Part shown: one piece after another, positions 1 through 64,000 of the stretch
How positions within the stretch are numbered: position 1 is the first letter of the stretch
How the letters are laid out: each line of letters starts with the position of its first letter
Assembly (NCBI RefSeq): GCF_003001675.1
Contig: NZ_PVYW01000003.1
Location: forward strand, 310,001 to 374,000
Length of the DNA: 64,000 bases
Source of the DNA: Cohnella sp. SGD-V74
Lineage (GTDB): Bacteria; Bacillota; Bacilli; Paenibacillales; Paenibacillaceae
Direction: 5' to 3'
Notes under the pieces: generated by a model
Databases searched by the model: none
What the model was told of the DNA's origin: nothing
Seen by the model: the letters and a program-made list of their open reading frames with translations, nothing else
Program-made: the position numbers and the translations under genes

Positions 1-1751
1 TTCACGATCGCCGTCCCCGTATCCTTCCACTTGAACTCCGGAATTTGGTGAACCGGCAGCAAATAGTAGTGGCCCTTCTGCGTGAAGAGCAGCAGCGGGT
101 CGAGCGTGTTGACGCCCAGACTCCAGCGAATGACGTCGCCTTCCTTCACGCCCGCGCTTTCGAGTTCTCCGCCGGATCGGGTGAACGACAGAAGGCTCGT
201 CCTCTTAATGTAGCCTTCGCGGCTTAACGTCACGAGCACTTCTTCCGCCGGAACCATCACTTCCAGGTTGACCTTGATCTCTTCCACTTCGCCCTGAATG
301 ACGGAGCGGCGGTCGATGCCGTACTTGTTGCGGATTTCCGCCAGCTCGTCTTTAATGACGCTCAGCAGCTTGCGCGGACTATCCAGAATGGCGCGCAACT
401 GGGCGATTTTCTTGAGCGTGTCGGCATGCTCCTTCTCGAGCTGGGTAATCTCGAGATTGGTCAGCCGATAGAGCTGCAAGGTGAGAATGGCGTCCGCTTG
501 GCGCTCGGTGAAGCCGAACTTGGCGACCAGGTTGTTTTGCGCGTCTTGACGGTTTTTCGAAGCTTTGATCGTCTCGATGATCTGATCGAGCAGATTCAGC
601 GCCTTGACGAGTCCTTCCAGCACGTGCGCGCGGTCTTCCGCCTTCTCCAGATCGTATTGGGTGCGGTGCGTGACGACTTCCTTCTGGTGCTCGATGTACG
701 CGTCGAGAATATGCTTAAGGCCCAGTTGACGCGGCGCCTTGTTCACGATCGCGACCATGTTGAAGTTGTACGTCGTCTGCAGGTCGGTTTTCTTCAGCAG
801 GAAAGCGAGTATGCCTTCCGCATCCGCATCCTTCTTCAGCTCGACGACGATGCGCAGGCCGTTCCGGCCGCTCTCGTCCCGCACTTCGGCGATGCCTTCG
901 ACCTTCTTCTCCATCCGCAGGCTGTCGATGGCGTTCACGAGCTTCGACTTGACGACTTGGTACGGAATTTCCGTAATGACGATCTGCTGCTTGCCGCCTC
1001 GCATATCTTCGATCGCGGTTTTGGAGCGGATGTGGATTTTCCCTTTGCCCGTCTCGTAAGCTTCGCGAATGCCATCCGCGCCCATAATGATGCCGCCGGT
1101 CGGAAAATCGGGACCTTTCACGGTGTCCATCAGCTCTTGCACCGTAATGTCCGGCTTGTTCATGACGGCGACGCACGCATCGATAATTTCGCGCAGGTTA
1201 TGCGTCGGGATTTCCGTCGCGAAGCCGGCCGATATGCCGGATACGCCGTTCACGAGCAAATTCGGGTAACGCGACGGAAGAACGACGGGCTCCTTGGCCG
1301 TGTTGTCGAAGTTGTCCTTGAACAGCACCGTCCTCTTCTCGATATCGCGCAGCAGCTCCATCGAGATCGGAGACAGACGCGCCTCCGTATACCGCATCGC
1401 CGCAGGAGGATCGTCGTCCATCGATCCCCAGTTGCCGTGCCCGTCGACGAGCATGTGCGCCATTTTCCATGGCTGGGCCATCCGCACCATGCCCTCGTAG
1501 ATCGAGGAGTCGCCGTGAGGGTGGTAGTTCCCCATGACGTCGCCGACCGTCTTGGCCGACTTCCGGTACGGTTTGTCCGGCGTGTTGCCCGACTCGTACA
1601 TCGCGTACAGAATGCGGCGCTGCACCGGCTTCAGGCCGTCGCGAACGTCCGGAATGGCGCGGTCCTGGATAATGTATTTAGAATAGCGTCCGAAGCGGTC
1701 TCCTACGACCTCCTCCAGAAACGCCGGCAAAAAATTTTCAAGTAGGCTCAC
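1..1751 (-). CDS. parC: DNA topoisomerase IV subunit A (partial, 3' end outside window)
   Basis: This is the breakage-reunion subunit of topoisomerase IV, which decatenates daughter chromosomes together with ParE. At least 583 codons are present and the C-terminal beta-pinwheel runs off the left edge. The start is GTG at 1751 ([11 protein letters not shown]), 9 nt after a perfect AGGAGG. The quinolone-determining region reads [11 protein letters not shown] (Ser82, Glu86), so the usual sensitive residues are present. The catalytic tyrosine is Tyr121 in [10 protein letters not shown]. It could be called GyrA by similarity alone, but the partner upstream is a ParE-type subunit. It lies downstream of parE, separated by 293 bp holding palindromic repeats. 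Confidence 0.95.
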
Positions 1752-1842
1752 TGCTACTGCCTCCTAGTTCTGGAGCACACGCACCGGGATATCGCTCTCG
1801 CAGACCGTTGGTTCGACGATGTCCCGATGATGTGCGGTTTAT

Positions 1843-2018
1843 TAGCGGTCCGACAGACCGCTATTTCCGTATTTGCGCGGTTTGAGGCGCAGTTAACGGT
1901 CCAACGGACCGTTAACTATGCATTCGCACCGGTTCTAGCCCGGTTAACGGCCTAGCAGACCGTTAACTATGCATTCGTGCCGGTTCTGGCCCAGTTAACG
2001 GTCCAACAGACCGCTAAC
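1843..2018. repeat. 51-bp-period palindromic repeat, cluster 1 (4 units)
   Basis: Four short palindromes start at 1843, 1892, 1943 and 1994, and the last three are exactly 51 bp apart. The best unit (1892-1916) has perfect 11-bp arms GTTAACGGTCC / GGACCGTTAAC around a 3-nt loop. The first unit has 8-bp arms TAGCGGTC / GACCGCTA. The spacers between units 2-3 and 3-4 are near-identical copies of each other (TATGCATTCG...CCGGTTCT...), so this is a tandem repeat with a palindromic core. It fills the gap between parE and parC. There is no T-run, so they are poor intrinsic terminators. A second cluster with the same core and period lies at 23036-23212. Confidence 0.9.
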
Positions 2019-2044
2019 TCTCCCGCCCTCCGGCCGACCGCCGA

Positions 2045-4018
2045 CTACTCCTCGTACTCCGTGAAATCGACGTTTTCGATGATCCAGCGTTTGCGAGGGT
2101 CGACCTTGTCGCCCATGAGCGTCGATACGCGGCGCTCCGCCTTGGCGGCGTCTTCAATCTGCACCTGCAGGAACGTGCGCGTCTCGTAGTTCATCGTCGT
2201 CTCCCACAGCTGGTCGGGGTTCATTTCTCCCAGACCTTTGTACCGCTGCAGCTCGGCGCCCTTGCCGAGCTCCTTCGTGAAGACGCTCAGCTGCTCGTCC
2301 GTCCAGGCGTAGCGCACCGTCTCCAGCTTGCCCGACTTTCTCGTGATCTTGTAGAGCGGCGGCTGGGCGATGAATACTTTGCCCGCGTCGATCAGCGGCT
2401 TCATGTACCGGTAGAAGAAAGTCAGCAGCAGCACTTGAATGTGCGCGCCGTCCGTATCGGCGTCGGTCATAATAATGATCTTGGAATAGTTGCATTCCTC
2501 GACGTCGAACTCCGAGCCGATGCCCGCTCCGATCGCCGAGATGATCGCCTTGTACTCGTCGTTCTTCAGAATGTCGATGAGCTTGGATTTCTCCGGATTC
2601 ATCGGCTTGCCCTTAAGCGGCAGAATGGCCTGGTACTTCGAATCCCGGCCCTGCTTGGCCGATCCGCCCGCGGAATCGCCCTCGACGATGAACAGCTCGT
2701 TGCGGGTGCTGTCCTTGGACTGGGCCGGAGACAGCTTGCCGCCGAGGCTCGCGCTCTCGCTGCGCTTCTTGCCGCTGCGGATTTCCTCGCGCGCTTTGCG
2801 CGCCGCTTCCCGGGCCTTGGAAGCCTGAATCGACTTGCGGATCAGCAGTTGGCCGACCTGCGGATTCTCTTCCAGAAATACGGTCATCTTGTCCGTCACG
2901 ACGGCGTCGACCGCGCTGCGCGCGGAAGCGCTCCCGAGCTGGTCCTTCGTCTGGCCGACGAATTCGACCTCGGACATTTTAATATTGATGACCGCCATCA
3001 TGCCTTCGCGCAGGTCGTTGCCTTCGAGATTTTTTTCCTTCTCCTTCAGCTGTCCCGTCTTGCGCGCATATTCGTTCATCACCCGCGTGTAGGCGGTTTT
3101 GAAGCCCGTCTCGTGCGTGCCTCCGCCCCTCGTCGGAATGGCGTTGACGAACGATGCGATCGTCTCCGTATAGCCGTCGTTGTACTGCAGCGCGATCTCG
3201 ACCTCGATGTCGTCCTTCTCCGCCGCAAAATGGATGACATCGTGCAGCACCGATTTCTCTTCGTTCAGGAACTGCACGAACTGGCGCGCGCCGCCTTCGT
3301 AATGGAACGAATCCGACTTGCCGCTGCGCTCGTCCTTGATGTTGACCTTCAGTCCGGAGTTGAGGAACGCAATTTCCTGCAGCCGCTCCGACAAGGTGTC
3401 GTAGTTCATGCTGACGTTGCCGTGGAACACTTTCGGATCGGGCTTAAACGTCACCTTCGTGCCGGTGCGGTTCGTGTTGCCGGTCACTTCCAGCCCCGTC
3501 ACGGGCTCTCCGACATGCTCCACGCCTTTGTCGTCGACCCACGTCTCGAATCTCATCTTATGTATTTTGCCATCGCGGTAAATCTCGACTTCCAGCCACT
3601 CGGACAGGGCGTTCGTTACCGAAGCGCCTACCCCGTGCAGCCCGCCGGACTTCTTATAGCCGCCTCCGCCGAATTTGCCGCCCGCGTGCAGGATCGTATA
3701 GACGACCTGAGGCGTCGGGATGCCGCTCTTGTGCATGCCCGTCGGAATGCCCCGCCCGTTATCGATGACCGTAACGGAGTTGTTCGCATGAACAGTGACG
3801 TCGATGCGCGAGCAGAACTTGGCCAGATGCTCGTCCACGGCGTTGTCCACGATCTCCCACAACAGATGATGCAGACCCGACGTCGTCGTGCTGCCGATGT
3901 ACATGCCCGGCCTTTTGCGAACGGCGGTCAGCCCTTCTAAAATTTGAATATCATCCGCGCTGTATTCACTTCCCGCCTGCGCGGCGGATTCAGTGAAAAT
4001 ATCCAGTTGTTCGGTCAC
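2045..4018 (-). CDS. parE: DNA topoisomerase IV subunit B
   Basis: This is the ATPase subunit of topoisomerase IV, 657 aa. The start is GTG at 4018, 8 nt after AAGGAGGTC. The N-terminal GHKL ATPase shows EIVDNAVDEH, DNGRGIPTG and GGLHGVGASV. The transducer domain follows. The TOPRIM domain shows EGDSAGGSAKQGRD and MTDADTDGAHI, and the C-terminal QRYKGLGEMN and MGDKVDPRKRW motifs are intact. GyrB is the alternative, but the pairing with an A subunit directly downstream and the length favour ParE. Gene order is parE then parC, with a repeat-filled gap that may reduce coupling. Confidence 0.95.
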   Translation of the reverse strand: MTEQLDIFTESAAQAGSEYSADDIQILEGLTAVRKRPGMYIGSTTTSGLHHLLWEIVDNAVDEHLAKFCSRIDVTVHANNSVTVIDNGRGIPTGMHKSGIPTPQVVYTILHAGGKFGGGGYKKSGGLHGVGASVTNALSEWLEVEIYRDGKIHKMRFETWVDDKGVEHVGEPVTGLEVTGNTNRTGTKVTFKPDPKVFHGNVSMNYDTLSERLQEIAFLNSGLKVNIKDERSGKSDSFHYEGGARQFVQFLNEEKSVLHDVIHFAAEKDDIEVEIALQYNDGYTETIASFVNAIPTRGGGTHETGFKTAYTRVMNEYARKTGQLKEKEKNLEGNDLREGMMAVINIKMSEVEFVGQTKDQLGSASARSAVDAVVTDKMTVFLEENPQVGQLLIRKSIQASKAREAARKAREEIRSGKKRSESASLGGKLSPAQSKDSTRNELFIVEGDSAGGSAKQGRDSKYQAILPLKGKPMNPEKSKLIDILKNDEYKAIISAIGAGIGSEFDVEECNYSKIIIMTDADTDGAHIQVLLLTFFYRYMKPLIDAGKVFIAQPPLYKITRKSGKLETVRYAWTDEQLSVFTKELGKGAELQRYKGLGEMNPDQLWETTMNYETRTFLQVQIEDAAKAERRVSTLMGDKVDPRKRWIIENVDFTEYEE

Positions 4019-4076
4019 GAACGGACCTCCTTGCGTAATCTCTTGCGCTTATGCTCATAAACGCGCTTCGTTTATT

Positions 4077-5066
4077 CTAATTCAAGATGTCTTGCTTCGT
4101 AAAGACGGCGAACGAAACGATAACCGACGCAACGCCCCAGATCGCCAGTACGGCAAGCGAAAATCCGAGCGACATGCCCTCGACCGGAGGCGGCGTTCCC
4201 CGCAAATAAGCGGACAGCTCCAGGTTGACGTTGAACAAATATTTCGCCGACTTCCAGGAAGAGGCCATGTTGGCCAAAATCGTGCCCGAGATGATCGTCG
4301 CCATCATCGTCACGAAGCTCGCCGCCGTGCTGCGCACGAGCACCGATACCATCAGCCCGATCACGGCCACCACCATTGCAGCGAACCAGATGAGCCCCGC
4401 CTGCATCAGCAGGTACACGCCCTGTGTGACGGCATGGACGTTCGACGTATCCACGTCCGCGCCCTGAACCCGGAACCCGACGAACACCGGTTCTCCCCAG
4501 CCTCCGTAGCCGAACACGAGGCCTGAGATCAGGTAGCAGAGCGCGATTGTCGTAACGAGAATAAGAGAAACGTATAAGGTCAGTGTCGCTAATTTGGAAA
4601 ATAAAATTCGCCATCTTCGCACGGGCCGCGTCAGCAGCATCTTGATCGTCCCCGTCGCACGCTCCGAGGAGACGAGATCCGAAGCGATCGCCAGCACCAT
4701 GAGCGGGATGAACAGACTCACCGCGTTATCCATAAACCTGCGGGTGAACGTAACCCCGTTCGGAGACTCGGGATTGATGTCGTGATCGAGATAATATTGC
4801 AGCTGCTGAACAAGCGCCTTGCGCCACTGCTTCCATTCCTCGGGGATCCGGTCGCTGCTCAGGGCGTTCGTATTGTCGGTAATCCGGCTCTGCAGCTCGG
4901 CCCGCCAATCCGTCCGGAACTTGTCGGCGCTGTTCTGCGCGACCTTCATCTGAGCGTAGACGAATACGGGGATCAAGATGAGCAGGATGAGCACGACGAC
5001 CGCGAACCGTTTTTTCTTCCATACCTTTAACGTCTCGTTCTGAATGAGCGCCAGCAGATTAGTCAA
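4077..5066 (-). CDS. ABC-2 type transporter permease
   Basis: A 329-aa integral membrane protein that forms the permease half of an ABC transporter with the ATPase next to it. An N-terminal membrane segment (AVVVLILLILIPVFVYAQ, near residue 30) is followed by an extracytoplasmic stretch of about 70 residues and then several hydrophobic helices from about residue 115 to the C terminus. This is the ABC-2 layout seen in NatB/BcrB-like permeases. The start is TTG at 5066, 6 nt after GGAGGGGG; the first 8 nt overlap the end of the ATPase gene, which indicates translational coupling. Substrate unknown; antibiotic efflux or lipid/ion export are typical for the family. Confidence 0.8.
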   Translation of the reverse strand: MTNLLALIQNETLKVWKKKRFAVVVLILLILIPVFVYAQMKVAQNSADKFRTDWRAELQSRITDNTNALSSDRIPEEWKQWRKALVQQLQYYLDHDINPESPNGVTFTRRFMDNAVSLFIPLMVLAIASDLVSSERATGTIKMLLTRPVRRWRILFSKLATLTLYVSLILVTTIALCYLISGLVFGYGGWGEPVFVGFRVQGADVDTSNVHAVTQGVYLLMQAGLIWFAAMVVAVIGLMVSVLVRSTAASFVTMMATIISGTILANMASSWKSAKYLFNVNLELSAYLRGTPPPVEGMSLGFSLAVLAIWGVASVIVSFAVFTKQDILN

Positions 5067-6024
5067 TTTTCTCCCCCTCCGTCAGCTTCAGGAATAGCTC
5101 CTCCAAGGAGGGAGCGACGCGCTGCACCGATGCGATGCCGATGCCGGACGCCACAAGCCGGCTCACCCAGTCCGCGATTCGGCTCTCGTCCACGACGGTG
5201 ACGATCGGCTCGTCCAACGCGGACAGCAGCGCTTCGTCGATCCGATGCTCCTCCTCCGGCACGAGCCCGATGTCCGAACCGCCGGCGAACATCCGCTTCG
5301 CTTCCTCCGGCCGATCGACCTGCCACACCGTGTACGCGCCCGCCTGCGACACGAGCTGCTCCACCTCGCCGACGGCGATGACTTCGCCGTGCGCGATAAT
5401 CGCCACGCGGTCGCACATGAGCTGGATCTCGCTGAGCAGATGGCTCGAAATGAACAGGCTCATGCCGCTCTCCGCCAGCATTCGGATAAACTCGCGCAGC
5501 TCCTTGATTCCTTTCGGATCGAGACCGTTCGTCGGCTCGTCCAGTATGAGCAGCCGGGGCTTGCACAGCAGCGCCTGAGCGATGCCCAGCCGCTGCCTCA
5601 TGCCGAGCGAATAGGTTTTCACCTTGTCGTGGATTCGGTGGTCCAGCCCGACGATCTCCACCACTTCGGCGATGCGCGCCTCCGGAATTCCGGGCTGCAT
5701 CCGGGCGAAGTGAGCGAGATTTTCCCATCCGGTCATAAAGCCGTACATTTCCGGATTTTCCACGATGCAGCCGATATGCGCGAGCGCTCTGTCCGGATGC
5801 GTGCGGACGTTCTCCCCGCAGACGAGAATGTCCCCGTCCGTCGGTTTGATCAGGCCGACAAGCATGCGGATCGTCGTCGTCTTCCCCGAGCCGTTCGGTC
5901 CCAGAAACCCGAATATCTCCCCCGCCTTGACGTCGAAGGAGACGTCGCGAATGATCGGCTTGCGTCCGATTCTTTTTTTCAGCCCCCGTACCGACAATAC
6001 GACTTCCTTCTCCTGCTCTCCCAT
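5059..6024 (-). CDS. ABC transporter ATP-binding protein
   Basis: A 321-aa ATPase energising the adjacent ABC-2 permease. Walker A is GPNGSGKTT (about residue 45), the signature is SLGMRQRLGIAQAL, Walker B is LLILDEPTNGLDP, and the H-loop is ISSHLL. A C-terminal extension of about 90 residues follows the nucleotide-binding domain, as in DrrA/BcrA-type exporters. The reading frame is open further upstream, but ATG at 6024 is preceded by AAAGGGGAC and clears the upstream gene, so I chose it. It follows the SGNH hydrolase gene by 22 bp, suggesting a three-gene operon. Confidence 0.88.
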   Translation of the reverse strand: MGEQEKEVVLSVRGLKKRIGRKPIIRDVSFDVKAGEIFGFLGPNGSGKTTTIRMLVGLIKPTDGDILVCGENVRTHPDRALAHIGCIVENPEMYGFMTGWENLAHFARMQPGIPEARIAEVVEIVGLDHRIHDKVKTYSLGMRQRLGIAQALLCKPRLLILDEPTNGLDPKGIKELREFIRMLAESGMSLFISSHLLSEIQLMCDRVAIIAHGEVIAVGEVEQLVSQAGAYTVWQVDRPEEAKRMFAGGSDIGLVPEEEHRIDEALLSALDEPIVTVVDESRIADWVSRLVASGIGIASVQRVAPSLEELFLKLTEGEKID

Positions 6025-6046
6025 CGGTGGTCCCCTTTCTCCGTCG

Positions 6047-6865
6047 TTATCGAAGCGCGTCCGCGACTCTTGCGGCAATCCGTTCGTACCCGAGCGCATT
6101 CGGGTGAAAATGATCCGAGGATAAATAGTCCGTCAGATTAAACTCGAACAGATCGTACGTCGGAACGACCGTTGCGTTGCCGTCCGCCAGCGCAAGCCGG
6201 TAGGCGTAGCCGTTCCATTCCGCGACCGTCTCGCTGGCGACCTCCCGCATCTGCGGCACGTCGTAGAAGGCGTTGTACAGCCCGACGTAGACGATGCGCG
6301 CAACCGGATTCACGGCCCTGATCTTGTCGAACACTTCCTTAAGCCTCGGTTTGACGTCAGGCAGCAGCTCGCGAAGCGCCTCCGGAGACAGGTCTCCTCC
6401 TTCCGCAAGCGAACCGCCTCCTTGCGCGACCTGGAACAGATCGTTGCCTCCGATCGTCAGCAGCACAATGTCCGCGCGTCCGACCGCGTTCACGAACCCT
6501 TTCTCATCCAGATTGACGGCCAGCTGGTCGGCGCGCATGCCGTTGACGGCCATATTGTTGACCAGATAGACCGGCTTGTCCAGCCTCTCGGCCAGCGAAG
6601 CGATCGTGCGCGCAACATAGCCTTCGCCGGTCGCGTCCCCCGTTCCCTTCGTCAAGGAATCCCCTAACGCGGCGACGTACAGCTCGCTCTTCGCGCTCCA
6701 GTCGCCGCCGGCCGCCTTCTCCGGTTCGCTGGCCTTAGGCAGAGCCAGTCCCTCTTTCGGAAACCACGTGTCCTTAATCGCCCAGCCGAAACCGGTCAGC
6801 ATCGCCAGCAGGCAGACGAGCGACGCAATGCCCAGCGTTCTCCACAGCACGGAAGACGACTTCAT
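6047..6865 (-). CDS. SGNH/GDSL-family lipase or esterase, membrane anchored
   Basis: A 272-aa hydrolase with an N-terminal membrane or signal segment (residues about 8-30: LGIASLVCLLAMLTGFGWAI). The SGNH blocks are visible: block I AALGDSLTKGTG with the catalytic Ser, block II MAVNGMRADQL with Gly, block III TIGGNDLF with Asn, and block V SSDHFHPNALGY with the Asp-His pair. This predicts an extracytoplasmic esterase or acylhydrolase, similar to the B. subtilis YpmR family. Start ATG at 6865 after GGGGGAAAG. It is probably the first gene of the operon with the ABC transporter that follows. Natural substrate unknown. Confidence 0.85.
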   Translation of the reverse strand: MKSSSVLWRTLGIASLVCLLAMLTGFGWAIKDTWFPKEGLALPKASEPEKAAGGDWSAKSELYVAALGDSLTKGTGDATGEGYVARTIASLAERLDKPVYLVNNMAVNGMRADQLAVNLDEKGFVNAVGRADIVLLTIGGNDLFQVAQGGGSLAEGGDLSPEALRELLPDVKPRLKEVFDKIRAVNPVARIVYVGLYNAFYDVPQMREVASETVAEWNGYAYRLALADGNATVVPTYDLFEFNLTDYLSSDHFHPNALGYERIAARVADALR

Positions 6866-6988
6866 CCGCTTTCCCCCAGTCGTTCGATGATTCGGAGCTT
6901 TGTTTCCGCTTTCTCCCTATACTTTTCCACGATAACGGTTATTGCCGCATTTTTCAAATCGAAATGCCCGGTCCTGCGCGAAAAAACG

Positions 6989-7031
6989 CAAAAAACCGGC
7001 CTGAAGGCGTCCCAAGACGCCGACAAGCCGG
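6989..7031 (-). terminator. Rho-independent terminator of the ABC exporter pair
   Basis: Read on the minus strand, a long hairpin (CCGGC...GGCGTC, loop TTGG, GACGCC...GCCGG) is followed by TTTTTTG. It lies 25 bp after the stop codon of the exporter gene ending at 7057. Confidence 0.8.
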
Positions 7032-7056
7032 CAAGCGAACAGGTTAATGCTAACGG

Positions 7057-8856
7057 TCAAGCGGACAAAAAGCGGTACTGGGCTTCGACCAGGTTGCGGT
7101 AATGCCCCGGGCGCTTCATCAGCTCCTCATGGTTGCCCATCTCCATTATCTCCCCGTGATCGAGCACGACGATGCAATCGGCATGACGAATCGTGGACAG
7201 ACGGTGGGCGACGATAAACGAGGTGCGTCCCTGCAGCAGCGTGCCCAGCGCCTCCTGGATGCGCAGCTCCGTCTCCGTGTCGATGCTGGCCGTCGCTTCG
7301 TCCAGCACGAGAATGCGAGGATCGGCGAGCAGCGCCCGCGCAAAGCTGAGCAGCTGCCGCTGGCCGACCGAGAGCACGTTGCCCCGCTCCTCGACTTCGG
7401 TCTCGTAGCCGCTGGGCAGATCGACGATGAAGTCGTGCGCCCGCACGGCGCGGGCCGCCGCTTCGACCTCCGCGTCCGTCGCGCCGGGGCGCCCGTAGCG
7501 GATGTTGTCGCGAATCGTCCCCGAGAAAATAAACGTATCCTGAAGCACGATGCCGATCTGCGAGCGCAGGCTGTCGATCGTCACGTCCCGCACGTCCCGG
7601 CCGTCGATCAGCACCCGGCCCTCCACCGTATCGTAGAAGCGGCAGATCAAGTTGACGATCGTACTCTTGCCCGAACCGGTGTGGCCGACGAGCGCTACCG
7701 ACAATCCCGGCTTGACGTCGAGGTTGATGCCCTTCAGCGCCGGACGATCGTTCTCGTAGCCGAACGTCACGTTGTCGAGCTGGACGCGGCCGCTCAACTG
7801 CGAGATCGGTTTAGCGCCTTCCTTTTCCGGAACGGCCGGACGTTCGTCCATGAATTCGAAGATCCGCTCGGCCGACGACATCGAGATAAGCATTTGGGAA
7901 TACATGTTGCCCAGCCGCGTAATCGGCTCCCAGAAGCTGCCGACATAAGTAATGAACGCGACGAGGACGCCGACGGTCATCGCCTCGGACTGAATGAGGT
8001 ACGTGCCGTACAGCAGCAGGATCAGCGTGCCGATCGCGGACGTAATCTCGATCAGCGGCCCGAACAGCTGGTTCAGCGCCGATGCTCTGTTCCAGGAACG
8101 GATGTTGCTCTTGTTCATGTCGTCGAAATAAGCGATGTTTTCCTTCTCTTGCGCGAACGCCTGCGTTACCCGGATGCCCTGGATGCTCTCGTTCAGATGC
8201 GCGTTGATGCGCGATTGTTTGATCCGGACGATCTGCCAGGCCATGCGGATCTTCTTGCGCAGCGCCGTAGAGACGAAGAACATGAGCGGCACCGTCACGA
8301 TAACGGCCAAGGCGAGCTTCGGCTCGATGAAGAGCAGAATGACCGTAATGCCGATCAGCTGCACGATGTCGATCGCCGTGTTGACGACCCCGTTCGTGAA
8401 CATGTCCTGCAAGGAATTGACGTCGTTGGTCACCCGCACGAGCACCGAGCCTGCCGGACGCTTGTCGAAGAAGCGGAACGACAAAGATTGAATGTGCTTG
8501 AACAGGGCGGCCCGCAAGTCGAAAATAACCCTCTGCCCGATCTCGTTCGTCCGGTGAATCGTATATTTCTGCGCCCACCAGCGCGTACCGTACAGCACGA
8601 GCATGACGGCGGCGATCGTCAGCAGCAGCGACAGGCTCCCTTCGCCCGACTTCGGGAAGATCGCCCGGTCGATCGCCAGCATCGTCAGGAACGGAATCGC
8701 CAGCTTGGAGAGCATCCCGAACACGAGCATGACGAACACGACTTTGCCGACCTCGGCTTTGTACGGTTTCACGAACGTGACCAGACGGCCCATCTGCTTC
8801 CAGTTAAAAGGCTTCTCGATCAGTTCGTCGTCCTGGTATACGAATTGACGGCTCAT
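7057..8856 (-). CDS. ABC exporter half-transporter (membrane + ATPase fusion), second of a pair
   Basis: A 599-aa type IV ABC exporter subunit: six-helix membrane domain (about residues 25-330) followed by the nucleotide-binding domain. Walker A is GHTGSGKST, the signature is LSVGQRQLLSFARALL, Walker B is ILVLDEATASID, and the H-loop is AHRLST. Signature LSVGQ differs from canonical LSGGQ, a variation common in one half of heterodimeric exporters such as YheI/YheH and YfiB/YfiC. The start at 8856 forms an ATGA overlap with the stop of the partner gene; a start nine codons earlier would lie inside the partner. Drug or lipid efflux is likely but unproven. Confidence 0.9.
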   Translation of the reverse strand: MSRQFVYQDDELIEKPFNWKQMGRLVTFVKPYKAEVGKVVFVMLVFGMLSKLAIPFLTMLAIDRAIFPKSGEGSLSLLLTIAAVMLVLYGTRWWAQKYTIHRTNEIGQRVIFDLRAALFKHIQSLSFRFFDKRPAGSVLVRVTNDVNSLQDMFTNGVVNTAIDIVQLIGITVILLFIEPKLALAVIVTVPLMFFVSTALRKKIRMAWQIVRIKQSRINAHLNESIQGIRVTQAFAQEKENIAYFDDMNKSNIRSWNRASALNQLFGPLIEITSAIGTLILLLYGTYLIQSEAMTVGVLVAFITYVGSFWEPITRLGNMYSQMLISMSSAERIFEFMDERPAVPEKEGAKPISQLSGRVQLDNVTFGYENDRPALKGINLDVKPGLSVALVGHTGSGKSTIVNLICRFYDTVEGRVLIDGRDVRDVTIDSLRSQIGIVLQDTFIFSGTIRDNIRYGRPGATDAEVEAAARAVRAHDFIVDLPSGYETEVEERGNVLSVGQRQLLSFARALLADPRILVLDEATASIDTETELRIQEALGTLLQGRTSFIVAHRLSTIRHADCIVVLDHGEIMEMGNHEELMKRPGHYRNLVEAQYRFLSA

Positions 8857-10652
8857 CCCGACACCCGCCTTTCCGAGGCGCATTCCGAGTCCGCCTCGTA
8901 ATCCAGTTCTTCCGGGCGGTCGGAGTATTGAATCCGGTACGTCTCGCGGTACAGCCCCGGCTGGCGCACCAGCTTGTCGTGCGTCCCGCGCTGAATCGTG
9001 TGTCCCCGGTCGAGCACGAGAATTTCATCCGCAAGACGCAAAGTGGAAATCCGGTGCGCGATCATGAACACGGTGCGTCCGGCCATCACCTTGCGGATGG
9101 CGGTCTGAATCTCGTGCTCCGTCTCCATGTCGAGCGCGCTCGTCGCGTCGTCGAGAATGAGAATTTTCGGCTTGTTCAGCAGCGCCCGCGCGATCGCGAT
9201 CCGCTGCTTCTGGCCGCCCGACAAGCCCATTCCCCGTTCGCCCACGATCGTCTCGTAGCCGAGCGGCAGCTCGCGGATGAAGCCGTCCGCCTGCGCGTAG
9301 CGCGCCGCCTCCTCAATCTCTTCCATCGTCGCGTCCGGGCGGCCGTAGCGGATATTCTCCTTGATCGTCGTCGAGAACAGGAACGACTCCTGGAACACGA
9401 TGCCGATCTGTCTGCGCAAGCTTTCCAGCTCGATGTGGCGAATGTCGATTCCGTCAAGCGTAATCGCGCCGTCGCCGACGTCGTAAGCTCTCAGCAGCAG
9501 CCCCACGGCCGTCGATTTGCCCGAACCGGTTCCCCCGAGCAGGCCGACGACGGCGCCGGCCGGCGCGTCGAGCTGCAAGCCGAGCAGCGCGGAAGGCAGG
9601 TCGTCGCGGTTCGTATAGCGGAAGCTGACGTCGTCGAAGCGAATGTGCCCCTGAACCGCCTCGTCGTCCAGCGCAAGGCTGTTGTCGCGGTTTTTCACCG
9701 AGATCGGTTGGTAGAGCAGCTCCAGCAGACGTTCTCCCGAAGCTTTCGATTGCGTATATCCATTGATCTGGAAGCCGAGCGTCCAGAGCGGAGCGACGAC
9801 GAAGCCGAGCATCCCCGTGATCGCGACCAGCTCGCCCAGCGTCATCGTGCCGGCGATCACGCGCCAGCCGCCGGCCAGCAGCAGCGTCGCGACGCTAAGG
9901 TTAGCGATAAACTCCATCATCGGAAAATACTTCGCCCACACGTCCGCGAGCGTCAGATGATTGTCCCGATAGTCCACGTTTTCCTTCACGAACTTGTTGA
10001 TCTCGAACGGTTCCCGGGCGAACGATTTGACCGTGCGCACTCCGGTGATGTTTTCTTGCACCCGCACCGTCAAGCGTCCCACCGCGGACCGGATCGACCG
10101 GAATACCGGGTGGATGGCCTGCTCGAAGCGGATCGCCACGAAGCCGAGCACCGGGATGAAGACGAGGATGAGCAGCGTAAGCGCCCAGTCGACAAAAAAC
10201 ATCATCGTGAACCCGAATACGAGCAGCAATCCCGTGTTGAGCAGCTGTGCGAAGCCAAAGCCGATAAACATCCGCACGCCTTCGATATCGGCCGTGAGCC
10301 TCGACATCAGGTCTCCCGTCCTTGCCGTATCATAGTAGGAGAAGGACAATTGCTGCAGCTTCTCGTAGCAGGCGTTGCGCAGCCGATACGCGATCCGGTT
10401 GCCGAGCCGGCCGCCGCTGAAACCGTGTACATACTGGAATGCGGCTTTGACGAATATGACGCCGACCGCCGTTAACGTCAGACCGAGAACCCCGTCGTAC
10501 TTCCCCGCGAGAATCATGTCGTCGATAAGCGATTTGAGTAGCAGGGGATAAATCAGGCCAAGCGCGGTCGCGACCGCCAGTCCGGCTATCGATCCCCACA
10601 AGAAGCCTTTGTCTTTCCAGTAATAGGATTTTAAAGCCCGAAAAATATCCAA
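8853..10652 (-). CDS. ABC exporter half-transporter (membrane + ATPase fusion), first of a pair
   Basis: A 599-aa partner of the downstream exporter. Walker A is GGTGSGKST, the signature is the canonical LSGGQKQRIAIARALL, and the H-loop is AHRIST. Walker B reads ILILDDATSALD, where the catalytic glutamate after the Walker B aspartate is replaced by aspartate. Heterodimeric exporters usually pair one consensus and one degenerate ATP site, so the two genes fit a YheH/YheI-like heterodimer. Start TTG at 10652, 7 nt after GGGAGG. The C terminus overlaps the next gene by 4 nt (ATGA). Confidence 0.9.
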   Translation of the reverse strand: MDIFRALKSYYWKDKGFLWGSIAGLAVATALGLIYPLLLKSLIDDMILAGKYDGVLGLTLTAVGVIFVKAAFQYVHGFSGGRLGNRIAYRLRNACYEKLQQLSFSYYDTARTGDLMSRLTADIEGVRMFIGFGFAQLLNTGLLLVFGFTMMFFVDWALTLLILVFIPVLGFVAIRFEQAIHPVFRSIRSAVGRLTVRVQENITGVRTVKSFAREPFEINKFVKENVDYRDNHLTLADVWAKYFPMMEFIANLSVATLLLAGGWRVIAGTMTLGELVAITGMLGFVVAPLWTLGFQINGYTQSKASGERLLELLYQPISVKNRDNSLALDDEAVQGHIRFDDVSFRYTNRDDLPSALLGLQLDAPAGAVVGLLGGTGSGKSTAVGLLLRAYDVGDGAITLDGIDIRHIELESLRRQIGIVFQESFLFSTTIKENIRYGRPDATMEEIEEAARYAQADGFIRELPLGYETIVGERGMGLSGGQKQRIAIARALLNKPKILILDDATSALDMETEHEIQTAIRKVMAGRTVFMIAHRISTLRLADEILVLDRGHTIQRGTHDKLVRQPGLYRETYRIQYSDRPEELDYEADSECASERRVSG

Positions 10653-10856
10653 AAATGGTCCTCCCCTCGCTGCTTTCTACGGCAGTGTAAGCCGAATCTC
10701 AGATCCCGGCAACAGCGTTATTTCGCCCTATTCGGGCTTGCGGCGGAAACTGCCGTCGGCATCGCCGGGTATTCACCGGATATCTTCGATATCGTCCCTT
10801 TTCATACCCAACATCCCCTTGTTGAACCGTTTACGCAAGGAAAACGCAGGCAACGG

Positions 10857-10899
10857 AAGAAAAGGCCCCCTTCCATCTTCGTCAAGATGAAAGAGGGCC
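10857..10899 (-). terminator. Rho-independent terminator after the dynamin-like gene
   Basis: On the minus strand a stem of about 16 bp (GGCCCTCTTTCATCTT / AAGATGGAAGGGGGCC) closes a GACG loop and is followed by TTTTCTT. It lies 11 bp past the stop at 10911. The rest of the 10653-10910 gap would hold the promoter of the ABC exporter pair; I could not pick one convincingly. Confidence 0.85.
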
Positions 10900-10910
10900 G
10901 ATTATCGAAA

Positions 10911-13900
10911 TTAACGGCGGATTTTCCGCCATTGCTCACGCAAATCCATCAAATATCGTTCTTCGCCCGGCTGACGAAGCGCTTCGCTCATGCTGAGCGC
11001 GAACGCGGACAGCTGCCCGGACCAGGCCTGCGCGGCGCTGTGGACCGCTTCCTGCAGCGCCTTCTCCGTCGCCAGCTCCCATTGCCGGCGAAGCGCCTCG
11101 AGCGCCTCGTCGATCGTCCCCAGCAGCGTCTCTTGGAGACTTCCCCGGAGAGCGACGGCTCCTTCCTTCTCGAAGAAGTGCTTCGGAGAGCGGAACGCGC
11201 CCCACAGCTGTCTGGAATCGAAGTTCGGACCGGAGGCGAACGCTTCGGGAAGCGGCAGCTCCAGGACAGGCTTCTCCGCCGGCTCCGGCGTAAAGCCTTC
11301 GCTCTCCATCTCCGCCAGCCCGGACAACGCAGCGAGCGCCTTCTCCGCCAGCGCGCCGATCGTTCCTTCGAGCCTCAATCCCGCCGCCCTCAGCTCCTGC
11401 AGCAAATCTTCGTTCAGCGACCGCTTCAAATCTTCGCCGCACGCCTGCAGCAGCTTTTTGAGATCGCGTCCGTCGTCCTGCAAAATGGACGGATGGAACG
11501 CCGACTGGAAATGCTCCTTAAAGCGGAATTTCAACCGCTGGCGCAAATGGTACAGCTGCTCGCCGACCTCTTGGCGAAGCGGCTGCGCCGCCGCCGCGGG
11601 AACGGCTTCCGCCCCCTCCGCCTGCCAGCGCCGCGCCTGCTCGCTCAGCCGCTTCGCCTTCGCTTCGCGCGTGGCGGCGTCCGCGTTGGCCGATTGCAGC
11701 CAGCCGTCCAGCAGCTTGTCGACGCGGTCCAGCTCCTTGTTCGCGGACGCAAGCGCCAGCCCCCCCAGCTCCTCTTCGGAGAAGCGGCGGAAGGCGCCTT
11801 CGAATTCGGACAATCCGGAAGCTTCGAGAGCGGGACGGCTGCGCGACAGCTTCGCCTGCAAGCCGTTCAGACTGGACACCCCGAACAGCCGCGGTTTGCG
11901 GATGCCGTGCTTCAGCAACTGCGCGCCCACGTGCGCCTTGACGGCTTCCAGCTCCGCTTCCGACGAAGCCAGATCGGCCGCATTAATGACGAAAAACATT
12001 TTGTCGAGCTCGAATACGTCCTTGACGCTGCCGAGCTGATTGAGAAACTCGCGATCCGCCTCCGTGAAGGCGTGGTTATAATACGTCACGAACAGAACCG
12101 CGTCCGCGTTTTTGATATATTGGAACGCGACGCCGGTATGGCGCGCGTTGATCGAATCCGCTCCCGGCGTATCGACGAGCACCGCGCCGCTGCGCGTAAT
12201 CGGCGAATCGACGTACAGGTCGATCTCGGCGACGAAGCAGGAAGCCTGCTCGTCGGCGGCGAACCTCCTGTACTCCTCTCCGCTCGCCGTCAGCTTCCGG
12301 CCCAGCATCGGGCCGAATTCGCTCCAGCCTTTGGCAGCGGCCGTCAGGAACGCCAGATGCGGCCGCCCGCGCGGATGCAGGTCTCCCGCCGCCACCGGGT
12401 CCTTCAGCGCCAGCAGCTTGGAGACGTCCGCTCCGGCCGTGTCCAGCTGCTCCTGAGCGATGCCGATCCGCTTCAGCGAATGGCGGACGTCGTCGGCGAA
12501 ATCCTCCGGCGTCTTCATCGTCACGAGCGCCGTGCCGTCCGGGCGCTCCTCCGTCGGAGCGACGATTCGGTTGATCGTCGCCGTCGTCGGATTCGGCGAG
12601 ACCGGCAGAGCCGGCTTGCCGACGAGCGCGTTGGCGAACGACGATTTGCCCGCGCTGAACGCGCCGAACAGCGCGATCGTAAAGCTCTTGTCGCGAAAGC
12701 GCGCCGCCTTGGCGCTCAAGCCGTCCGCGACGCTCCGCAGCGCGGAAATGTTGGACAGCAGCGCGGCGGCGTTCTCCAGCATCTCCGCGGCTCCCGTGGG
12801 CGCTCCCAGACGGCCAGGTTGGGCCTCTTCGGAAGAGGCTCCCTGCTCTTCGGGCGTCGCATTGTCCCCGGAGCCGCCGGTTGCTTCATGGGAGTCCGGC
12901 ATTGGCGCTTCCTGGATCAGCGCTCCGGCCAGATCGGCCGCGAGCGGTTCGGGCGCGGGAAGCCGCAGCTCGCCGTCGTTGCCGCCCTCCGGCTCAGGCA
13001 GCAGCGCGAGCAGCTTCCGCTCCTCTTCGCGCTCCTCCCGTTCAAGCCCGGCGATCTCGTCGGCGATCCGATCCGCTTGCGCCAGCTCGGCCAGCTGCGC
13101 TTGCACGCCCTCGGCCTTCTGCTCCAGCGCGGGACGATCCCGCTCCTGCAGCTCGTCGATCCACTGGAACGCCGCTTTGCGGTACAGCGACTTCAGCTCG
13201 GCGCTGATCTCCGCCGAGTAGTGCAGCGTCGCCTGACCCTCCGCTCCGGCTCCCGGCTTCACGAGCGCGCGCAGCCATTCCGGCTGAACCGGGCGGAAAA
13301 TGTCGTCGAGCGAGCGCTCCATCTCCTCGCCGATGAAGCCGCTCTGTTCCGCCTCGCGCCGCAGCAGCGCCTTCAGATGGCCGGTGACGTTCGCCGACAC
13401 CTGACGGTTGAAATCGTCGGTCAGCCTGCCGAGCCTCGCGGCGCGCTCCGCCTCCGTCTTCGCCGCTCCCGCCAGCCAGCCCGCCTTAAAGCCCGGCTGC
13501 ATCGCCGCCAGCACCGCTTGCGCCTTCTCCCGCGTCTCGGCCGGCGTCAGGTTGGCGTTGCCGAGCAGCTTATCCATGTCGACGCGCACGCGTTCCTTGC
13601 GCCGGTCTCCCGCCGTCCGGAGCTGCGACAGCTCCGTCTCCAATTCGGCGCGCAGAGCCGTTCTGCGCGCCGTCTCGCCTTCGTCGCCCAACTGCTCCTG
13701 GAGGCGCTGCCTGCTCTCTTGATTGCGCTGATGAAGCGTCTCTCGATACTGCTCCGCCAAGTAGACGGCCGAACGGGCCACGCTTCTGGTGATAAGCGCG
13801 TCCGCAAGCGGCTGGAGCTCCTCCATAAGCCGAAGCAGCTGCTTCCATTGCGACAGCGGGTGATCGGGCTCTCGCAGCGACAGGAACAGCGTAGCAGCCG

Positions 13901-14627
13901 GCTCGATATCCCAGTTGGACAGCGCCTCGCTCAGGCTGCTTCTAAACTCCGCGAACGGGAGCTGCTCCTCCCTGTGCTTGTCGATCTGATTGACGAGCAG
14001 ATAGGTCGGTTTGCCCCAACGCGCCAGACTGCGCAGGAAACGGAAGTTGACTTCGGACTGCACGTGATTATAATCGGTCACGAAAAAGACGACGTCCGCC
14101 ATATGGAGAGCGGACTCGGTCGCCGCCCGATGCGCGCCGTCCGTCGAGTCGACGCCCGGCGTATCTACGATCGCCATGCGATCGCCGAGCAGCGGGATCG
14201 GGTAGGATACGCGAATCGAGGTGACGCCTTCTCCGTCGACCGCGAAATCGTGCAGTTGCTCGACCGCGATCGTGCGAGACGGATGCGTCCTGCCGCTCGA
14301 ATCGCGGAATTCCGTCTCGGCGAACGGTTCGCCGTTGACGACCGTCACGACGTTGGCGCTCGTCGGAATCGGGGATGCGGGCAGAAGCGTCGCCCCGCAC
14401 AGCGTATTGACGAGCGTGGACTTCCCGGCGGAGAAATGCCCGCAGAACGCGACGGTCAGCCGTCCGCTCTCCAGCTTGCCGGACAGCTCCTCCAGCTTCG
14501 CGGCCTGGACTTCGTCGCCGTTGCCGGCCGTTCTGGCGGACATCTGCCGCAGCGCTTGTTGGAATCGGATAAGTTCTGATGATAACGGCACGCCGGTTGG
14601 CGGCGCGCCGAGGTCGATAGAGTTCAC
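10911..14627 (-). CDS. dynA: Double-headed dynamin-like GTPase (DynA/YpbR family)
   Basis: A 1238-aa protein with two complete dynamin-type GTPase modules in tandem. Module 1 has P-loop GHFSAGKST near residue 65, DTPGVDS as G3 and NQIDKH as G4. Module 2 has P-loop GAFSAGKSS near residue 655, DTPGADS and NAADLA. Long charged helical regions separate and follow the GTPases. B. subtilis DynA has the same duplicated layout at 1193 aa and promotes membrane tethering/fusion under membrane stress. Although the frame stays open into nth, GTG at 14627 has a good site (GAGGAG, about 9 nt away) and makes a 4-nt GTGA overlap with the nth stop, so I use it. No transmembrane helix is obvious; peripheral membrane binding is expected. 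Confidence 0.9.
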   Translation of the reverse strand: MNSIDLGAPPTGVPLSSELIRFQQALRQMSARTAGNGDEVQAAKLEELSGKLESGRLTVAFCGHFSAGKSTLVNTLCGATLLPASPIPTSANVVTVVNGEPFAETEFRDSSGRTHPSRTIAVEQLHDFAVDGEGVTSIRVSYPIPLLGDRMAIVDTPGVDSTDGAHRAATESALHMADVVFFVTDYNHVQSEVNFRFLRSLARWGKPTYLLVNQIDKHREEQLPFAEFRSSLSEALSNWDIEPAATLFLSLREPDHPLSQWKQLLRLMEELQPLADALITRSVARSAVYLAEQYRETLHQRNQESRQRLQEQLGDEGETARRTALRAELETELSQLRTAGDRRKERVRVDMDKLLGNANLTPAETREKAQAVLAAMQPGFKAGWLAGAAKTEAERAARLGRLTDDFNRQVSANVTGHLKALLRREAEQSGFIGEEMERSLDDIFRPVQPEWLRALVKPGAGAEGQATLHYSAEISAELKSLYRKAAFQWIDELQERDRPALEQKAEGVQAQLAELAQADRIADEIAGLEREEREEERKLLALLPEPEGGNDGELRLPAPEPLAADLAGALIQEAPMPDSHEATGGSGDNATPEEQGASSEEAQPGRLGAPTGAAEMLENAAALLSNISALRSVADGLSAKAARFRDKSFTIALFGAFSAGKSSFANALVGKPALPVSPNPTTATINRIVAPTEERPDGTALVTMKTPEDFADDVRHSLKRIGIAQEQLDTAGADVSKLLALKDPVAAGDLHPRGRPHLAFLTAAAKGWSEFGPMLGRKLTASGEEYRRFAADEQASCFVAEIDLYVDSPITRSGAVLVDTPGADSINARHTGVAFQYIKNADAVLFVTYYNHAFTEADREFLNQLGSVKDVFELDKMFFVINAADLASSEAELEAVKAHVGAQLLKHGIRKPRLFGVSSLNGLQAKLSRSRPALEASGLSEFEGAFRRFSEEELGGLALASANKELDRVDKLLDGWLQSANADAATREAKAKRLSEQARRWQAEGAEAVPAAAAQPLRQEVGEQLYHLRQRLKFRFKEHFQSAFHPSILQDDGRDLKKLLQACGEDLKRSLNEDLLQELRAAGLRLEGTIGALAEKALAALSGLAEMESEGFTPEPAEKPVLELPLPEAFASGPNFDSRQLWGAFRSPKHFFEKEGAVALRGSLQETLLGTIDEALEALRRQWELATEKALQEAVHSAAQAWSGQLSAFALSMSEALRQPGEERYLMDLREQWRKIRR

Positions 14628-15292
14628 TTCGCTACGCTCCTCTTCTTCAAGGAGGCTTTCATTCGAGCCTTGCCTTCCTTGCAATGTTCCAGTACCGGAC
14701 AAACTTCGCATTTCGGATTTTGCGCCTTGCAGTGGTAACGCCCGAAGAAGATCAACCGATGATGCGTAATCGTCCACTCATCTCTCGGCACCTTGCGCAT
14801 CAGCTTCTTCTCGACTTCGAGCACCGAATCGTCGGGCTTGGCGATGCCAAGACGCTTGGATACGCGCTCCACGTGGGTGTCCACCGCGATCGCCGGCACG
14901 TCGAAGGCGTTGGACATGACAACGTTCGCCGTCTTCCGGCCTACGCCGGCCAGAGCCGTCAATTCCTCATGCGTGCGGGGCACGTCCCCGCCATGCAGGT
15001 CGATGACCATTCGGCACAGCTTCTGGATATTCGCCGCTTTGTTGCGGAACAGCCCGATTCTGCGAATGTCGTTCTCCAACTCTTCCAAGGGGACGTTCAA
15101 GTAATCCTGCGGAGAGCGGTATTTCTCGAACAGCGCAGCCGTCACCTTGTTGACGGTCTCGTCCGTACACTGCGCCGACAGCAGCACCGCGATCGTCAAC
15201 TCGAACGGATTGCGGTGATTCAGCTCGCAGCGCGCATCGGGAAACATCTCCGCTATCGTATTCAACACTTGCCTTAACGTTGCGGCGTTCAT
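14624..15292 (-). CDS. nth: Endonuclease III
   Basis: A 222-aa bifunctional DNA glycosylase/AP lyase of base excision repair that removes oxidised pyrimidines. The helix-hairpin-helix LAGVGRKTANVV carries the catalytic Lys, and AVDTHVERV the catalytic Asp. The C-terminal 4Fe-4S site C-x6-C-x2-C-x5-C is intact (CKAQNPKCEVCPVLEHC). The stop overlaps the start of the dynamin-like gene. In B. subtilis nth follows dnaD; here dnaD is about 17 kb away, so the block has been rearranged. Confidence 0.96.
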   Translation of the reverse strand: MNAATLRQVLNTIAEMFPDARCELNHRNPFELTIAVLLSAQCTDETVNKVTAALFEKYRSPQDYLNVPLEELENDIRRIGLFRNKAANIQKLCRMVIDLHGGDVPRTHEELTALAGVGRKTANVVMSNAFDVPAIAVDTHVERVSKRLGIAKPDDSVLEVEKKLMRKVPRDEWTITHHRLIFFGRYHCKAQNPKCEVCPVLEHCKEGKARMKASLKKRSVAK

Positions 15293-15402
15293 AAGCGCTC
15301 CTCATTTTCAGAAAGTCTCTAACTTATTAGTCTACCGGAATATCGCTCATGCGGCAATATGCGGCACACATTAGCACGCCACACGACACTAATCCCGCAC
15401 AG

Positions 15403-15438
15403 CAAATCAGGCCAACCGGATCGCTCCGATTGGCCTGA
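15403..15438 (-). terminator. Rho-independent terminator of the SLH protein gene
   Basis: Minus-strand hairpin TCAGGCCAA...TTGGCCTGA followed by a short T-rich tract (TTTGCTG), 14 bp after the stop codon at 15452. The T-run is weak. Confidence 0.65.
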
Positions 15439-15451
15439 CGGCGGATAAAGC

Positions 15452-18157
15452 TTATTTCACGATTTCAACGACTTTGCCGCGGACGATGTACAGCGTGATC
15501 GGATCGTCCTTCTTCATGCTCGACAGCAAAATCGTATTCGCGCCCTGATGGACGTACACCTGAGGATGCAAATCGTACGTATTGTTCTCGTTCAAGGAAG
15601 CTCTGTTCACGTACAGAATCGAGGAATTGTGATTCAGGTACTGCTTGCTGACGGCCGGAATGATCTCGATGACCGTCTTGTCATTCTCGTCCACGCGAAT
15701 TTCGACGCGGTCGTTCGCCTTGATCGAGGACAGCGAACCGATTACCGTATTCGCTCTCGTCACCGTCGGAGCAGCCGGATACGATCTCGTCACCGTCGCG
15801 CCGGCGTTCGTCAACACCTCGATGGAATTGGTCGCCGCGTTCACGGAAACCACCTTGCCGTAAGTGACCGGATAAGCTTTGATCTTGATCGGCGTTCTTC
15901 CTTTGAACGTGACGTTAAGCAGCTTCGTGTTCAATTGGTTCAGAGCGGTCAGGCTGATCGGATTGTCGTTCTCGTCCACGAGAGACAACTGTGTCGTATT
16001 CAGGCTCCATTCTTCGAATACGCCGTCGGCCCGCTTGGCCCGCAGCTTGTTCAACGAGAGATCCACTCTGTCCAGCTCGAATTGAACCGTCTTCTGTACT
16101 TGAACGGCGATGACCGTGTCCTGCGTATTATAATCCATAAGTGCCGTGACTTTGTCGCCGACGCGAATGTCGAGATAGCTCGTCGAGGACGTTCCGTAGA
16201 TTTCCGCCGCAAAATAGTTCGGATAAGGCAGCACGACTTCGTTCTTGTTATCCAGCTGCAGCTTCAGCGTCTTGGCCGACAGGTTGTTCTCCAGCACCGT
16301 CCCGGTATACTGGGAAACGACCGAAATGTACGCCGCGTTAGAGTTGGTATAGCCTACGTTGATCTTCTTGCCTTTGAGGATATACTTCGCCGCGTCTTTC
16401 TTCGTAAGAACCGTTCCGTTCAGATCGAATCGGGTCGTCTCGGTCAGAATAAGCGGAACCTTCTTGTTCGCGGAATCCGTCACGATCAGAATGTCGTTGT
16501 CCAAGTCGGCGGAAAATACGACTGCCCCGTTCAGGAAGTTGACGGAACGATTCTGGATCGTGATGATGGCGACTTTGCCGCTTTCGTTCAACGTCATGGA
16601 CACCGTATCGCCCTTGAACAGATCGTCCAGCGTCACGTTGGACAGCCCTTCAAGCTTAACGATGACGTTATCGGCCAAATCCTTGGCGCCAAGCTCGTTG
16701 TTGATGCGATATTGAATCGTCTTGCCCGCTTTGTCCACGAGGTTGATGACGCCCTCGATCGGAGGCTGAACCTTCTTCGTTATCGTAATGCTCGTCACCG
16801 AGCCCATCTTCACTTCGTAGGAGACGGCGTCGCCTGCGACCAGCTGATCCAGCGTCAGATTCGTGCCGTTATGCTTGACGACGGCGTTCGCGTCGATCGG
16901 ATAAGTATCCGATGTGCCGTCGGCGTCTTTTACTTGCAGCGTCAGACCGGTCACGTTAACGCTCTCGACCGTGCCAGAGCCGGACTTGTTCGTTACCGCT
17001 TTGTTTACCGTAAGCGACAGCAGCTTGCTCTCGGTCGCCACGTCGACGCCCAGCGTTACGGGCACGTTGAGCGGAAGATCGGCGATCGTCAGCGATTGTC
17101 CGTTAATGTCTTTGATCGTCAAAGACGCCGCGTTATAAGAAACGCTCTTCGGCTCGCCGTCGACGGAGACGGTCAGCTTGCTTTGCGCTTCGGACACGAG
17201 CAGCAGCGTTCCTTGGATGTTGGTCACCTTCGGCGTCTCGCTGGTCTGCTCCACGTAGCCGACCGTGCCGCTGGAAGTGCCGATGAGAATCACTTCGCCG
17301 TACAGCTTTAATGAAGAAATATCCGTCGTCTGCTCCGAGCCGAATCCGTAGACGGAAGCGGTCTGGGACAACGTGTAATCCTTCACGACGCCGTCGGAAT
17401 GAAGCAGTGTCAGCTTGTTGCCCTCCACTCCGACAAGCGCTCCGGTCACTTGGCCGGCATAAGCGACGTCGATCTGGGATTGGGCGCGGCTGAACAGCGT
17501 GGAAGCCATCTCGCGCGTGACCGAAGCCGTCGGATCGAACTTGGTCGGCGTTACGCCGTTAACGAGTCCGAGCGCCACCGCTACGCTGACGTAGCCCTTC
17601 AGGCCGGCGTCGATCTGGGCGTCGTCGCCGAACGAGGTCGCTTGGCTTCCGGCTTCCTTGGCCGCCTGGTCTTTGCCGATCGCGCGCACGAGCAGCTTGG
17701 CCATCCATTCGCGCGTAGCGGGGCTGCTGCCCCATTCCTTGCCGCCGTCTTTTTTGACGAGCGCGATCTCTTCGTCGAGCAGCAAAATATTTTTTTGAAC
17801 CGCAAGTTTTATGTAAGGTTTATAGTCGTCCTTGATGACCAGATCGCTTGGAAAAACGAGGGGCTCCCCGATCTTCACTTCGTTGTCGACGCCCATAAAT
17901 CTGAGCGCGATAATGACCGCCTCTTGGCGGGTCACTTTGTTGGCCGGACTGAACATGCCCGCCTGCTTTCCCGTTCCGCCCTTCAAAATGCCTTGCATCG
18001 CGAGCTTCGTAATGTGCTTCTCCGCCCAGCCCGGTTTGACGTCCGTGAAAATGGAAGCGGCCGACGCCGATTTTTCCGTGTAGGAGACCCCCGAAAACAC
18101 CAGCGATGCAGCGAGCAAACCGGTAATGCCTTTCGATAATCCTTTCTTCATCGTCAT
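15452..18157 (-). CDS. SLH-domain surface protein
   Basis: A 901-aa exported protein. It has a signal peptide ending at about residue 33 (AASLVFSGVSYTEKSASA) and three S-layer homology repeats (about residues 36-90, 105-165 and 175-235; e.g. FTDVKPGWAEKHITKLAMQG, KFDPTASVTREMASTLFSRA), which bind pyruvylated secondary cell wall polymer. The remaining roughly 650 residues are rich in Thr, Val and Asn and look like repeated small beta domains of the kind that alternate 'TG.LV.V.G..L.L' with 'D..TV..NG...TL.DL..GD'. No catalytic motif was recognised. Start ATG at 18157 after AGGGG. It follows the amidase gene by 54 bp, so co-transcription is likely. Confidence 0.88.
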   Translation of the reverse strand: MTMKKGLSKGITGLLAASLVFSGVSYTEKSASAASIFTDVKPGWAEKHITKLAMQGILKGGTGKQAGMFSPANKVTRQEAVIIALRFMGVDNEVKIGEPLVFPSDLVIKDDYKPYIKLAVQKNILLLDEEIALVKKDGGKEWGSSPATREWMAKLLVRAIGKDQAAKEAGSQATSFGDDAQIDAGLKGYVSVAVALGLVNGVTPTKFDPTASVTREMASTLFSRAQSQIDVAYAGQVTGALVGVEGNKLTLLHSDGVVKDYTLSQTASVYGFGSEQTTDISSLKLYGEVILIGTSSGTVGYVEQTSETPKVTNIQGTLLLVSEAQSKLTVSVDGEPKSVSYNAASLTIKDINGQSLTIADLPLNVPVTLGVDVATESKLLSLTVNKAVTNKSGSGTVESVNVTGLTLQVKDADGTSDTYPIDANAVVKHNGTNLTLDQLVAGDAVSYEVKMGSVTSITITKKVQPPIEGVINLVDKAGKTIQYRINNELGAKDLADNVIVKLEGLSNVTLDDLFKGDTVSMTLNESGKVAIITIQNRSVNFLNGAVVFSADLDNDILIVTDSANKKVPLILTETTRFDLNGTVLTKKDAAKYILKGKKINVGYTNSNAAYISVVSQYTGTVLENNLSAKTLKLQLDNKNEVVLPYPNYFAAEIYGTSSTSYLDIRVGDKVTALMDYNTQDTVIAVQVQKTVQFELDRVDLSLNKLRAKRADGVFEEWSLNTTQLSLVDENDNPISLTALNQLNTKLLNVTFKGRTPIKIKAYPVTYGKVVSVNAATNSIEVLTNAGATVTRSYPAAPTVTRANTVIGSLSSIKANDRVEIRVDENDKTVIEIIPAVSKQYLNHNSSILYVNRASLNENNTYDLHPQVYVHQGANTILLSSMKKDDPITLYIVRGKVVEIVK

Positions 18158-18211
18158 ACTGTCCCCTCTCCCGGAATATGAGCATGCCGGCCCCTAATAG
18201 GGCCGGACAGC

Positions 18212-19696
18212 TTATTGCAGATTCAATTGCAGCTTGATTCCCGTCGCGATCGCCTGGGCTACGCGGTTTTGCAGCTCTTCGGTCCACAGCTTCGGCTCGT
18301 CGATGCTGCTGGACAAATAACCGGCTTCCAGCAAAATGGCCGGCATCGTCGTCTTCGTCGTCACGGCGAGATTGACGGAGTGCTTCTTGTAGCCGTTGTC
18401 CTTCAAGCCCGTCGCCGGAGCGAATAAGGAATGCATCAGCTGGGCGAACGCCTTGCTGTCTTCACGGGTATAATAAGTTTCCGTGCCGTTCGTATTCGGC
18501 GAAGTGCTGCTGTTCGCATGCACCGACACGAAAATGTCCGCTTGAATCGAATTGGCCAGCGTATACCGATCCGTCAGCGTCGGATACGTATCGTCCGCAC
18601 GGGTCAGAATCAGCTTGATCCGCTCTTCACCCGCCAGCAGCGCTTGCACCTTCAGCACGACGGCCAGGTTAAAATCCTTCTCCGGCTTCTTCGAGATGCT
18701 GATCGCGCCAGGGTCCGTTCCGCCGTGTCCGGCATCCAGAACGACCGTGTAGAGCGATTTGTCTTCCGGAGGACGCTTGAGCGCAATCGTGAGCGTGCCG
18801 GCGCCCGGATCGTTGCTCAGCTCGTAATCCCAGGCTTGATTGAGGTCGAGCACGAATCTCGGCGCCTTCGTATCCGTTCCGAACATCGAATACCGAATCG
18901 AACGCAGCGCTTCGTGTCCCTCTACGGGAATATAACCTTCGTTCGCCATGGAGAAGTCGACGGCGGGAATGAATTCCGGCGCGTATCTTCCGTTCGGAAC
19001 GTCGATTACGATCCTTTTCGGATTGTCCAGCTTGAAATCTCGGGGAACGATAAGGCCGTCGTATTTCAGCACGACCGATTCCGTCCCGGGATCGTAGTAA
19101 ATCTCGTTCAGATTTCCCGTCACCGCAGGAGGAACGACGGTGCCCGGAGAAGTCTCTTCTCCCGATTCGCCGGTGCCTTCGCTCGGGTCGACGACCCCGA
19201 TCAGGCCGCCGTCCGAAGGATCGGTCGGCTTGCCGGCGCTGCCGCCGGGCTCAGTCTCCGCGGGAGAATACATAAATACCGATTTAATTTGATTATCCCA
19301 GAAAACCTGAACGCCAAGAGACTCGCCAAGAAATCTTAAAGGGATAAGAGTAAATTGGGATTGGATGAGCGGCGGCTTCGTCATCTCCATCGGCGTACCG
19401 TCCAGGTAAGCCGTAGGCTTGTCCACCGTCATGACGAGCTTCTTCTTGCCGTTGGATACCGTCACCTGTTTCTTGCTGTTGTCGAAGTCCACCTTGTATC
19501 CCAAATTCTCGGTCGCGATGCGCACCGGCACCATAACCGTGCTGTTCAGGAGAAACGGCGGAACCTGGGGCTCTAACTCCATGCCGTCCAAAATCAATTT
19601 GGGCGTCGGCGTCTCCGCTTTGGCGGCGTGCGCCATGCCCGAACTCAGGACCAGCATGCCGGCGACGACGAACAACAGGGAGAGCCACTTCTTCAT
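18212..19696 (-). CDS. N-acetylmuramoyl-L-alanine amidase with copper amine oxidase-like and AMIN domains
   Basis: A 494-aa exported peptidoglycan hydrolase. Order: signal peptide (to about residue 24, GMAHA), a copper-amine-oxidase N-terminal-like domain (about 33-145), an acidic/Gly-rich linker, an AMIN domain (about 190-300), and the Amidase_3 catalytic domain (about 315-490). Zinc ligands are visible as the His of VVLDAGHGG, the Glu of KPEKDFNL and the His of VSVHANS, with the catalytic Glu in ILLEAGYLS. It cleaves the amide bond between MurNAc and L-Ala. Start ATG at 19696 after GAGGTGA. Likely operon with the SLH protein downstream. Confidence 0.92.
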   Translation of the reverse strand: MKKWLSLLFVVAGMLVLSSGMAHAAKAETPTPKLILDGMELEPQVPPFLLNSTVMVPVRIATENLGYKVDFDNSKKQVTVSNGKKKLVMTVDKPTAYLDGTPMEMTKPPLIQSQFTLIPLRFLGESLGVQVFWDNQIKSVFMYSPAETEPGGSAGKPTDPSDGGLIGVVDPSEGTGESGEETSPGTVVPPAVTGNLNEIYYDPGTESVVLKYDGLIVPRDFKLDNPKRIVIDVPNGRYAPEFIPAVDFSMANEGYIPVEGHEALRSIRYSMFGTDTKAPRFVLDLNQAWDYELSNDPGAGTLTIALKRPPEDKSLYTVVLDAGHGGTDPGAISISKKPEKDFNLAVVLKVQALLAGEERIKLILTRADDTYPTLTDRYTLANSIQADIFVSVHANSSTSPNTNGTETYYTREDSKAFAQLMHSLFAPATGLKDNGYKKHSVNLAVTTKTTMPAILLEAGYLSSSIDEPKLWTEELQNRVAQAIATGIKLQLNLQ

Positions 19697-19810
19697 GCTT
19701 CACCTCGATGTCTGAAAGATTTGCGAACGATGCCGATTTATGTAGAATTGCAGCGGCTTGTCCACGAATCATTAGACGTAGAAAAACATGAAAAGTTGCG
19801 TAACGGAGGA

Positions 19811-19864
19811 AAAAAAGACCCCTTGCCCCGAATTTTGCCGAATCGGAGACAAAAGGTCTTTTTT
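19811..19864 (-). terminator. Terminator after leuCD
   Basis: AAAAAAGACC at 19811 pairs with GGTCTTTTTT ending at 19864. The arms give a T-run on either strand. It sits 39 bp after the leuD stop and upstream of the amidase gene, so its natural job is ending the leuCD transcript. Confidence 0.75.
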
Positions 19865-19902
19865 CTGCCTATTTCAGGCATCCGCGTCCGCAGTATTCGG
19901 CG

Positions 19903-20505
19903 TTAGACGACCGCGCTTGCGGCGCGGCGTTGTTCGTAGGCCGTAATGGCGGCTTCGTGCTGAAGCGTGAGGCCGATATCGTCCAACCCTTTCAGCAGGA
20001 AGTTCCGACGGTGCGCGTCGATCTCGAAAGAAATGTTCAAGCCGTCTTCGTCGGTAATGACCTGGTTTTCCAGATCGACGTTCAGCTTGTAGCCTTCTTT
20101 CGCTTCCGTGCGCTTGAACAGGTCGTCGACCTGCTCTTCGGTCAGCTTGATCGGCAGAATGCCGTTTTTGAAGCAGTTGTTGTAGAAAATGTCGGCGAAC
20201 GACGGCGCGATGACGCAGCGGAAGCCGTAGTCCAGAATCGCCCACGGCGCGTGCTCGCGGGACGAGCCGCAGCCGAAGTTGGCGCGGGACAGCAGGACGG
20301 ACGCGCCCTGGTAGCGGTCCTTGTTCAGGCTGAATTCCGGAATGACGTTGCCCTGCTCATCCCATCTCCATTCGAAGAACAGGAATTGGCCGAACCCGCT
20401 TCTTTCGATTCTTTTCAGAAATTGCTTAGGAATAATGGCGTCGGTATCTACATTAACCCGGTCGACCGGGGCGACAAGTCCGTTCAGTTGTACGAATGCT
20501 TCCAT
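19903..20505 (-). CDS. leuD: 3-isopropylmalate dehydratase small subunit
   Basis: A 200-aa swivel-domain subunit of isopropylmalate isomerase, which converts 2- to 3-isopropylmalate in leucine synthesis. The hallmark [18 protein letters not shown] is present at about residues 75-92. Start ATG at 20505 after GGGAGGA. It follows leuC by 16 bp, so the two subunits are co-expressed. leuA and leuB are not in the window. Confidence 0.95.
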
Positions 20506-20521
20506 GTTCGTGATCCTCCCC

Positions 20522-21943
20522 TTACGCCGTTACTTCGGCTTTGAAATCCCATTTGCGCACGTCTACGAAACGGCCTTGGACGGCGGCTGCCGCTGCCATC
20601 TCCGGCGATACGAGGTGCGTGCGTCCGCCGCGGCCTTGACGGCCTTCGAAGTTCCGGTTGGACGTCGAAGCGCAGCGTTGGCCGGGCTGAAGAACGTCGG
20701 GGTTCATCGCAAGGCACATGCTGCAGCCCGCGTCGCGCCATTCGAATCCGGCTTCGACGAAGATCTTGTCGAGACCTTCCTTCTCGGCTTGGATCTTGAC
20801 GCGTCCGGAGCCCGGCACGACGATCGCGGTCACTTTCGGGTTGACCTTGTAGCCGCGCGCCACGGATGCCGCAGCCCGCAAGTCTTCGATGCGTCCGTTC
20901 GTACAGGAGCCGATAAACACGTAATCGATCTCGATGTCCGTCATCGGCGTACCCGGCTTAAGGCCCATGTACTCGATCGCGCTCTTGGCGGCTTTGCGCT
21001 CGTTCTCGGTCGGCAGCTCTTCCGGAACCGGTACGGAATCGGTAATGCCCGTACCCATGCCGGGGCTCGTGCCCCAAGTCACTTGCGGAATGAGCGTAGC
21101 AACGTCGAAGTCGAGCGTCAAATCGAACTCGGCGCCTTCGTCCGTGCACAGCGCTCTCCACTGCTCGACAGCTTTATCGAACGCAGCGCCTTGAGGAGCG
21201 TATTCGCGTCCGCGCAAATATGCGAAAGTCGTTTCGTCCGGAGCGATCAGACCGGCGCGCGCGCCGGCTTCGATGGACATGTTGCAGACGGTCATCCGCT
21301 CTTCCATCGTCAACTCGCGAATCGCTTCGCCCGTATACTCCATAACGTAGCCTGTGCCGAAGTCCGTGCCGTACTTCGCGATCAGACCGAGAATCATGTC
21401 CTTCGCGGTAATGCCCGGCTTGCGTTTGCCGTTGAAGCGAATGCACATCGTTTTGGCCTTGGCTTGCTGCAGACACTGCGTAGCGAGAACGTGCTCGACT
21501 TCGCTCGTGCCGATCCCGAAAGCAAGCGCGCCGAACGCGCCGTGCGTGGACGTGTGGCTGTCGCCGCACACGATCGTCTTGCCCGGGTGAGTCAGGCCGA
21601 GTTCCGGTCCCATAACGTGAACGACGCCTTGGTCGATCGTGTTCAAGTCGTACAGCTTGACGCCGAACTCTTTGCAGTTCGCCGTAAGCGTATCGACCTG
21701 CTGTTTGGAGATCGGATCGGAAATGTTGAAGCGGTCTTTCGTCGGAACGTTGTGGTCCATCGTCGCGAACGTCAATTCCGGCCGTCTTACTTGGCGTCCG
21801 GACAAGCGCAAGCCTTCGAACGCTTGCGGGGAAGTAACCTCGTGCACCAGGTGAAGATCGATATACAGGATGCTAGGTTTTCCTTGCTCCGATACGATCT
21901 CGTGGTTTTCCCAAATTTTCTCGAACATCGTTTTTTTGCTCAT
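20522..21943 (-). CDS. leuC: 3-isopropylmalate dehydratase large subunit
   Basis: A 473-aa aconitase-family subunit carrying the 4Fe-4S cluster. Cluster cysteines are visible in [10 protein letters not shown] and [41 protein letters not shown] is also diagnostic. Start ATG at 21943. It faces away from a LysR-type regulator gene with 119 bp between them, an arrangement in which the regulator commonly controls its neighbour. No leucine T-box was seen in the gap. Confidence 0.96.
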
Positions 21944-22001
21944 CTGTTGTTCACCCCAAAAGTTCTCTTTAGCTTGCTCTTATCTTAACATTTCGTCTAT
22001 C

Positions 22002-22041
22002 ATTGTTCCAAGATATAATATCTATAAGGTTAATTGTTCCA
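22002..22041. promoter_or_regulatory. Candidate operator between leuC and the LysR gene
   Basis: A direct repeat ATTGTTCCA occurs at 22002-22010 and 22033-22041, 31 bp apart, flanking a perfect palindrome AGATATAATATCT at 22011-22023. The palindrome fits a LysR T-N11-A type element. Spacing of about three helical turns between repeats and location in a divergent promoter are typical for LysR control. The promoter hexamers themselves are weak; on the minus strand TTGGAA-17 bp-TTAAGA is the best leuC candidate. Confidence 0.5.
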
Positions 22042-22062
22042 GACTATAAAGGAGGGCTCTAG

Positions 22063-22974
22063 ATGGAGTTCCGCCAATTGCAATACGCCATCCAAATCGC
22101 GAATGAAAGAAACTTCTCGCGCGCCGCCGAGAAGCTGCACATCGCCCAACCGTCCCTTAGCCAGCAGCTGTCCAAGCTCGAGAAGGAGCTCGGCGTGCTG
22201 CTGTTCAAGAGAAGCACAAACTCCGTCGAACTGACGCACGCGGGCGACGTGTTCGTCAAGAAAGCGCAGCAGATCGTCGATATGGCCGACCAGCTTCGCC
22301 GCGAGATGGAGGACATCGCCGACATGCGCAAAGGCCGGCTCGTCGTCGGCAGCCTCCCGATGACCGGCGCCCACGTGCTGCCGCACGTTCTTCCCGTTTT
22401 CCGCGAGGCCTACCCGAACATTGAAATCGTGCTCATCGAAGAGACGACCCGGCAGTTGGAACAGCTGACCGCCAGCGGCGGCACGGACGTCAGCCTGCTC
22501 TCGCTTCCGCTGATTGAGCCGTCGCTCGCCTATCTTCCCGTCATCGAAGAAGGCATCTGCCTCGCCGTGCCTCCCGACCACCCTCTCGCGCATCCGCAGT
22601 ACCGGGACAAGGAAATTTCCGTCGGGCTGCTGAAGGACGAGCCGTTCGTTCTTTTGAAGAAAGGCCAAGGGTTCCGCCTGATCGCGCACGATCTGTGCGC
22701 CGCGGCCGGCTTCGACCCGCGCGTCGTCTTCGAGAGCGCCAACATCGACACTGTCCAGTCGCTGGTGGCCGCCGGCATGGGCGTCGCCTTCCTGCCCAAG
22801 ATGGTCACTCGCAGCGACTGGCCTGGCCGCGCCCCGGTATACCTGCAATTGGAAGGCCGTCCGACGCGTACGCTGGTCATCGCCTATCGCAAAGGACGCT
22901 ACCTGTCCAACGCGGCCGAGGCTTTCATCTCGACGTTCCGCTCCACGTTCGACAAGATCGATATGGGAAAATAA
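22063..22974 (+). CDS. LysR-family transcriptional regulator
   Basis: A 303-aa LysR regulator. The N-terminal winged helix-turn-helix (residues 1-60, MEFRQLQYAIQIANERNFSRAAEKL, IAQPSLSQQLSKLEKELGV) is followed by a linker helix and a periplasmic-binding-like effector domain (about 90-295). Start ATG at 22063 after AAAGGAGGG. Divergent from leuCD, so regulation of leuCD or of itself is the natural guess; the effector is unknown. Sequence style resembles the CcpE/CitR/YwbI branch but I cannot place it precisely. Confidence 0.88.
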   Translation: MEFRQLQYAIQIANERNFSRAAEKLHIAQPSLSQQLSKLEKELGVLLFKRSTNSVELTHAGDVFVKKAQQIVDMADQLRREMEDIADMRKGRLVVGSLPMTGAHVLPHVLPVFREAYPNIEIVLIEETTRQLEQLTASGGTDVSLLSLPLIEPSLAYLPVIEEGICLAVPPDHPLAHPQYRDKEISVGLLKDEPFVLLKKGQGFRLIAHDLCAAAGFDPRVVFESANIDTVQSLVAAGMGVAFLPKMVTRSDWPGRAPVYLQLEGRPTRTLVIAYRKGRYLSNAAEAFISTFRSTFDKIDMGK

Positions 22975-23035
22975 CGGAGACGGTTGGCGGGGGTGGTCGA
23001 CGGTTGAGCCGACGGTTCGGCACTGCTCGGGGACC

Positions 23036-23212
23036 GCTAACGGTCTGACAGACCGTTAATCCGCCGACTCACCTCTGCGAGGGACCGCTAACGGTCCAGC
23101 AGACCACTAATCCGTCGACTCCCCGCCGGGAGAGACCGCTAACGGTCTGACAGACCGTTAATCCGGCGATTCACCTCTACGAGAAACCGCTAACGGTCCG
23201 ACAGACCGTTAA
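23036..23212. repeat. 51-bp-period palindromic repeat, cluster 2 (4 units)
   Basis: Four palindromes start at 23036, 23087, 23138 and 23189, exactly 51 bp apart. The core is CTAACGGTC-TGACA-GACCGTTAA with small variations; unit 2 has one degenerate arm (ACCACTAA). The core matches cluster 1 near parC, but the roughly 26-bp spacers (TCCGCCGACTCACCTCTGCG and relatives) are unrelated to those of cluster 1. Within this cluster the spacers are similar to each other. It fills the gap between the LysR gene and mtnU. Confidence 0.9.
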
Positions 23213-23252
23213 TGCTGCATCACGCGGCGAGGAAATCGCGTATGAATACCCG

Positions 23253-24047
23253 TCACTCGTATAATTCGGGTCTGCGGTCGGCGAATACCGGGATGCGGCC
23301 GCGCACCTCGTCGACGAGCGCGAGATCGATGTCGGCGACGAGAATCGTCTCCCGCTCTTCGGCTTCGGCCACGACTTCTCCCCATGGATCGATGACCATC
23401 GAGTGGCCGAAGAAGCTGGAGCCCCCACTTTCACCGACCGTATTGCAGGAGACGACGAACATCTGGTTCTCGATCGCCCTGGCCTGCAGCAGCGTGCGCC
23501 AGTGATGCAGGCGGGGATGCGGCCATTCTGCCGGGACGATCAACAGCTTCGCCCCGCCCAAAGCCAGCTTGCGGGCCAACTCGGGAAAACGGATGTCATA
23601 GCAGATCATCGCCGCCGCCGGAACGCCCTCCAGTTCGAACGATCCCGCCGCTCCCCCTGCTTCCAGATGAAGATGCTCGTTCATCAACTGGAACAGGTGA
23701 ATTTTGCTGTATTCGGCAATATTGGCTCCCGTCCGATCGAACGCGTGGATCGTGTTCGTCACACCTTCGCCGCGCAGCTGCGCGATCGATCCCGCGAGCA
23801 CGTTGACGCCGTGACGGCGGCAAAACTCGGACACGAGCTTCTTCGTGCGCTCTCCGTCCGGGTCCGCCAGCTTGCGGATTTCCTTCAGGGCGTAACCCGT
23901 GTTCCACATTTCGGGCAGCACGATCAAGTCCGGCTTCGGCTCAAGCGCGGCCGCCTCTTCCAGCTTCTGCTCCATTTTGGCGAAGTTGGCTTCCGTATTC
24001 CCCGCTTCTATATTCATCTGCACTAATGCAATCCTCAATTGAGTCAT
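23253..24047 (-). CDS. mtnU: Carbon-nitrogen hydrolase, probable omega-amidase MtnU
   Basis: A 264-aa nitrilase-superfamily hydrolase with the Glu-Lys-Cys triad: Glu in IVLPEMWNTGY, Lys in YSKIHLF, Cys in MICYDIRFPE. It probably hydrolyses 2-oxoglutaramate formed when a glutamine-dependent aminotransferase makes methionine from its keto acid, as proposed for YkrU/MtnU of B. subtilis. The divergent neighbour is the matching aminotransferase MtnE, which supports this role over a generic amidase. Start ATG at 24047 after AGGAGTG. Confidence 0.82.
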   Translation of the reverse strand: MTQLRIALVQMNIEAGNTEANFAKMEQKLEEAAALEPKPDLIVLPEMWNTGYALKEIRKLADPDGERTKKLVSEFCRRHGVNVLAGSIAQLRGEGVTNTIHAFDRTGANIAEYSKIHLFQLMNEHLHLEAGGAAGSFELEGVPAAAMICYDIRFPELARKLALGGAKLLIVPAEWPHPRLHHWRTLLQARAIENQMFVVSCNTVGESGGSSFFGHSMVIDPWGEVVAEAEERETILVADIDLALVDEVRGRIPVFADRRPELYE

Positions 24048-24455
24048 CGTTATTCACTCCTGTAGACGTCCATTATGGAGACTGTCAACGAACGGGGCTC
24101 GCCGCGCCGAATCGCAGTCATTAGCGGATCGTGAGGCTCGATCCTTGATCGACAGTCGCTCTATGTCCTCCATCGTACTGCATCCTCCCCGTTCCGGCAA
24201 CCGCGCGTATCGTTCCGCCAATGTTATCTGGTTAAGTTATTGGTTTCCAGGGCTGGCGGTTGAACGCGGGTTAGCGGTATGGTTGCGCCCGCTCTGGCCA
24301 GGTTTCCGCAACACGCCCACAACAATTTCCACAATTCCGCCCTGCTATCTCTGATTTTTTTCCACAAAAAAGCCCGCATCCGTTGCCGAGCCGATGTCGT
24401 TATGCTACATTCATCCTATTCCAATTCTAAGCATGACGGAGCGTGACGATCGAGC
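24048..24455. other. 408-bp divergent intergenic region between mtnU and mtnE
   Basis: No gene is credible here. I looked for a SAM-I (S-box) riboswitch on both strands, because mtn genes carry one in B. subtilis, and saw none of its conserved core. The region has small hairpins (around 24128-24160) and an A/T-rich tract near 24350-24370, but nothing I can name beyond the weak mtnE promoter listed separately. Confidence 0.5.
24383..24411 (+). promoter_or_regulatory. Candidate sigma-A promoter of mtnE
   Basis: TTGCCG (24383-24388), a 17-bp spacer, then TACATT (24406-24411). Each hexamer matches consensus at four of six positions. It would start the transcript near 24418, about 38 nt before the mtnE start. 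Confidence 0.35.
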
Positions 24456-25631
24456 ATGAGTGTCAAGTTTACCCCTGCCAAGCGGATGCAGGCTTTACCC
24501 GAACAATTTTTCGCGGCGCTCGTCGCCAAAGCGAACGCGCGCGCCGCTACAGGCAGCGACGTCATCAATCTCGGACAAGGCAATCCCGATTTGCCGACTC
24601 CCCGGAACGTCGTGGAACGGCTGAAAACCGCTTCCGAAAACCCGCTGTACCACAAATATCCGCCTTTTCGCGGTTTTCCGTTCCTGAAGCAAGCCGTCGC
24701 TGAGCGCTATCTGGCGGATTACGGCGTCGAGCTGAATCCCGAGACGGAAGTTGCCGTCCTGTTCGGAGGCAAATCCGGCCTGATCGAGATCAGCCAAATT
24801 TATCTCGATCCGGGCGACGTCTGCCTCGTGCCCGATCCGGGTTATCCGGATTACTGGTCGGGCGTCGCGCTCGCAGGGGCGGAAATGAGCTTCATGCCGC
24901 TGAAGGAGGAGAACGATTTCCTTCCCGATTACGAAGCGATTCCGTCCGGCGCCGTCGATCGCGCCAAGCTGATGTTCCTCAACTACCCGAACAACCCGAC
25001 GGCTGCGACGGCGACTCCCGAATTTTACGAACGGACCGTCGCGTTCGCGCGCAAGCACGGCATCGTCGTTGCCAGCGACTTCGCTTACGGGGCAATCGGC
25101 TTCAACGGCAAACGTCCGGTCAGCTTCCTGGAGACGCCGGGGGCCAAGGAAGTAGGCGTCGAATTTTACACGCTGTCCAAGTCGTACAATATGGCCGGCT
25201 GGCGCGTCGGCTTCGCTATCGGCAACGCGGACATTATCGAGCAGATCAACCTGATTCAAGACCATATGTACTGCAGTCTGTTCGGCGGCATCCAGGAAGC
25301 CGCAGCGGAAGCGTTGACCGGCCCGCAGCAATCCGTTCGCGACCTCGTGGCGACCTACGAAAGCCGCCGCAACGCCCTGTACGGAGCGCTGGACGAAATC
25401 GGCTGGAAAGCGACGAAGCCTGCGGGCTCCTTCTTCTGCTGGCTGCCAGTCGCCCAAGGCCACACGTCGATGTCGTTCGCCAATCTGCTGCTGGAGCAAG
25501 CGGACGTCGTCGTCGCTCCCGGCTCCGGCTTCGGCGAAAGCGGCGAAGGCTACGTCCGGCTCGGCCTGCTGACGAGCGAGGAGCGGCTGCGCGAGGTGGC
25601 GGCCAGAGTCGGACGGCTCGGGCTGTTCTAA
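24456..25631 (+). CDS. mtnE: Aminotransferase of the methionine salvage pathway (MtnE)
   Basis: A 391-aa fold-type I PLP aminotransferase. The PLP lysine is in YTLSKSYNMAGWRVGFA, with NYPNNPT and SDFAYGAIGF as further PLP/substrate motifs. The sequence is very close in wording to B. subtilis MtnE/YkrV as I remember it (VINLGQGNPDLPTP, PETEVAVLFGGKSGL, LVPDPGYPDYWSG, DVVVAPGSGFGESGEGYVRLGLL). It converts 4-methylthio-2-oxobutanoate to methionine, the last step of salvage. Divergent from mtnU. The ribosome binding site before ATG 24456 is weak. Confidence 0.85.
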   Translation: MSVKFTPAKRMQALPEQFFAALVAKANARAATGSDVINLGQGNPDLPTPRNVVERLKTASENPLYHKYPPFRGFPFLKQAVAERYLADYGVELNPETEVAVLFGGKSGLIEISQIYLDPGDVCLVPDPGYPDYWSGVALAGAEMSFMPLKEENDFLPDYEAIPSGAVDRAKLMFLNYPNNPTAATATPEFYERTVAFARKHGIVVASDFAYGAIGFNGKRPVSFLETPGAKEVGVEFYTLSKSYNMAGWRVGFAIGNADIIEQINLIQDHMYCSLFGGIQEAAAEALTGPQQSVRDLVATYESRRNALYGALDEIGWKATKPAGSFFCWLPVAQGHTSMSFANLLLEQADVVVAPGSGFGESGEGYVRLGLLTSEERLREVAARVGRLGLF

Positions 25632-25656
25632 GTCCGCCTCCCCCGCCGTCCGTTCC

Positions 25657-25685
25657 TTTACAACCCTTGCGGCGCATGGTATTCT
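25657..25685 (+). promoter_or_regulatory. Sigma-A promoter of the T-box/proBAC transcript
   Basis: TTTACA (25657-25662), 17-bp spacer, TATTCT (25680-25685). It matches consensus at five and four of six positions and places the transcript start close to the beginning of the T-box leader. Confidence 0.6.
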
Positions 25686-25691
25686 TAGGAT

Positions 25692-25960
25692 ATTCGAGCG
25701 CCGGGGCGACCGGCGATCATACCAACGCAATGACGGGAAACGAAGCGGACCCGGGCTCGCGCAGAGAGCAAACTCCTTGGCTGAGAGAGTTTGCCTGGCC
25801 CCCCGCCTCCCCCATCCCCGAGCGGACGGCGACGAGCCGGACAGCGCCCGCTGTTATCGGGAGCATGAGAGGACGGATGCCTCTGTATTCAGGCGCCGTC
25901 AACGAAGGTGGTACCGCGGAAGATGAGCTTTCGTCCTTTATGGGGCGGGAGTTTTTTTTA
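25692..25960 (+). ncRNA. T-box riboswitch leader upstream of proBAC
   Basis: The T-box sequence AGGTGGTACCGCGG lies at 25906-25919 and is followed by a terminator (CTTTCGTCC / GGGGCGGGAG and a T8 run ending at 25959). The distal part of Stem I is visible as AGAGAGC (25763-25769) and GGCTGAGAG (25779-25787). A T-box binds uncharged tRNA; when it does, the antiterminator replaces the terminator. The genes downstream make proline, so tRNA-Pro is the expected ligand. The 3' side of Stem I is very C-rich (25798-25818), which agrees with a CCN specifier, but I could not fix the specifier codon. Confidence 0.88.
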
Positions 25961-25983
25961 TGGCTTGATAGGAGGTTGAACGC

Positions 25984-27111
25984 ATGGGCAAACGAATCGT
26001 AGTCAAAATAGGCAGCAGCTCCCTCACCTCCGAGCAAGGCGGATTAAACCGCGCGCAGGTGAAGTTTTTCGCGGACGAGCTGGCCTCGCTGCACGGCGAG
26101 GGCCACCAGGTGCTGCTCGTCACGTCCGGAGCGATCGCCGCGGGGTTCCGCCGGCTCGGCTATACGGACAGACCAAAGCTCGTGCACGAGAAGCAGGCGG
26201 CCGCATCCGTCGGCCAGGCGCTGCTGATGCAGGCTTACCAGGAAGCGCTGGGCGCAAGCGGCATCGCGGCCGCGCAAATCCTGCTCACCCGGCCGGATTT
26301 CAGCAACCGGGGACGGGCGCAGAACGCCACGAGAACGATCGAGGAGCTGCTGAAGCAGCGGGCGATCCCGATCATTAACGAGAACGACACCGTCGCCGTC
26401 GACGAGATCAAGTTCGGGGAGAACGACTCTCTCTCCGCGCTCGTCGCCAATCTGGTCAAAGCCGACGGCCTGTACATTCTGACCGATATGGACGGATTGT
26501 ACACGGGCGATCCCCGCAAAATGCCGGAAGCCGAGCGCATCGAACGCGTCGAGGCGCTCACCGAAGAACTGTACCGGATGGCGGGAGGAGCCGGCTCTTC
26601 CGTCGGCACCGGCGGCATGCGCTCCAAGCTCGACGCGGCGCGCATCGCCATGCGGGGAGGCGTTCCGTTATTCGTAGGACGGGTATCCGAAGCCGGAGAT
26701 TTGATGGCGGCCGCGGCCGGAGTCGGCAAGGGCACTTATTTCGCCCCTTCCCTCCACTCCCTGTCCGCGAAGAAGCATTGGGTCGGATTCCTGTCCGATC
26801 CGCAAGGAAGAATCGTCGTCGACGCCGGAGCGGAAGACGCGCTGTTGAACCGGGGAAGCAGCCTGCTCCCCGCCGGCATTACGGCCGCGGAGGGAGACTT
26901 CCACCCCGGGGAAGTCGTCGAGGTCGTCAGTCAAGACGGCCGAGTGCTCGGCAGGGGCATCACGAATTACGCCCCATGGCAGATTACGGCCGTAGCCGGC
27001 TTATCCACCGACGAAGCGCGCAAACGCGTCGACGTCGCCCGCATCGAAATCATTCACCGCGACGAATGGGTCGCATCCACGATCGTAAAGGAGGCTCACG
27101 CACATGAGTGA
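25984..27111 (+). CDS. proB: Glutamate 5-kinase
   Basis: A 375-aa enzyme that phosphorylates glutamate in the first step of proline synthesis. The N-terminal amino acid kinase domain (VVKIGSSSLTSEQGG, LLVTSGAIAAGFRRLGY, NENDTVAVDEIKFGENDSLS, GTGGMRSKLDAARIA) is followed by a C-terminal PUA domain (about 280-365; GRGITNYAPWQI). Start ATG at 25984, 8 nt after TAGGAGG. First gene after the T-box; its end overlaps proA by 8 nt. Confidence 0.96.
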   Translation: MGKRIVVKIGSSSLTSEQGGLNRAQVKFFADELASLHGEGHQVLLVTSGAIAAGFRRLGYTDRPKLVHEKQAAASVGQALLMQAYQEALGASGIAAAQILLTRPDFSNRGRAQNATRTIEELLKQRAIPIINENDTVAVDEIKFGENDSLSALVANLVKADGLYILTDMDGLYTGDPRKMPEAERIERVEALTEELYRMAGGAGSSVGTGGMRSKLDAARIAMRGGVPLFVGRVSEAGDLMAAAAGVGKGTYFAPSLHSLSAKKHWVGFLSDPQGRIVVDAGAEDALLNRGSSLLPAGITAAEGDFHPGEVVEVVSQDGRVLGRGITNYAPWQITAVAGLSTDEARKRVDVARIEIIHRDEWVASTIVKEAHAHE

Positions 27112-28351
27112 AGTCGTAACGAAAGCCAAGGCGGCTCGGGAAACGACCGCCGCGTTGAATAACCTGACTACCGAGCAGAAGAACGAGGCGCTGATTTTAA
27201 TCGCGGACGCCCTGCTTGCCGCTGAAGACCGCCTGCTCGCCGCGAACGAGGAGGATATCGTCCGCGGGCGCGCCCAAGGCACGTCGGAATCGCTGCTCGA
27301 CCGGCTGAAGCTGACTCCGCAGCGGCTGCAAGGCATCGCCCAAGGCGTCCGGGAAGTCGTCGAGCTGCCCGATCCGGTCGGCGAAACGCTGCAGTCGTTC
27401 GATCGTCCTAACGGGTTGTCCATCGAACAGAGGCGCGTGCCGCTCGGCGTTATCGGCATGATCTATGAAGCGCGGCCCAACGTCACTGTGGACGCCGCCT
27501 CTCTCTGCCTGAAAACCGGGAACGCCGTCGTGCTTCGCGGCGGTTCGGCGGCGCTCTCCTCCAACCGCGCCATCGTCGAGGTCATGCGCGAGGCGCTGTC
27601 GCGCTCGGCCCTTCCCGCGGACGCGCTGCAGCTGATCGAGGATTCGGACCGCAAGTCGGTCGACGAAATGCTGAAGCTGAACGGCTTGCTGGACGTCATC
27701 ATTCCGCGCGGAGGCGCATCGCTTATTCAGAACGTCGTGCAGAACGCGACGGTGCCCGTCATCGAGACGGGCGCGGGCATCTGCCATACGTTCGCGGACG
27801 CGAGCGCGGATTACGCGATGGCGGAAGCGATCGCCCTGAACGCGAAGGTTCAGCGTCCGTCGGTGTGCAACTCCATGGAGACGCTGCTGCTGCACGAAGC
27901 GTTCGCTTCCGAGCATCTGGCCGCCCTTGCCGACAAATTCACGCAAGCCGGCGTCAAGCTGAAAGGCTGCGAAGCGTCCCGCAAGCTCGTTCCGTCAATC
28001 GAGACGGCAACCGCGGAAGATTACGCCACCGAATACAACGACTACATTTTGAACCTGAAAATTGTAAAAGATGTAGACGAAGCGCTCGCCCACATCCGCA
28101 AGTTCGGAACGCAGCATTCGGAGTGCATCGTGACGGAAGACGCCGGGAACGCCGAACGCTTCCTGCAGGAAGTCGACGCCGCCGCCGTCTACCATAACGC
28201 CTCCACCCGCTTCACCGACGGCTTCGAATTCGGCTTCGGCGCCGAAATCGGCATCAGCACGCAGAAGCTGCACGCGCGCGGTCCGATGGGACTGCCCGCC
28301 CTCACTTCGACGAAATACCGCATTGTCGGTTCGGGTCAAATCAGAGCTTAG
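27104..28351 (+). CDS. proA: Gamma-glutamyl phosphate reductase
   Basis: A 415-aa NADPH-dependent reductase of the aldehyde dehydrogenase superfamily that turns gamma-glutamyl phosphate into glutamate semialdehyde. Characteristic stretches are PLGVIGMIYEARPNVTVDAA, LRGGSAALSSN, VIPRGGASLI, and the Cys loop AKVQRPSVCNSMETLL. ATG at 27104 lies inside the end of proB, so translation is probably coupled. Confidence 0.96.
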   Translation: MSEVVTKAKAARETTAALNNLTTEQKNEALILIADALLAAEDRLLAANEEDIVRGRAQGTSESLLDRLKLTPQRLQGIAQGVREVVELPDPVGETLQSFDRPNGLSIEQRRVPLGVIGMIYEARPNVTVDAASLCLKTGNAVVLRGGSAALSSNRAIVEVMREALSRSALPADALQLIEDSDRKSVDEMLKLNGLLDVIIPRGGASLIQNVVQNATVPVIETGAGICHTFADASADYAMAEAIALNAKVQRPSVCNSMETLLLHEAFASEHLAALADKFTQAGVKLKGCEASRKLVPSIETATAEDYATEYNDYILNLKIVKDVDEALAHIRKFGTQHSECIVTEDAGNAERFLQEVDAAAVYHNASTRFTDGFEFGFGAEIGISTQKLHARGPMGLPALTSTKYRIVGSGQIRA

Positions 28352-28368
28352 GAGCGTGCAACGGAAAA

Positions 28369-29241
28369 ATGACGAATTCAACCTCCTCCCCCTTGCGGGG
28401 AGTTCGACTTTGCTTTTACGGGGCGGGCTCGATGGCGGAAGCGATTTTGCGCGGCCTGGTCGAGCCCAAGCTGGCCGAACCGGGCAGCATCTCCGTCATG
28501 AACCGGCAGAACGCCGAACGCCTGCGGGAGCTGGCCTCCCGCTACGGCGTCGTTCCCGCCGATACGGACGACAAGAAGAACGAGGCGCTGACGTCCGCGG
28601 ACGTCGTCGTTCTCGGCATGAAGCCGAAGGATGCCGCGACGGCGATCAAGGCGCTTAAGCCGCTGCTCCGTCCGGAGCAGCTCGTCGTATCGCTCATTGC
28701 CGGCCTGTCTATCTCTACCATCCACCAGTTGCTCGGCCGCGAGCAGCCGGTCGTCCGCACGATGCCGAATACGTCCAGCACGATCGGCCTCGGGGCGACG
28801 GGCATCAGCTTCTCCGAAGCCGTCTCCGCGGAGCGCCGCGAGCTGGCGCTGGCCATGTTCGGCGCCATCGGCATGACCGCCGTCGTCGAGGAACCGCTGA
28901 TCGAGGCGGTCAACGGCGTGTCCGGCAGCGGCCCGGCTTACGTGTACTATCTGATGGAAGCGATGATCGACGCCGGAGTGAAGCTCGGCTTAACGCCGGA
29001 AGCGGCCAAGGCGCTTACCGTCCAGACGGTTCGCGGCGCTGCCGAGATGGTGCTGTCTACCGGGGAGAATCCGGGCGAGCTGCGCCGCAAAGTCACGTCG
29101 CCGAACGGAACGACCCAAGCGGCCATCGAGACGCTGGACCGGTTCGACTTCCGGGAAGGCATGAACCAGGCCATCCTGCGCTGCGCGGAGAGAGCCCGCG
29201 AGATGGGCGAGGCCATCCGCGAAGAAGCCGTCAAATCCTGA
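28369..29241 (+). CDS. proC: Pyrroline-5-carboxylate reductase
   Basis: A 290-aa NAD(P)H-dependent enzyme for the last step of proline synthesis. The N-terminal Rossmann motif is CFYGAGSMAEAILRGL, and the C-terminal signature includes GSGPAYVYYLMEAMIDAGVK and VTSPNGTTQAAIETL. It follows proA by 17 bp. No terminator was seen between proC and mtnW (63 bp), so the transcript may continue into the methionine-salvage genes. Confidence 0.95.
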   Translation: MTNSTSSPLRGVRLCFYGAGSMAEAILRGLVEPKLAEPGSISVMNRQNAERLRELASRYGVVPADTDDKKNEALTSADVVVLGMKPKDAATAIKALKPLLRPEQLVVSLIAGLSISTIHQLLGREQPVVRTMPNTSSTIGLGATGISFSEAVSAERRELALAMFGAIGMTAVVEEPLIEAVNGVSGSGPAYVYYLMEAMIDAGVKLGLTPEAAKALTVQTVRGAAEMVLSTGENPGELRRKVTSPNGTTQAAIETLDRFDFREGMNQAILRCAERAREMGEAIREEAVKS

Positions 29242-29304
29242 TCCGCAAGTATAGAAGAGGTTGTTCCAAAAGAAGATTTGCAAGGAAAGAAGGTTATCAT
29301 CGAA

Positions 29305-30537
29305 ATGAATTCCTCTGCCTATAGCCATGCCACTTACCGGCTGTACGACGACAAGGCCGATTTCGCCAAAAAGGCGCAGAGCATCGCCGTCGGACTCACC
29401 GTAGGAAGCTGGACCGAGCTGCCGGAGGCGGCCAAGGAACAGATGCAGAAGCATCTTGGCCAAGTCGTGTCCGTAGAGGCGCACGAGCCCGAAGGCGTGC
29501 AGCCGGGCGAACGCTATGCCGATATTACGATCGCTTACCCGGACGTCAACTTCAGCCGGGACATTCCCGCCTTCCTGGTCACCGCGTTCGGCAAGCTGTC
29601 GATGGACGGCCGCATCAAGCTGATCGACATCGCGCCGTCCTCCGACTTCCTGAGCGCGTTCCCCGGGCCGAAATTCGGCGTCCAAGGCGTGCGCGACTTG
29701 CTCGGCGTTCACGACCGGCCGCTCGTCATGAGCATTTTCAAATCCGTTATCGGCCACGATCTGGCGAATCTCCGCGAGCAGTTCCTCCAGCAGGCGCTCG
29801 GCGGCGTCGACCTGATCAAGGACGACGAAATTTTGTTCGAGAACCCGCTGACCCCGTTGGAGCGGCGCATCGAGGCATGCGTCTCCGCCGCCAAGGAAGC
29901 GGAGCAGGCCACCGGACAGAAACTCATCTACTTCGCGAACTTGACCGGATCGACGTTCGAGCTGAAGGAGAATGCCAAGCGGGCAATTGCGGCGGGAGCG
30001 AACGGCCTCCTGTTCAACGTGCTCGCCTACGGATTCGATGCGCTCGCCGAGCTGGCCAAGGACCCGGACGTCAACGTCCCGATCGCCGCCCATCCGGCGA
30101 TGGCCGGCGCGTTCTACCCTTCGCCGCACTACGGCATCTCGGCGCCCGTGCTGCTCGGCAAGCTGATGCGGATCGCCGGAGCGGATCTGTCGCTGTTCCC
30201 TTCCCCTTACGGCTCGGTCGTCATGCCGAAGGCGGAAAACCTCGCAGTCATGGAGGCGCTGCTTGTGCCCGGGCTGCCGCAGAAGCCGGCGTTCCCGGTT
30301 CCGTCCGCGGGCATTCATCCAGGCCTCGTGCCGCTGATTATGGGAGACTTCGGCCCCGAAGTTGTCGTGAATGCGGGCGGCGGCGTGCACGGTCATCCCG
30401 GAGGCGCGGCTGCCGGAGGACGCGCGTTCCGTCAGGCGGTAGACGCAACCAAATCGGGAGTCCCGCTGGAAAAATACGCTGAAAATCACGAGGAATTGCG
30501 CATCGCGATCGAACGCTGGGGGGTACGCACATCTTGA
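29305..30537 (+). CDS. mtnW: RuBisCO-like 2,3-diketo-5-methylthiopentyl-1-phosphate enolase
   Basis: A 410-aa RuBisCO-like protein. It catalyses the enolisation of diketomethylthiopentyl phosphate in methionine salvage and does not fix CO2. Recognised motifs: GLTVGSWTELPE, FGKLSMDGRIKL, PGPKFGVQGVRDLLG, and GGVDLIKDDEI with the metal-site lysine. Loop residues are AGIHPGLVPLIMGDFG and NAGGGVHGHPGG. The frame is open from a TTG at 29278, but MNSSAYSHATYRL at 29305 aligns with the family N terminus and follows AAGG-rich sequence. Followed by mtnX with a 4-nt TTGA overlap. Confidence 0.94.
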   Translation: MNSSAYSHATYRLYDDKADFAKKAQSIAVGLTVGSWTELPEAAKEQMQKHLGQVVSVEAHEPEGVQPGERYADITIAYPDVNFSRDIPAFLVTAFGKLSMDGRIKLIDIAPSSDFLSAFPGPKFGVQGVRDLLGVHDRPLVMSIFKSVIGHDLANLREQFLQQALGGVDLIKDDEILFENPLTPLERRIEACVSAAKEAEQATGQKLIYFANLTGSTFELKENAKRAIAAGANGLLFNVLAYGFDALAELAKDPDVNVPIAAHPAMAGAFYPSPHYGISAPVLLGKLMRIAGADLSLFPSPYGSVVMPKAENLAVMEALLVPGLPQKPAFPVPSAGIHPGLVPLIMGDFGPEVVVNAGGGVHGHPGGAAAGGRAFRQAVDATKSGVPLEKYAENHEELRIAIERWGVRTS

Positions 30538-31226
30538 GCGGCACGACAGCTAAGTTTCCGCGTCAACCGGTATTGTTCTGCGACTTTGACGGCACGATCA
30601 CGCTCAGCGACAATATCATCGCCGTCATGAAGCATTTTAACCCGCCGGGTTGGGATGAGATCGTACAGGAAATCATCACCGACACGAAGTCCGTCAAGCA
30701 AGGCGTCGGCGAGATGTTCGCCCTCCTGCCTGCTTCCATGAAGGACGAAGTCAGAAATTACATCTTGACGAGCGCGGGCATCCGTCCGGGCTTCGCCGAG
30801 CTGCTGGACTGGTGCAAGACCCACGACGTGCCCTTCTACGTCACGAGCGGCGGCATCGACTTCTTCGTCCATCCGCTGCTGGCGCCGTTCGGCATTCCGG
30901 CCGACCATGTTTACTGCAACGGCAGCGATTTCAGCGGGGACCGCATCCGGATTACGTGGCCGTACGACTGCGACGACCATTGCGACAACCGCGGTCGCTG
31001 CGGCATGTGCAAAACCGCCGTCATCCGCCGCTTCCCGGCGGACAGCCACTATCGCATTCTGATCGGGGACAGCGTCACCGATTTTCCCGGAGCGAAGATC
31101 GTCGACCTCGTCTTCTCCCGCTCCCATTTGACGGACAAGTGCCAAGAGCTCGGACTTCCGCACCTGCCGTTCGAGACGTTCCACGACGTCATTCATCATC
31201 TTGAACAAGGGGGCTTGCGCTCATGA
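30534..31226 (+). CDS. mtnX: 2-hydroxy-3-keto-5-methylthiopentenyl-1-phosphate phosphatase
   Basis: A 230-aa HAD-family phosphatase acting after MtnW. The nucleophile motif is FCDFDGTITLSDN; SGGIDFFV supplies the Ser/Thr motif and IGDSVTDFPGAK the acidic metal site. A Cys-rich insert DCDDHCDNRGRCGMCK may bind metal and is typical of MtnX. Start TTG at 30534 overlaps the mtnW stop; GGGGGT lies 9 nt upstream. Confidence 0.93.
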   Translation: MSGTTAKFPRQPVLFCDFDGTITLSDNIIAVMKHFNPPGWDEIVQEIITDTKSVKQGVGEMFALLPASMKDEVRNYILTSAGIRPGFAELLDWCKTHDVPFYVTSGGIDFFVHPLLAPFGIPADHVYCNGSDFSGDRIRITWPYDCDDHCDNRGRCGMCKTAVIRRFPADSHYRILIGDSVTDFPGAKIVDLVFSRSHLTDKCQELGLPHLPFETFHDVIHHLEQGGLRS

Positions 31227-31876
31227 GCTTCGCGGACATTACGACCGAAGAGAAGCGCCGAGTGCTCGGCGAGTTTACCGAAGTAAAGGCAGAATTCGCC
31301 TCGCGCGGCTGGTTCGCCGGCACTGGCGGCAATCTGTCGATGCGGATCGGCCCCTACTCGCCCGACCGCTTCTATTTCGCCGTTACGGCAAGCGGCAAGG
31401 ACAAGACGCGCTCGACGCCGGAGGACTTCCTGTTCGTCGACCAGGACGGCAAGCCGTGCGAGGCGACGACGCTCAAGCCCTCCGCCGAGACGTCGCTGCA
31501 CCGCGAAATTTACCGACTGACTGGTGCGGGCGCCATTTTCCATATTCATAGCGTATTTAACAACCTCGTCTCCGAGTGGTTCTGGGAACGCCGCGCCGTT
31601 CCGATTCAAGGCGTCGAGCTGATCAAGGCGTTCAACATTTGGGAAGAGGATGCGCGCATCGACGTGCCGATCCTGACCAATTACGCCGACGTGCCGCGCA
31701 TCGTCCCGGAAATTACCGAACGGCTCGATCCGCGCGTACCCGGCCTGCTGATCCGCAAGCACGGCGTATGCGCCTGGGGCAAAGACGCCTTCGAGGCGAA
31801 AAAGCATCTGGAGGCGTTCGAGTTTCTGTTCGAGTACGCCTACCGTTGGGAACTTTTAAACGGCCGCAAGGGCTGA
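31223..31876 (+). CDS. mtnB: Methylthioribulose-1-phosphate dehydratase
   Basis: A 217-aa class II aldolase-fold dehydratase that supplies the MtnW substrate. Motifs: FAGTGGNLSMRI, TASGKDK, SAETSLHREIY and the zinc-binding HIHS. Start ATG at 31223 makes an ATGA overlap with mtnX. In B. subtilis mtnD follows; here the operon ends with a strong terminator and no mtnD, mtnK or mtnA is present in the window. Confidence 0.93.
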   Translation: MSFADITTEEKRRVLGEFTEVKAEFASRGWFAGTGGNLSMRIGPYSPDRFYFAVTASGKDKTRSTPEDFLFVDQDGKPCEATTLKPSAETSLHREIYRLTGAGAIFHIHSVFNNLVSEWFWERRAVPIQGVELIKAFNIWEEDARIDVPILTNYADVPRIVPEITERLDPRVPGLLIRKHGVCAWGKDAFEAKKHLEAFEFLFEYAYRWELLNGRKG

Positions 31877-31945
31877 CTTCGAATTTGAATGCGTTTTGTC
31901 GGAGACGATTCAGATCAGGATAGCGAATTTTATACTTTCTGCAAT

Positions 31946-32006
31946 TGTCAAAAAAAATCCGCTTCCTCGTCTGCAATCGGCAGACAGGGAAGCGGATTTT
32001 TTGACA
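31946..32006. terminator. Bidirectional terminator between mtnB and dnaD
   Basis: A near-perfect long inverted repeat: TGTCAAAAAA...ATCCGCTTCC at 31946 pairs with GGAAGCGGATTTTTTGACA ending at 32006. An inner GTCTGC/GCAGAC stem adds to it. It gives T-runs on both strands and ends both convergent transcripts. Confidence 0.92.
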
Positions 32007-32023
32007 GAGCGTCGCCCCGGACT

Positions 32024-32728
32024 TCACCGCCCGCCGCGAAACTTCTGCGCATGATCGCGGGCTTGATCGACGTTCGTGACGCGGTTGCGGCTCCATTCGA
32101 GCAAAATCCGGTCGATGTAGCGGAAGCTCAGCTTGCCCGCGAACACCGATTCCTTCAGCGCGAAGCGGATCAGATCGTCCGGATACTGGTCCTGGTCGAG
32201 CCAGCCGTTCATAATTTCGTATTCCGTCGGCGTCAGCGGGCGTCCGAACTCCTGCTCGAACAGCGAGAACAGGCTGCCCGTCACCGGCGACAGCGCCGGC
32301 CGCACGGCGGCCGCGCGATCGGCGGCCTCGGCCGTCTCGTCGGCCCGTCCCGCCCGCATCGGCAGCTCTCCTGCCGACAGCAGAGCCCCGATCTCGTAAA
32401 ACAGCCCCGACAGATTGTAACGCTCCGATTGGACGCCGCTCGCCGGATCGAACACTTCGTCGATCTCGACGAAGCCGAGCTTCATCAGCTTCTGCAGCGC
32501 CTGCCCGACGACCGACGGCGAGCAGCCCAATCTCTCCTGAAGCTGCTCGATCGTCGGAAATTCGTTTTGTTCCAGCTGACGGTACGCGATCAGATGCATG
32601 AGCAGCATCGCTTCCGTATCGGTGAGCTTAAGCGCCCTGTAGGTTCGAAGCAAAGCGTACGGGATGCTGACGGCTCCGTCCATATATGCCTCCGCCATTC
32701 CCTTGGCCAAAGAACTGCGATCGTTCAT
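32024..32728 (-). CDS. dnaD: DNA replication initiation protein DnaD
   Basis: A 234-aa primosomal protein that helps load the replicative helicase. N-terminal winged-helix domain (about 20-110; TDTEAMLLMHLIAYRQLEQNEFPTIEQLQERLG) and C-terminal DnaB/DnaD domain (about 155-225; FEQEFGRPLTPTEYEIMNGWL, YIDRILLEWSRNRV). It follows asnS by 61 bp and ends its operon at the terminator 31946-32006. Confidence 0.95.
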   Translation of the reverse strand: MNDRSSLAKGMAEAYMDGAVSIPYALLRTYRALKLTDTEAMLLMHLIAYRQLEQNEFPTIEQLQERLGCSPSVVGQALQKLMKLGFVEIDEVFDPASGVQSERYNLSGLFYEIGALLSAGELPMRAGRADETAEAADRAAAVRPALSPVTGSLFSLFEQEFGRPLTPTEYEIMNGWLDQDQYPDDLIRFALKESVFAGKLSFRYIDRILLEWSRNRVTNVDQARDHAQKFRGGR

Positions 32729-32789
32729 CCCCCGGTTTCATCCCCTGTCTGCTCTTTAACGTGTCTATCGTTCAGCGGATTTCGTTCGT

Positions 32790-34082
32790 TTACGGATAGA
32801 GCCGGTACAGCGTGCGCGGGAAAGCAATCGTCTCACGAACGTGATCCAGGCCGCATATCCAGGCAACGACCCGCTCAAGTCCGAGCCCGAAGCCCGAATG
32901 CGGCACCGTTCCGTACTTCCGCAGATCCTTGTACCAGCCGTAGGCTTCTTCCGTCAGCTCGTGCTCGGCGAATCGCTCCGCCAGCAGCTCCGGATCGTCG
33001 ATCCGCTGCGAGCCGCCGATGATTTCCCCGTAGCCCTCCGGCGCAATCATGTCCGCGCACAGGACGACCTCCGGACGGTTCGGGTCCGGCTTCATGTAGA
33101 ACGCCTTAAAGCTCGCCGGATAGTGGGTGATGAATACCGGCCGGTCGAACTTCTCGGCGATTGCCGTCTCGTGAGGCGCGCCGAAATCTTCTCCCCAAGG
33201 CAGATCCATGCCGATTTCCTGGAGCAGCTCAAGCGCTTTGTCGTACGTAATGCGCGGGAACGGCGGTTTCACCCGTTCGAGCGCGGCGACGTCGCGTTCC
33301 AGCACGGCCAGCTCGGCCTTGCAGTTGCTTAGCACCCGGTCCACGATATGACCGATGAATTGCTCCTGAACGTTCAAGTTCTCTTCATGGTCGACGAAAG
33401 CCATCTCCGGCTCGATCATCCAAAACTCGATCAGATGGCGCCGGGTTTTCGATTTCTCCGCCCGGAACGTCGGGCCGAACGAGTATACTTTGCCCAGCGC
33501 CATCGCCGCCGCTTCCATGTAGAGCTGGCCGCTCTGCGTCAAATAGGCGTCCTCGTCGAAATATTTCGTATGGAACAGGTTCGTCGTACCTTCGCACGAA
33601 GACGGCGTCAGTACCGGCGGATCGACGAGCGTAAAACCGCGCTCGTCGAAAAACTGCTGTATCGCCGAGATGATTTGCGCGCGAATGCGCATAATGGCGC
33701 GTTGACGCGGCGCGCGCAGCCATAGATGGCGATGATCCATCAGGAAGTCGACTCCGTGCTCCTTCGGCGTGATCGGATAATCCTTGGCGATCTGGATAAT
33801 CTCGATGCCCGTCACCGCCAGCTCGAAGCCGGACGGACTGCGCGGCTCTTCCCGCACGAGACCCGTCACGTAGAACGAGCTCTCCTGCGTCAGTTGGCCC
33901 GCGCGTTCCCATACTTCTTCGGGCACTTCCGCTTTGACCAGCACGCCTTGAATGAAGCCCATGCCGTCGCGAATTTGCAGAAACTGAATTTTACCGCTGG
34001 AACGCTTGCGCGTCAGCCAGCCCCCGAACGTTACCGTCTGACCGACATAGCTGCCGATCGTCTTCAAATCTACACGTCCCAT
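32790..34082 (-). CDS. asnS: Asparaginyl-tRNA synthetase
   Basis: A 430-aa class IIb aminoacyl-tRNA synthetase. N-terminal OB-fold ([27 protein letters not shown]), motif 2 ([22 protein letters not shown]) and motif 3 ([27 protein letters not shown]) are present. The frame is open further upstream but MGRVDLKTI at 34082 follows AAAGGGGCT and matches the usual N terminus. Between ackA and dnaD; aspB, its neighbour in B. subtilis, is absent. Confidence 0.96.
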
Positions 34083-34125
34083 GGACACAGCCCCTTTCCG
34101 ATGTTCGATATGCAACAGCCTTATC

Positions 34126-35340
34126 TTACCGGCCGCCTGCTTTATTTTTGACAAGCCGGAACGTATCCCGCGCGATCAGCAGCTCCTCGTTCGTCGGAAC
34201 GACCAGCACGCTGATCTCGGAATCGTCGGTCGTAATTCTGCGCGGCTCCGAAGAGCGAATCGCGTTCCTCTCCTCGTCCAGCCGCACGCCGAAGAACGTC
34301 AATCGCTCGCAGACCGCCTTGCGCAAGACGTCCGAGTTTTCCCCGACGCCTGCGGTGAAAATGATCGCATCGGCTCCATCCATCGCCGCGACGTAAGCGC
34401 CGATATATTTGCGAATCCGGTAAGCGTACATGTCGAACGCCAGCTTCGCCTTCTCGTTGCCTTCGTTCATCGCCTCGACGATCTCGCGCATATCGCTGCT
34501 GACTCCCGAGACGGCGATCAGTCCGCTGTGCTTGTTTAGCATCGAGCTGACCTCGTTCAGCGTCAAATCTTCCTTGTTGATCGTGTACGGCACGACCGCC
34601 GGGTCCAGATCCCCGCTGCGCGTCCCCATCATCAGCCCTTCAAGCGGCGTCATGCCCATGCTCGTATCGTACGACTTGCCGTGCAAAATCGCGGTGCAGC
34701 TCGCTCCGTTGCCGATGTGGCACGTGATCAGCTTCAGCTGGTCGAGCGGCTTGCCCAGAAACTCGGCCGCGCGCTGGCTGACATAGTCGTGCGACGTGCC
34801 GTGGAAGCCGTAGCGGCGGATTTTGTGCTTGCGGTACAATACCGTCGGAATCGCGTACAAGTACGAGATCGGCGGCATCGTCTGATGGAAGGCGGTATCG
34901 AACACGACTGCCTGCGGGACGCTTGGCAAGTTGTCTTCGACCGCCGTGATGCCCATCATGTGCGCCGGATTGTGCAGCGGAGCCAGGTCGAACAGCCTGC
35001 GGATTTCCAGCTTGACGCTGTGGTCGACGAGCACCGACTCGCTGAACGATTCGCCTCCATGCACGACACGATGGCCGACTGCCTGAATGTCCGAGATGTT
35101 CCGCAGCACGCCGAACTTCCGGTGCGTCAGCATGTCGAGCACCTTCTTGATCGCCGTCGTATGATCGAGAATTTCGCTTACTTCCCGCACTTCCGGCTGA
35201 TGGGCGACCTCGTGCGTCAGGATCGAGGAATCCATTCCAATCCGCTCGACCCGTCCCGTGGCCATGGCGGTTTCCGTCTTCATATCGTACAGCTGGTATT
35301 TGAGCGAGGAGCTCCCCGCGTTAATGACGAGAATGTTCAT
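34126..35340 (-). CDS. ackA: Acetate kinase
   Basis: A 404-aa enzyme that makes ATP and acetate from acetyl phosphate. Motifs: [42 protein letters not shown] and FTAGVGENS of the acetokinase family. Length fits acetate kinase better than butyrate kinase. Its start overlaps the hbd stop by 4 nt (ATGA). pta is not in the window. Confidence 0.94.
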
Positions 35341-36209
35341 GACAACCGTTCACCGTCCTTGTCGTACTTGAAAAATCCGATTCCCGTCTTGATGCCGAGC
35401 TGGCCGGCCCGTACTTTCTTCTTCAACAGAAACGACGGCCGGTATTTCAGTTCCCCGTATTCCCGGAACATCCGCTCAAGGGCGGCCAGAACGGAATCGA
35501 GCCCGAAGCGGTCCGCCATCTCCAGCGGTCCGTGCTCGAAGCTGTAGCCCATGCTCATCGCATCGTCGATGTCTTCGGGAGAAGCCACCCCTTCTTCAAG
35601 CAGATGAAGCGCTTCGTTGATGAGCAGGCAGATCAGCCTCGTCGTCACGTATCCGGGAGACTCGTACACCATGACGCCTTTTTTCGACAGGACGTGGTCG
35701 ATGAACGACTTCGTCTTGCCGAACGTCTCGTCGGAAGTTTGCAGCCCCCGAATGATCTCGACGACATCGATCCGGAAAGCCGGATAGACGAAGTGCATGC
35801 CGATGACCCGTCCCGGATATTTACTGACCCCCGCAAGCTCGGTCAAGCTCAGCGTCGACGTATTGCTCGCCACGATCGCATCCGAAGCCAGAATGTCGTC
35901 GAGCTGTCGGATCACTTCTTTTTTGCTGTCCAGCTCTTCGCTGATCGTCTCGATGACAAGATCGCATTTCGCCAGATCGTGCAGCGAAGCTTCCATATGT
36001 ATTCGGCTAAGCGTGAGCTTCTTCTCCGCCGCCGTAATGGCCCATCTCTCGAGCTGTCGATCCAGGCTGAGCTCCAGCATTTCCCTTGCCTGCTGAAGCT
36101 TCTCCGGCGTTTTCTCCACCAGATGCACGTCCAGCCCTTTTACCGAGAGCATCTCGGCAATGCTCTGCCCCATCGTTCCCGCGCCTACTACGCCAACGAC
36201 TCTAAACAT
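35337..36209 (-). CDS. 3-hydroxybutyryl-CoA dehydrogenase family protein
   Basis: A 290-aa NAD-dependent 3-hydroxyacyl-CoA dehydrogenase. N-terminal Rossmann motif VVGVVGAGTMGQSIAE, NTSTLSLTELA with catalytic-region Ser/Asn, and GMHFVYPAFRIDVVEII where family members read HFFNPV (His retained). ATG at 36209 is 9 nt after TTGGAGGGAA, so the longer open frame was rejected. Coupled to ackA by an ATGA overlap; the pairing suggests a fermentative or overflow branch from acyl-CoA, but the substrate is not certain (hbd/mmgB-like). The HFxNP motif change is unusual enough to leave the exact activity open. Confidence 0.85.
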   Translation of the reverse strand: MFRVVGVVGAGTMGQSIAEMLSVKGLDVHLVEKTPEKLQQAREMLELSLDRQLERWAITAAEKKLTLSRIHMEASLHDLAKCDLVIETISEELDSKKEVIRQLDDILASDAIVASNTSTLSLTELAGVSKYPGRVIGMHFVYPAFRIDVVEIIRGLQTSDETFGKTKSFIDHVLSKKGVMVYESPGYVTTRLICLLINEALHLLEEGVASPEDIDDAMSMGYSFEHGPLEMADRFGLDSVLAALERMFREYGELKYRPSFLLKKKVRAGQLGIKTGIGFFKYDKDGERLS

Positions 36210-36280
36210 ATGTCTGTTCCCTCCAACCCGATTGCTGCGATGAATTTCGCGCTCTATACAAGAATAAGATGATCGCACCC

Positions 36281-36312
36281 GTTCCGCATTGAAAAATCTC
36301 ACATTGCGGAAC
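36281..36312. promoter_or_regulatory. Inverted repeat upstream of the hydroxyacyl-CoA dehydrogenase gene
   Basis: GTTCCGCA at 36281-36288 pairs with TGCGGAAC at 36305-36312, with near-symmetric extension inward. It lies 72 bp before the start codon, has no T-run, and could be an operator (TetR/FadR-like) or an mRNA hairpin. Confidence 0.4.
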
Positions 36313-36347
36313 ATTTTATCGGGTACTCTCATCTTATCATATCACCA

Positions 36348-37556
36348 TTATCGTGACGAATCAGCGAACCATTCTCGGAACCACTTTTTCCAGTTCTCCA
36401 CGTATTGCTCCTGAGTCGCCCACTGCACCATCACGACCGATTCGTTCGCGGCGAGGTCGATCGTGACCGGGTTTCTCTCCGACTCGGGCAGCCTGTACGG
36501 CACGAGCTGAATCCGATCGTCCGAGACGATGACCGCGACGTCTTCGTCCTGGGAAGTGAAGGCGTCGACCGCGTCGGGTTCGATGCGCGTCACTTCGGAC
36601 CAATCGAGCGCCAGAGGTTCGTCCTTGGCCACTTTCGTTTTCTCCAATCGAACGTCGACCGTCGGCCATCGCCGGATCTCCTCGGCGCCGTACACTCCGG
36701 AGACTTTAAGCGCTTCTTTCGCCACCCAGGCGTTGTTCTCCCGCACGACGGCCCAGCGATTGACCTGCGCGGCCGGATCTTCGCTGCCCAGCGCTTCGTT
36801 CAACGAGACGTTCTCCATGCTCAGCGCGTCGAGATTGGCGGCCCGATTGGCCGGTTTCAGCGTCTGCAGCAAGTTGACGACGACGTCGCTCTGCCCGACG
36901 GTGCGTCCTTCGGTGTCCACGTTCGTCGTCTGCAGAACCGAGACGTAACGATCTCCCGCATAGAGCAGTTTCTCCGTTCTTCTCAGCCTGGATGCGTCCT
37001 TCTCTCCCTTAACTTCGGCAGTAGTGGACGTCTTGACGCCCTTCAGGTGGGCAACCAGTTGCTGATCGCCTTTGCCCAGCGGATCGTCCACAACTTCGAT
37101 CTGCCAGAAATCTTGTCCGTAAGGCATCCAGATGCCTTCTCCGCTGCCGATCTGCTGCAGGCGATCGTTCTCGGGAGCGACCACGATCGTCCGGTAGCTG
37201 CTCCGCATATCCGTCTCGTCCTTGCGCAATCCAATGACGACCGCCGAGTGCGGAAGCTTGTTCGTCTCGTCTGCCTCGTCGGAGGCGGCGGCGCTGGAAG
37301 CTTGCTCCGTCGGAAGCGCCAGCTCCTCGCCCTTCCGCTCGGCGCCGAAGCCGTCCCATCCCCAGAGCGCGACAGTGACGACGGCGATCAAGAGGAACGA
37401 GGCGCCGACGACGCTCAGTCTGAGAAACGACGGACGCTTGGCTCCCCGCCGTGGATTGTCCAGATTTTCGTTGATTTTCCTTCGCAGATTCTCGTCGAAC
37501 CCGTTTCGGGAAAACGGACCGCTTCTTAGCTGCTCGAATAAATCTTTGTCATCCAC
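36348..37556 (-). CDS. Putative anti-sigma factor (single-pass membrane protein)
   Basis: A 402-aa protein with a cytoplasmic N-terminal region of about 45 residues (MDDKDLFEQLRSGPFSRNGFDENLRRKI), one transmembrane helix (about 46-68, LRLSVVGASFLLIAVVTVALWGW) and a large extracytoplasmic domain. The layout is that of RsiX-like anti-sigma factors. No zinc-binding HxxxCxxC motif is seen. Its start overlaps the ECF sigma gene by 8 nt, the main reason for the call. It would hold the sigma factor at the membrane until an envelope signal arrives. Confidence 0.72.
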   Translation of the reverse strand: MDDKDLFEQLRSGPFSRNGFDENLRRKINENLDNPRRGAKRPSFLRLSVVGASFLLIAVVTVALWGWDGFGAERKGEELALPTEQASSAAASDEADETNKLPHSAVVIGLRKDETDMRSSYRTIVVAPENDRLQQIGSGEGIWMPYGQDFWQIEVVDDPLGKGDQQLVAHLKGVKTSTTAEVKGEKDASRLRRTEKLLYAGDRYVSVLQTTNVDTEGRTVGQSDVVVNLLQTLKPANRAANLDALSMENVSLNEALGSEDPAAQVNRWAVVRENNAWVAKEALKVSGVYGAEEIRRWPTVDVRLEKTKVAKDEPLALDWSEVTRIEPDAVDAFTSQDEDVAVIVSDDRIQLVPYRLPESERNPVTIDLAANESVVMVQWATQEQYVENWKKWFREWFADSSR

Positions 37557-38103
37557 CGCGGTTCGCCTCCTTCATTTTCGATAGTTTCTGACGGGCGTGG
37601 AACATGCGCGACTTCACGGTTCCTTCCGTCACGTCCAAAATTTGCGCGATCTCCTTCAAGGACATCTGATGATGAGCGTATAGAATAATAACCTCCCTGT
37701 ATTTCTTGGGCAGTTCGAGCACCATCGCCCACATATCGTTCACGGCCGATTTCTCCATCACGTCCTGCTCCACCGAATGCCGCTGCCCGTAATCCTCGAC
37801 GAAGTCGGACAGCGTCACCTTGCGGAAGAAAGCGGATCTCTGAAAATCGATCGCAGTATTGCGGGTAATGGTCAGCAGCCAAGTTTTGACCGAGGCGTCC
37901 CGACGAAACGCGTGCATGTTGCGGAATACTTTAATGAACACTTCCTGCGTGATGTCGTCGGCGAGGTCCCATTTGCGGGTAATGCTGTAGGCGTAATTCC
38001 AGACTTCCTTGCCATAGGCCGTCATCAGTTCGTTCAGCAATCCTTGGTTGTCGTCGCTCTCAACCATATATTTAAGGAAATCGAAATTGCGTTGGGACTC
38101 CAA
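37549..38103 (-). CDS. ECF-type RNA polymerase sigma factor
   Basis: A 184-aa sigma-70 family factor. Region 2 is about residues 20-85 (WDLADDITQEVFIKVFRNM, TWLLTITRNTAIDFQR) and region 4 about 125-180 (LPKKYREVIILYAHHQMSLKEIAQILDVTEGTVKSRMFHARQKL). I chose TTG at 38103, which has AGAGGTGG 5 nt upstream; a GTG three codons earlier sits inside that site. It is closest in style to SigX/SigW/SigM groups. An ECF-type promoter just upstream suggests autoregulation, and the coupled anti-sigma gene follows. Confidence 0.9.
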   Translation of the reverse strand: MESQRNFDFLKYMVESDDNQGLLNELMTAYGKEVWNYAYSITRKWDLADDITQEVFIKVFRNMHAFRRDASVKTWLLTITRNTAIDFQRSAFFRKVTLSDFVEDYGQRHSVEQDVMEKSAVNDMWAMVLELPKKYREVIILYAHHQMSLKEIAQILDVTEGTVKSRMFHARQKLSKMKEANRGG

Positions 38104-38122
38104 TCTTGCCACCTCTAATCCG

Positions 38123-38151
38123 TTAGACGATTCATAAACGCACTCGGTTCA
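38123..38151 (-). promoter_or_regulatory. ECF-type autoregulatory promoter of the sigma/anti-sigma operon
   Basis: On the minus strand TGAACC (38151-38146), a 16-bp spacer, then CGTCTAA (38129-38123). The TGAAAC-N16-CGTC pattern is that of ECF factors such as SigW/SigM. It lies about 20 bp upstream of the sigma gene start, leaving a very short leader that just contains the ribosome binding site. Confidence 0.72.
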
Positions 38152-38271
38152 ATGCTATCACATTTTTTAACCGATTTCCTTCCCCCCGACGACAAATCAA
38201 CCTAAAATTCCATTAAAAAACACGGCTCCGACAGTCGGCCTGATTGCAGCGGTCCTGCCGCTATGTAACGC

Positions 38272-38305
38272 GAAAAGACCGCCCGGCTCAATGCCGCAGC
38301 AGTCT
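38272..38305 (-). terminator. Terminator after the FtsH-like gene
   Basis: Minus-strand hairpin AGACTGC...GCGGTCT with an inner GGC/GCC step, followed by TTTTCG, 10 bp past the stop at 38315. Confidence 0.65.
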
Positions 38306-38314
38306 TCTCGAACA

Positions 38315-39814
38315 TCAAGCCGCTTGGTGGGACAGAATGTCCCGCAATTGCTTGCCGGACAGCGTCTCCTCGCTGATCAGATGGTTCAGCAGCAGCTTGA
38401 AAGACGCCTTGCGCCGGTCGAGCAGCTCTCTCGTCTTGTCCGTCAGTCCGCCAAGGATGGCGGCGTTCTCCGCCGACCACTGCTCTTGCGTCAGCGCCTG
38501 CGGGTGGACGATGCCGAGCTCGGACATGCCCGACTCGATCATCGTGCGGACGATCGACGTCGCCTGATCGAAGTCGCCCTTGGAGCCCGTGCTGCGGCCC
38601 CCGTAGAAAATCTCTTCCGCGACGGCGCCGCCGAGCGCGATCATGATCTGCTCCTCCAGCACCGTCTGCGTATACAGGTAGCTGTCTTGGCGGGGATGAT
38701 GGCGCACGTATCCGAGCGCCTGCCCGCGCGGCGTAAGCGACACTTGCGCGACGCTGTTCGGACGCACCGTCTCGGCGACGATCGCATGGCCGAGCTCGTG
38801 GATCGCCACGCGCTCGCGCTCCTCGCGCGTCGTCTCGCGGTCCATCCGCTCGCCCATCATGACCTTGTCGATCGCCTGGGACAGATGCGCCATCGTAATC
38901 TTCTCCGCTTCTTCGCGCATCGCGTAGATCGCCGCTTCGTTCATGACGCTCTCCAGCTGCGCGCCGGAAAATCCGAACGTCTCCTCCGCCACCTTGACCA
39001 GCGAAGCGTCTTCGCCGAGCGGCTTGTTGCGGGCATGCAGCTTCAGAATGTGCTCCCGGCCCGTCTTGTCCGGCATATCGACCTGAATGTGGCGGTCGAA
39101 CCGGCCCGGACGCAGCAGCGCCGGATCGAGCAGCTCTTTGCGGTTGGTCGCCGCGACCAGCAGCACGCGCACCGATTCGTCGCCTTGCACGCCGTCCATC
39201 TCCGTCAGCAATTGGTTCAACGTCTGGTCGTACTCGCGATGCTGGCCTCCGTCCCGTTTGCCCCCGATGCCGTCGATCTCGTCGATGAAAATAATGGCGC
39301 TGCTCCGTTTCAGCTTAACCGCCTGCTGCCGCGCCTCCTTGAACAGATCGCGGATTCTGCCGGCGCCGACGCCGACGTACATCTCCACGAATTCGCTGCC
39401 CGACGCCGCGATGAACGCGGAATGCGTATACTGCGCCGCCGCTTTCGCCAGCAGCGTCTTGCCGGTTCCCGGAGGTCCGGTCAGCAGGATGCCCTTAAGC
39501 GGGCGAATGCCGAGCTTCTGGATCTTGTCCTTGTGGACGAGGAAATCCAGCGCCTCCTTCAGCTCCCGCTTCGGCTGATCCTGTCCCCCGATGTCGTCGA
39601 AGGTAAGAAATTCCGGCTTGCGGACGATCGTCTTCTTGCCTCCGGCCGCTCCCATCGCCATCCCGCGCGAGCGGGAGAACAGATAGACCGCGGCGAACAT
39701 AATGAGCCCCATCGCCAGAATGGCGGGAGGCAATCCGACGTACACTAGAAAAATAAGCGTCACGATAATGGCTCCGATCGCCATTTCTTTGCCGTATTCG
39801 CCGATTTTACGCAT
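38315..39814 (-). CDS. Short FtsH-like AAA+ membrane metalloprotease
   Basis: A 499-aa ATP-dependent protease of the FtsH/M41 group. Two closely spaced hydrophobic helices (about residues 12-46) replace the usual pair separated by an extracytoplasmic domain, so that domain is missing. The AAA module has Walker A GPPGTGKT (near 112), pore motif FVEMYVGVGA, Walker B IIFIDEID and arginine finger GRFDR. The protease domain has HELGH and the third ligand region TGSKGDFDQAT, so it should be active. Canonical FtsH is over 600 aa, so this is a paralogue. Its start overlaps the upstream membrane-protein gene by 8 nt. Confidence 0.88.
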   Translation of the reverse strand: MRKIGEYGKEMAIGAIIVTLIFLVYVGLPPAILAMGLIMFAAVYLFSRSRGMAMGAAGGKKTIVRKPEFLTFDDIGGQDQPKRELKEALDFLVHKDKIQKLGIRPLKGILLTGPPGTGKTLLAKAAAQYTHSAFIAASGSEFVEMYVGVGAGRIRDLFKEARQQAVKLKRSSAIIFIDEIDGIGGKRDGGQHREYDQTLNQLLTEMDGVQGDESVRVLLVAATNRKELLDPALLRPGRFDRHIQVDMPDKTGREHILKLHARNKPLGEDASLVKVAEETFGFSGAQLESVMNEAAIYAMREEAEKITMAHLSQAIDKVMMGERMDRETTREERERVAIHELGHAIVAETVRPNSVAQVSLTPRGQALGYVRHHPRQDSYLYTQTVLEEQIMIALGGAVAEEIFYGGRSTGSKGDFDQATSIVRTMIESGMSELGIVHPQALTQEQWSAENAAILGGLTDKTRELLDRRKASFKLLLNHLISEETLSGKQLRDILSHQAA

Positions 39815-40343
39815 TCGGCCACACCCCCATCGTTGCAGGCTGGCGAGGAAGCACGACGAACTTCGCCGCGTCTCCGTCCCTCAAGGAGACATAGACGTTG
39901 TTCTCGTCGATGTCCGTCGTCGCCGTAACGCCCGGAAATTGCTCGGACAGCTTCTCCATCGCTTCCCGGACGCCCGAATATTTGCGGTTCTCCATCGCCT
40001 CGGCGACATCGAACAAGGAATAGCTCCAAGCCTTGTCCAGCAGCTCGCTGCCGCGGGCCGTCACCTTCAGCTCCAATTGCCGGCTGCCGATCTCTCCGGC
40101 TCCGTCCTGCTTGATCGTGCGGTACACGTCGCCCAGGTTGGCGCCCGGCGCAAGCTCGACGCTGATTCTTACAAGCGAGCCGGTCATGTCGATGTTCGCG
40201 GCTTCCACGCCGGGAACCGAGACCGCCACTTTGTCGAGCGGCTTCTCAATGCCGTAATGGCGGTAGGCGAACCATCCGCCGAACAAAATCGCGGCCGTCA
40301 ACGCCGCCGTTATCGTAATCGGAATTAATTTAATTTTATTCAT
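39807..40343 (-). CDS. Uncharacterised single-pass membrane protein paired with the FtsH-like protease
   Basis: A 178-aa protein with an N-terminal transmembrane helix (about residues 8-28, PITITAALTAAILFGGWFAY) and an extracytoplasmic or soluble domain with two similar halves (VSVPGVEAANIDMTGSLVRISVEL and FPGVTATTDIDENNVYVSLRD), reminiscent of small ferredoxin-like/BON-like folds. I do not recognise the family. Its gene overlaps the FtsH-like gene by 8 nt, so it may be a regulator, adaptor or substrate of that protease. Start ATG at 40343 after AGAGGGGGA. Confidence 0.7.
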   Translation of the reverse strand: MNKIKLIPITITAALTAAILFGGWFAYRHYGIEKPLDKVAVSVPGVEAANIDMTGSLVRISVELAPGANLGDVYRTIKQDGAGEIGSRQLELKVTARGSELLDKAWSYSLFDVAEAMENRKYSGVREAMEKLSEQFPGVTATTDIDENNVYVSLRDGDAAKFVVLPRQPATMGVWPNA

Positions 40344-40493
40344 TCGCCGATCCCCCTCTATGAAGTAAACTAGGTTGTCTGCAGTGATCGGGACTGGTCA
40401 ATTAAGGTCAAACGAGAAACTCGGCCCTGTCGAGTACAACTAACAGTATATCAGGAAATGATAGACGAATCGTTAGACGATGTCTGGCAATGC

Positions 40494-40539
40494 AAGCAAA
40501 AACGCCCTCGATTCCTTGGTGGCAGGAACGAGAGCGTTT
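40494..40539 (-). terminator. Terminator of the pan-dinG-rex-mtaD-ypmB operon
   Basis: Minus-strand hairpin AACGCTCTCGTTCC / GGAATCGAGGGCGTT followed by TTTTGCTTG, 6 bp past the ypmB stop at 40546. Confidence 0.85.
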
Positions 40540-40545
40540 CTATAA

Positions 40546-41070
40546 TTATTGGGAAGACAGTACATAAGTCCGTATGCGCGAACCGTCCGCGAACGAGTAG
40601 AAGTCGAGCGATTGATGCTCCTGGCTGTTCTCGTTCCAGTAACGGATTTCCCACGCGGGCTGTCCGCTGAACCAGGCCGGCATGATGCGGATCGGCTCGC
40701 CGGGATGTTCCGCCGCGAACTTGGCCAGCATCTGCTCCTCGGTCATGTTTTCGCTCGTTTTGTGGCGCACGATTTCATTGGGAAGCTGGAACAGCGTCCA
40801 CCGTTCGCCTTCGGCATCCTCGCCGGTCACGATCCACACCGTCTCCTGCCAGGTGTGGGGAACGGCTTCGTACACTTTGACCAATTCCCCCTGCTGCTTG
40901 GCGATCCGGATCGCCTCGTTCTCCGCGCGCCGGTAATCCGCGTCGGCCGAACGCACGTAGAGCACGAACGAGACGGCGACGAACACGACGAATCCGGCGA
41001 TAATGACAAGCCACCGGCCGAGGGTAAGGGAAGGAAGCGCCCGCTTGCCTTCGCTCCGGCTCATGTTCAT
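40546..41070 (-). CDS. ypmB: DUF5590 membrane-anchored protein (YpmB family)
   Basis: A 174-aa protein with one N-terminal transmembrane helix (about 18-40, LVIIAGFVVFVAVSFVLYV) and a two-lobed extracytoplasmic domain of the cystatin-like fold (DUF5590/PepSY-like). The homologue in B. subtilis, YpmB, sits in the same dinG-ypmA-ypmB-asnS neighbourhood. Function unknown. ATG at 41070 overlaps the mtaD stop (ATGA). Confidence 0.82.
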   Translation of the reverse strand: MNMSRSEGKRALPSLTLGRWLVIIAGFVVFVAVSFVLYVRSADADYRRAENEAIRIAKQQGELVKVYEAVPHTWQETVWIVTGEDAEGERWTLFQLPNEIVRHKTSENMTEEQMLAKFAAEHPGEPIRIMPAWFSGQPAWEIRYWNENSQEHQSLDFYSFADGSRIRTYVLSSQ

Positions 41071-42371
41071 GCCCGCAGCCCCCGGTAACAGCGCTCCGCT
41101 TCGGCCATGATTTTCTCCTCGTCAAGCGTCGTCAGCTTGCCGTCCCGCAGCAGTTGCTTGCCGTCGACCCATACGTGGACGACGTCCGAGCCTCTGGCCG
41201 AATAGACGAGGTGCGACACGTAATCCGTGCGCGGCACGAAATGAGCCTGGGCGATGTTGACGGCGATGATATCCGCTTTAAGACCGGCTTTCAATTGGCC
41301 GGTAACGCCCTCGAGCCCCAGCGAGCGGACCCCGTACAGCGTTGCCATTCGCAGCGCCTCCGTTGCCGGAACGACCGTAGGATCGCCGCTGACGCCTTTA
41401 TGCAGCAGCGCCGCTGTCGTCATCTCCTGGAACAGGTCGAGATTGTTGTTGCTGGCCGCGCCGTCCGTGCCCAGCGACACCGTTACGCCCGCCTTGAGCA
41501 GGTCGGGTACGCGGGCGACGCCGCTCGCCAGCTTCAGGTTGCTGATCGGGTTATGCGATACGGCGACCTTCCGTTCGGCCAGCAGAGCGATCTCCTCGTC
41601 GTTCAGATGCACCGCGTGAGCGACCAGCGTCGGTCTGCTGAACACGCCGAGACGATCGAGATGTTCGACAGGACGACAGCCGTAATCGCGCACGTTCTGC
41701 TCGACCTCCGCAAGCGTCTCGGACATATGCGTATGCATCGGCAAGTCCAGCTCGTGCGCCGCTTCCACGAACTTCACAATATAATCCGGGGGACAGGTGT
41801 ACGGCGCGTGCGGCGAGATCATCACGTTGATCCGTCCGTTCGCCCGGCCGTGCCAATCGCGCGCGAAGCGGATCGCGTCCTCCAGCTTCGCCTTCTGCAC
41901 ATCCTCCGGACACAGGCCGATGACGCCGCGCGTCAGGCTGGCTCTCAGTCCGGACGTCTCCACCACTTCGGCGACGCGGTGCATCTGGTCGTACATATCA
42001 ACGAACGTCGTCGTTCCGCTCTTGATCATTTCGGCCGCGGCCAGCGCCGAGCCCCAGTATACGTCGTCTTCCGTAAACTTCGCTTCGGTCGGCCACATAT
42101 GGTTTTGCAGCCAATCCTGCAGAACGAGGTCGTCGGCCATACCGCGCAGCAGCGACATCGCCGCATGTCCGTGTGTATTGACGAGCCCCGGCATGAACAG
42201 CAGTCCCTTGCCGTCCAGCGTCTCGGTCGCCGAATCGATCTGCTCCCGCGGAGCTTCTCCTTCGCCAAGCGCGGCGATTTTGCCGTCCTCTACGGCAAGC
42301 CAGCCTTGAAATACCGGCAATTGTTCGTCGATCGTCACGAACGTGCCTTGTTTGATTAACAACCGGGTCAT
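41067..42371 (-). CDS. mtaD: 5-methylthioadenosine/S-adenosylhomocysteine deaminase
   Basis: A 434-aa amidohydrolase. Metal ligands appear in VNTHGHAAMS and THMSE; HNPISNLKLASG and LGTDGAASNN complete the MtaD/TrzN-type signature. It deaminates methylthioadenosine or adenosylhomocysteine to the inosyl form, a purine/sulfur recycling step. Overlaps rex upstream and ypmB downstream by 4 nt each. Other related deaminases (e.g. guanine or cytosine type) are less likely because the SNLKLASG motif is typical of the MTA/SAH group. Confidence 0.85.
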   Translation of the reverse strand: MTRLLIKQGTFVTIDEQLPVFQGWLAVEDGKIAALGEGEAPREQIDSATETLDGKGLLFMPGLVNTHGHAAMSLLRGMADDLVLQDWLQNHMWPTEAKFTEDDVYWGSALAAAEMIKSGTTTFVDMYDQMHRVAEVVETSGLRASLTRGVIGLCPEDVQKAKLEDAIRFARDWHGRANGRINVMISPHAPYTCPPDYIVKFVEAAHELDLPMHTHMSETLAEVEQNVRDYGCRPVEHLDRLGVFSRPTLVAHAVHLNDEEIALLAERKVAVSHNPISNLKLASGVARVPDLLKAGVTVSLGTDGAASNNNLDLFQEMTTAALLHKGVSGDPTVVPATEALRMATLYGVRSLGLEGVTGQLKAGLKADIIAVNIAQAHFVPRTDYVSHLVYSARGSDVVHVWVDGKQLLRDGKLTTLDEEKIMAEAERCYRGLRA

Positions 42372-43027
42372 TGTTCCTCGTCCCCTTCCGACTCTTCCTC
42401 GTTTTGATCGTCCATGTAATAGGCCAAGCTGAGCAGCTCGGCGGTAAAATCGGCGTTGTGAATACGCACGCCGGGCGCGGCCTTCAGTACGACGGGGGCG
42501 AAATTAAGCAAGCCGCGAATGCCCGCCGCGACGAACCGGTCCGCCACATTCTGCGCTTCCCCCGCGGGAACCGTAATGATTCCGACCGCGATATCCAGAT
42601 TGCGAACCGTCTCGTTCAAATCCTGCATCGGCTGCACCTTGAGGTGGTTGATCGAGGTGCCGGCCTTGCTCTTGTCGGCGTCGAACACGGCCACGATCTT
42701 CATATTGTCCTTGATATACATATTATAATTGCACAAAGCGCGCCCCAGGTTCCCCGTTCCGACCAAGGCGACGTTCATCGTTTTGTCCAATTTCAAAATT
42801 TGCCGGATCTTCTCGATCAGGTAATCGACGTTGTAGCCGACGCCTTTGCGGCCGAATTCTCCGAAATACGCCAGATCCTTGCGGATTTGCGCCGGATTAA
42901 GGTCCAGCTTCTCTCCCAAGTCCTGAGAGGATACGGTCTGTATGTTGCTGAGACTGAGTTCATTCAAATAACGCAAATAAATCGGCAGCCTCCTGACGAC
43001 GGCTTCGGAAATTTTGATCGGCTTCAT
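42368..43027 (-). CDS. rex: Redox-sensing transcriptional repressor Rex
   Basis: A 219-aa repressor that senses the NADH/NAD+ ratio. The N-terminal winged helix (AVVRRLPIYLRYLNEL, VSSQDLGEKLDLNPAQIRKDLAYFGEFGRKGVGY) binds TTGTGAA-type palindromes, and the Rossmann domain (VALVGTGNLGRAL) binds NADH. The acidic C-terminal tail (DDQNEEESEGDEEQ) is notable. ATG at 43027 overlaps the dinG stop; a longer open frame upstream is only a shadow of dinG. Rex would control fermentation and respiration genes such as ackA or qcr outside or inside the window. Confidence 0.95.
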   Translation of the reverse strand: MKPIKISEAVVRRLPIYLRYLNELSLSNIQTVSSQDLGEKLDLNPAQIRKDLAYFGEFGRKGVGYNVDYLIEKIRQILKLDKTMNVALVGTGNLGRALCNYNMYIKDNMKIVAVFDADKSKAGTSINHLKVQPMQDLNETVRNLDIAVGIITVPAGEAQNVADRFVAAGIRGLLNFAPVVLKAAPGVRIHNADFTAELLSLAYYMDDQNEEESEGDEEQ

Positions 43028-45936
43028 CGCATGTCCCCTCTCTCTTGCGTCGCGGCTAATCTGTCTTGTTCGCCCGCGTCCGGCTCCAGCCACTGCCGGA
43101 TTCTGGACGTCATGCCGGCCAGCGGCAAATGCTCCATCTTCGGACCCGGCAGCGAATACAGAAAGTATTTGCCGTAATTCGTGTCGATCACTCTCGTATC
43201 GTACAAAATGACGATGCCCTTGTCGCTCGCCGTGCGGACGAGGCGGCCGAACCCCTGCTTGAACTTGATGACCGCCTGCGGCAGCGACAGCTTCATGAAC
43301 GGATTCTGGTTCTCGGCCTGCAGCTTCTCCGACTTGGCTTCCGCCACCGGATGGTTCGGCGGCTGGAACGGCAATCTGACGATCGCCAGACACGTCAGCG
43401 CGTCGCCTGGCAAGTCGATGCCTTCCCAGAAGCTGCTCGTGCCGAGCAGCACCGAGGCGGGCTGCTTCATGAACTGCTGCGTCAGCCGGCTTCTGCTGCC
43501 GTCGTCCACCCCTTGGCCGAGCACCTGAATGCCGGCCTGCTCCAGACTGTCCTTGAGCGGGCCGTAGACGTGCCTCAGCATCCGGTAGGACGTGAACAGC
43601 ACGAGCATTCTGCCGCCCACCGTCAGCGCCGTTTCGTGCAGCGAACCAATCAGCGCCTTGACGAAAGCCGCCTCTCCGTCCCTGCCCTTGATCGCCGGAA
43701 AATCCCGCGGAATCAGCACAAGCGCCTGCTCCCGATAACGGAACGGAGACGGCAGCATCGCCGTTTTGAGCCGGCCTTTCTTCTCCGCGTCGATCAAGCC
43801 GAGCTGATCGGTCACGTATTTGAACGACTTGTCGATGGTCAGCGTCGCCGACGTCATGACGACGCTGGCCTTTTTGTCGAACATGCCTTCCTTAAGCAGC
43901 TCGCTGACGTCCGCAGGAGCCCCGTAGACGCTGACGGAACGATTGCGGTATTGCGTATGCCCCTCCGCCCAATAGACGAACTCAGGGCGGCCCAGCGTCA
44001 CGAACGACTGCGTGTCGGCGCGAATGTTGGACAGATCCTTCAGCACGCCCCCGAGGTCGGTAAGCAAGCCTTGCATGCCCAGCTCGTCCGACTCCTCGCG
44101 TATGTCGACCGTCAGCTTCTCCAGCGGGCGAATCAAGTCCGACAGCAGCTGGATGACGTTGTTGCCGTCTACGCCAAGCGCCTCCCATTGCGAAGGCAGG
44201 TCGGACGGCTTGATCCGCACCGTCAGATTACCGGTTTCGTCTGCCGCCGCATTGGAAGCGAGCATCGCGAACAGCGCTTCCATCCAGCGCTCCCAAGCTT
44301 CGCGGATTTCCTGCACTTTGGGCAGCAGCAGCTCCAGCTTTTCCGTCCATGCCCCCGCATAGTCCGAAGCCATCGCGGACACGGAACCCAGAAGCTGCGG
44401 CAGCAAGCCCGTGCGGGCATCCTTCCACAGCCGCTGAAGCGGAATGATCAAGGAGGAGTAGGACGTCTTCTGACCCAGATGGCTGCTCGCCACTTCCTCC
44501 AGATGGTGCGCCTCGTCTACGATCAGCCGGTCGTAAGCGGGAAGCAGGCGATGCTCGGCTCTCATATCGGTGAACAGCAGCGCGTGGTTCGTAATGATCA
44601 AATCCGCCTTGCCCGCTTCGTTCCTCGCCCGGTGATAGAAGCATCGCCTGAACCATGGACAGGCCCGGTTCAGACACGAAGCCGCGTCGCTGGCGACGGC
44701 CGCCCATTCCTCGCGGTTCCGGCCCCCGACGTTCAGCTCCTCCGACTCGCCGCTGGTCGTCTCTCCCAGCCAGACGGTCATGCCGGCCCTGGCGACGGCC
44801 TCGTCCTTGCCGAGCGCGTGCTCGGGAACTTGCTGGCGGCTCTCGAACTTGCGAAGGCACAAATAGTTGCTTCTGCCTTTGAATACCGACGCCTTGAACG
44901 ACATCGGAAGCACCTGCTGAAGCAGCGGCAGATCCCTCTCCCGAAGCTGCTCCTGAAGCTGGATCGTATGGGTGCTGACGACGATTTTTTTGTCCTCTTT
45001 CCGCCCATAATAGAGAGCGGGAAGCAAATAACCGAGCGACTTGCCGGTGCCGGTTCCCGCTTCGACGAGCAGATGGGAGTCTTCCTGCAGCGCCTCGTTT
45101 ACTTCGCGAAACATAATCTCCTGGCCTTCCCGCGATTCATAGCCGGGAAAAATCGTTTGCAAGTTGTTGCGAACCGCTTCCAGGTAGCCCTCGAAATCCA
45201 TGTCCGGCCAACCGGCGGCAGCGGAAGCGTCCTCCTCGCGCGAAGAAGTCTGCTGCTCATCGCTCCAATCCCCGACGTTCATCGCGAACTGGCGAAAATG
45301 ATGAATTCCGTCTTCCGCCAGCGGCGGCTGAGTTTCCCGCCAGGCGAGCGCGTCGGCGATCAGCCATCCGAGGTCGTGCCGATCGGAATCGAACATCGCC
45401 TGCAAGCGCTGAAGCGTAAACATCGGCAGCGTTCTCAGCTTGTCCCGGCACAGCAGGAACAGCTCCGCGGTGGCGACGGCGTCGCTGTCCGCTTGATGCG
45501 GACGATCGTGGGCAATGCCGAGCGCGTGCGTCAGCGACGTCAAGGAGAACGAGGATTGCGTCGGAAACGCGATGCGGGCCAGGTCGACCGTGTCGATCAT
45601 GCGACCCGCGAACGGCAAATAGCCGCTCCGATCAAGGGCGGCTTGCAGGAAGTGGGCGTCGAAGCCCACGTTATGTCCGACGAGTACGACGTCTTGAAGC
45701 AAAGGTACGATGTCGCCCAGCATATCCTCCAGCTCGGGCGCGTCCGCCACGTCGGCGTCCGCAATGCCGGTAAGGCGGGTAATCTCCTGGGGGATCGGTT
45801 TGGAAGGCCGCACGAAGCTTGCATACGTGGAACAAACGGTACCCGCTTCGTCGATGAACGCGAGTCCCGTTTGGATAATTTCATCTTTATCGGACGACAT
45901 GCCCGTCGTTTCAAAATCGAGCACGGCAAATTTCAT
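43024..45936 (-). CDS. dinG: DinG-family exonuclease-helicase
   Basis: A 970-aa fusion of a DnaQ-type 3'-5' exonuclease (residues 1-165; DFETTG, GHNVGFDAHFL, HQADSDAVATAEL) with an XPD-like superfamily 2 helicase (Walker A EAGTGTGKSLGY, VDEAHH as DEAH box, TSATLT, and QGFGRLVR as motif VI). Four cysteines, 360, 421, 426 and 432, have the C-x60-C-x4-C-x5-C spacing of the XPD/DinG iron-sulfur site. ATG at 45936 has AAAGGAAG 6 nt upstream; a GTG at 45957 that overlaps the previous stop is the alternative. Likely acts in repair of replication-blocking structures. Confidence 0.92.
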   Translation of the reverse strand: MKFAVLDFETTGMSSDKDEIIQTGLAFIDEAGTVCSTYASFVRPSKPIPQEITRLTGIADADVADAPELEDMLGDIVPLLQDVVLVGHNVGFDAHFLQAALDRSGYLPFAGRMIDTVDLARIAFPTQSSFSLTSLTHALGIAHDRPHQADSDAVATAELFLLCRDKLRTLPMFTLQRLQAMFDSDRHDLGWLIADALAWRETQPPLAEDGIHHFRQFAMNVGDWSDEQQTSSREEDASAAAGWPDMDFEGYLEAVRNNLQTIFPGYESREGQEIMFREVNEALQEDSHLLVEAGTGTGKSLGYLLPALYYGRKEDKKIVVSTHTIQLQEQLRERDLPLLQQVLPMSFKASVFKGRSNYLCLRKFESRQQVPEHALGKDEAVARAGMTVWLGETTSGESEELNVGGRNREEWAAVASDAASCLNRACPWFRRCFYHRARNEAGKADLIITNHALLFTDMRAEHRLLPAYDRLIVDEAHHLEEVASSHLGQKTSYSSLIIPLQRLWKDARTGLLPQLLGSVSAMASDYAGAWTEKLELLLPKVQEIREAWERWMEALFAMLASNAAADETGNLTVRIKPSDLPSQWEALGVDGNNVIQLLSDLIRPLEKLTVDIREESDELGMQGLLTDLGGVLKDLSNIRADTQSFVTLGRPEFVYWAEGHTQYRNRSVSVYGAPADVSELLKEGMFDKKASVVMTSATLTIDKSFKYVTDQLGLIDAEKKGRLKTAMLPSPFRYREQALVLIPRDFPAIKGRDGEAAFVKALIGSLHETALTVGGRMLVLFTSYRMLRHVYGPLKDSLEQAGIQVLGQGVDDGSRSRLTQQFMKQPASVLLGTSSFWEGIDLPGDALTCLAIVRLPFQPPNHPVAEAKSEKLQAENQNPFMKLSLPQAVIKFKQGFGRLVRTASDKGIVILYDTRVIDTNYGKYFLYSLPGPKMEHLPLAGMTSRIRQWLEPDAGEQDRLAATQERGDMR

Positions 45937-45953
45937 TCCAGACTTCCTTTCCG

Positions 45954-46598
45954 TCACGCCTGCACGAGCGATTGCAGCTCCGCGCTGCCGAATTGCAATT
46001 GAATTTGATTGTTGCCTTGGACGACCGATTGCAGATTAAGCTTCGGATCGGCAAAGCCGGGATCGGCTTCCAGCGCCTTGTGAAAATACGACTGCGCCTT
46101 GTCGAGGTGAGCGTATATCGCCTGGATGCATCCGAGCGCGTTGTAGGCGATCGCCTGCAGTCTCTTCTCATCGGTAATCGCCGCGATCAACTGGAAGTGC
46201 CGCTGGGCTTCGCTCCAGTTCTTGAGATGCATGAGCGACATGGCCAGAAACAACCGGGCGCACAGAAAATCCGGATAAGAAACGATTGCCTGCTCCAGCT
46301 GCTCCGACGCTTGCTTGAACATCTGCAGCTTGAAGTAGCCCTGACCCTTGACGAACGAACCAAGCATTCTCTGCGGCTCCTCGGCGGCGACGAGCTCAGG
46401 CTGCTGCTGCTGGAGATCGCGGAAGCAGCCCATTTTATCCTCGAATTGAAGCCATAACTCAATAATATCATCACTTAGCGTTTTGAGCATGTCCCATTGT
46501 TGCCGACAAGCGATTTTTTCTTCGGCGGAGGCTTGCGGATAACGTAAGATGAGGTCGTCGAGCACGTCGTTCATCGTCGCGAACCATTGCTGGATCAT
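45954..46598 (-). CDS. Tetratricopeptide repeat protein
   Basis: A 214-aa soluble protein with TPR motifs from about residue 85 onwards (FVKGQGYFKLQMFKQASEQLEQAI, RLFLAMSLMHLKNWSEAQRHFQLI, YNALGCIQAIYAHLDKAQSYFHKALEADP). TPRs mediate protein contacts; the partner is unknown. ATG at 46598 follows AAGGGGGA. It sits between panD and dinG in the long operon, a position I do not know from B. subtilis. Confidence 0.78.
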   Translation of the reverse strand: MIQQWFATMNDVLDDLILRYPQASAEEKIACRQQWDMLKTLSDDIIELWLQFEDKMGCFRDLQQQQPELVAAEEPQRMLGSFVKGQGYFKLQMFKQASEQLEQAIVSYPDFLCARLFLAMSLMHLKNWSEAQRHFQLIAAITDEKRLQAIAYNALGCIQAIYAHLDKAQSYFHKALEADPGFADPKLNLQSVVQGNNQIQLQFGSAELQSLVQA

Positions 46599-46670
46599 GT
46601 TCGTTCCCCCTTGATCGCAAAGTGATACTGTACTGCTCATTCTGCGTTCCGAGGGGGTGTTTCATACGCG

Positions 46671-47054
46671 TTACAAAACGGTCGAATGCGGCTCCTCCGC
46701 CAACAATTTGACAACCCGGTTGCCTTCGTCCATAATGGCGACCCGCGGATGATGGCGGCGGGCTTCCTCGTCCGAGAACAGCCCGTAGTTGATGATGATG
46801 ACCTGATCGCCCGGCTGGACGAGTCTGGCCGCCGCTCCGTTCAGGCAGATGACGCCCGAGCCGCGCGGCCCCGGAATGGCGTACGTCTCGAACCGCGCTC
46901 CGTTGTTGTTGTTAACGATCTGAACTTTCTCGTCGGGCAATATATCCACGAGCTCCATCAAATCCTGGTCGATGGTTACGCTGCCTACGTAATTCAGGTT
47001 GGCTTCCGTTACCGTCGCGCGATGGATTTTCGCTTTCATCATTTGGCGAAACAT
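46671..47054 (-). CDS. panD: Aspartate 1-decarboxylase
   Basis: A 127-aa pyruvoyl enzyme making beta-alanine for pantothenate. The self-cleavage site Gly24-Ser25 is in NYVGSVTID, and [11 protein letters not shown] and [17 protein letters not shown] complete the family pattern. It overlaps panC by 16 nt and follows it in the panBCD order. Confidence 0.96.
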
Positions 47055-47956
47055 GCGTGAACACCTACTTCCTTGGGATTTAACAGCCGATTGTCGATCA
47101 GGCGGGTCGTTCCGAACCGGACGGCGAGCGCGACGAGCACCGAACCGTCGATGCTCCTTAGCGGCGTTCCCGGCTCCGGCGGCAGCAAGTCGGGATACGT
47201 CAGCGCTTCGGCGTATTCGACTTTCGCCAGCGGCGAGCGCCGGATTTCCCGTTTAAGCAGCTCGGACAGCTCCGGAGCGTCCACCCCTTCGCCGATCCAT
47301 TCCGCCACTCTGGAGAGCGAACGCGACAGCGACAGCGCCTGCTCCCGCTCCTCCGCGTTCAAGTAGACGTTCCTGGAGCTGAGCGCCAATCCGTCTTCCT
47401 CCCTCACGGTCGGGCAAGGCACGATTTCGGTCGGAATATTCAAGTCCTGCGCCATTCGGGTGACAACGGCGACCTGCTGGGCGTCCTTCAATCCGAAGTA
47501 CGCGCGGTCCGGCTGGACGATGTTCAGCAGCTTGGCGACGACCGTCGCCACTCCGTCGAAATGGCCCGGGCGGCTCGCTCCGCACAGTCCGTCCGTCACC
47601 TCGGCGACTGTGACGGTCGTCACGCGCCGCTGCGGGTACATCTCCTGCACGGTCGGGAGGAAGACGAGATCGACGCCGCAGGAAGCGGCAAGAGCGACAT
47701 CCTTCTCCTCGTCGCGGGGATATTTGTCCAAATCCTCGTTCGGACCGAACTGGATCGGATTAACGAATATGCTGAGCACGGTCAAGCCATTGTCCTGAAC
47801 CGAGCGGCGAAGCAAGCTGGCGTGGCCTTCGTGCAGGTAGCCCATCGTCGGCACGAAGCCGACGGCTGCCGCTTCGATCGGCCGGGAGCGGCGGAAGGAA
47901 GCGATCTCCTTCCTAAGCTCGGCAACGGTGCGAACGATCGTCGGCTTGGATGTCAT
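47039..47956 (-). CDS. panC: Pantothenate synthetase
   Basis: A 305-aa enzyme condensing pantoate with beta-alanine using ATP. Nucleotidyltransferase motifs: [15 protein letters not shown] (HIGH-like), [25 protein letters not shown] and [10 protein letters not shown] (KMSKS-like). The start overlaps the panB stop (ATGA). Confidence 0.95.
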
Positions 47957-48822
47957 TTGCGCTCTCCTCCGTACAGCTTGCCCGTTCCGCTCTGGGCGGG
48001 ATCGGCGGACTGCTGCAATGTAAAAGCGTGCTTCTCTTCCGGGAAAGCTTTCGTTTTCACTTCGTCTACGTATTGCGCGATCGCGTCGCGGATCGTATCC
48101 CCGACGTTCGCGTAGCTTTTCACCATTTTTTTGTCGCGGATGCCCGAGCCGTAGCGAATCAGGTCATGATAGACGAGCACTTGCCCGTCGCATCCCCGTC
48201 CTGCCCCGATGCCGATCGTCGGAATGCCGACCGAATGCGTCACGGCCGCGGCCAATTCCTCCGGCACGAGCTCCAGCACGATGCCGAACGCTCCCGCATG
48301 CTCCAGCGCCTTGGCGTCCTGCAGCAGCTTCTCCGCCTCTTCGCTGCTCTTGCCCTGCACCTTGTAGCCCCCGATCTGGTGAACCGATTGCGGAGTCAGG
48401 CCGAGATGGCCCAGCACGGGAATGCCGGCCGACGTCAGCAGGCGAACTTCCGCGGCGAGCTCCGCTCCGCCTTCGAGCTTGACCGCCTGCGCGCCGCCCT
48501 CCTGCATGATTCTGGCGGCGTTGCGCAGCGTCGCTTCGGGACCGAGCCGGTAAGTGGCGAACGGCATATCGGTCACGATCATCGTCCCCGGCGCGCCCCT
48601 GACGACGGAACGGGTATGGTAGATCATATCTTCAAGCGTGACGGGAACGGTTGTCTCGTAGCCCAGCACCACGTTGCCCAGCGAGTCTCCGACAAGAATG
48701 AGATCGACTCCGGCTTCCTCCGACAGCATCGCCGACGGATAATCGTAAGCGGTCACCATCGCAATCGGTTTTCCTTGGTTTTTCATCGTCTTCAGGCGCG
48801 GTACGGTCAACGCTTGTTTCAT
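47953..48822 (-). CDS. panB: 3-methyl-2-oxobutanoate hydroxymethyltransferase
   Basis: A 289-aa enzyme that makes ketopantoate, the first committed step of pantothenate synthesis. Motifs: [35 protein letters not shown] and [21 protein letters not shown] at 48822 follows TAGGAGGA, so a longer open frame was rejected. First gene of the operon, with its own promoter and a terminator-containing leader. Confidence 0.96.
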
Positions 48823-48856
48823 GGGAGTTCCTCCTAGGAAGTCGGATGACAAACAG

Positions 48857-48893
48857 CAAAAAAACCCATTTTGCCCATGAGCAAAAAAGGGTT
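48857..48893 (-). terminator. Attenuator-like terminator in the panB leader
   Basis: Minus-strand hairpin AACCC...TTTTGC / GCAAAA...GGGTT followed by seven to eight T residues, ending 35 nt before the panB start codon. A terminator between a promoter and its gene implies conditional readthrough. Confidence 0.8.
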
Positions 48894-49062
48894 CCCATTC
48901 AACATAGAACGTCCTTCACGTCCTTCTGTCTCGGTCCTTTCGGCTCAGAGCAGAATCCGCCGCGAATCTGTGACGGTATGGAGTTACTGTTGCTGCATTC
49001 GATCCGTTTCATACTTCCGTTATTAGCAAGTGCGGTTCGCCGTCAATGCGATACCACCTCGC
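48894..49062 (-). ncRNA. Structured panB leader, candidate pan-motif RNA
   Basis: About 170 nt separate the panB promoter from the attenuator-like terminator. The stretch has hairpin potential, for example AGAA-(GGA)-CGT...ACG-TTCT at 48927-48906 with a three-base bulge, and GTGCG...CGCAC near 49030-49064. The pan RNA motif is known from leaders of panB/C/D genes in Bacillota and is made of hairpins with bulged purines. I could not match its consensus base by base, so the identification rests mainly on position. Confidence 0.45.
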
Positions 49063-49068
49063 ACAGCG

Positions 49069-49097
49069 ATTATAACAGAATCCGCGCCTTACGTCTA
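49069..49097 (-). promoter_or_regulatory. Sigma-A promoter of the panBCD operon
   Basis: On the minus strand TAGACG (49097-49092), 17-bp spacer, perfect TATAAT (49074-49069). It predicts transcription from about 49062 and a leader of about 240 nt. Confidence 0.75.
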
Positions 49098-49146
49098 TGA
49101 TCGTTCTCCCACAATTCGCCAATCGCCGGCTTCGGCAAAGCCGGCT

Positions 49147-50124
49147 TTAGCCGGAGGCGCCGACTTCTGCCGAATAAACCGTGTGCAGAGAGCCGTCCTC
49201 CAGTTCGACGCGAAGGCCGCCCATCTCGTCCAGTCCGAGCGGAACGCCGACGACCTTCCCTTGCGGCGTATACAGCTCGGTTCGCTTGCCCAGCGTCACC
49301 GAGCGCGCCTCCCACAACGTGCGAATCGGCGCGAAGCCCTGCTCGAGGTACAGCTTGTACAGCTGCTCGAACTGCTCCAGCACGGAGGCGATCAGCGCGC
49401 TTCGATTCACCGTCTCCCCGGAAGCCATCTTCAGCGAGACCGCTTTGTCCAGCAATTCTTCCGGATAATCTCCCGCTTCGAGATTCGCGGAGACGCCGAG
49501 TCCCACGACGACGTAATTCAACCGCTCGTCTTCCGCCGCCGACTCCAGCAAAATGCCGCTGATCTTCTTGCCGCCGACGAGCAGGTCGTTCGGCCATTTG
49601 ATGCCGATGTCCAGCTCCGGAAGCTGCTGCGAGATCGCCCGGCTCAGAGCGACGGCCGCCAGCAGCGTCAGCTGCGGCGTCAGCGGCAGCGGAACCGGGG
49701 GCCGCAGCAGCAGGCTCATCCAGATGCCTTTGCCGAAAGGGGACACCCAGCTGCGCCCCATGCGACCCCGTCCGCTCGTCTGCTGCTCCGCGATGACCAG
49801 CGTGCCTTCCGCGGCTCCCTGCTCGGCCAGCTTCCGCAGCTCGTTCTGCGTCGAGTCGGTCACGTCCAGCAAAGTCAAGCGGCGGCCGAACGAAGTCGTC
49901 CGCAGCTTCGGGAGCAGCTCCTGAAGCGTCAGGCGAGACGGCTTGGCGGTCAGCCGGTAGCCGAGCCGGGGCACCGCTTCGATCCGGTAACCGTCCGCCT
50001 CCAGCTTGCGCACCTGCTTCCAGACGGCGGTGCGGCTTACGTTCAGCGCGCGGCTGATTTCTTCTCCGGAGACGTACTGGCCTTCCCGCTCCTCCAGCAG
50101 ACTCAATAGATTTGCCTTGCTCAT
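49147..50124 (-). CDS. birA: Bifunctional biotin-protein ligase / biotin operon repressor
   Basis: A 325-aa group II BirA. N-terminal winged helix (EEISRALNVSRTAVWKQVRKLEADGY), central ligase with biotin/AMP loop SGRGRMGRSWVSP and KWPNDLLVGGKKISGILLE, and C-terminal SH3-like domain (WEARSVTLGKRTELYTPQGKVVG). It attaches biotin to carboxylases and can repress biotin genes. ATG at 50124 overlaps the cca stop (ATGA). Confidence 0.95.
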   Translation of the reverse strand: MSKANLLSLLEEREGQYVSGEEISRALNVSRTAVWKQVRKLEADGYRIEAVPRLGYRLTAKPSRLTLQELLPKLRTTSFGRRLTLLDVTDSTQNELRKLAEQGAAEGTLVIAEQQTSGRGRMGRSWVSPFGKGIWMSLLLRPPVPLPLTPQLTLLAAVALSRAISQQLPELDIGIKWPNDLLVGGKKISGILLESAAEDERLNYVVVGLGVSANLEAGDYPEELLDKAVSLKMASGETVNRSALIASVLEQFEQLYKLYLEQGFAPIRTLWEARSVTLGKRTELYTPQGKVVGVPLGLDEMGGLRVELEDGSLHTVYSAEVGASG

Positions 50125-51449
50125 CCGCGTCCCTCCCGCTCTGGCGCTCTCGTCTGCTTGGCGGCGGACAAGAGCGCGAACTTCTCGTTGGGCAGCCGGC
50201 CCGAAGCCGTCTCCGCCAGCAGCTTGCGCAGCGTCTCGGCGATCCAGGGGCCGGGCGTCCGGCCCAAATAGGCCGCCAGCTCGTCCCCTTTCACGTCCAG
50301 CTCCGCCACGGTTGCGATCGGCATCGCTTCGAGCCACTCTCGCAGCTCTTCGCACGGCTCGCCGTTCGCTTCCCGGATCGCGAGCGCGTCCTCGGCGGCC
50401 GGACGTCCGCAAGCGAGCACCGCCTCGATCCAGACGCTCCTCAGCTCAGCCTCTTCGCAGCCGCCCAGCCGCTCGAACACCCCGGCAGCCGCTGCGATTC
50501 TGGCCGCTCTATGCCCGGCGATCCGCAGCGTGCGAAGCAGCGCGGACGCGTCCTCCGCGCCGACGTGCAGGCCGGCCAGCAGCGCCGCCCACCGTCTATC
50601 TCTCTCCAGCAGGGCAGGCAGCGCCAGCAGAGAGCCCAGCGTCGCTTCATCGGACGCCGACGCTCCCCAAGGATCCCATTCCCGTGGCGAGCCGTTCAGC
50701 CGGTATCGCTCTGCCGCTTGCGCGAACGCTTCGGGCAGCGGCTCCTTCACGCAGGCGAGCAAGCCGCTCTTGAACAGGTAATGCATCGCCTGCTCCGGAC
50801 CGCTTCCGCCCATCATTTTGTCCCACTCCGCGCCGATGCGCTCGATGGCGACCTGCTTCAGCCGGCTCCGCTGCCCGACGATGCCGTCCCAGACGTCCGG
50901 CAAAATGTCGAACCCGAGCTCGGCGGCGAACCGGATCGCCCGCACCATGCGCAGCGCGTCCTCCCCGAAGCGCTCGGCCGCATCCCCGACGCAATCGACG
51001 ACGCCGGCACGCAGCGCGTCCTGTCCGCCGTAAGGATCGATCAACTCACCTTCCGAAGAGAACGCCATCGCGTTAAACGTAAAGTCGCGCCGCGCGAGAT
51101 CCTCGTTCAAGTCGTCGACGAACGCCACTTCGTCCGGCCTCCGGCCGTCCGAATAGCCGGACTCCCGGCGGAACGTCGTCACCTCGAACGGACGGCCGCC
51201 TTCCATCACCGTCACCGTTCCGTGCTGGAGTCCGGTCGGCAGCGTTCGCCCGAACAGCTCCATCACCGCCTCCGGTTTGGCCGAGGTGGCGATGTCGATA
51301 TCGTTCAGCGGCCGTCCTAGCCATCTGTCCCTGACGCAGCCGCCGACCAAATACGCGCGATAGCCGGCGCTCTCCAGCGCGCGAACGATGGCGAGGCCGT
51401 CCTCCCACAGCTTGCGGTCATTCTCTTGCATATCCATCTCGGAATCCAT
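50121..51449 (-). CDS. cca: CCA-adding tRNA nucleotidyltransferase
   Basis: A 442-aa class II nucleotidyltransferase that adds or repairs the 3' CCA of tRNAs. The head shows LVGGCVRDRWLGRPLNDIDIATSA with the catalytic DxD, the neck RRDFTFNAMAFSSEGELIDPYGG, and the body RMVRAIRFAAELGFDI. ATG at 51449 follows GAAGAGAAG. The C-terminal third is Ala/Arg-rich, in line with the local base composition. Same cca-birA order as in B. subtilis. Confidence 0.94.
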   Translation of the reverse strand: MDSEMDMQENDRKLWEDGLAIVRALESAGYRAYLVGGCVRDRWLGRPLNDIDIATSAKPEAVMELFGRTLPTGLQHGTVTVMEGGRPFEVTTFRRESGYSDGRRPDEVAFVDDLNEDLARRDFTFNAMAFSSEGELIDPYGGQDALRAGVVDCVGDAAERFGEDALRMVRAIRFAAELGFDILPDVWDGIVGQRSRLKQVAIERIGAEWDKMMGGSGPEQAMHYLFKSGLLACVKEPLPEAFAQAAERYRLNGSPREWDPWGASASDEATLGSLLALPALLERDRRWAALLAGLHVGAEDASALLRTLRIAGHRAARIAAAAGVFERLGGCEEAELRSVWIEAVLACGRPAAEDALAIREANGEPCEELREWLEAMPIATVAELDVKGDELAAYLGRTPGPWIAETLRKLLAETASGRLPNEKFALLSAAKQTRAPEREGRG

Positions 51450-51466
51450 ATCGCTTCTCTTCTTTC

Positions 51467-52630
51467 TTATACTTTGCAGGCGGGAACCGGAACGTCGATC
51501 GGCATTCCTAGCACCCGGTAATAGATCTCCTCGTATTGCGCCGTGATCAGCTCGTTGCAGAACACGTGATGCGCCCGCTGAAGGCAGGCTTCCCGGAAAT
51601 CCGCGTACAGCTTCTCGTCCGTCAGCAGCTTTAATGCGTTGGCGGACATCTCGTCCGTGTTCCCGATCGGGGACAGGAAGCCGGTGCGCCCGTGCTCCAC
51701 CAGCTCCGGAATGCCTCCGGCGATCGAGCCGATCGTCGGCACGCCGCAAGCCATCGCCTCCAGCGCGACGAGGCCGAAGCTTTCCTTCTCCGAAGGGAGC
51801 AGCATCAGATCGGCGATGGAGATCACCTGCGCGACGTCGTCCTGCTTCCCCAAGAAATGAACGCGATGCGATAATCCCATCGCGTTGATTTTCGTCTGGA
51901 TGCGCGGCAGATCCGGTCCTTCCCCGACGAGCACGAGCTTAGCCGGCGTAACGGCTTGCACCTTCGCGAAAATGTCGACGACGTCCGCCGTGCGCTTGAC
52001 CGGCCGGAAGTTGGAGATGTGCATGAGCACCTTCTCGTGCGGCTCCGCGTAATCCCGGCGCAAATCTCTGCATTCGCGCGGATAATAGACTCTCTTGTCC
52101 ACGAAATTGTAGGTCAGGTCGATCGGCTCGCGGATGTCCAGCAGCTCGCGCGTCTCGCGAATCAGATCGCGGCTGACCGCGGTGACGGCGTCGCTCTTGC
52201 GGATGCCGAGCCGGATAATATCCTTGAGCGACTCGTCCTGGGCCAGCACGGTAATGTCCGTCCCGTGCAGCGTCGTGACGACCTTCAGATCGTCTCCGGC
52301 CATTTGCTTGGCCAGAATGGCGCAGATCGCGTGCGGCACCGCGTAATGGACGTGGAGCAGGTCGAGCTTCTGCAGCCGGGCGACCTGGTTCATCTTGCTG
52401 GCGAGCGACAGGTCATAAGGGGGATACCGAAATACGTAATAATCCGACACTTCTACCTCATGATAGAAAATGTTGCGATGAAACTTGCCGAGACGAAACG
52501 GCATGCTGTGCGTAATAAAGTGAATTTCGTGCCCTTTCTCCGCCAGAAGCTTTCCGAGCTCCGTCGCTACGACTCCGGAGCCTCCGAGAGAAGGGTAGCA
52601 AGTGATTCCGATTTTGAGCGGTCGATTCAT
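51467..52630 (-). CDS. bshA: N-acetyl-alpha-D-glucosaminyl L-malate synthase BshA
   Basis: A 387-aa GT4 glycosyltransferase that joins GlcNAc to L-malate in bacillithiol synthesis. Motifs: GITCYPSLGGSGVVATELG, HVHYAVPHA, LHGTDITVLAQD, NFVDKRVYYP, SNFRPVKRT and LPSEKESFGLVALEAMACGVP (E-x7-E). I chose ATG at 52630 (MNRPLKIG) with GAGG 6 nt upstream; ATG at 52642 is too close to its GGGAGG. Confidence 0.94.
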   Translation of the reverse strand: MNRPLKIGITCYPSLGGSGVVATELGKLLAEKGHEIHFITHSMPFRLGKFHRNIFYHEVEVSDYYVFRYPPYDLSLASKMNQVARLQKLDLLHVHYAVPHAICAILAKQMAGDDLKVVTTLHGTDITVLAQDESLKDIIRLGIRKSDAVTAVSRDLIRETRELLDIREPIDLTYNFVDKRVYYPRECRDLRRDYAEPHEKVLMHISNFRPVKRTADVVDIFAKVQAVTPAKLVLVGEGPDLPRIQTKINAMGLSHRVHFLGKQDDVAQVISIADLMLLPSEKESFGLVALEAMACGVPTIGSIAGGIPELVEHGRTGFLSPIGNTDEMSANALKLLTDEKLYADFREACLQRAHHVFCNELITAQYEEIYYRVLGMPIDVPVPACKV

Positions 52631-52737
52631 GTCGATCCTCATGCCTCCCAGTCCGAACGCCAATCGGCCGGTAGCGGATTCGGCGAGCCGAGCGCTACCG
52701 GTCGTCATTTTTTATACTATTCCCCTAACCTTCGCCG

Positions 52738-53448
52738 TTAGAAGCGCTCGAGCGCGATCGGTCCTTTGGCGATAAAGCCTTCCGCGTATTGCAGCTTGCG
52801 CGGCTGGCCGAGCAGCCTGTCCCGCGCGACGATATTGTCCAAGTAGGCGCCCGTAAGCGGCGTCTCCACCCAATCCGCCTCGCTGCCCTCGGGCGCGAAT
52901 TGCGAACGGTAGGCGCGCAAGGCGGCCATCTTCGTCTCCTGAACGTCGCTGATGTCGATCAGCAGCTGCGGAACGTGCGCGTCGTTAATGAAGTAGAAAT
53001 AAAGCTGTTCGACCGTCCACGCCGGCAGTTCCGGCGCAACCTTCCTCAGCTTGGCGTTGAATACCGCTTCCTCCGCCATCCGGCTGCAGGCGATATGATC
53101 GGGATGACGATCGATAAAATACGGCGCGAACACGATTCTCGGCCTGTATTTGCGAATGACGTCGACCATCGCGGCGATCTGCTCGGGATGTCCCGCCAGA
53201 CCGCGGTCCGGCAAGCCCAGGTTTTCTCTCACAGCAAGGCCCAGCGTCTCGCTGGCCTGCTTCGCCTCGCGCTGGCGCGTCTCGACGTTCCCGTTGGACG
53301 ACATCTCGGCGTACGTCAAGTCGACGATGCCGACGGCCAGCCCCGCCTGCGCGTGCTTGGCGATCGTGCCGCCCATGCCGATCTCCGCGTCGTCGGGATG
53401 AGCGGCGAAGACGAGCATGTCCAATGCATCGGGTAGTTCGCGACTCAT
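52738..53448 (-). CDS. bshB1: Bacillithiol biosynthesis deacetylase BshB1
   Basis: A 236-aa LmbE/PIG-L zinc deacetylase that removes acetate from GlcNAc-malate. Zinc motif AAHPDDAEIGMGG, and PYFIDRHPDHIACSRM for the third ligand region. ERxQR-like VETRQREAKQAS is also typical. Lies upstream of bshA by 107 bp; bshC, the last pathway enzyme, is not in the window. Confidence 0.94.
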   Translation of the reverse strand: MSRELPDALDMLVFAAHPDDAEIGMGGTIAKHAQAGLAVGIVDLTYAEMSSNGNVETRQREAKQASETLGLAVRENLGLPDRGLAGHPEQIAAMVDVIRKYRPRIVFAPYFIDRHPDHIACSRMAEEAVFNAKLRKVAPELPAWTVEQLYFYFINDAHVPQLLIDISDVQETKMAALRAYRSQFAPEGSEADWVETPLTGAYLDNIVARDRLLGQPRKLQYAEGFIAKGPIALERF

Positions 53449-53454
53449 GATCGG

Positions 53455-53877
53455 TTACCCTTCCAGTCCGGGTTTGTATTTATGTACGAGCTCGCGCCAA
53501 GCGAAATCCCCGCGCTCAAGCGCTTTGATCAACAGCTCGCCCGTCGCGACGTTGGTCGCCACCGGTATGCCCTGCACGTCGCACAGCCGCAGCAAGGCGA
53601 TAATGTCCGGCTCATGGGGCTGCGCCATCAGCGGATCGCGGAAGAAGAGAATGAGATCCATCTTGTTCTCGGCGACGAGCGCCCCAATCTGCTGATCCCC
53701 GCCGAGGGGGCCGGACATGAACCGGTGCACGTTCAAGGACGTGTTCTCCATAATGCGGGTCCCCGTCGTTCCGGTCGCGTACAGTTTGTGAGGCTTAAGC
53801 ACGTGTTCGTAGGCAATGGCGAAGTTGACCATTTCCTCTTTTTTGCGGTCATGCGCGATTAACGCGATATCGATCAT
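53455..53877 (-). CDS. mgsA: Methylglyoxal synthase
   Basis: A 140-aa enzyme converting dihydroxyacetone phosphate to methylglyoxal. Motifs: [37 protein letters not shown] with catalytic Asp and FFRDPL. Six bp before bshB1; bacillithiol is the thiol that detoxifies methylglyoxal, which makes the neighbourhood functionally sensible. Confidence 0.95.
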
Positions 53878-53927
53878 TGACTTCTGTCTCCTCTCCTGAG
53901 GGGAATCGCTTTTCCGTATGCCTGTCG

Positions 53928-54731
53928 TTAATCCAAGAAATGCTCGAAGCCGTACACCATTCCGGTGACGTTCATGATCTTCTTGATCGCCGTGTTCACG
54001 CCCGGCATGTAGCCCGCGCGGTCGTAGGAATCGTGGCGGATCTTCAGCGTCTGGCCGAACGCCCCGAAGACGACTTCCTGCTGGGCGAACACGCCCGGAA
54101 GTCTTACGCTATGTATGCGGAACCCGTTGTAGTAGCCGCCTCTGGCCCCTTCGATCACTTCTTCCTCGTTCGGATTGCCCTGACGCAGCTCTTGACGCGC
54201 CTCGGAGATCCATTCGGCCGTCTTGATCGACGTTCCCGAAGGAGCGTCAAGCTTCTGATCGCCGTGGTACTCGATAATTTCCACATTGGGAAAATATTTG
54301 GCGGCCATCGCCGAAAACTTCATCATCAGAATGGCGCCGATCGAGAAGTTCGGAGCGATCAATCCGCCGATGCCTTTATCCTTGCATTGCTTGTCCAATT
54401 CGGCGATCTGCTCGGGGGTGAACCCCGTCGTTCCGACGACGGGACGAACTCCGTACGCCAGCGCCGTCTCGGTATTGGGCATCGCGGACTTCGGATTCGT
54501 GAAGTCCACGAGCACGTCCGGGCGGCTGGCGGCCAAGGCGTCCGCAAGGACGGCGGACACGACGACGCCGGTATCGGGCTTGCCGACGAGCGTACCGGCG
54601 TCAACGGGGCCGGCCGACGTGTCGATCGCGGCGACGAGTGTCAGCTCCGGATCTTCGAGCACCATTTTGACGACTTCGCGGCCCATCCGGCCGCCGGCTC
54701 CCGCTACGGCTACGGTAATTTTCTGCGACAT
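53928..54731 (-). CDS. dapB: 4-hydroxy-tetrahydrodipicolinate reductase
   Basis: A 267-aa NAD(P)H-dependent enzyme of the lysine/diaminopimelate pathway. N-terminal [16 protein letters not shown], then TGFTPEQ and [12 protein letters not shown]. The catalytic motif reads [16 protein letters not shown]: the first His and the Lys of HHxxK are kept but the second His is Gly. ATG at 54731 follows AGGTG; a GTG at 54740 is possible. Same dapB-mgsA-bshB1 order as in B. subtilis. Confidence 0.93.
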
Positions 54732-54736
54732 AAGAA

Positions 54737-55273
54737 TCACCTGTTCCTTTTCGAGTGATAATGTTTAAGAAGGCGGCGCCTCTCGGCGCGAGTCTCGCGG
54801 AGCAATCTTCTGGCCTCTTCGAGGCCAGGGTCGAGCTGCAGGGCGTCCCTCAGCGATTCGAGCGCTTGACGGTACTCTCCTTGAGCCCGATAGGCGATTC
54901 CGAGCAGCAGCCGCGCCTGAGCCAATAACGGATCAAGTTGCACGGCCTCCTGCAGAAGAACGACGCTGCGGCCGACGTCAGGCTCGGCTTGCGAGAGCAG
55001 CTGCCGCGCCTCCGCGAACCGCTCTCTTGCCTGCAGCATTTTCAGATGCAGCCGATAGGAGCGGTCATCGGGATTCAGCTCCACCGCTTTGTGCGCGTAG
55101 GCCATCGCCTGGTTGGCCTTGCCGCTTCTCGCGCAGGTGATCGAAGCCCGGAAATAGTATTCGGCGTTGTCCGGCTCAAGCTCGAGCGCTTGCCCGAACC
55201 AGTGGACGGCCGCCTCGAAATCGCCTTGAAAGATGGCGTCGTACGCCAAGCGGATACATGCATCCCCGTTCAT
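54737..55273 (-). CDS. Tetratricopeptide repeat protein
   Basis: A 178-aa protein of about four TPRs (IRLAYDAIFQGDFEAAVHWFGQALELEPDN, AEYYFRASITCARSGKANQAMAYAHKAVELNPDD, ARLLLGIAYRAQGEYRQALESLRDALQLDPG) and a basic C terminus. Function unknown. Five bp upstream of dapB. ATG at 55273 lies about 9 nt after GGAGG; ATG at 55282 is possible. Confidence 0.78.
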   Translation of the reverse strand: MNGDACIRLAYDAIFQGDFEAAVHWFGQALELEPDNAEYYFRASITCARSGKANQAMAYAHKAVELNPDDRSYRLHLKMLQARERFAEARQLLSQAEPDVGRSVVLLQEAVQLDPLLAQARLLLGIAYRAQGEYRQALESLRDALQLDPGLEEARRLLRETRAERRRLLKHYHSKRNR

Positions 55274-55319
55274 GCCGACCATCCTCCTTCCGTTCCGAGG
55301 ATAGTACAGCATATGAGAA

Positions 55320-55688
55320 TCAGCCGTTATCCGTGTGCTTCTTCGTCCAACGGTCCGCGTCCCGCGTATTGAATTTCTCCATGACCTTGCGGTGCGCCTC
55401 CGTCATATCGATGCCGAGCGCGTTCGCGAAGCAGATGACGAGAAATAAAATGTCGCCCAGCTCAAGCTCGATGGAATTGTCGGCTTCGTCCCGTTTTTTC
55501 GGCTTTTCCCCGAAGCTGTGATTCACCTCTCGAGCCAGCTCTCCGACCTCCTCGGTCATGCGGGCCAGCATCGCGAGCGGCGAAAAGTAGCCTTCCTTGA
55601 ATTGCGAAATGTAAGCGTCCACCTCGCGCTGCATATCCGCCAAGGTGCGCTCTTGCAGCGTTACGTCGACTATGCGGGATTCTCCCAT
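55320..55688 (-). CDS. ypjD: MazG-like nucleotide pyrophosphohydrolase (YpjD family)
   Basis: A 122-aa all-alpha NTP pyrophosphatase. The MazG metal motif ExxE(12-28)ExxD appears as TEEVGELAREVNHSFG and IELELGDILFLVICFAN. It probably clears non-canonical nucleotides. Position between ypjC and dapB matches B. subtilis ypjD. Confidence 0.9.
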   Translation of the reverse strand: MGESRIVDVTLQERTLADMQREVDAYISQFKEGYFSPLAMLARMTEEVGELAREVNHSFGEKPKKRDEADNSIELELGDILFLVICFANALGIDMTEAHRKVMEKFNTRDADRWTKKHTDNG

Positions 55689-55773
55689 CTCCGATTTCCT
55701 TTCATGATGGTTTCTATCCTATGTTATCGTAAGACGAATTCGAAAACAAATGCAATTTTGGAGGAATCGTCCG

Positions 55774-56643
55774 ATGAATCGACCCGGTTTCTGGCATACG
55801 CTCAATACATGGGGGCTGCTGATCGCCGGAACGGCGCTGTACGCCTTCGGCCTGCAGTTCTTCATTATTCCGAATCTGCTGATGGAAGGCGGCGTAACCG
55901 GCGTTGCCGTGCTGCTCAACTATGCGCTTAACTGGCCCGTGTCGATTACGTCACTGGTGATCAATCTGCCTCTGTTCGCCTTGGGATGGCGGCAGCTCGG
56001 GAAAGGCGCGATGGTGTATACGTTCGCCGGAACGGTGCTGCTGTCGGTGTTTCTGTGGGTGATGGAGCGGCTCGTCGAACGGGGCTGGCTCGTGCCGTTC
56101 CGTTCCGAGCACGATTTCATTCTCGTCGTGCTCTACGCCGGGGTGACGCTGGGCATGGGGCTCGGTCTCGTCTTCCGCGCTGGAGGCACGACCGGTGGCG
56201 TCGACATCATCGCCCGCATCCTTCACCGGATGCGCGGCTGGAGCATGGGGCAGATCATTTTGTCGCTGGACGTCATCATTTTGGGCGTCTCGCTGCTGTT
56301 CATTCCGAAGGAGAAAGTGCTGTACACGATCGTCAGCGTGTTCATCGCCTCCAGAATTATCGATTATATTCAAGAGGGCGCCTACGCAGCCAAGGCGTTC
56401 ACCATTTTGAGCAGCGACCCGGAGCAGCTCGCCCGGCGCATTACGCGCGTGCTGGATCGGGGCGTGACGCTGATGCCCGCTGTCGGAGCGTTCTCGGGGG
56501 AAAACAAGACGGTCATCTACTGCGTCGTCGGACGGTTCGAAATCGGCAAACTAAAAAGCCTCGTCCGTCAGCATGACCGGAGGGCTTTTATCGTCATAAG
56601 CGATGTGCACGACGTGCTCGGCGAAGGTTTCCGCAACGAATGA
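55774..56643 (+). CDS. ypjC: YitT-family membrane protein (YpjC-like)
   Basis: A 289-aa protein with five to six hydrophobic helices (about residues 8-175; GLLIAGTALYAFGLQFFIIP, GVTGVAVLLNYALNWPVSI, GVTLGMGLGLVFRAGGTTGGVDIIARIL) and a C-terminal DUF2179 domain (about 205-285; AKAFTILSSDPEQLARRITRVLDRGVT). Function unknown. ATG at 55774 has GGAGG 9 nt upstream, so it is preferred to ATG 55750. It is on the plus strand while its neighbours ypjB and ypjD are on the minus strand. Confidence 0.88.
   Translation: MNRPGFWHTLNTWGLLIAGTALYAFGLQFFIIPNLLMEGGVTGVAVLLNYALNWPVSITSLVINLPLFALGWRQLGKGAMVYTFAGTVLLSVFLWVMERLVERGWLVPFRSEHDFILVVLYAGVTLGMGLGLVFRAGGTTGGVDIIARILHRMRGWSMGQIILSLDVIILGVSLLFIPKEKVLYTIVSVFIASRIIDYIQEGAYAAKAFTILSSDPEQLARRITRVLDRGVTLMPAVGAFSGENKTVIYCVVGRFEIGKLKSLVRQHDRRAFIVISDVHDVLGEGFRNE
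56553..56590 (-). terminator. Terminator for ypjB lying inside the 3' end of ypjC
   Basis: On the minus strand AAAAGCCCTCCGG...CCGGACGAGGC-like hairpin (AAAAGCC / GGCTTTT closing arms) is followed by TTTTTTAG. It lies 80 bp downstream of the ypjB stop and within the coding sequence of the convergent ypjC gene. Confidence 0.5.
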
Positions 56644-56670
56644 AGCCGGCGAAGTTCTTACGCGAACGCG

Positions 56671-57615
56671 CTACTTTTTCTTACGCCAGCTGCGAAGCAG
56701 CTTCTCCGCGGCGTCCTGCCGATCCTCTCTGCGGAAGGCGCTTGGATTGCCGCCGATCGCTTCCTCGTATTTGTACCTCTTCCAGCCCGCCCATGTCAGA
56801 ATCGTTACGATGAACGTCCCCATCATCGCGGACCATCCCCAGGAAGGAGGCACGGCTCCGAGCGGAGGAACGATCGTCTCTGACGCTGCGGCTCCGACCG
56901 GGAACAGCTCCCCGAACGCATCCCGAATCGGCTGCAGCGTTCCCTGAACGAGCTCCGGCTTCGGAGAGTCCGCTTCGTAGACGCGGCCGGCGTAACGGAG
57001 CACGAAATCGATCCGTTCGATCTTCCACGGTTCCGCGCGCAGGAGCGCCGCCGTCCGAATGAGCCCGTAATGCTCCGTCAGCTGTCCGAAAGCGACGTGA
57101 ACGGACGCATCGGGTTCGCCTTTCGGGCCGACGCCTTTATTCAACCCCGCAGCAAGCTTGTTGATGTCCTCTTGCAGAACGGTGCGGTAGCGGTGCCAGA
57201 TCGGCTTGTCCGGATGGGCCAGCGCGTCCGCGGCCAATCTTAAAGAAGCCGCTCCGCTCTTCCACTTGGCCTCGTCCGGCTTAACGGCCGCGACGGTTCG
57301 CTTCAGCTCGGCCACGTCGTGAGCCAGCGCGCGAATGCCCTCCGCCGTAGCGATCGTCTGCATCGGCAAGCTTCTCAACTGCAGTTCGATATCGTTCAGC
57401 CGCTTGACGGCGGCTTCGAGATTGCCTCTGTTGATGGATTCATACAACCTCTCGGCCGAGGTCAGAAACTTCTCGTAAGCTTGTCCGGAGACAGAGGCGG
57501 CCGAAGATTGCGGAGCGTTCTCTTCTGCGGCGGCAGCGGCAGAGCTTCCGGCCGCGAACAGTCCGATGGCGACCGCGGCCGCCAAACAGATCGATCGAAA
57601 TAAAAACACGGACAT
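56671..57615 (-). CDS. ypjB: Sporulation protein YpjB homologue
   Basis: A 314-aa exported membrane protein: signal peptide (residues about 1-30, ICLAAAVAIGLFAAGSSAAAAA), a helical extracytoplasmic domain, and a C-terminal transmembrane helix (about 262-284, WSAMMGTFIVTILTWAGWKRY) with a basic cytoplasmic tail. Layout and position next to ypjA match B. subtilis YpjB, a protein linked to sporulation with no defined biochemical role. Follows ypjA by 38 bp. Confidence 0.82.
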   Translation of the reverse strand: MSVFLFRSICLAAAVAIGLFAAGSSAAAAAEENAPQSSAASVSGQAYEKFLTSAERLYESINRGNLEAAVKRLNDIELQLRSLPMQTIATAEGIRALAHDVAELKRTVAAVKPDEAKWKSGAASLRLAADALAHPDKPIWHRYRTVLQEDINKLAAGLNKGVGPKGEPDASVHVAFGQLTEHYGLIRTAALLRAEPWKIERIDFVLRYAGRVYEADSPKPELVQGTLQPIRDAFGELFPVGAAASETIVPPLGAVPPSWGWSAMMGTFIVTILTWAGWKRYKYEEAIGGNPSAFRREDRQDAAEKLLRSWRKKK

Positions 57616-57653
57616 CCCCTCCTACCCCAATGGATATGAGAGGATGTCCGCGA

Positions 57654-58316
57654 TTAGAACGACTTGTCCGCGGAAGGCGGACGGCGAAGGAACGCAAACT
57701 TGGCGACGCCGGCGGCAAGCACGCTGAGCGCCGTCAAAACGATCGTAAACGCGGCGACGTAAGGCACGTCGTCGTCCAGCTGCGAAGGCAAATACGGGTA
57801 CACCCCGAACGTGTAATCCACCGTATCGTTCAGGAACGTCCACGCCGCGGCCGCCAGCAGCGCCATGCCGCCGAAGGTGAAGAACCGCGCGTACAGCAGC
57901 GCCATGATCGCCATCGCGGTATGGCCGATAATCAGCATCCAGTGATCCCAGTACAGGACGTCTCCCTGAGCCTGTCCCGCGAAAATGATCGCCGTCGCCC
58001 ATATGCCGTATTTGACAGAGGTAACTACGCCCAGCGTCTCCACGATGCCGCGCACCCCGTTCACCCAGGAACGGGACGAACGCTCCGGCTTAAACCACAA
58101 CCACAGCAGCGCCAGCGCGAAAAACAGAGAGGCCGTAGGGCTGTCCGGAACGAACGGAAGCTGCCAATGGGGATGCTCGTTCCAGGTTTCGATCAATTGA
58201 CCTTTGTACCAATAATACCCGTAAATCGTGCCGGGAACGTAGATGATCATCGTTAGCCAGAAAATCGCGGGATGAAGGAGCACGTTCCGGGACAGCAGCC
58301 ATCTCGCCCAAACCAT
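57654..58316 (-). CDS. ypjA: DUF1405 membrane protein (YpjA family)
   Basis: A 220-aa multi-pass membrane protein with six or so hydrophobic helices (FWLTMIIYVPGTIYGYYWY, ASLFFALALLWLWF, MLIIGHTAMAIMALLYA, YVAAFTIVLTALSVLAAGV). It matches the DUF1405 pattern FVPDSPTASLFF and WNDTVDY-like FLNDTVDYTFGVYP. Function unknown. Lies downstream of qcrC but separated from it by a terminator. Confidence 0.85.
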   Translation of the reverse strand: MVWARWLLSRNVLLHPAIFWLTMIIYVPGTIYGYYWYKGQLIETWNEHPHWQLPFVPDSPTASLFFALALLWLWFKPERSSRSWVNGVRGIVETLGVVTSVKYGIWATAIIFAGQAQGDVLYWDHWMLIIGHTAMAIMALLYARFFTFGGMALLAAAAWTFLNDTVDYTFGVYPYLPSQLDDDVPYVAAFTIVLTALSVLAAGVAKFAFLRRPPSADKSF

Positions 58317-58344
58317 CGGCGCACGCCCTTTCCGGATTCTGTTA

Positions 58345-58374
58345 TAAAAAAACCTGACCGGTTAAGGTCAGGTT
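58345..58374 (-). terminator. Terminator of the qcrABC operon
   Basis: Perfect 9-bp stem AACCTGACC / GGTCAGGTT with a TTAACC loop followed by TTTTTTT on the minus strand, 15 bp past the qcrC stop. Confidence 0.92.
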
Positions 58375-58389
58375 TGATGCGCGAGTCGA

Positions 58390-59259
58390 TTACTCCGCTT
58401 TTTGTTGAGCGAGCCAAGTTGCGACTTGGTCGATCTGTTCGTCGGACAGGTCGCCTTGGAAGGCCGGCATAGCGCCGTTGCCTGCGCCGTTGGCGATGAT
58501 GTCGACAAGCTCTTCCTTGCTCAGCACGTCGCCGATGCCGCGCAGCGCCGGTGCGCCGCCGCCTTCAAGCTCCGCGCCGTGGCAAGCGATACATTGCGCT
58601 TGCGTCATCACTTCAGTGAAGGCAGGATCGTCCGCGGCCACCATGGCCGGAATTTTCTCCTTGCCCGGCACCCAGCGTTCCTTGCCGGCGTTGACGGATT
58701 CCTCCGCCTTGATCTTGCGCTCGATATGCTCCGGAATTTGTCCGTTCGCTTCCAGCTCGTGCGTGTAGTGGTCCCAGGACACCCAAGTCAAGTATGCAAC
58801 CGCAACCAGCGATACGATCATCAACGAAGATGCGATCGGACGGCGGTAGAAGCGACGCTCCTTGCCCGTGTCCAGGAACGGAGCGAGCAGCAGGGCGATG
58901 AACGGAATGCCGGACAGACCGAGAATTCCGAGCACGATGTAGTCGCCCGAAGCGTACGGGTATTTCAGCAATTGATACAGGAACAGGAAGTACCAGTCCG
59001 GCATCGGAATGAACGAGCTGTTCAACGGGTCCGCCGGATATCCGAGCGGAGCCGGGTGGGCAATGACGAGCGTCAGAAACCCGACGAGCACGACGACTCC
59101 GACCATCCATTCTTTCAATAGGAAGTTCGGGATGAAGGCCTCGGATTTGCCCGGATATGCCGTATAATCGGGTGGCTTTACGTTCGAATAATCCCGTTTC
59201 CGAATACGCGAATCCCCGATGAATACGACTTTCTCGTTTGGATCATGTTTATGTGCCAT
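58390..59259 (-). CDS. qcrC: Menaquinol-cytochrome c reductase, cytochrome b/c subunit
   Basis: A 289-aa fusion of the C-terminal half of cytochrome b (subunit IV; helices about 50-165, Qo-site motif PDWY at 87-90) with a c-type cytochrome domain (heme site CIACH at 223-227; likely axial Met in GAMPAF). This is the Bacillus-type QcrC. With QcrA and QcrB it passes electrons from menaquinol to cytochrome c and moves protons. Last gene of qcrABC. Confidence 0.95.
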   Translation of the reverse strand: MAHKHDPNEKVVFIGDSRIRKRDYSNVKPPDYTAYPGKSEAFIPNFLLKEWMVGVVVLVGFLTLVIAHPAPLGYPADPLNSSFIPMPDWYFLFLYQLLKYPYASGDYIVLGILGLSGIPFIALLLAPFLDTGKERRFYRRPIASSLMIVSLVAVAYLTWVSWDHYTHELEANGQIPEHIERKIKAEESVNAGKERWVPGKEKIPAMVAADDPAFTEVMTQAQCIACHGAELEGGGAPALRGIGDVLSKEELVDIIANGAGNGAMPAFQGDLSDEQIDQVATWLAQQKAE

Positions 59260-59278
59260 CGCTTGTCACTCCCCTCTC

Positions 59279-59950
59279 TTACAGCGGCCCGGAAATGCCC
59301 TGTTTTCGAATCATAAAGAAGTGTCCGGCAAGCAATGCGAGCAGCGCGCCAGGAAGGAAGAACACGTGGATCGCGAAGAATCGGGTCAGCGTCTGGGCGC
59401 CGACGATCGTTCCACCGTTCATGAGCTCCTTAATGTACTCCCCTAAGAAAGGCACCGATCCGGCGATTTCCAGACCAACCTTCGTCGCGTAGTAAGCTTT
59501 GTTATCCCACGGAAGCAGATAACCCGTGAAACCAAGGCCGAGCATGACGAAGAAAATCAACATTCCGACAACCCAGTTCATCTCGCGAGGCGCTTTGTAA
59601 GAGCCTGTGAAGAAAACGCGAAGAGTATGTAGGAACATCATTACGATAACAAGACTTGCTCCCCAGTGGTGCATCCCCCGCACGATCGCGCCGAAAGCGA
59701 CTTGATGCTGCAGGTAGTCAACGCTGTAATACGCGTTAATGATGTCTGGGACGTAATACATCGTCAAGAACATCCCCGAGAGGATCTGGATGACGGTGAT
59801 GAAGAACGTCAATCCGCCGAAGCAATAAACGAACGCGGAGAAGTGATGCGCCGGGTTGACGTGCTCAGGCACTTCGTGGTCGGCGATGTCTCTCCACATC
59901 GGCGTAATATCAAGACGCTCGTCGATCCAGTTGTACATGTTTTTGAACAT
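59279..59950 (-). CDS. qcrB: Menaquinol-cytochrome c reductase, cytochrome b subunit
   Basis: A 223-aa b6-type cytochrome b with four transmembrane helices and bis-heme histidines (GMHHWGASLVIVMMFLHTLRV, FFAIHVFFLPGALLALLAGH). Cys43 in FVYCFGG corresponds to the covalent heme ci cysteine of b6f-type and Bacillus QcrB. ATG at 59950 is preceded by AAGGAGGG at slightly long spacing. Sits between qcrA and qcrC. Confidence 0.95.
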   Translation of the reverse strand: MFKNMYNWIDERLDITPMWRDIADHEVPEHVNPAHHFSAFVYCFGGLTFFITVIQILSGMFLTMYYVPDIINAYYSVDYLQHQVAFGAIVRGMHHWGASLVIVMMFLHTLRVFFTGSYKAPREMNWVVGMLIFFVMLGLGFTGYLLPWDNKAYYATKVGLEIAGSVPFLGEYIKELMNGGTIVGAQTLTRFFAIHVFFLPGALLALLAGHFFMIRKQGISGPL

Positions 59951-59969
59951 GGGACGAAACGCCCTCCTT

Positions 59970-60503
59970 CTAAACGCGACTATTCGGTGCAATCGGTCCG
60001 AGATATACCCAGCCGTTTTCCGTTTTGACTTCGTATTCGTCGAGCGGCTTAGGCGCTACCTTCAGGTTTTTGCCGTCCTTCGTGTATTGCGCTCCGTGGC
60101 AGGGACAATGATACTCGTTCGGCGACTCACCGCTTCCCCAGCTCACCATGCATCCCAAGTGCTTGCACACCGGCGACAGCGCATAAATCGTGCCGTCTTC
60201 GCCTTTGGTAATCCATGCGGCCAGCTTAGGGTCGCTCTCGTACCAGCCGTCCACCTGGTGAATCTTGAACTTCACCTCGGTCGGTTCGTTCGTCACTTTG
60301 CTTTCTTCGATAACTTTGACGAATCCGCCGGATTCTTTCTTCTGTAATATAGGATCTACGGCAAAGCGGATCATTGGTAAAATGGCTCCGCCGGCCATGA
60401 AGGCTCCCGCTCCGCCAAGCGTGTACGACAGAAACTGACGTCTCGACATCTCTTTGCGCTTGACTGGTTTATGCGCGGTTTCTTGCTGCTTATTGTGGTC
60501 CAT
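59970..60503 (-). CDS. qcrA: Menaquinol-cytochrome c reductase, Rieske iron-sulfur subunit
   Basis: A 177-aa Rieske protein. A twin-arginine motif SRRQFLSY (residues 20-27) precedes the membrane anchor (about 28-50), indicating Tat-dependent insertion. 2Fe-2S ligands are C113-x-H115-x2-C118 and C133-P-C135-H136. ATG at 60503 is 7 nt after GGGGGT. First gene of the operon, behind a good sigma-A promoter. Confidence 0.95.
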   Translation of the reverse strand: MDHNKQQETAHKPVKRKEMSRRQFLSYTLGGAGAFMAGGAILPMIRFAVDPILQKKESGGFVKVIEESKVTNEPTEVKFKIHQVDGWYESDPKLAAWITKGEDGTIYALSPVCKHLGCMVSWGSGESPNEYHCPCHGAQYTKDGKNLKVAPKPLDEYEVKTENGWVYLGPIAPNSRV

Positions 60504-60556
60504 TCGTTCTACCCCCTTTGCCACACCAATCTCGCGTCCGATACGGACTTTCCATT

Positions 60557-60605
60557 TTGTTCACAAGGACATAACTATAATAGCCCACGCGCTATGGAGC
60601 GTCAA
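60557..60605 (-). promoter_or_regulatory. qcrABC promoter with adjacent TTGTTCACAA palindrome
   Basis: On the minus strand TTGACG (60605-60600), 17-bp spacer, TATTAT (60582-60577). Just downstream, at 60566-60557, lies the palindrome TTGTGAACAA, covering about +4 to +13 of the transcript. Its half resembles the Rex/CcpA-style TTGTGA, but the full 18-bp Rex site is not present. Confidence 0.7.
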
Positions 60606-60752
60606 GAATAGTGGCGGGAGTTTCCCCGCGCAAGCGAGAGTTACGGAACCAAAATGTTCTCAATTTGTCACATTTCCTCGCGGGGGCGTGCCTGACTATT
60701 GTTTACCCTATGTTGCCAACCTATTCGTTTCTCCGTCGTTTTTCCGCGTGCG

Positions 60753-61181
60753 TCAGGTCGTCGCCTTCGTTCGTCCCTGCCACAAATCCGTCACGGATTT
60801 GACGATCGCCTCCGCGTCGGGCTCGTCCTCGCTGCCTGCCGGACGTATGTATAGATCCGCTTCGACTCCCGGCAGCTCCATCGGCTGCCCGCCGACCAGA
60901 ACGACGTAACGGAAGCCTCCCTTTTTCCAAGCCGAGATCAGCTCGTTAATGTTCCGAACGAACTCCGTGCCCCCCGTTCCGTAATGGCAGGCCGGCATCG
61001 TCACCGTTCGGCCGCGGAACGCCTCCTCTACAGGCGACAGCCATTCTCCCGCCCGTGCGACTTTGTCCGTCGCTTCCGAAGGCGATTCCTCGCCGCTCAA
61101 ACCGGACAAGGGCAGCACGCACGTGTCCAGATAAGGCTGCAGCTCCGGCCAGCTCCGCGGATCGATCTCGCTGAATTTCAT
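60753..61181 (-). CDS. ypiF: DUF2487 protein (YpiF family)
   Basis: A 142-aa soluble protein. Position directly upstream of qcrA and the pattern RSWPELQPYLDTCVLPLSGL, PACHYGTGG and RYVVLVGGQP match the YpiF/DUF2487 family. Function unknown. It is separated from qcrA by 249 bp containing the qcr promoter, so they need not be co-transcribed. Confidence 0.85.
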   Translation of the reverse strand: MKFSEIDPRSWPELQPYLDTCVLPLSGLSGEESPSEATDKVARAGEWLSPVEEAFRGRTVTMPACHYGTGGTEFVRNINELISAWKKGGFRYVVLVGGQPMELPGVEADLYIRPAGSEDEPDAEAIVKSVTDLWQGRTKATT

Positions 61182-61281
61182 CCGCTCCTTACGCTCCTCT
61201 CCATCTTGCTATCGTCTTCCATCGTACTCCAAAACGCCGGACAAAGGAAGTCCGGTTTCGCGCGGGACCCGACGCAAACGG

Positions 61282-61309
61282 CAAAAACCCGGCCGTCGCC
61301 GGGCCGGGT
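61282..61309 (-). terminator. Terminator after the IDEAL-domain gene
   Basis: Minus-strand stem ACCCGGCC / GGCCGGGT with loop CGGCGAC, followed by TTTTGCC, 48 bp past the stop at 61357. Confidence 0.8.
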
Positions 61310-61356
61310 CGTCACGACTGTTCCGATTTTTTCGACGCCTCCCGCGAATGTCCGGG

Positions 61357-61539
61357 CTATCCTTGGATAGCCTTTAACTCGTCGGTCAAACGCCGAAACG
61401 ATTCTACGTCACCTTGCGCAAGCGCGTCATCGATTGCGGTGTAGATTTTCTCCGTCCGGTAATTGCGCAGCGCTTCGTCCAGGACCATTTCTGCCGCCAA
61501 TCCCAGCATCGTCTCATAGGCGACTTTCATGTTGTCCAT
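61357..61539 (-). CDS. Small IDEAL-domain protein
   Basis: A 60-aa protein (MDNMKVAYETMLGLAAEM...) whose C-terminal part YTAIDDALAQGDVESFRRLTDEL is an IDEAL motif, the short helix found at the C terminus of YpiB, ComK and other Bacillota proteins. ATG at 61539 has a strong GGAGGTG about 7 nt upstream, so I take it as the start. However, the frame stays open upstream to ATG 61665 through a hexapeptide-repeat stretch, so a 102-aa form is possible. Its place near ypiF-qcrABC corresponds to that of ypiB in B. subtilis; the UPF0302 domain of YpiB is absent. Confidence 0.78.
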   Translation of the reverse strand: MDNMKVAYETMLGLAAEMVLDEALRNYRTEKIYTAIDDALAQGDVESFRRLTDELKAIQG

Positions 61540-61665
61540 TCGTTGCACCTCCGGTTGTTCGGCTACGAGCGCATCGGCTCCCACTAAAGCATATTCACCG
61601 ATGTCTGCCCCGTTCAAGACGATAGCCCCCCTGCCGATCAATGTACCTTTGCCTACCTGTTCCAT
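61540..61665 (-). other. In-frame hexapeptide-repeat (left-handed beta-helix) stretch upstream of the IDEAL protein
   Basis: From ATG 61665 the frame reads VGKGTL-IGRGAI-VLNGAD-IGEYAL-VGADAL-VAEQPE, six consecutive hexads with the [LIV]-G-x4 rhythm of left-handed beta-helix proteins. The wording resembles the C-terminal end of gamma-carbonic anhydrase-like proteins. It has none of their metal-binding histidines and no recognisable upstream part: the preceding bases belong to another gene in another frame. It joins the IDEAL gene without a stop. It may be a genuine N-terminal extension, or a remnant of a lost gene. Confidence 0.6.
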
Positions 61666-62888
61666 GGCTTGTTCGCGTCTTCTTCCAACTTCAGCGTATC
61701 CTCGAAAGCCAGCGGATGCCCGGATACGAGCGCTCTTCCTTGCGGCGTCGCCTTGACGACCTGGAGGCCGAGCTCGGTCTCGCCCCAACGCAGCACGCCG
61801 AGATGCATCAGCATTCGCAAAATCCGGCGTTCGAAAATATCCGCTGCCGTATCGTAATAGTAGGGACGGATAAGCGGCTGCAGCACTTCCCGCAGCGACT
61901 CGACCGTGACCCACTCCGCGGACAATCTTGCGATCCATTGCACCAACGAAGTCAAATTTGGGATCGGCCCTTTGTACAGCCTCATCCAGAAACGATACAT
62001 TTTGGCCGGATCGGGCTTGACCAGCCCGCTGGCCGCGTCGATTCCTGCCGGCGTAAGCGTCAAGTGGCCGTCCCCGTTCTCCGAGACAAGCCCGTCGTAA
62101 TAGACGAAGTCGTACAATAGAGAGAAACGATCGGGATAATCCCGGAAATGACGGCCGTATCCGAAGCGCCATCCCGCCTGCGTCGGCAGCGGCTCGACTA
62201 CCGCGAGCTGATCCAGCGCTTGGGAAATCTGCCGCTTGTACATGACGCCCTCCGCCGTGATCGGCACGACGCTGTTTCTGACGAACCGCAGAAAATGCAC
62301 GGCGTCTTCGGCGAGCAGGCTGCGTTCATCGCGATAGGCTGGCGGTTCCCCCGTATAGATGAGGCTTGTCTTGTAGCGCTTTTCCAGAACGTCGCACAGC
62401 CGGGACTTGATGTCCTCCGGCACTTGAAACAGAGAGCGCGTCTGCTGAGAGAAACCGTTGAACAGCCATCCGAAGCTTTTGAATCTCGAAATGGACAGCC
62501 TCGCGATTTCTTCCGGTCCCGGCGGCGGTGGCGGCGCGTTCTTCGCCTTGCGCGAGCGCGTCTTCTTCTGCTGCGGCGGTTCTGGCGCTGCGACGGGTTC
62601 GGATGCTACCGATGTCGATGTGGCCGCGGACTTGTCCAGCGCCCTTGCCTTGAGCTCTTCCAGACTGTAGGCGGTTCTGTTCTCGAACACGAGAGAGTTC
62701 AGGAAACGCAAATCGTTGCCCGAAATTTCCCGGATACGGGATTCGATCACATCTCTTCGCTGCACGGTCGCCAGGATCGTCTGAATCAGTTCGTTTTTCG
62801 AGTGGCTCGTGCTGGAGCATTCATAGGTATCGGCGATTTTCTTCAACTCGGCGATGTCCGCATAACAGAGCATGTCGGCCAAGTTCAT
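61653..62888 (-). CDS. Uncharacterised 411-aa protein
   Basis: A 411-aa soluble protein. The N-terminal region (1-85; MLCYADIAELKKIADTYEC, FLNSLVFENRTAYSLEELKA) resembles a small helical or winged-helix domain. A basic, Pro-rich linker (about 108-128, KKTRSRKAKNAPPPPPGPEE) follows. The rest (130-411) has repeated winged-helix-like segments (DRFSLLYDFVYYDGLVSENGDGHLTLTPAGIDAASG, MLMHLGVLRWGETELGLQVVKATPQGRALVSG). That style recalls the helicase-associated domains found as stand-alone proteins in Bacillota, but I do not recognise the family. Start is ATG at 62888, after CCAAGAAGGGGG. Confidence 0.75.
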   Translation of the reverse strand: MNLADMLCYADIAELKKIADTYECSSTSHSKNELIQTILATVQRRDVIESRIREISGNDLRFLNSLVFENRTAYSLEELKARALDKSAATSTSVASEPVAAPEPPQQKKTRSRKAKNAPPPPPGPEEIARLSISRFKSFGWLFNGFSQQTRSLFQVPEDIKSRLCDVLEKRYKTSLIYTGEPPAYRDERSLLAEDAVHFLRFVRNSVVPITAEGVMYKRQISQALDQLAVVEPLPTQAGWRFGYGRHFRDYPDRFSLLYDFVYYDGLVSENGDGHLTLTPAGIDAASGLVKPDPAKMYRFWMRLYKGPIPNLTSLVQWIARLSAEWVTVESLREVLQPLIRPYYYDTAADIFERRILRMLMHLGVLRWGETELGLQVVKATPQGRALVSGHPLAFEDTLKLEEDANKPWNR

Positions 62889-63141
62889 TAGGCGTTCCCC
62901 CTTCTTGGAGGATTTATTGTTCAGTATAGTCGCGGGAACGCCGTCTTAAACGTACCGTCCTTCAAAGCGGGGCGGTCTCGTTCTTGGCGCAGTCGTCGCG
63001 AACATTCCGCCGGCGTGGATCAGCCGAGTCTGCGCTTACGAGACAGTCTGCTTTTCCGATAGGATGAAATTCCTGTAGGTGCTAAAAATGATCTTTGCAC
63101 GCGGGGCAGGCTATATTCAGCGTCTTGTCCCCATTCTCTTC
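62889..63141. other. Intergenic sequence upstream of the 411-aa gene
   Basis: About 250 bp without a credible gene. It should hold the promoter for the minus-strand 411-aa gene; on that strand a TATACT-like hexamer lies near 62921-62926, but I cannot pair it with a -35 box confidently. A repeat field starts right after. Confidence 0.4.
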
Positions 63142-63407
63142 TTTTGTCGCTATCCCCGTCCGTCAGTCCATCTGCTTCTTTCCGTTCCACTTTCCGCTTC
63201 TTTTTGTCGCTATCCCCGTCCGTCAGTCCTCCCCAGCAGCTCACTTCCTTTTCATCCCTTTTACCGCTATCCCCTTCCCTCAGTTCAGGCCGTACCTCTC
63301 TTATCGCTTTTTTTGCTCCTTTTGCCGCTATCCCTTCCGATCAGTTCACGCCTCAACCATACTACCGCTTTTTCGTTCCTTTTGCCGCTATCCCTTTGAG
63401 TCAGTTG
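63142..63407. repeat. About 60-bp tandem direct repeats, left arm (5 copies)
   Basis: The motif TTTTGYCGCTATCCCC...GTCAGT begins at 63142, 63201, 63259, 63320 and 63380, a period of 58-61 bp. Copies 1 and 2 are almost identical over 27 bp; later copies drift (CCGCTATCCCTTCC.., CCGCTATCCCTTTG..). The intervening part is pyrimidine-rich with TTCCTTTT. The open frames across it are low-complexity Pro/Ser/Leu/Phe and are not credible proteins. Confidence 0.88.
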
Positions 63408-63630
63408 GGAGTCATGTACAGTTGCTCGCCGATTGCCTCCCATCTTCCACAATCACCTATCCTGAACTTACGAAGCTTAGGACTCGTTTCCCTTTCTGAC
63501 CGACTGACTCGATCCTCGCAGCAAGCCTGCCTTAAACTTGGGTAATCCTCTCCTTTAGAACAGGCGGAATCAAACCCCTCATCCTCAAAAAACCTCTTCT
63601 TTTCAAAAGATAGTCTCAAACTGAGTCACT
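63408..63630. other. Central non-coding segment between the two repeat arms
   Basis: About 220 bp with no gene I can support. It has scattered partial matches to the repeat (CTGACCGACTGACTC near 63496, ACTGAGTCACTGGGATACC at 63620-63638, the latter belonging to the right arm). Confidence 0.4.
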
Positions 63631-63967
63631 GGGATACCAAGCAAGCTGCTGAACGTTAATTCACAGCCGTGAGGATGATCAACTGAATGAACCGGTATGG
63701 CTTATCGCTAAACGCTGATAACCAGATTTCTGAGCTGTCGGGATACCGACAAATGGAGGATAGGATAGGTCATGGCCGATCCCGCAGGAAGCGTACGACC
63801 AACCTGACTGGATGGGATACCGACAAAAGAGCGGAAAAGGCGCTACATACGGCATTCAAATTGTGGTGCAGAAAAGCTGAGTGGATGGGATACCGGCAAA
63901 AGAGCGGAAAAGGCGCTACATACGGCATTCAAATTGTGGTGCAGAAAAGCTGAGTGGACGGGATACC
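63631..63967. repeat. 73-bp direct repeats, right arm, in inverted orientation to the left arm
   Basis: GGGATACC occurs at 63631, 63740, 63814, 63887 and 63960; the last three are exactly 73 bp apart. The 73-bp blocks from 63811 and 63884 differ by only about one base (CCGAC versus CCGGC). The motif CTGAC-GGA-GGGATA-CGACAAAA is the reverse complement of the left-arm motif with small changes, so the two arms are related inverted arrays. The window ends shortly after, so more copies may follow. Confidence 0.9.
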
Positions 63968-64000
63968 GACAAATGAGGCAGAGAAACGATAAACCCCGGG

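Follow-up and report, generated by a model that had tools for sequence, protein, structure and literature searches.

Cohnella sp. SGD-V74 is among the soil-dwelling relatives of Paenibacillus whose genomes carry intergenic arrays of a short palindromic core. Here the copies stand 51 bp apart, approximately five turns of the DNA helix, on spacers that have little in common beyond A/T-rich stretches in phase with the cores. Most departures from this spacing are by whole turns. Neither the five-turn basis of the unit nor the change of the core's inner triplet from species to species under a constant layout figured in the original prediction, which described two clusters in a window of 64,000 nucleotides (the whole stretch of DNA analysed). 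On balance, we consider that the arrays are probably helically phased platforms on which duplex DNA is bound or wrapped by a putative homodimeric protein, in a role like that of BIME-2.

Cluster 2 (23038-23211) consists of four 21-bp palindromic cores of the form TAACGGTC-N5-GACCGTTA at steps of 51, 51 and 51 bp, and lies between a LysR-type regulator gene and a convergent nitrilase-family gene. Cluster 1 (1843-2016), situated between parE and parC, has the same core and period, with starts at 1843, 1894, 1945 and 1996. The features are as follows, cores and spacers being given with no strand.

3-1751, minus strand: parC (topoisomerase IV A), running off the window, downstream of cluster 1
1790-1810: degenerate fifth core of cluster 1, differing from the core pattern at 3 positions, with a step of 53 bp to the next core
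1843-1863: cluster 1 core, TAGCGGTC-N5-GACCGCTA
1894-1914: cluster 1 core
1945-1965: cluster 1 core, imperfect
1996-2016: cluster 1 core, imperfect
2045-4018, minus strand: parE (topoisomerase IV B), its stop 28 bp from cluster 1
22063-22974, plus strand: LysR-type regulator gene (LysR-family models, below equivalog cut-offs), 63 bp from gene end to cluster 2
23038-23058: cluster 2 core 1, TAACGGTC-TGACA-GACCGTTA
23059-23088: cluster 2 spacer 1, 30 bp
23089-23109: cluster 2 core 2, imperfect, TAACGGTC-CAGCA-GACCACTA
23110-23139: cluster 2 spacer 2, 30 bp
23140-23160: cluster 2 core 3
23161-23190: cluster 2 spacer 3, 30 bp
23191-23211: cluster 2 core 4
23253-24047, minus strand: nitrilase/amidohydrolase-family gene, convergent (below equivalog cut-offs), 41 bp from cluster 2 to gene end

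The best model for parC, parC_Gpos (257-1751 scanned), scored below its cut-off because the protein is cut. Two of the four main cores of cluster 1 and one of the four in cluster 2 depart from a perfect palindrome, with 1 or 2 mismatches between the arms. The window contains 12 copies of TAACGGTC where 1.25 would be expected; none of 100 shuffles reached this count, and 11 of the 12 copies belong to the two clusters. TRF returned a period of 51 at both. The common palindrome and 51-bp period that had been predicted are thereby confirmed.

A second phased repeat family was observed in the window at 63148-63394 and 63740-63977. Its motif, CG[CG]TATCCC, is not palindromic by eye and recurs at steps of 60, 57, 61 and 60 bp on the plus strand and 74, 73 and 73 bp on the minus strand, near six and seven helical turns. 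A 50-bp array beside a main array of C. terricola (L161:1217-1394) resembles this family by eye.

Cores were counted in the window's genome (8.24 Mb; G000), with 83 near matches (up to 3 mismatches) in the forward pattern against 8 in the reversed control; a looser pattern (2 mismatches) returned 392 against 470 in the control and is too loose for counting. When steps of 36 to 66 bp were allowed, all 19 exact core pairs of G000 and 23 of the 24 in C. phaseoli (G020) fell at 51 bp; C. terricola (G032) yielded 100 exact pairs within the allowed range, and the reversed pattern none in any of the three. This exact-pair pattern is matched in only 5 of the 37 Cohnella genomes. Among 21 clusters (65 cores) in 20 stretches fetched from G000, 16 have at least two cores and, with the pair at C12:125087 left out, give 44 steps: 40 of 51 bp, two of 50 and one each of 52 and 53. 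The fetched stretches of C. terricola and C. phaseoli gave 51 bp in 198 of 207 and 50 of 52 steps, respectively. In Thermobacillus sp. ZCTH02-B1, selected with 41 to 66 bp allowed, 39 of 70 steps were 52 bp and 28 were 63 bp.

The wider distribution was assessed with a covariance model, R1, built from 22 ungapped core-30-core sequences and possessing two 8-bp stems. R1 found matches in 34 of the 37 Cohnella genomes (E ≤ 0.01), with at least 10 in 29 of them (both strands often counted). Three genomes had no match and five more only 1 to 8, so members of the genus can do without the arrays. At stricter settings (E ≤ 1e-4, R1 E-values being rough), the family gave matches in 90 of 394 genomes (12 of 19 genera), and a sample of the order, with the family included, gave them in 82 of 392 (22 of 49 genera). 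Chains of at least two cores were present in 27 of 30 inspected loci, each taken from a different genome. Lone core matches in other phyla, in 7 of 63 fetched stretches classed as 'other', may be chance. R1 holds spacer columns and the 51-bp step. Array sets found with it, among them those behind the survey steps, the A/T test on 25 other genomes, the triplet comparison and the 272-core count below, lean towards both; since the model asks for ~51 bp per match, the 51-bp peak of the R1 set arises partly by construction, while its side peaks do not. The exact-pair search, the Thermobacillus search, the fetched core-selected stretches and the three-genome A/T test described below are freer of this bias.

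A chain finder allowing steps of 30 to 75 bp was run on survey loci L213-L292. It returned 43 steps of 50 bp, 284 of 51, 57 of 52, 5 of 53, 36 of 60 to 63 and 5 of 73, together with single steps of 33, 40, 55 and 58 bp. Of 45 departures outside 49 to 54 bp in this set, 42 lay at one-turn steps (40, 60-63 and 73 bp; the steps of 55 and 58 bp are among the three misses) against a null share of 0.25 (p = 3e-22, with counts that are not independent and step windows set after seeing the data). Departures in the core-selected sets were 33, 41, 60, 63, 66 and 69 bp in C. terricola (three of six at one-turn steps), 68 bp in C. phaseoli, 62 bp once and 63 bp 28 times in Thermobacillus, 62 bp in C. silvisoli and, in the remainder, 41 bp and four times 62 bp. 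In these sets the whole-turn comb is clear in Thermobacillus, whereas C. terricola gives a mixed picture, and overall it is less regular than in the survey set. Two loci of an uncultured Bacillota MAG, HSP1.bin40 (L137 and L152), have TAGCGGTC-type cores at four 62-bp steps and one of 41 bp.

Spacers were compared within and between arrays. Within-array identity was 0.70, 0.82 and 0.85 in three genomes, and between-array identity 0.40 to 0.45, with 0.31 for shuffled sequences. When one spacer per array was used, identity in G000 was 0.398 against 0.391 ± 0.014 from column composition alone; between-cluster identity equals the composition model, and the spacers are thus unrelated apart from a common A/T pattern. 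The corresponding values were 0.440 against 0.428 ± 0.019 in C. phaseoli and, with a small excess, 0.453 against 0.423 ± 0.011 in C. terricola. Some array pairs do share a spacer (7 of 120 in G000, 68 of 465 in C. terricola and 5 of 55 in the third genome), demonstrating that units spread. Copy number and spacers vary widely even among close relatives, and in one array on contig C5 of G000 (C5:169143-169469; L028:2893-3270) two different units alternate with a 102-bp period over most of the array.

The spacers have in common a pattern in which positions 10-12 and 19-21 favour A/T and the bases between them G/C. In each of three genomes (16, 31 and 11 arrays, picked by core letters and broad spacing and not by spacer), an A/T periodicity of ~10 bp in phase with the cores was reached in 0 of 2000 shuffles that permuted positions within arrays, the best periods being 10.0, 9.5 and 10.5 bp. 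The phasing recurred in a set of 56 arrays from 25 further genomes (period 10.5, z 16.5, 0 of 2000), and 62-bp spacers (14 arrays, 15 spacers) showed an additional A/T peak, again with a period of 10.5. The best period in 52-bp spacers (23 arrays) was 11.5, not 10.5. A/T-G/C phasing near 10.5 bp is a BIME-2-like trait. No A/T phasing was observed in 75 control stretches, where 108 of 500 shuffles reached the control value. The pattern is statistical, and in cluster 2 by itself it is visible only in part.

Several parts of the original prediction are borne out by these data. It had held that spacers are similar within a cluster (measured identity 0.70) and unrelated between clusters (measured 0.40, the column-composition level), and that each cluster arose by local tandem duplication with core and unit length maintained; the likeness of spacers within arrays and the two-unit repeat at C5 agree with such duplication. 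The genome-wide check of the 51-bp unit gave 51 bp in 40 of 44 spacings in the fetched clusters of G000, and the opposite outcome, a variable unit length with no conservation of the core, was not found.

The core is composed of inverted 8-bp half-sites, usually with TARCG outside and a species-typical triplet inside (GTC, GCA, GTG, GAA, ATG and others). The inner triplet was common to 68 of 94 same-genome array pairs and to 289 of 2534 between-genome pairs, a difference reached in 0 of 2000 label shuffles (73 arrays from 32 genomes; L252 has no genome assignment, and three loci give two like pieces each). Pairing is kept between species whose triplets differ. Several genomes possess two triplet types, such as GCA and GTG in G005, GCA and ATG in G010, and GCA and TTG in G019. 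Two mixed arrays were also seen, with ATG-type beside GAA-type cores in L223 (G009) and GAA-type beside another type in L199 (G027), a picture that would fit the on-site replacement of one core type by another.

Arrays of different species were found in the same gaps between genes; these coincidences are observed examples, presented without a chance expectation. The LysR-nitrilase gap of cluster 2 holds arrays in 5 of 30 genomes (nitrilase loci were returned for 30 of 37, and 6 of the 30 lacked a LysR match next to the nitrilase gene). In G000, C. phaseoli and C. terricola the triplet here is GTC and the spacers are unrelated; G017 has TAGTGCCG/TAGAGCCG half-sites at 51 bp and G014 has TAACGGAA half-sites at 51, 52 and 62 bp. 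Duplication alone is no full explanation for arrays with unrelated spacers at one orthologous site in different species. Five genomes have arrays in the parE-parC gap (loci for 30 of 37), with GTC in G000 and C. phaseoli, ATA in G004, GAA and a further type in G027, and weak GAC-like units in G003; the same gap of C. terricola has no array. Behind gltX, the triplet is GTC in G000 and GTG in G015, and a GAA array of G027 lies on the opposite side of gltX. For the gap between argS and its convergent neighbour, the triplets are GCA in G026, GTG/GCG in G031 and ATG in G022, and a convergent gap at a CNNM-type gene has GTC in C. terricola and GCA in G019. Behind ddl, where the far-side gene differs, C. 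terricola has GTC and G003 has GAA, and one gap in two genomes of the genus Thermobacillus holds GTC in G391 and GCA in G392. Array-free intergenic regions are too divergent for an empty-site footprint to be read.

The parE-parC gap also contains further repeated elements, seen by eye in L187, L188, L189, L194 and L200 and in L195, L197, L199 and L206. They comprise an inverted repeat that surrounds a TTAAAATC(G/A)AG-type word and a block that includes CCCCGGAAGGGGGAT. This gap looks like a repeat hot spot.

Under selection for a hairpin, a change in one half-site should be answered in its partner, and we counted changes in 272 distinct cores from 66 arrays. At position 3, the most variable, 65 left and 59 right half-site changes included 9 joint changes where independence predicts 14.1. 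In G000 the same position had 18 and 16 changes, 7 of them joint (5.2 expected), and position 2 in C. terricola had 16 and 14, with 0 joint (1.6 expected). In the 272-core set, position 4 gave 4 joint changes against 2.4 expected, and positions 1, 6, 7 and 8 gave 2 to 3 against 0.2 to 0.9, of which 0 to 3 pair; these small excesses come from few cells. Most changes lack compensation, a point against a hairpin, and the half-sites are largely independent. G.T or A.C changes were one-sided in 14 of 31 arrays with at least 3 such cells and mixed in the other 17. The one-sided share exceeds the quarter or less expected for independent cells, an excess that shared descent could produce. A constant one-sided G.T wobble, seen in single clusters, was rejected since it fails across the 31 arrays. 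Taken together, the core sequences favour a duplex site read by a putative dimer, beside some possible pairing.

The arrays are intergenic, with none wholly within a called gene (calls by a simple codon-usage script); one lies over an ORF of low score, and a few abut the end of a gene. Convergent gaps account for 26 of the 74 gaps with arrays against 37 of 372 elsewhere (p = 3e-7), and divergent gaps for 3 of 74 against 55 of 372 (p = 0.013); the remaining 45 and 280, respectively, are co-directional. By a previous and rougher count, 21 gaps were convergent, 32 co-directional and 4 divergent. Where the flanking genes are co-directional, the array is closer to the upstream stop in 35 of 45 cases. 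Three G000 arrays (L031, L037 and L042) lie 121 bp behind 5S rRNA genes, on contigs that end inside rRNA operons, and others adjoin smc/ftsY and parE/parC. The 3' location alone could reflect mere tolerance of insertions. Group II intron domains were noted at L037:1597-1892, ~1 kb from the array behind the rRNA operon.

We searched for a protein that might read or move the cores. The original prediction had pointed to a linked transposase of the REP type or a DNA-binding protein that recognises the sequence. Matches to Y1_Tnp (PF01797, E ≤ 0.001) occur in 12 of the 37 Cohnella genomes, with none in the array-rich genomes of C. phaseoli and C. terricola and a single partial match with an internal stop in G000. 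As the PF01797 pattern across the genus does not track the arrays, a REP transposase was rejected as their mover or reader. Within 8 bases 5' of the core, GTAG was found in 0 of 130 flanks in G000, 0 of 474 in C. terricola, 0 of 164 in Thermobacillus and 5 of 128 in C. phaseoli; spacer positions 1 to 3 in G000 (columns symmetrised) carry 0.38, 0.15 and 0.13 bits. Common families apart, neither the genes that flank the single arrays of OV330 and C. silvisoli nor the 40 largest clusters from an all-against-all comparison of 859 called array-neighbour genes yielded a candidate reader (loci chosen for orthology and gaps shared between species were set aside). By eye, the recurrent neighbours belong to what seem to be common, many-copy families: response regulators, which include DNA-binding proteins (28 in 25 loci), ABC ATPases (18 in 16) and LacI-type regulators (6 in 6). 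Overall, the predicted local duplication and the maintained core and unit stand, and the REP transposase does not.

Other identities were also dismissed. RsfA, a Myb-like protein, is present in all 37 Cohnella genomes including those without arrays, with a second copy in G016 and G021 (the latter below cut-off), and its DNA-binding helix is near-invariant across triplets (29 readable of 30 rows; G018 unreadable); it was thus rejected as the reader of the triplet. Myb sites resemble TAACNG, and RsfA could read the outer TAACG. A coding repeat was rejected by reasoning because the 52-bp unit breaks frame and the core holds TAA. No GTC core was found in viral contigs, which were searched for a phage link. 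An RNA or hairpin form was examined through the strand asymmetry and compensation tests above, with changes mostly uncompensated, and Rfam returned no match at gathering scores in the window.

Interspersed, intergenic, palindromic arrays with tandem growth also recall a REP/BIME-like mobile element, largely selfish, in which single-stranded hairpin cores are moved or copied by a transposase and then amplified in tandem. The spacers common to some array pairs, the ATG-type cores beside GAA-type in L223 and the differing core types at the same sites between species speak for such an origin. However, two array-rich genomes lack Y1_Tnp, GTAG is all but missing from the core flanks, half-site changes are mostly uncompensated, and a hairpin transposase would leave whole-turn steps and A/T phasing unexplained; we regard this explanation as unlikely. 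Chance tandem duplication with concerted evolution, yielding a functionless neutral satellite, would account for the wide variation in copy number and spacers even in close relatives, but the fixed 51-bp unit despite unrelated spacers, the whole-turn steps, the A/T phasing and the species-typical cores make it very unlikely.

Two further explanations assign the arrays a function. The first would make them sites that organise the chromosome, as matS and parS do, all recognised by a single conserved nucleoid protein; their dispersal and palindromic form agree with this, as do the G000 arrays that adjoin smc/ftsY and parE/parC. Known matS/parS-type sites, however, usually stand alone and are well conserved within a family, whereas the core here differs among species of the same genus, some of which have no arrays. 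We consider this explanation decidedly unlikely. Location behind genes, pairing kept across species with different triplets and one-sided G.T or A.C changes in 14 arrays would suit an RNA element whose 8-bp hairpins, in 3' untranslated regions, stabilise or end transcripts. Within species, however, the partner half-site mostly fails to compensate (position 3 above), the G.T/A.C changes are mixed in 17 arrays, the window has no Rfam match at gathering scores, and helical spacing has no evident meaning for RNA. An RNA element is, in our judgement, highly improbable.

Instead, we favour arrays that would act as double-stranded DNA sites for a homodimer, all presented on one helix face, with cores five turns apart (50-53 bp) and at times six (60-63) or seven (73). 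Spacers with A/T-rich stretches every ~10 bp would fit DNA curved or wrapped against protein. Tandem duplication may grow and homogenise the arrays, and selection would keep length and phase as the spacer sequence drifts. Given their position after genes and rRNA operons and in convergent gaps, their most likely role would be that of topological or nucleoid anchors, perhaps bearing on supercoiling. In function they would resemble E. coli BIME-2, which binds gyrase, and the core would be read by a protein particular to the species. Because the triplet is species-typical, an additional sequence-specific protein would be needed beside gyrase; we would not expect gyrase alone to read it.

More tentatively, the arrays may belong to a fast-evolving DNA address system extending across the order, in which a putative dimeric protein (or small paralogue family) and its phased sites re-specify together. 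The inner triplet would then change by species as layout, spacing and some chromosomal positions persist, with the arrays serving as DNA-wrapping platforms behind transcription units. PRDM9 and its motif in mammals provide a parallel for such joint re-specification of reader and site.

The comparison with E. coli rests on several likenesses. A 130-bp gyrase motif with GC phased at 10.75 bp and A/T turned towards the protein is described in passages of PMC6379681, where each GyrA C-terminal domain wraps 35-52 bp and gyrase sites are placed in BIME-2 as well as downstream of rRNA operons. BIME-2/REP arrays are likewise tandem intergenic palindromes, and sites lie behind rRNA operons in both systems. 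In contrast, the Cohnella arrays have no GTAG tag at the core and, in two array-rich genomes, no Y1_Tnp; they add rigid helical spacing, A/T-phased spacers and a triplet that differs by species, and their link to gyrase is drawn by analogy. The phasing of the gyrase motif and its wrap of 35-52 bp resemble what is proposed for the arrays, but the passages of PMC6379681 describe no inverted-repeat core or species-specific triplet.

Intergenic, palindromic and present in high copy, the arrays possess traits of the REP type, and the high-copy, species-specific palindromes of the REPtron (TnpA_REP with REP), as presented in passages of PMC8266576, are similar. Unlike the REPtron, the two array-rich Cohnella genomes have no transposase, GTAG is missing and any hairpin signature is weak at most. 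GTAG/CGTC-tagged palindromic repeats are also short palindromes, sometimes grouped, but the spacers of most of their dimers vary from 20 to 100 bp in the account given in parts of PMC3733652. The terms Firmicutes, Paenibacillus and Cohnella are absent from the main text of that paper, and Cohnella and Paenibacillus from the main text of PMC12306157. The regular repeat-spacer period recalls CRISPR; compared by repeat layout alone, the arrays differ in that spacers are alike within an array (0.70-0.85), the repeat is palindromic and there are many arrays per genome. A search of the literature on intergenic repeats of Cohnella and Paenibacillus, with subscription papers mostly outside it, found no description of these arrays. 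The one-turn departures, the phased A/T in unrelated spacers and the species-typical triplet with its differing orthologous gaps look new.

A transposase is the usual explanation for REP-like repeats where they are not simply written off as junk. The present arrays record a geometry in the sequence itself, as whole-turn spacing and phased A/T in spacers that have no common sequence. The genomes form a natural series in which the recognition triplet has changed and the geometry has been kept, so that the reader, its code and a role in DNA topology are directly testable. Binding by gyrase or a nucleoid protein, if it occurs, would make them phased substrates already prepared for wrapping, and the equivalent of BIME-2 in Gram-positive bacteria.
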